From NCBI GenBank assembly GCA_017437705.1, contig JAFRYJ010000018.1, positions 1 through 13,892 on the forward strand: 13,892 nucleotides of DNA, in the 5' to 3' direction. The DNA is from Lachnospiraceae bacterium. GTDB taxonomy: Bacteria > Bacillota_A > Clostridia > Lachnospirales > Lachnospiraceae. A program made the translations under genes and the position numbers. The notes under the pieces were generated by a model. The model saw only the letters and a list, made by a program, of their open reading frames with translations, did no database searches and was not told the DNA's origin. Positions 1 to 13,892 of this stretch are shown here, in pieces. Each line of letters opens with the position of its first letter. The first letter of the stretch is position 1.

Positions 1-1609
1 CTGTATTGGCAAGGAAGATACTTCCGGAAATATCAAATACATTTATTCCCGGATCACTCTTTCACTTGATGCGGATTACGCTGTTATCCTATCACCGGGA
101 TCCGTGGGCGGCGCCAGGCTGAAGGACGAGAACTTATGTAACTGGGCCTGCGTAGAACTCCAGGTCAAAAAGATACCTCTCTACATAGATATCACCTATG
201 ATCTTGACGGCGGCGTCCTTAAGTCGGGACAGCTGCCGAAAAAGGTGCTTAATCACAGGGGATATTTTAACGGTGGCACGAATTATGAAAAATACCTCGT
301 GTTCAGCACAAGGCCTGTAAAGGAAGGAAACCATCTCGACTTTATGGCAGGAGTGAAGAACGAATACGACTACTACAGCTTTGAAAGGGTCTCCGAAGAG
401 TATCCCAACGGAGCCGCCGGAATACCCTGTATGTATGACCCGGGCATCGAGGCTTCCCTTACGATAGCCGCTTACTGGAGCCCGGGAGGTACCATCACTT
501 ATCATACGAACGGCGGTAAGCTGGACGGTATTGAAGATCCGGTAAAAGAATTCGATCTGACATCGTCTGGCAGAAAGAAAGTGGATATTTCCGCCGCGGT
601 GCCTGCAAGAACCGGGAAGATCTTCAAGGGCTGGTACAGTGACGAAGCCCTCACACAGAAGGTGGACTCATACGCGGATATCGATTCTAATACAAACCCG
701 TCAGAGCCGGGGGATTATATCTATCACCTTTATGCTAAATGGGAAGATGCCCCCATCGAGATCCGCAATGCCACGGTCGAGAATGTGACGAACAGGACCT
801 ACACCGGCAGCGCCATCAAGCCGGTGCCCGCAGTGGAGGTGGACGGAAAGAAGCTTACAGCCGGTACGGATTTCACATATTCATACAAGAATAACAAAAA
901 TGTGGGAACGGCCACCATAACCATGACCGGTAAAGGCAAATATACGGGAACGGTCACCAAGACGTTTAAGATAGTATCGTCCATCACCCTCAGCAGGAAA
1001 ACGGCCACTCTGGGCACGAAGAATGCAGGGAAGTATACCAAGACGCTGCAGCTTACAGCTACTGTAAAGTCGAATAACCAGACGGTGACCTGGACATCGT
1101 CGAATACAAAGATCGCGAAGGTGGATCCCACGGGAAAGGTAACGGGGCTTTCAGACCCGGATCTCCTGGCGAACACGGTAACCATCACCGCGAAGACGTC
1201 GGACGGAAAGACGGCCACCTGCAAGGTCACGGTAGAGGATCCCGTAAATGCTTTTATAAGAAGGCTTTACAAGCTCTGTCTCGGAAGGAATCCGGACAAG
1301 ACCGGCTTTGCCAACTGGAAGCAGAGACTCAATTCAAAGCAGAAGACGGCGGCTCAGGCCGTTCAGGGATTCTTCTTAAGCAACGAGTTTAAAAACAAGA
1401 ACTTAAGCGACGAGGAGTTTGTCATAAGGTGCTACAGGGTACTGCTCAACCGCGAGCCTGACGCCAAGGGCAAACAGAACTGGCTGAACCGCATGAAGAA
1501 CCAGGGCTACACCAGAAAGAGGGTGCTGAAGGGCTTCGTGGAGAGCAGTGAGTTTACGAACATCTGCAAGAATTACGGTATAACCAGAGGCACCATAACC
1601 CTGAACTGA
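1..1609 (+). CDS. Multidomain surface/secreted protein with InlB-type, MBG-like, Big_2 and DUF4214 domains (5' end outside window)
   Basis: The reading frame is open from the first complete codon at position 2, so the gene begins upstream; about 535 residues are visible. In fragment numbering, a divergent InlB-type repeat (starts ITYDLDGG, ends IAAYW) spans about 63-158. A more canonical InlB/Flg_new repeat follows at about 165-248 (HTNGG, FKGWY, LYAKW). A repeat of the kind TYTGSAIKP...YKNNKNVGTA...YTGTVTKTFKI lies at 252-324. A Big_2 immunoglobulin-like domain is at about 327-412 (VTWTSSNTKIAKVD, GKVTGL). A DUF4214 domain closes the protein at about 417-524. It is made of two similar halves, each of the form Y-x3-L-x-R-x-PD-x2-G-x3-W...GF-x2-S-x-EF. 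No LPXTG or other sorting signal is present at the C-terminus. These domains are typical of exported adhesin-like proteins of gut and rumen Clostridia. The signal peptide would lie upstream. Ligand and function are unknown. Confidence 0.9.
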   Translation, partial: CIGKEDTSGNIKYIYSRITLSLDADYAVILSPGSVGGARLKDENLCNWACVELQVKKIPLYIDITYDLDGGVLKSGQLPKKVLNHRGYFNGGTNYEKYLVFSTRPVKEGNHLDFMAGVKNEYDYYSFERVSEEYPNGAAGIPCMYDPGIEASLTIAAYWSPGGTITYHTNGGKLDGIEDPVKEFDLTSSGRKKVDISAAVPARTGKIFKGWYSDEALTQKVDSYADIDSNTNPSEPGDYIYHLYAKWEDAPIEIRNATVENVTNRTYTGSAIKPVPAVEVDGKKLTAGTDFTYSYKNNKNVGTATITMTGKGKYTGTVTKTFKIVSSITLSRKTATLGTKNAGKYTKTLQLTATVKSNNQTVTWTSSNTKIAKVDPTGKVTGLSDPDLLANTVTITAKTSDGKTATCKVTVEDPVNAFIRRLYKLCLGRNPDKTGFANWKQRLNSKQKTAAQAVQGFFLSNEFKNKNLSDEEFVIRCYRVLLNREPDAKGKQNWLNRMKNQGYTRKRVLKGFVESSEFTNICKNYGITRGTITLN

Positions 1610-1636
1610 CCGCATTAGAACTTAAAGACAATAACA

Positions 1637-1672
1637 GACCCCGGCAGACAGTTTCTGCCGGGGTCGTTCTTT
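1637..1672 (+). terminator. Intrinsic terminator between convergent genes
   Basis: A 12-bp perfect stem has arms GACCCCGGCAGA (1637-1648) and TCTGCCGGGGTC (1654-1665), with a 5-nt loop. It is followed on the + strand by GTTCTTT. It ends the surface-protein transcript. The - strand side is moderately T-rich (TGTTATTGTCTTT), so the hairpin may also stop transcripts from the oppositely oriented microcompartment operon, whose last stop codon lies at 1680-1682. Confidence 0.85.
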
Positions 1673-1679
1673 GCATTTA

Positions 1680-2354
1680 TCATGATCCCTTTTTGTTTCT
1701 CGGATTCACTAAGGGCATTCCCTTTCTCCATTCCTTATGCTGCGTAAGGATACGGTCCTCTATTTCCATGGCCTTCTCCGGAGAGACTCCGTGGGATCTC
1801 TCTTCGGCGCCCTTGTATTCGATGGACATCTCCTCTTCAACGGTACGGACGTTGCGGGGACCGTCGTACCAGTCCCTCTGGCCGTACTGCTGACGACCCA
1901 TAGCCACGTCCACGTCGATTATCTCTACGGGCTCCTCCAGGTAATCAAGCAGCTCCTGGACTCCCTCGCCGGTAAAATTGTTGACCATGAAGATGGGCTC
2001 GCAGCCGGCGTCTATGAGCCACTGACGCACCATGGGCACGTTGGCGCCGGGGGCGTCTATCCTGGTGATGACCCCGATCATGGGGCGGGACATCATTCCC
2101 GCGATGCAGGGACCGGTCAGGTTGTAGGGCTCGTCTGCGGCACAGACCGTGGCAAGTATGTCTGCATCGTAGGAGAAGCAGCCCAGGGCGTGGGAGATCC
2201 TCTTGGACTCCGCATATTCGCCGGGGGTGTCTATGATATCCTCGTCCGTTTTGACGTACTGCGTTTTTACGTAATGTATGGGCTCGCCCTTAAGAGCCTG
2301 AGTGAGAGACGTCTTGCCGGCCTCGCTCCTGCCGGCCAGAAAAAGCTTTTTCAT
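1680..2354 (-). CDS. EutP/PduV-family microcompartment GTPase with long C-terminal tail (copy A)
   Basis: This is a 224-residue P-loop GTPase-like protein of the EutP/PduV family, which accompanies ethanolamine- and propanediol-type microcompartments. Visible motifs are G1 GRSEAGKT (8-15), G3 DTPGEY (42-47), a G4-like TRID (97-100, Thr instead of Asn of NKxD), and NNFTGEGV (125-132). The start MKKLFLAGRS matches the family N-terminus; the open frame extends further upstream but only overlaps the preceding gene in another frame. Start and upstream stop overlap as ATGA (2351-2354). The AAGGAG site is only 2 nt from the ATG, suggesting translational coupling. About 85 residues follow the GTPase core (140-224), rich in charged residues and ending NKKGS; the well-known EutP and PduV proteins are about 150-160 residues in total. 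Salmonella EutP has been reported as an acetate kinase and PduV as shell-associated; which role applies here is open. Confidence 0.88.
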   Translation of the reverse strand: MKKLFLAGRSEAGKTSLTQALKGEPIHYVKTQYVKTDEDIIDTPGEYAESKRISHALGCFSYDADILATVCAADEPYNLTGPCIAGMMSRPMIGVITRIDAPGANVPMVRQWLIDAGCEPIFMVNNFTGEGVQELLDYLEEPVEIIDVDVAMGRQQYGQRDWYDGPRNVRTVEEEMSIEYKGAEERSHGVSPEKAMEIEDRILTQHKEWRKGMPLVNPRNKKGS

Positions 2355-2893
2355 ATCTCCTTGTATTCCTCGATGGGGATCTTTGTCTCGTCCTTGGACC
2401 ATTCCAGGATCCCTCTGTTCTGTTTTGCTATGGCTTCTTCCAGCGTCATGGGCTCGACGGTCTGCTCCAGGTATTCCCGAAGCTCCTCCACGCCTTCGCC
2501 CGTTACATTGTTTATCTTGAATATCCTCTCGCAGCCCGACTGACGGAGCCATTGCTCCACCATGGGCACGTTCGCCAGGGGTGAATCAATTTTCGTAATG
2601 ATGCCGATCATGGGACGGGTGGCCCAGCCGATAACGCCGGGCTCGTGGAGGTTGTAGGGCTCGTCGGCCGCCACTACCTCGGCAAGCACGTCGGAATCAA
2701 AGGAGAAGCAGCCCAGGGCAAAATCGAATTTCTTGCTCTCGGTATACTCGCCGGGGGTGTCTATGGTTATATCCCAGGTCTTCGTATACTGGGTCTTTTC
2801 GTAGTGCAGCTCCTCGCCTTTAAGATTCTGCGTGAGCGTTGTCTTGCCGGTCTCGCTCCGGCCGTTCAGAAACATTTTTCTAAGTTCGCCCAT
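2351..2893 (-). CDS. EutP/PduV-family microcompartment GTPase (copy B)
   Basis: This 180-residue paralogue of the adjacent GTPase has G1 GRSETGKT (11-18), DTPGEY (45-50), TKID (100-103) and NNVTGEGV (128-135). The start is MGELRKMFLNGRS, with GGAG 6 nt upstream; an internal Met at residue 7 has no comparable ribosome site. The two GTPase genes still share long identical nucleotide stretches. One example is a 19-nt run at 2171-2189 and 2701-2719; another lies around 2121-2135 and 2651-2665. This indicates tandem duplication within the locus, possibly with gene conversion. The C-terminal tail (about 142-180) matches the first part of copy A's tail (Ala...Gln...Gly...Trp pattern) and then stops. 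The gene follows the shell genes after a 60-nt gap that holds an attenuator-like hairpin. Confidence 0.88.
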   Translation of the reverse strand: MGELRKMFLNGRSETGKTTLTQNLKGEELHYEKTQYTKTWDITIDTPGEYTESKKFDFALGCFSFDSDVLAEVVAADEPYNLHEPGVIGWATRPMIGIITKIDSPLANVPMVEQWLRQSGCERIFKINNVTGEGVEELREYLEQTVEPMTLEEAIAKQNRGILEWSKDETKIPIEEYKEI

Positions 2894-2920
2894 AGGATGC
2901 TCCTGCCTGTTAAAACCTGT

Positions 2921-2950
2921 GTCAAAAATGCTGCCGCTTAAAGCGGCAGC
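2921..2950 (-). terminator. Hairpin plus T-tract between shell genes and GTPase genes (probable partial terminator)
   Basis: On the - strand, 3 nt after the stop of the 158-residue shell protein, a near-perfect palindrome has arms GCTGCCGCTT and AAGCGGCAGC (2930-2950). As RNA this gives a stem of about 8 GC-rich base pairs and a 5-nt loop, followed directly by ATTTTTG (about 2923-2929). This has the form of a Rho-independent terminator inside a gene series that otherwise looks like one operon. No convincing promoter was seen between it and the next gene, so partial readthrough is the simplest reading. The + strand side lacks a T-tract. Confidence 0.7.
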
Positions 2951-2953
2951 CTG

Positions 2954-3430
2954 TTATCTCTGTGTTATGGGGCATACATCGTAATGCAGGTCCCAGCTGA
3001 AAAACCTTACGATGCCCTGCATGGCCGACTGGACATGGGGAAGCTCGCCGGTGATGATAAGGGATCCGCAGAACCTGTCCATGAAGCCTATGTCCACGTT
3101 GCCGTTTTTAACGGCCATGTCCGCCGCGATGACCACGGATTCCCAGGGGGTGAGCCTCATGATGCCGATGGCCCTGCCCGTGGGATCGTCCCCGGCGTGG
3201 AAGCCGATGTTGAGGGCCAGGTTCGTGTAGACGGGATCCGACGATACGCCGATTATATGGGCGATATCGATGGACTTTCCGGGTACTCGGACCCTGGTGA
3301 TCCTGGCCTTGTCGCCTCCGGTGGTCCGGGCGATCTCCTGCAGCATCTCGTTAAGCTCTTCCCTGTTGTTTATCCTTTTGCCCCTGTTGCGGCTCTGTCC
3401 CTCGACAAACTGATTCTGATCCAGATACAT
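2954..3430 (-). CDS. PduU/EutS-type BMC shell protein with N-terminal extension
   Basis: This 158-residue circularly permuted BMC-domain protein belongs to the PduU/EutS type. The family core runs from about residue 43 (RITRVRVPGKSIDIAHIIG) through AIGIMRLTPWESVVIAADMA (87-106) and DIGFMDRFCGSLIITGEL (113-130) to the C-terminal DVCPITQR. PduU/EutS proteins form hexameric tiles of microcompartment shells. Compared with the neighbouring 121-residue paralogue it has about 33 extra N-terminal residues. These include a predicted amphipathic helix at 22-37 (NREELNEMLQEIARTT; L26, M29, L30, I33 on one face) and a Gly/Asp-rich linker at 38-41. It also has a somewhat longer loop at about 77-86. The ribosome site AGAGGTG lies 5-6 nt before the ATG. 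It starts 12 nt after the upstream shell gene, so co-transcription is expected. Confidence 0.88.
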   Translation of the reverse strand: MYLDQNQFVEGQSRNRGKRINNREELNEMLQEIARTTGGDKARITRVRVPGKSIDIAHIIGVSSDPVYTNLALNIGFHAGDDPTGRAIGIMRLTPWESVVIAADMAVKNGNVDIGFMDRFCGSLIITGELPHVQSAMQGIVRFFSWDLHYDVCPITQR

Positions 3431-3442
3431 GGGGACACCTCT

Positions 3443-3808
3443 TTACCTTTTGGTGATAGGGCAGGTGACATACCCGAGGGTGCCTCCGAAGTAATCCACT
3501 ATCTCCTGGATAGAGGATTCAACTTCCGAGATCTCCCCGGTGATGATGAGGGTGCCGCTGAAACGGTCCGCAAAGCCCAGATAAACATTGCCGCTCTTTA
3601 CGGCAATATCCGATGCAATGACAGCAGACTCCGGCGGCGTCATATTCATGATGCCGATAGCCGAAGTATGGTAATCTATCTGCGGATTAAGGCCCAGCTT
3701 CTGATATACGATGGGCATGGGACCGCCGATGACATGGGCAAGGGTAATCTCCTTGCCTGCAACGGTCTCCTGCACTATTCGAAACTGGTTGCGGTTCTGC
3801 TCTTGCAT
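3443..3808 (-). CDS. PduU/EutS-type BMC shell protein
   Basis: This 121-residue BMC-domain protein is close to the usual EutS/PduU length. Family features run in order: FRIVQETVAGKEITLAHVIG (9-28), SAIGIMNMTPPESAVIASDI (49-68), YLGFADRFSGTLIITGEI (76-93) and the C-terminal VTCPITKR. It should form a hexameric shell tile. It is the first gene of the microcompartment operon, about 55 nt downstream of a good promoter. Its ribosome site is weak (CAGGT, 6 nt from the ATG). No pentameric vertex protein, ordinary BMC-H tile or enzyme lies nearby, so this tile presumably joins a shell whose other parts are encoded elsewhere. I cannot tell from sequence whether it is nearer EutS or PduU. Confidence 0.9.
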   Translation of the reverse strand: MQEQNRNQFRIVQETVAGKEITLAHVIGGPMPIVYQKLGLNPQIDYHTSAIGIMNMTPPESAVIASDIAVKSGNVYLGFADRFSGTLIITGEISEVESSIQEIVDYFGGTLGYVTCPITKR

Positions 3809-3862
3809 CGTTTTACCTGCTTCAATGAAAGATAAAGTATCATCCGAGAATACTACGAGCCT

Positions 3863-3891
3863 ATTGTAGCATCAAAAGCTTTTAACGTAAA
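3863..3891 (-). promoter_or_regulatory. Probable sigma-70 promoter of the microcompartment operon
   Basis: On the - strand there is a -35 element TTTACG (3886-3891), a 17-nt spacer, and a -10 element TACAAT (3863-3868) preceded by TGC, an extended -10. The predicted start of transcription is near 3856, leaving a leader of about 50 nt before the first shell gene. No catabolite-type or two-component operator was recognised in the leader. Confidence 0.6.
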
Positions 3892-3920
3892 TGTAAAAGT
3901 TCTACAAAAAACGGCAAAAA

Positions 3921-4406
3921 CTATTTCTTCTTTTTCCTTAACTTGCCAAAGATGCCGTGTACGGCCTCCCTGCCCGCCTCAACGGGAGAATAGGGCAGGT
4001 CATCGACGCCCAGTTCCTTTTCCAGCTTGTGGGCGGCGGCGTATTCGGCCTGGCGCGCCGCTGTGCCGGCCTCCCTCTGAAGAGCCTTTCTTGCGGAATA
4101 TCCCTCCATTTTCAGGATGTCCTTTCCGGAGAATGCGTGGGGATCGAAGGGGGGAAGATCCGAAGCGGCCTTTTTAAGGGCGTTCATATCGGGAGTGAGG
4201 CTCGTGAAAAGCTCTGAAAATCTGGTCTCCATGCCCGCCGCAGCGAAATCCTGATAGAATGTTCCCGCATCATCATACTGCTCGCCCATCTCGCAGGCGT
4301 CGGCAAAATACGCATCTACTTTGGGCTTTGCTTCGTCTGAAATGATGTAATACTGGTTTATAAAGTTCCATTTCTGCTCAATGATATCCTGGACCTGTTT
4401 GTTCAT
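3921..4406 (-). CDS. Unrecognised soluble protein, Lys-rich C-terminus
   Basis: This is a 161-residue protein I do not recognise. It has no signal peptide and no membrane segment. It appears largely helical and is rich in Ala, Tyr, Glu and Lys. A likely long helix at about 103-135 (SARKALQREAGTAARQAEYA and beyond) is followed by a short PYSPVEAGREA segment and a basic tail GKLRKKKK. The ribosome site is excellent (AAGGAGGT, 7 nt from the ATG). The gene starts 23 nt after the stop of the upstream membrane protein, so the two are almost certainly co-transcribed. A T-rich stretch without a strong hairpin follows the stop codon, and the promoter of the microcompartment operon lies just beyond. 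A role with the membrane protein is the simplest guess from context; no function can be assigned from sequence. Confidence 0.8.
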   Translation of the reverse strand: MNKQVQDIIEQKWNFINQYYIISDEAKPKVDAYFADACEMGEQYDDAGTFYQDFAAAGMETRFSELFTSLTPDMNALKKAASDLPPFDPHAFSGKDILKMEGYSARKALQREAGTAARQAEYAAAHKLEKELGVDDLPYSPVEAGREAVHGIFGKLRKKKK

Positions 4407-4429
4407 GATGCTACCTCCTTGGATGAACG

Positions 4430-6286
4430 TTACTGAACCGGACCGGTTTCTGTTTCGGGCGGCGGAGTGCCGCTTTCGGGTGTCGGGGCGTCACTTTCTT
4501 CCCCGGGGCGGGTCGCGATAACGCCCGGTCCCATGTTCGGATGTGATGATGAATAGATCTCGTCTGCTATGAAAAATCCCGAAAGGACTATGAGTATCGG
4601 TATAAGTATGAACTTTGATATCCTGCGGACCCCGTTGTCGATGAGAGGTGAAATGAAATAGACGAAGGCCGTGCAGCCGATGCCGAAGATCAGCAGACCC
4701 TCGGCGCAGATGCGGCCGTTAAGGTTGACAAAGTAACCGGTGTAATCCCACCATCGCTCGCCGGTCTTCATCTCGATTATCACCGATGAATAATACTCCA
4801 TGGTCCCGCAGGCTATGAGGGAGGCCAGGATAAAAAGCGGCGGCCTCCGCCTTAAACGGAAGAACAGCAGGATGACCAGCACGGCTCCGGATCCGTATAT
4901 GGGAAGCCACGGGCCGTGAAGGAAGCCTCTGTTTACCCAGGTCCCCACGGTGATGTAATGCAGCAGTACCTCCCAGCCCCAGCCGACCATGGAGTAGATA
5001 AAGAACTGGGTCAGCATGGATGCGACGGAATAATGGCGCATGTAGGAGAAACGGCCCTGCCTTTCCGGAAACCGGTTTCTGAAGGAATTGAGCCTCATGG
5101 GGAAGGCCTGGCCGGCGAGGATGTCCTCATAGGCCGATAACCTTGCGGAGGCTGAGATATATTCACGATATTGCCGGTCTCTTTCATTATACCTGAGCAC
5201 CAGTCCCAGATTATTTTCGAAAAATCCGGCGATGCCGGTTCGGGGCACGGGCTCGGGAGGAAGATCCCTTTTACGGCTCTCAATGTCGTTGTAGGTCTCC
5301 GCTATGAGGTCCTGATCCGCGTGCTCGAAAAGGTATTTATTGGAGAGAACGGACGCGGCACCGGGATCTTTTTCAAGATATACCTCCCTTATTTTTTTAT
5401 AGTAAAAGCCCAGTGTGGCTTCCTTGTAGGGGTTTGAGAAGAAAAGGCCCGACAGGCCTGCCGTCAGGATACTGAGTATCGCCCAGCCCAGGAAGGTGAG
5501 GTCAAGCCTGAAGCATTCAAGCTTGTGGCCGTCCATCATTTTTCTGGATATGAGTATGGCCTCCGACGGCTTTACCTCCGGGTTTTCCGCGACTATGTAG
5601 GGCACCGCAAAATATGAATACGACTTTATGAAGCCGCCGATTATCGTAAGGAACCACAGCGTATGCCGCAGGGACGTAAGGGCCAGCGTCATGGCCGCCC
5701 TCAGCCAGTGACCGCTCTGTATCAGAAAGCCGAACCGGTGGAAGGGCACCTTGTCGTAGGTGCCGCCCTCGATGAATATCCTCTTCATGATGGCCTTAAA
5801 GACATTCGATATGAATATCCAGAAGGCCAGGATCAGCAGGGTGAACAGGATGAAGATCATGATGGCTTCAAGCTCCGGATCCTTTATGATCCTGTTTATA
5901 AGGGAAAAGATCTGAATGACGTATGTGCCCGAATAGATATCGGATATGACCTGGGCCATGACGCCGTCCTTGTAGGCGATCTCCAGGTCGCCTATCTTTC
6001 CGCCCGAGGGACGGGAGGGATTGAATTTCTCGGCGAAATAATCCAGCACGCTGCCGTCGTGCTCTGCGATATCGTTGAACAGCTCTTCCAGGCCGGTGAG
6101 GGGCGCCTCCGTGCCCTTTTCCGCCAGGGACACCACGGAGGTCCTGTTTGAGAGCCTTGCGAAGATAAGTGATGATGAATAATCGGTAAAGAAGAACGCA
6201 GCAAACAGACATGTCAGCATGAACATGAAATAATGCTTCGACAGGCTCCTGACGGCCTGCTTTTTTAACTCCGAAAACTTCATCAT
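4430..6286 (-). CDS. DUF975 / CmpB-like (putative ABC transporter type IV family) fused membrane protein
   Basis: This is a 618-residue polytopic membrane protein made of two families. Residues 1-300 fit DUF975: an N-terminal SELKKQA segment, a first membrane helix at about 19-34, then FAVPYIVAENPEVKPSEAI (226-244), MDGHKLECFRLDLTFLGW (251-268) and PYKEATLGFYY (286-296). Residues about 425-550 fit the CmpB-like family Pfam calls a putative ABC-transporter type IV: YSMVGWGWEV, NRGFLHGPWLPIYGSG (452-467), RWWDYTGYFVNLNGRICAEG (511-530). About nine membrane helices are visible (near 19, 141, 200, 262, 424, 461, 484, 526 and 557). A charged linker of about 120 residues joins the halves. The tail (583-618) is acidic and Pro/Thr-rich. 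There are two adjacent ATG codons; weak GGTGA spacing favours the second (6281-6283). Substrate and function are unknown. Confidence 0.85.
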   Translation of the reverse strand: MMKFSELKKQAVRSLSKHYFMFMLTCLFAAFFFTDYSSSLIFARLSNRTSVVSLAEKGTEAPLTGLEELFNDIAEHDGSVLDYFAEKFNPSRPSGGKIGDLEIAYKDGVMAQVISDIYSGTYVIQIFSLINRIIKDPELEAIMIFILFTLLILAFWIFISNVFKAIMKRIFIEGGTYDKVPFHRFGFLIQSGHWLRAAMTLALTSLRHTLWFLTIIGGFIKSYSYFAVPYIVAENPEVKPSEAILISRKMMDGHKLECFRLDLTFLGWAILSILTAGLSGLFFSNPYKEATLGFYYKKIREVYLEKDPGAASVLSNKYLFEHADQDLIAETYNDIESRKRDLPPEPVPRTGIAGFFENNLGLVLRYNERDRQYREYISASARLSAYEDILAGQAFPMRLNSFRNRFPERQGRFSYMRHYSVASMLTQFFIYSMVGWGWEVLLHYITVGTWVNRGFLHGPWLPIYGSGAVLVILLFFRLRRRPPLFILASLIACGTMEYYSSVIIEMKTGERWWDYTGYFVNLNGRICAEGLLIFGIGCTAFVYFISPLIDNGVRRISKFILIPILIVLSGFFIADEIYSSSHPNMGPGVIATRPGEESDAPTPESGTPPPETETGPVQ

Positions 6287-6364
6287 CAGTCACCGATACA
6301 CGCAGCGCACCGGAAGGCATAATGCGCATCGATGCCGCGGATCATCCCTTTTGTTTATGCCTAA

Positions 6365-6378
6365 AGTATATCATATAC
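6365..6378 (-). promoter_or_regulatory. Possible extended -10 promoter of the membrane-protein operon, with overlapping inverted repeat
   Basis: On the - strand, TATACT (6365-6370) is preceded by TGA (6371-6373), giving the extended -10 form TGATATACT. No good -35 element lies 17 nt upstream. The site sits inside a perfect 13-nt inverted repeat, GTATAT-C-ATATAC (6366-6378), which could be an operator or chance AT-rich symmetry. It lies about 80 nt before the start codon of the 618-residue membrane protein. Confidence 0.35.
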
Positions 6379-6461
6379 GCCGGTAAAGTTGTTGTTTTTA
6401 TCGCTGCAGCGGCATGGCGGGCCGGCAGGACCGGAAAGCATTTAAAAAGCGTCCAAAGTAT

Positions 6462-6490
6462 TTGACAAATCCCTGATATTAGAGTAATAT
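6462..6490 (+). promoter_or_regulatory. Near-consensus promoter for tRNA-Arg
   Basis: There is a perfect -35 TTGACA (6462-6467), a 17-nt spacer, and -10 TAATAT (6485-6490). The predicted start is near 6497, about 20 nt before the mature tRNA 5' end. This is the strongest promoter visible in the window and fits a stable RNA gene. Confidence 0.85.
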
Positions 6491-6516
6491 TTATCTGTTG
6501 CAATTATCAGCAGCAA

Positions 6517-6590
6517 GTGCGTTTAGCTCAGCTGGACAGAGCGTTTGGCTACGGACCAAAAGGTCGGGGGTTCGAATCCTCTAACGCACG
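6517..6590 (+). tRNA. tRNA-Arg (anticodon ACG)
   Basis: A complete cloverleaf is visible. The 7-bp acceptor stem is GTGCGTT/AACGCAC, fully paired. The D stem is GCTC/GAGC, with an AGCTGGACA loop. The anticodon stem is TTTGG/CCAAA, with loop CTACGGA (anticodon ACG at 6551-6553). The variable loop is AGGTC. The T arm is GGGGG-TTCGAAT-CCTCT, with two G-U pairs. The discriminator base is G6590. CCA is not encoded. A34 would normally be edited to inosine, so this tRNA should read CGU, CGC and CGA. It has its own promoter and terminator. Confidence 0.97.
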
Positions 6591-6596
6591 TACAAA

Positions 6597-6622
6597 GGGC
6601 ACCCCGCGGGTGCCCGTTTTTT
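6597..6622 (+). terminator. Intrinsic terminator of tRNA-Arg
   Basis: The stem GGGCACCC (6597-6604) / GGGTGCCC (6608-6615) has loop CGC and is followed by G and six T residues (6617-6622). It lies 6 nt after the tRNA and about 75 nt before the peptidase gene. No convincing promoter was seen between it and that gene, so readthrough may contribute to expression downstream. Confidence 0.88.
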
Positions 6623-6686
6623 ATCCCTCGGCAGATGCACAGCCCCCGGAAGGGGACTACGTTCCAAATCGATAAAGTACTGTATC

Positions 6687-6691
6687 GGAGG
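6687..6691 (+). promoter_or_regulatory. Ribosome binding site fixing the start of the M16C peptidase
   Basis: GGAGG lies 6 nt before ATG 6698. The same frame is open back into the tRNA (an ATG-like start around 6545), but that upstream part crosses the tRNA and its terminator and encodes no family sequence. This site therefore decides the start. Confidence 0.85.
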
Positions 6692-6697
6692 TCGCGA

Positions 6698-9622
6698 ATG
6701 ATAAAGACATTTAAAGATATACACGAAGCATACCGCCTCGAAAAGGAGGAATACCTCGAGGACTTAAGGTCCATGGGAGGCGTGCTCAGGCATAAAAAGT
6801 CGGGAGCGCGGGTGGTGCTGCTTTCAAACGATGATGACAACAAGGTATTCTCGGTGGCCTTCAGGACCACGCCCACGGATTCTACCGGCGTGGCCCACAT
6901 CATGGAGCATTCCGTGCTCTGCGGGTCGGAGAGATTTCCCTTAAAGGATCCTTTCGTCGAGCTGGTAAAGGGCTCCCTCAATACATTCCTCAACGCCATC
7001 ACCTTCCCGGACAAGACCATGTATCCGGTGGCATCATGCAACGAAAAGGATTTTAAGAACCTGGTGCATGTATATCTGGATGCGGTCTTCAGGCCCAACA
7101 TCTATGTCCGCCCCGAGATCTTCAAACAGGAGGGCTGGCATTATGAGATGGAGGATGCGGATTCGGAGCTTACCATAAACGGTGTCGTATACAACGAGAT
7201 GAAGGGCGCGTATTCAAATCCGGAGGAGATCCTTTACAGCGCCATCACGAAGAACGCCTATCCCGACACCACCTACGGCATGGATTCCGGCGGAGACCCC
7301 GAGTTCATTCCCACGCTTACATACGAGGCGTTCCTGGATTTCCACAGGAAGTATTATCATCCTTCAAACAGCTATATCTACATATACGGCGATGCGGACA
7401 TGAGGGACCAGCTGGACTTCATCGACAGGGAATACCTTTCGAACTACGGCAGCGATCCCGTGGATTCTGCCATCGGCCTTCAGGCACCCTTTGACGCAAT
7501 GAAGGACATCTCGTTGGAATACCCCGTCAATACGGAAGAGGACGAGAAGGACGGCGGCTATTTTTCTTACAGCGTTGTAATTGACAAGACCTTCGATCCC
7601 GAGGAGTATGTGGGGCTGCAGATCCTTCAGTATGCCCTTATGGATTCCCCGGGAGCACCCCTTAAAAGAGCGCTCATCGATGCGGGCATCGGAAAGAACG
7701 TATACGGCAGCATGGAATCCAGCATGCGCCAGCCCCTGTTTTCCATCATTGCCGGCAATGCCGACGTTAAGGATAAGGACAGGTTCTACGGCATCATAAA
7801 AGAGACGCTGATCAGGCTGAGGGAGGAGGGCCTCAACAGGCGCACCATAGAGGGCGCACTGAACGCCCAGGAATTCTCCTACCGCGAGTCGGATTTCGGA
7901 ATGTATCCCAAGGGGCTGATGGTCAGTCTGGGCATGTTCGACAGCTGGCTCTACAACGATGACGAGCCCTTCGTATTCCTTAAGCTTGGCGATATCTTCG
8001 ACAGGCTGAGGGCAAAGGCGGAAGAGGGGTATTTCGAGGAGCTTATGGAGAGGATCATCACGGATAATCCCCATGCGCTGCTCCTTACAATGATCCCCAA
8101 AGCCGGCCTCAGCGCCGTAAAAGAGGAGGAAACGAAGAAGAAACTGGCGGCTGTCAGGGCAGCCATGACCCCGGAAGAGATAGACGATATCGTAAAAGAG
8201 ACAAAAGCCCTTAAGGAGTATCAGGAGGCTCCCGACAGCCCTGAAGCCCTGGAGACGCTGCCTCTTCTCGATATAGAGGACATAAAGAAGACATCCCAGG
8301 CACCGGTGAACGAATACCGCGAGATCAACGGGGCAGGCTATCTTCTGCATGATGCTCCCACAAACGGCATCGTATACCAGAACCTGCTCTTCGATATTTC
8401 GGACATTTCATATGAGGAGCTGCCTTATGTCCCCATGCTCGTCACGTTCCTGTCGAAGATGGATACAAAGAAGAGATCCTATTCGGAGCTGTCTGACGAG
8501 CTGACCATAAATCTGGGCGGTTATTCATCACAGCCCAGGGTATTCTCCCGCTACGACGGATCGAATATTAAAATATACTTTTCCGTAAGCTCAAAGGTCT
8601 TAAAGGCAAAGATGGGAAAAGCGCGGGAGCTTATCACGGAGATACTGACGGAAACGGACTTCTCGGATGAGAACAGGCTGAAGGAGCTGGTGGGCACCGC
8701 CAATTCAAGGCTTCAGCCGGCCATCAGCTCCATGGGCAGCAGGATCGCCGCCGTAAGGGCAGGCTCCTACCTGAGCGAGGAGGCGTTTATCAACGACTGC
8801 TTCACGGGAATAGGTCTTTTCCTGTTCGTAAAGGAGCTGGACCGCAGCAGCGATGAGAGGGTATCGGATCTGCGAAAACGCATGGAAGAGCTTACGTCAA
8901 GGTTCTTTGTCAAAGAGAGGCTGATGACCGACATCACCTGCAGCAAGGAGCTGACGGACGAGGCCATTAAGGAAGCGGAGCTTCTGCGCGATGCCCTGCC
9001 TTCGGGCAAAAAGGCCGGGGAGCGTAAGAGTGTATTTAAACCCGAGCTTAAGAACGAAGCGTTCATCATCCCCGGAAACGTGCAGTTCAATGCAGTGGCC
9101 GGAAACTTCGCGAAAGCGGGGCTTGAATACGACGGCGCCATGCGCGTGCTCGAGGTGCTCATGAGATACGATTATCTCTGGACAAATATCCGCGTTAAGG
9201 GCGGAGCATACGGATGCTCGTCCTCCTACAGGATCGACGGCTCCGGCACCTTCACATCCTACAGGGATCCGAATCTGAGAGATACCTACGAAGTCTTCAA
9301 TGAGGCGGGCAGCTACATAAGGGAGCTGGAGCTTTCGGACAGGGATCTGCACAAGTACATGATCGGCGCCATAAGCGATCTCGACATTCCGCTCACGCCT
9401 TCGGGATTGGGAAGCTTCTCCATGGGGTGCTGGCTGACCGGCGTGGATGAAGCGCTTTTAAATAACAGAAGAGCACAGCTTCTTTCGACAACAAAGGAGA
9501 AGCTGAGGAGCTTTGCGGAGCATCTGGACGCGGTATGCTCAAGCGGAGCACGGTGCACCATCGGGTCGGAGAGCGCCATAGAAAAGGACAGGGATCTTTT
9601 TAATGAAACGGTCAGGATTTAG
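6698..9622 (+). CDS. M16C-family zinc metallopeptidase (insulinase/presequence-protease type)
   Basis: This 974-residue protein has the size and layout of the M16C family (presequence protease, falcilysin): two fused halves forming a closed chamber that degrades peptides. The inverted zinc motif HIMEH is at 67-71, with H67 and H71 as ligands and E70 as catalytic base. The distal ligand is E167 in VVYNEMKGAYS. The family's C-terminal-half signature RVKGGAYG is at 832-839. No signal peptide is visible, so a cytoplasmic location is likely. Its role would be turnover of peptides rather than folded proteins, by analogy with the family. The start is chosen at MIKTFKDIHE, with GGAGG 6 nt upstream. 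The gene overlaps era by 20 nt, which implies co-transcription and probably translational coupling. Confidence 0.93.
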   Translation: MIKTFKDIHEAYRLEKEEYLEDLRSMGGVLRHKKSGARVVLLSNDDDNKVFSVAFRTTPTDSTGVAHIMEHSVLCGSERFPLKDPFVELVKGSLNTFLNAITFPDKTMYPVASCNEKDFKNLVHVYLDAVFRPNIYVRPEIFKQEGWHYEMEDADSELTINGVVYNEMKGAYSNPEEILYSAITKNAYPDTTYGMDSGGDPEFIPTLTYEAFLDFHRKYYHPSNSYIYIYGDADMRDQLDFIDREYLSNYGSDPVDSAIGLQAPFDAMKDISLEYPVNTEEDEKDGGYFSYSVVIDKTFDPEEYVGLQILQYALMDSPGAPLKRALIDAGIGKNVYGSMESSMRQPLFSIIAGNADVKDKDRFYGIIKETLIRLREEGLNRRTIEGALNAQEFSYRESDFGMYPKGLMVSLGMFDSWLYNDDEPFVFLKLGDIFDRLRAKAEEGYFEELMERIITDNPHALLLTMIPKAGLSAVKEEETKKKLAAVRAAMTPEEIDDIVKETKALKEYQEAPDSPEALETLPLLDIEDIKKTSQAPVNEYREINGAGYLLHDAPTNGIVYQNLLFDISDISYEELPYVPMLVTFLSKMDTKKRSYSELSDELTINLGGYSSQPRVFSRYDGSNIKIYFSVSSKVLKAKMGKARELITEILTETDFSDENRLKELVGTANSRLQPAISSMGSRIAAVRAGSYLSEEAFINDCFTGIGLFLFVKELDRSSDERVSDLRKRMEELTSRFFVKERLMTDITCSKELTDEAIKEAELLRDALPSGKKAGERKSVFKPELKNEAFIIPGNVQFNAVAGNFAKAGLEYDGAMRVLEVLMRYDYLWTNIRVKGGAYGCSSSYRIDGSGTFTSYRDPNLRDTYEVFNEAGSYIRELELSDRDLHKYMIGAISDLDIPLTPSGLGSFSMGCWLTGVDEALLNNRRAQLLSTTKEKLRSFAEHLDAVCSSGARCTIGSESAIEKDRDLFNETVRI

Positions 9623-10511
9623 ATCGGGCTTCGTCACCATAGTCGGGAGACCGAATGTGGGCAAGTCCACTCTTATGAATCATTTGATAGGGCAGAAGAT
9701 AGCCATCACCAGCAGGAAGCCCCAGACCACCAGGAACGCCATAAGGACGGTATACACGGACGACGAGGCGCAGCTGGTATTCGTCGACACGCCGGGCGTC
9801 CAGAAGGCCAGGAACAAGCTGGGCGAATACATGATGCGGTCCGTCCGCGGCGCGATGGCGGACGTGGACGTCATCATCTGGGTAACGGCCGCCGACGCCC
9901 CCATCGGCGAGGCGGACATGACGCTGGCAAAAAAGCTTCAGTCCATGGACACGCCGGTCATACTGGTGGTCAATAAGATCGACAAGGTCTCAAGGGCGGA
10001 GCTTCCGGAAAGGGTGCAGGCATACGCCTCCCTGGGCGATTTCGACGATGTGGTCCCGGTCAGCGCAAAGCAGGATACGAATGTATCGGAGATCATCGCC
10101 TGCGCGAAGAAATACCTGCCGGAGGGCGAGATGTTCTTTGATGCTGACACGGTGACGGATCAGCCCATGAAGCAGATCTCGGCGGAGATCATAAGGGAGA
10201 AGGCCCTCCGGAACCTGGGGCAGGAGATCCCCCACGGAATAGCCGTGGCCATCGAAAGGATGGAATACGACGAGAGGGGCGGCATGTATCATATCGACGC
10301 CACTATCATCTGCGAGAAGGATTCCCACAAGGGGATCATCATCGGCAAAAAGGGGAGCATGCTCAAGAAGATCGGCACGGAGGCCAGGATCGACATAGAG
10401 GAATTAACGGAAGCCAGGGTGGACCTTCAGACCCACGTAAAGGTAAAGAAGGACTGGAGGGACTCGGACATCCTTCTTAAGAATTACGGTTACGACAAAA
10501 AAGAGCTTTAA
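9603..10511 (+). CDS. era: GTPase Era
   Basis: This 302-residue protein is full-length Era, the ribosome-assembly GTPase that binds 16S rRNA near its 3' end. Motifs: G1 GRPNVGKS (15-22), G2 PQTTRNAI (40-47), G3 DTPG (62-65), G4 NKID (124-127) and G5 SAK (154-156). The C-terminal KH RNA-binding domain carries GIIIGKKGSMLKKIG (244-258), and the usual Era linker element IREKALRNLGQEIPH precedes it (197-211). Its start lies within the end of the peptidase gene (20-nt overlap), with AGGGA about 8 nt upstream. recO follows after 44 nt, the common Firmicute order. Confidence 0.97.
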   Translation: MKRSGFRSGFVTIVGRPNVGKSTLMNHLIGQKIAITSRKPQTTRNAIRTVYTDDEAQLVFVDTPGVQKARNKLGEYMMRSVRGAMADVDVIIWVTAADAPIGEADMTLAKKLQSMDTPVILVVNKIDKVSRAELPERVQAYASLGDFDDVVPVSAKQDTNVSEIIACAKKYLPEGEMFFDADTVTDQPMKQISAEIIREKALRNLGQEIPHGIAVAIERMEYDERGGMYHIDATIICEKDSHKGIIIGKKGSMLKKIGTEARIDIEELTEARVDLQTHVKVKKDWRDSDILLKNYGYDKKEL

Positions 10512-10555
10512 ATACCGGGTGAGCACGCATCCGGAGCACGGCGGGGTCTAAGGGA

Positions 10556-11290
10556 ATGGTGGACAAGATAACCGTGCGGGGAATGGTCTTATCCCAGTCC
10601 CCCATGGGAGAATATGACAAAAGAATAGTTTTGCTGACGGACACCGCCGGCCGCATCTCCGCCTTTGCAAGGGGCGCCAGACGCCAGGGCAGCGGCTTTA
10701 TGGGCAAGACGGAGGTCTTTTCCTTCGGCACCTTTACGCTCTATCCCGGGCGGAATTCCTACACCCTTACGGGTGCGGAGGTGGAGAATTATTTCACCGG
10801 CATCAGGGAGGATCTGGAGCTTTCGGTATACGGCATGTATTTTCTGGAATTCGCCTCCTATTACGCCAGGGAGGGCCAGGACGAGACGGAGACCCTCAAG
10901 CTTCTGTACGCATCTCTTCTGGCGCTGCAGAAGAGGAAGATGGCTCCGGCGCTCATAAGAAGGGCCTACGAGCTCAAGCTTATGACCGTAAACGGCGAGG
11001 CTCCCGACGTGACAGCCTGTGCCCGCTGCGGGAATGATGCCGGGAATATGTACCTTTCCTTCAAAGACAGGGGTGTGCTTTGCGCGGACTGCAGGACGGA
11101 GGGCGACCTGCGCCTTTCGGGATCGGCCCTTTACGCAATGAGGTATATTGCATCACAGCCGGTGGAAAGGCTGTTCAGATTCACAGTGTCCGACGAGGTG
11201 CAGGAGCAGCTGGACCGGGTGATGGACGGGTATATTTCAAGATACACGGACAGGAAGCTTAACAGCGCCCGGATGATAGATATGCTGTAA
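10556..11290 (+). CDS. recO: DNA repair protein RecO
   Basis: This 244-residue protein is a recombination mediator that helps load RecA onto SSB-coated single-stranded DNA, acting with RecR. The N-terminal OB-fold region is recognisable (ITVRGMVLSQSPMGEYDKRI, 5-24; GRISAFARGARR, 32-43). The C-terminal zinc-binding module is complete, with C155-x2-C158 and C176-x2-C179. The length matches the family. An in-frame stop at 10520-10522 limits how far upstream the start can lie. AAGGGA directly abuts the ATG, so the effective ribosome site may be the GGGG stretch about 9 nt upstream. The era-recO adjacency agrees with B. subtilis. A candidate weak terminator and a new promoter follow the gene. Confidence 0.96.
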   Translation: MVDKITVRGMVLSQSPMGEYDKRIVLLTDTAGRISAFARGARRQGSGFMGKTEVFSFGTFTLYPGRNSYTLTGAEVENYFTGIREDLELSVYGMYFLEFASYYAREGQDETETLKLLYASLLALQKRKMAPALIRRAYELKLMTVNGEAPDVTACARCGNDAGNMYLSFKDRGVLCADCRTEGDLRLSGSALYAMRYIASQPVERLFRFTVSDEVQEQLDRVMDGYISRYTDRKLNSARMIDML

Positions 11291-11326
11291 ATACACGTTT
11301 TATACGAAAAAACCTTGTATTTCCTT

Positions 11327-11344
11327 AAAAACTGTGCAGTTTTT
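11327..11344 (+). terminator. Weak A/T-rich hairpin after recO (possible terminator)
   Basis: The inverted repeat AAAAACTG/CAGTTTTT is separated by 2 nt; realistically it is a 7-bp stem with a 4-nt loop, with five T residues in its 3' arm. The stem contains only one G-C pair, so termination would be inefficient. It may instead be a symmetric protein-binding site just upstream of the next promoter. Confidence 0.35.
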
Positions 11345-11348
11345 CGGC

Positions 11349-11376
11349 TTTAATTTATTGAAAAGCTACTTATAAT
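11349..11376 (+). promoter_or_regulatory. Candidate promoter upstream of the lipoprotein gene
   Basis: A perfect -10 TATAAT (11371-11376) lies about 50 nt upstream of the lipoprotein start. The best -35 is weak (TTTAAT at 11349-11354, 16-nt spacer). If used, it would start transcripts for the lipoprotein and, by readthrough, for glycyl-tRNA synthetase. Confidence 0.5.
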
Positions 11377-11427
11377 ACGTTAGAATTAGCGTGGGAAAAG
11401 AGTTTATTTTTTAACAAAGGATCGAAC

Positions 11428-12021
11428 ATGGTTTTGCGAAAAATAATGATCTGCCTTATGGCCGGTCTTTTCGTGTTCTCTTCAGGCTGTAAAAAGGACG
11501 CCGGAAGCTACGATCAGAACGCGGTCGTCCTCTCGGACGACGGCTCCATCGATGAGAAATGCGTGCTGGAGCTGGGAGAGTACGGAGACACGGAAAAGGT
11601 GTATGCTTTCATAGCTGAGAGCCTTAAGGAGATAAACGCCGGCATCACGGAGGAAAAGGATCTTCCGGTAACGGCGGAAAAGGCCGAGAGGACGGAGAAC
11701 ACCGTATCGGTGGTGCTTAAGTACAAGGCTCCGGAATACTATGAAAGACTTAACAATATAACATTTAAGGTGCTGGAGTTCAGCGGCGACGCGCTGACGG
11801 AGGCGGCCGGAGACCTGGAGCTGAAGACCAGGGACGGCAGGACCTTCGGCATATCGGAGATCGAATCTCCGGAGGACTGCCGCATCGTGGTATTCGCTCC
11901 CGAGAGCGAATACATATTAAAGACTCCCGGAGATATCGCCGCATACAGCGGCAACGCGGTGCTCCTGGAGGATGACGAAGCGTTAATAAACGGTTATTCC
12001 GTTATTATATATGAAAATTGA
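11428..12021 (+). CDS. Predicted lipoprotein of unknown function
   Basis: This is a 197-residue protein I do not recognise. The N-terminus looks like a lipoprotein signal: basic MVLRK, a hydrophobic stretch [12 protein letters not shown], then FSSGC with Cys21 as the likely lipidated residue. The -3 position is Ser rather than Leu, so the lipobox is not canonical. The mature part is acidic, without repeats or Cys clusters, and appears mixed alpha/beta. It is probably anchored to the outer face of the membrane. The start is supported by AAAGG/AAGGAT 7 nt upstream. Its end lies 25 nt before the chosen start of glycyl-tRNA synthetase. Lipoprotein genes are not part of the B. subtilis era-recO-gly cluster, so it looks like a lineage-specific insertion. 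Confidence 0.85.
11983..12011 (+). promoter_or_regulatory. Possible weak promoter for glycyl-tRNA synthetase inside the lipoprotein gene end
   Basis: TTAATA (11983-11988), a 17-nt spacer and TATATA (12006-12011) each match four of six consensus bases. The stretch also contains a small inverted repeat, AACGG-TTATT-CCGTT. If active, the leader would be only about 30 nt, too short for a T-box. The match could be chance in an AT-rich gene end. Confidence 0.25.
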
Positions 12022-12036
12022 AAGCGGCCAGCGGAA

Positions 12037-12041
12037 AGAGG
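12037..12041 (+). promoter_or_regulatory. Ribosome binding site fixing the start of glycyl-tRNA synthetase
   Basis: AGAGG lies 5 nt before ATG 12047. An in-frame ATG at 12011 overlaps the end of the lipoprotein gene, has no Shine-Dalgarno site and would add 12 residues unlike the family N-terminus. Confidence 0.8.
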
Positions 12042-12046
12042 AAATT

Positions 12047-13435
12047 ATGGAATTTACAATGGACAAGATCGCAGCTCTCTGTAAGGCAAGAGGATTTATC
12101 TATCCCGGTTCCGAGATCTACGGAGGCCTGGCAAACACATGGGATTACGGCAATCTCGGCGTGGAACTCAAAAACAACGTAAAAAAGGCATGGTGGAAGA
12201 AATTCGTTCAGGAATGCCCTCTTAACGTGGGCGTTGACTGCGCCATACTCATGAACCCCCAGACATGGGTGGCATCGGGCCATCTGGGCGGATTCTCGGA
12301 TCCCCTCATGGACTGCAAAGAGTGCCACGAAAGATTCAGGGCGGACAAGCTTATCAGCGAATATGCATTTGAGAACGGCATAGAGCTGGGCAGCAGCGTT
12401 GACGGATGGACGAACGAAGAGATGGAGAAGTGGGTGGCAGACCACAACGTTCCCTGCCCTACCTGCGGAAGCCACAACTTCACTGAGATCAGGCAGTTCA
12501 ACCTGATGTTCAAGACCTTCCAGGGCGTTACTGAGGATGCAAAGGCCACTGTTTACCTTCGTCCCGAGACGGCACAGGGCATTTTCGTAAACTTCAAGAA
12601 CGTTCAGAGAACATCAAGGAAGAAGATACCCTTCGGTATCGGCCAGATCGGCAAGTCCTTCAGGAACGAGATCACACCCGGCAATTTCACCTTCAGAACG
12701 AGAGAGTTCGAGCAGATGGAGCTGGAGTTCTTCTGCGAGCCCGATACGGATCTTGAATGGTTCGAGTACTGGAGAGGCTTCTGCCGCGACTGGCTCAATT
12801 CCCTGGGCATGCCCGACGAGAGGCTCCGCCTGAGAGATCACGATCCCGCAGAGCTTTCATTCTATTCAAAGGCGACCACCGACATCGAGTTCCTGTTCCC
12901 CTTCGGATGGGGCGAGCTCTGGGGCATTGCCGACAGAACGGATTACGACCTTTCCAGGCATCAGGAGATCTCAAAGCAGGATATGAGCTACTTTGACGAT
13001 GAAAAGAATATCAAATACATTCCCTATGTTGTTGAGCCTTCACTGGGCGCAGACCGTGTGGTCCTTGCGTTCCTGTGCAACGCTTACGATGAAGAGGATC
13101 TGGGCGACGGCGACAAGCGTACCGTACTTCATTTCCATCCCGCCCTTGCACCTGTAAAGGCAGGTATCCTTCCTCTTTCAAAGAAGCTGGGAGACGAGGC
13201 TTACAAAATATATGAGTCACTTTCCAAAAAGTACAATGTCGAATACGACGACAGAGGCAACATCGGAAAGAGATACAGAAGGCAGGATGAGATCGGTACT
13301 CCCTACTGCATCACCTACGACTTCGATTCACAGGAAGACGGCTGCGTGACTGTAAGAGAGAGGGATACCATGGAGCAGGTAAGGATAAAGATCGAAGATC
13401 TTGAAGCTTATCTTGACGAGAAACTGTACTTCTAA
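12047..13435 (+). CDS. glyS: Glycine--tRNA ligase, single-chain (alpha2) class II type
   Basis: This 462-residue enzyme attaches glycine to tRNA-Gly using ATP, in the cytoplasm. It is the homodimeric type found in eukaryotes, archaea and many Gram-positives, not the alpha2beta2 GlyQ/GlyS type. The N-terminus [20 protein letters not shown] continues into [15 protein letters not shown], typical of the family. A probable zinc-binding insertion has C90-x2-C93 and C137-x2-C140. Class II motif 2 is FRNE (205-208) with [13 protein letters not shown] (216-228). Motif 3 is EPSLGADR (330-337). The C-terminal anticodon-binding domain starts near [13 protein letters not shown]. Codon use is more biased towards frequent codons than in upstream genes, fitting high expression. 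No T-box leader is present. ppdK follows after 68 nt. Confidence 0.96.
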
Positions 13436-13490
13436 GGGTATAGTAACTTTTGGGGTATGCAGGCATACGAAGCAAAACAGCCAGTTATTT

Positions 13491-13498
13491 AGGAGGAG
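13491..13498 (+). promoter_or_regulatory. Strong ribosome binding site of ppdK
   Basis: AGGAGGAG lies 5 nt before ATG 13504, one of the best ribosome sites in the window, in keeping with an abundant central-metabolism enzyme. Confidence 0.85.
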
Positions 13499-13503
13499 AA
13501 GAT

Positions 13504-13892
13504 ATGGCAAGAAAATGGGTTTACATGTTCACAGAAGGCAGAGCTGACATGCGTGAGCTGCTGGGCGGCAAGGGCGCGAACGTTGCAGAGATGACAAATC
13601 TCGGACTTCCCGTTCCCAAGGGCTTCACCATCACCACAGAGGCATGTACGGATTATTATGACAACGGCAAGAGCATCCGCGACGAGATCGTTGAGCAGAT
13701 CGAGGACGCTGTTGTTAAGATGCAGGAGATCACCGGCAAGAAGTTCGGCGACAAGGAGAATCCCCTTCTTGTATCCGTTCGTTCAGGCGCAAGGGCATCA
13801 ATGCCCGGTATGATGGATACCATCCTCAACCTCGGCCTTAACGAGACCGTTGTTGATACACTTATCGAGAAGTCCGGAAATCCCAGATGGGC
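13504..13892 (+). CDS. ppdK: Pyruvate, phosphate dikinase (N-terminal fragment, runs off window)
   Basis: The first 129 residues of PPDK are visible. The enzyme interconverts pyruvate, ATP and phosphate with phosphoenolpyruvate, AMP and pyrophosphate. The N-terminal ATP-grasp region is clear: [32 protein letters not shown] (19-38), GFTITTEAC (40-48) and the nucleotide-binding [20 protein letters not shown] (91-110). The full enzyme is about 870-880 residues, so most of it lies beyond the window. Many anaerobic Clostridia use PPDK in glycolysis, sparing or replacing pyruvate kinase. The gene follows glycyl-tRNA synthetase on the same strand. The 68-nt gap holds a small inverted repeat (GTATGC-AG-GCATAC, 13455-13468) but no convincing promoter or terminator. 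Confidence 0.96.

Follow-up and report, generated by a model that had tools for sequence, protein, structure and literature searches.

Four co-oriented genes lie on the minus strand of the window (the whole 13,892-nucleotide stretch of DNA that was analysed), running from 3808 to 1680, and encode two permuted shell tiles followed by two EutP/PduV GTPases (Table 1). Twelve bases separate tile A from tile B and 60 bases separate tile B from GTPase B, while the start of GTPase A sits inside the stop of GTPase B with a 4-base overlap. The initial annotation had described two PduU/EutS-type tiles and two EutP/PduV GTPases in the order tile A, tile B, GTPase B, GTPase A; the content is confirmed by the ORFs in place and their PF00936 and PF10662 matches, and the order was correct. 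Compared with L001, the closest related locus found, all four genes are under purifying selection (pN, 0.04 to 0.18; pS, 0.63 to 0.82).

Table 1. Genes and candidate regulatory elements of the four-gene block, in positions of the window
Feature	Position	Strand	Description	Basis
Promoter-like site	3863..3891	-	TTTACG-17-TACAAT, TG before second hexamer, upstream of tile A; weak	Consensus scan
Tile A	3443..3808	-	PduU/EutS-type permuted BMC-H shell protein, 121 aa	PF00936, 47.0 bits; structure matches; cassette tile A clade
Tile B	2954..3430	-	Second permuted BMC-H, about 35 extra N-terminal residues, 158 aa	PF00936, 44.1 bits; structure match; cassette tile B clade
Terminator-like hairpin	2930..2950	-	Between tile B and GTPase B	Consensus scan
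GTPase B	2351..2893	-	EutP/PduV family, 180 aa	PF10662, 140.2 bits; pairs with L001 GTPase B
GTPase A	1680..2354	-	EutP/PduV family, long fast-evolving C-terminal tail, 224 aa	PF10662, 145.4 bits; pairs with L001 GTPase A and P0125
Terminator-like hairpin	1637..1665	-	After GTPase A, 12 pairs, also readable for a plus-strand gene	Consensus scan

The setting of the block is one of housekeeping genes, as judged from a Pfam scan of the 16 window ORFs. The 12 ORFs outside the block encode an M16C peptidase, Era, RecO, a class II tRNA synthetase, the start of PPDK, a DUF975/CmpB protein, a DUF4214 protein, and five products unmatched in Pfam (3921-4406, 11428-12021, and three antisense ORFs); a tRNA-Arg gene is also found in the flanks. 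Neither BMC-P nor any microcompartment enzyme was detected among the 16 ORFs, so that the signature enzyme and the vertex protein by which an ordinary eut or pdu operon is recognized are both absent from the scanned ORFs of the window.

Both tiles score above the Pfam cut-off for PF00936 (BMC; 24.5 bits). Residues 9 to 120 of tile A match solved CutR, EutS, and PduU structures over the permuted domain, with the CutR and EutS entries closest, and residues 42 to 157 or 39 to 156 of tile B match solved structures, of which Clostridioides difficile EutS is nearest. The predicted model of tile B (pLDDT 73.5) matches EutS, CutR, and PduU first (4axi, 6xpj, and 3cgi) and has an extra helix at residues 23 to 36; the N-terminal strand region of this monomer prediction is of low confidence, with residues 46 to 49 below 50.

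Both GTPases exceed the Pfam cut-off for PF10662 (PduV-EutP; 21 bits), and they do so by a wide margin, which matters because Era passes it too, at 25.2 bits. Tiles and GTPases alike match the NCBIfam models below the curated cut-offs (91.8 and 71.6 bits for the tiles, against 123 for EutS; 123.9 and 115.9 bits for the GTPases, against 138.35 for the EutP/PduV model TIGR02528) and are therefore diverged branches, the tiles not being EutS proper. GTPases A and B are 56% identical to each other. The mechanical ORF start of GTPase A at 2552 is too early, because L001 has the identical internal start and overlap. Its tail drifts fast (pN against L001, 0.35, versus 0.10 in the G domain), and its AlphaFold model is poor (pLDDT 54.2). 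P-loop and DTPGEY-type motifs are kept in the 19 aligned GTPases, several of which have DSPGEY.

The cassette in related genomes

A tile B alignment, used to scan species-representative genomes, matched 258 stretches, of which 224 were confirmed and the best 80 kept. These 80 loci belong to 79 genomes (L005 and L007 share one), many of which are fragmentary bins. Among these best 80 of 224 relatives, the order tile A, tile B, and one GTPase is found at 77 loci, 76 by script plus L037, where the script overlooked tile A because tile B was given an early start. The exceptions are L005, which begins at a contig end within the block; L003, which is without an adjoining GTPase; and L001, which has two. 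A GTPase thus adjoins the tiles at 79 of the best 80 loci and two tandem GTPases occur at one of them, with the proviso that several contigs end soon after the GTPase (that of L074 inside it), where a second GTPase could be missed. No further conserved neighbour gene was found: when the ORFs around 81 cassettes were clustered, tiles, GTPases, and antisense frames aside, each cluster lay near at most 13 of the 81 cassettes, and the largest, near 13, consists of other BMC-domain genes.

L001, from the uncultured Clostridiales bin RUG14319 (genome G001), is the closest relative of the window among the best 80 of 224. It shares with the window the four-gene order, the GTPase overlap, and a homologous upstream DUF975 gene, at amino acid identities of 95% for tile A, 78% for tile B, 84% for GTPase B, and 71% for GTPase A. 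Two database proteins, P0005 (tile B) and P0125 (GTPase A), each lie on a 14,946-base contig, presumably one and the same.

In a GTPase tree of 129 rows (128 of 141 ORFs plus P0125), the bootstrap of which had not converged, a single clade of 89 rows (support 99/100) holds the cassette GTPases and is separate from the EutP and PduV proteins of main loci. The GTPases A of the window and L001 pair with each other, as do their GTPases B, which places the duplication before the two diverged. The second GTPase of the window lineage is a duplicated, partly diverged copy. By its position in the tree, GTPase B may be related to copies that stand alone in G011 and G012 (support 81/82, not starred). The tile tree, built on few columns from 199 of 234 tiles after short and identical ones were dropped and with the labels A, B, and other set by score, resolves a clade of cassette tile A (73 tiles; SH-aLRT, 89), a clade of cassette tile B (86 tiles; SH-aLRT, 98), and, separate from these, 40 non-cassette EutS/PduU-type tiles. 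The two cassette clades are sisters, joined at 99, which is most simply read as a single duplication of the tile at the base of the cassette. Doubling of the tile is the norm, and that of the GTPase is an old event confined to the window lineage rather than an assembly error.

At loci with a single GTPase, GTPase distances follow those of tile B more than those of tile A (partial r, 0.68 versus 0.20), in a test of 83 rows in which L018 (also as L119) and G014 are each entered twice and the window and L001 are omitted. With less variation in tile A, and with species history not accounted for, this link is a hint only. The initial annotation had seen both members of the locus as doubled together, which is not borne out by the best 80 of 224 relatives, and had suggested that each GTPase may serve its own tile, which is not supported where 77 of 80 loci have one GTPase that tracks tile B more than tile A. 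Two matched tile-GTPase pairs are rejected as the ancestral unit, given the form of two tiles and one GTPase that prevails among these 80 loci.

Main compartment loci in the same genomes

All 79 genomes of the relatives contain shell genes besides the cassette, which supports the proposal of the initial annotation that the block is a stand-alone module for a compartment encoded elsewhere; an orphan module without any compartment is rejected in these relatives. BMC-P (PF03319) was found in 74 of the 79 (30/30 in one set and 45/50 in the other, with G014 in both), and the remaining five (G033, G058, G073, G074, and G078) have non-cassette PF00936 genes and are probably incomplete bins. As background, BMC-P is present in 39 of 150 genomes sampled from the family of G002. 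A true tile B (E value below 1e-60) occurs in 7 of these 150 genomes, all 7 with BMC-P, an overlap with a chance probability of 5e-5, or 2e-4 without the seed genome, when kinship is ignored. The other 32 of the 39 BMC-P genomes are without tile B, so the compartment does not need the cassette.

The distance from the cassette to BMC-P is approximately 97 kb in G002, 102 kb in G005, and 39 kb in G024, and 8 to 10 kb in G006, G013, G014, G060, G071, and G077. The earlier description of a locus with nothing else in it thus stands within the window, across its 16 ORFs, and does not hold for at least six relatives, in which the cassette lies within about 10 kb of a main locus.

Main loci were typed from the surroundings of BMC-P in the 74 genomes by BLAST identity to reference proteins; NCBIfam models were also run on ten proteins, drawn from five loci, and the test with the CutC model covered L097 and L103. 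Labels such as GRM5 and EUT follow common usage in the field. By this typing, 43 loci are GRM5-like (42 via a class II aldolase and 1 via a glycyl radical enzyme), 9 are CutC-like, 7 are of the ethanolamine type (5 via EutA/B/C and 2 via EutE alone), 4 fall in an unassigned class, and 11 are untyped. On a tree of the 69 cassette GTPases from typed genomes only, parsimony gives six changes of main type, and the CutC-type genomes mostly cluster. That the cassette accompanies several compartment types speaks for a general role, not a substrate-specific one.

Main loci with a tile or GTPase of their own of the EutS/PduU or EutP/PduV kind were found in 25 of the 74 genomes. Among the matches listed, a single EutP/PduV appears in 48 of the 79 genomes (18/30 at E values below 1e-29 and 30/49 at 1e-15), and because the cassettes of those 48 genomes hold one EutP/PduV, the sole one found is the cassette copy. 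Genome G001 carries EutS, EutP, and EutA at the end of one contig, with its BMC-P, PduS-like, and BMC-T genes on a different one; EutB and EutC were not among the stretches examined around its shell genes. By analogy with this closest relative, the window organism probably has an ethanolamine (eut) compartment.

Possible roles of the cassette

By the criteria of Axen et al. (2014), a satellite locus has PF00936 or PF03319 genes and not both, contiguous shell genes, and no other common BMC gene adjoining. The 16 window ORFs contain PF00936 only, and the tile genes are contiguous; two PF10662 genes adjoin them, so the block is "satellite-like" in the wording of that study, which reports PduV/EutP near 57% of such loci (PMC4207490). 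Given the further shell genes in every relative's genome, the cassette is most likely a satellite of a compartment encoded elsewhere, and with the main locus judged from relatives we regard the block of the window as very probably a satellite operon serving such a compartment.

The cassette would supply two paralogous, barrel-bearing PduU/EutS-type tiles and an EutP/PduV GTPase to the shell of a main locus that encodes the vertex protein, ordinary tiles, and enzymes, probably a eut locus in the window organism. Tiles A and B would enter the facets as minor components with their N-terminal barrels toward the cytosol, and the GTPase would be recruited onto the barrels from outside, as has been proposed for PduV on PduU on the basis of a two-hybrid interaction and a docking in which the PduU barrel holds PduV on the outer side of the shell (PMC4315436). 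The nucleotide cycle of the docked GTPase might then tune positioning, partition, or assembly; docking with such tuning is a tentative suggestion, to which we give somewhat less than even weight. Satellite operon and docking GTPase taken as a whole form the explanation that we consider likely on balance. It is possible, if doubtful, that the cassette is a long-kept, compartment-independent accessory fitting ethanolamine, choline, or fucose/rhamnose shells alike, through which any of them could be positioned or partitioned, and that tile B is the main partner of the GTPase.

Among microcompartment parts, PduU/EutS tiles and PduV/EutP GTPases are some of the most poorly understood, and single deletions of such parts in Salmonella are reported to show little: EutS is dispensable, and a eutP deletion grew like the wild type (PMC12487888). 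An EutP fusion there looked cytosolic rather than compartment-bound (PMC12487888). These Salmonella results count against the preferred explanation, as do the 25 of 74 genomes whose main locus has its own tile or GTPase and the 32 of 39 BMC-P genomes of the family sample without tile B. As the cassette is separate and holds the only EutP/PduV found in 48 of the 79 genomes, it could be deleted or tagged with the enzymes left intact.

The tiles might instead alter the pores of the shell, alone or as mixed hexamers, with the EutP/PduV proteins either minor or acting as acyl-phosphate (acetate/propionate) kinases. Permeability tuning has been proposed for satellite shell genes generally (PMC8217296), BMC-H paralogues have been shown to form hetero-hexamers in Klebsiella (PMC12058022), and an acetate kinase function has been suggested for EutP (cited in PMC12487888 and PMC7593272); the constant feature of the cassette, moreover, is the doubled tile (77 of the best 80 of 224 loci). 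Against this, the GTPase stays by the tiles at 79 of 80 loci with distances that follow tile B, its P-loop and DTPGEY-type motifs are conserved across the 19 aligned GTPases, and the compartments that the cassette accompanies differ in substrate, so that we consider a role in permeability unlikely. Still less probable is a block that has left microcompartments for another role in the cell, its co-occurrence with them reflecting shared ancestry only: the distances of up to about 97 to 102 kb from the main locus (G002 and G005) and the free-standing satellite-type GTPases of G011 and G012 would fit, but other shell genes are present in 79/79 genomes with the block, versus BMC-P in 39/150 genomes of the family. 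An assembly artefact or a piece of an ordinary eut or pdu operon, which the shortness of the window contig might suggest, is improbable in the extreme given the housekeeping flanks, the repetition of the four genes, their order, the overlap, and the upstream DUF975 gene in the independent genome of L001, the divergence of the two GTPases (each grouping with its own L001 orthologue), and the position of the cassette proteins outside the clades of main-locus proteins.

The nearest published case to the satellite operon preferred here is that of Acetobacterium woodii, with a pduU-pduV2 pair (cluster 2) and a second detached pduU (cluster 3) (PMC7593272). There too, a PduU-type tile and an EutP/PduV GTPase are neighbours, and the main pdu locus, located elsewhere, has neither; unlike the cassette, as far as the description in that paper allows comparison, each cluster has one tile, and the case concerns one organism and one main locus type (PMC7593272). 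Expression of these detached clusters was 20- to 30-fold below that of the main cluster, and they were judged unimportant on the substrates tested (PMC7593272), which also counts against the preferred explanation. The pduU-pduV and eutS-eutP pairs of main operons (e.g., L109 and L112) are of the same families with the tile gene before the GTPase gene, whereas the cassette falls in separate clades, has a doubled tile, and is an operon usually apart from the main locus. Catalogued satellite loci likewise have shell genes without BMC-P and a main locus elsewhere, as the cassette does in the genomes of relatives; a cassette of two tiles and a GTPase across BMC types is not described in the catalogue text available to us (PMC8217296). 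The beta-carboxysome satellite ccmK3/ccmK4 also consists of two paralogous tiles away from the main locus (PMC5853843 and PMC8217296). Unlike the cassette genes, ccmK3 and ccmK4 encode carboxysome tiles. To our knowledge, that pair is without a GTPase and without permutation. No paper on a two-tile cassette came up in the literature searches, although the 2014 and 2021 catalogues may list such a cassette in their supplementary tables. A detached pduU-pduV pair is already published for A. woodii; what looks new is the two-tile form and the range of compartment types that it accompanies.

The consensus scan for promoters gave 5 sites against 2.4 expected, little above chance. By script, 3 of 80 cassettes have a hairpin ahead of the GTPase, namely those of the window, L001, and L002, and a terminator between tile B and the GTPase is therefore rejected as a general rule. 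In the window, this hairpin could possibly lower expression of the GTPases, which would fit a product of many tiles and few GTPases.

Genes flanking and overlapping the window operon

The DUF975/CmpB membrane protein encoded upstream of the operon has a homologue with 52% identity at the equivalent position in L001, the closest relative of the window. On the other side, the gene for a partial protein with repeat and Big_2 domains faces the operon, and a hairpin lies between the two at 1637-1665. On the opposite strand, the operon is overlapped by two long open frames, which probably arise as a by-product of codon usage.

Features around and antisense to the operon in the window
Feature	Coordinates	Strand	Pfam
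161-aa ORF, upstream of operon	within 3921-6286	minus	no match
DUF975/CmpB membrane protein gene, upstream of operon	within 3921-6286	minus	DUF975/CmpB
Partial protein	2-1609		two DUF4214 stretches, Listeria-Bacteroides repeat, Big_2 domain
Long open frame, 268 aa, antisense to operon	1737-2543	plus	no match
Long open frame, 283 aa, antisense to operon	2984-3835	plus	no match

Putative two-tile proteins and separated cassette components

Six database proteins of 240 to 276 aa (P0010 to P0015) were found. As read from their sequences, P0011 to P0014 carry tile A followed by tile B in one protein, P0015 combines a shortened tile A with tile B, and P0010 has a single tile repeated with overlaps; these proteins are possibly frame errors, assembly faults, or true fusions.

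Cassette-type GTPase genes also occur remote from any tile, as a tandem pair in genome G012 (L108:6127-7184), the tile pair of which (L003) has no adjoining GTPase, and as one extra gene in genome G011 (L194:6513-7001).

In the screen of 150 genomes drawn from the family of G002, the vertex protein BMC-P was not found in two tile-bearing, possibly incomplete genomes, G090 and G121. Their EutS/PduU-type tiles (G090:C49:5691-6026 and G121:C204:3356-3712 [L124]) scored 116 and 128 bits, respectively, and that of G121 is followed by a PduV-type GTPase.

Genomic setting of the cassette in relatives

In G001, the genome of the closest relative, the shell genes are followed by genes resembling those for deoxyribose-phosphate aldolase, nucleoside phosphorylases, and cytidine deaminase (L087:7325-9899), identities that are tentative, having been read by eye from the N termini. 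The genome bin G014 seems to contain duplicated contigs, because BMC and EutP/PduV matches recur at identical scores across contigs C6, C12, and C26. The presence of the cassette in the actinobacterial genome G006 (L037 and L096), titled Olsenella phocaeensis, suggests transfer between phyla; there, the cassette lies approximately 8 kb from BMC-P, with CutC-like genes adjoining.
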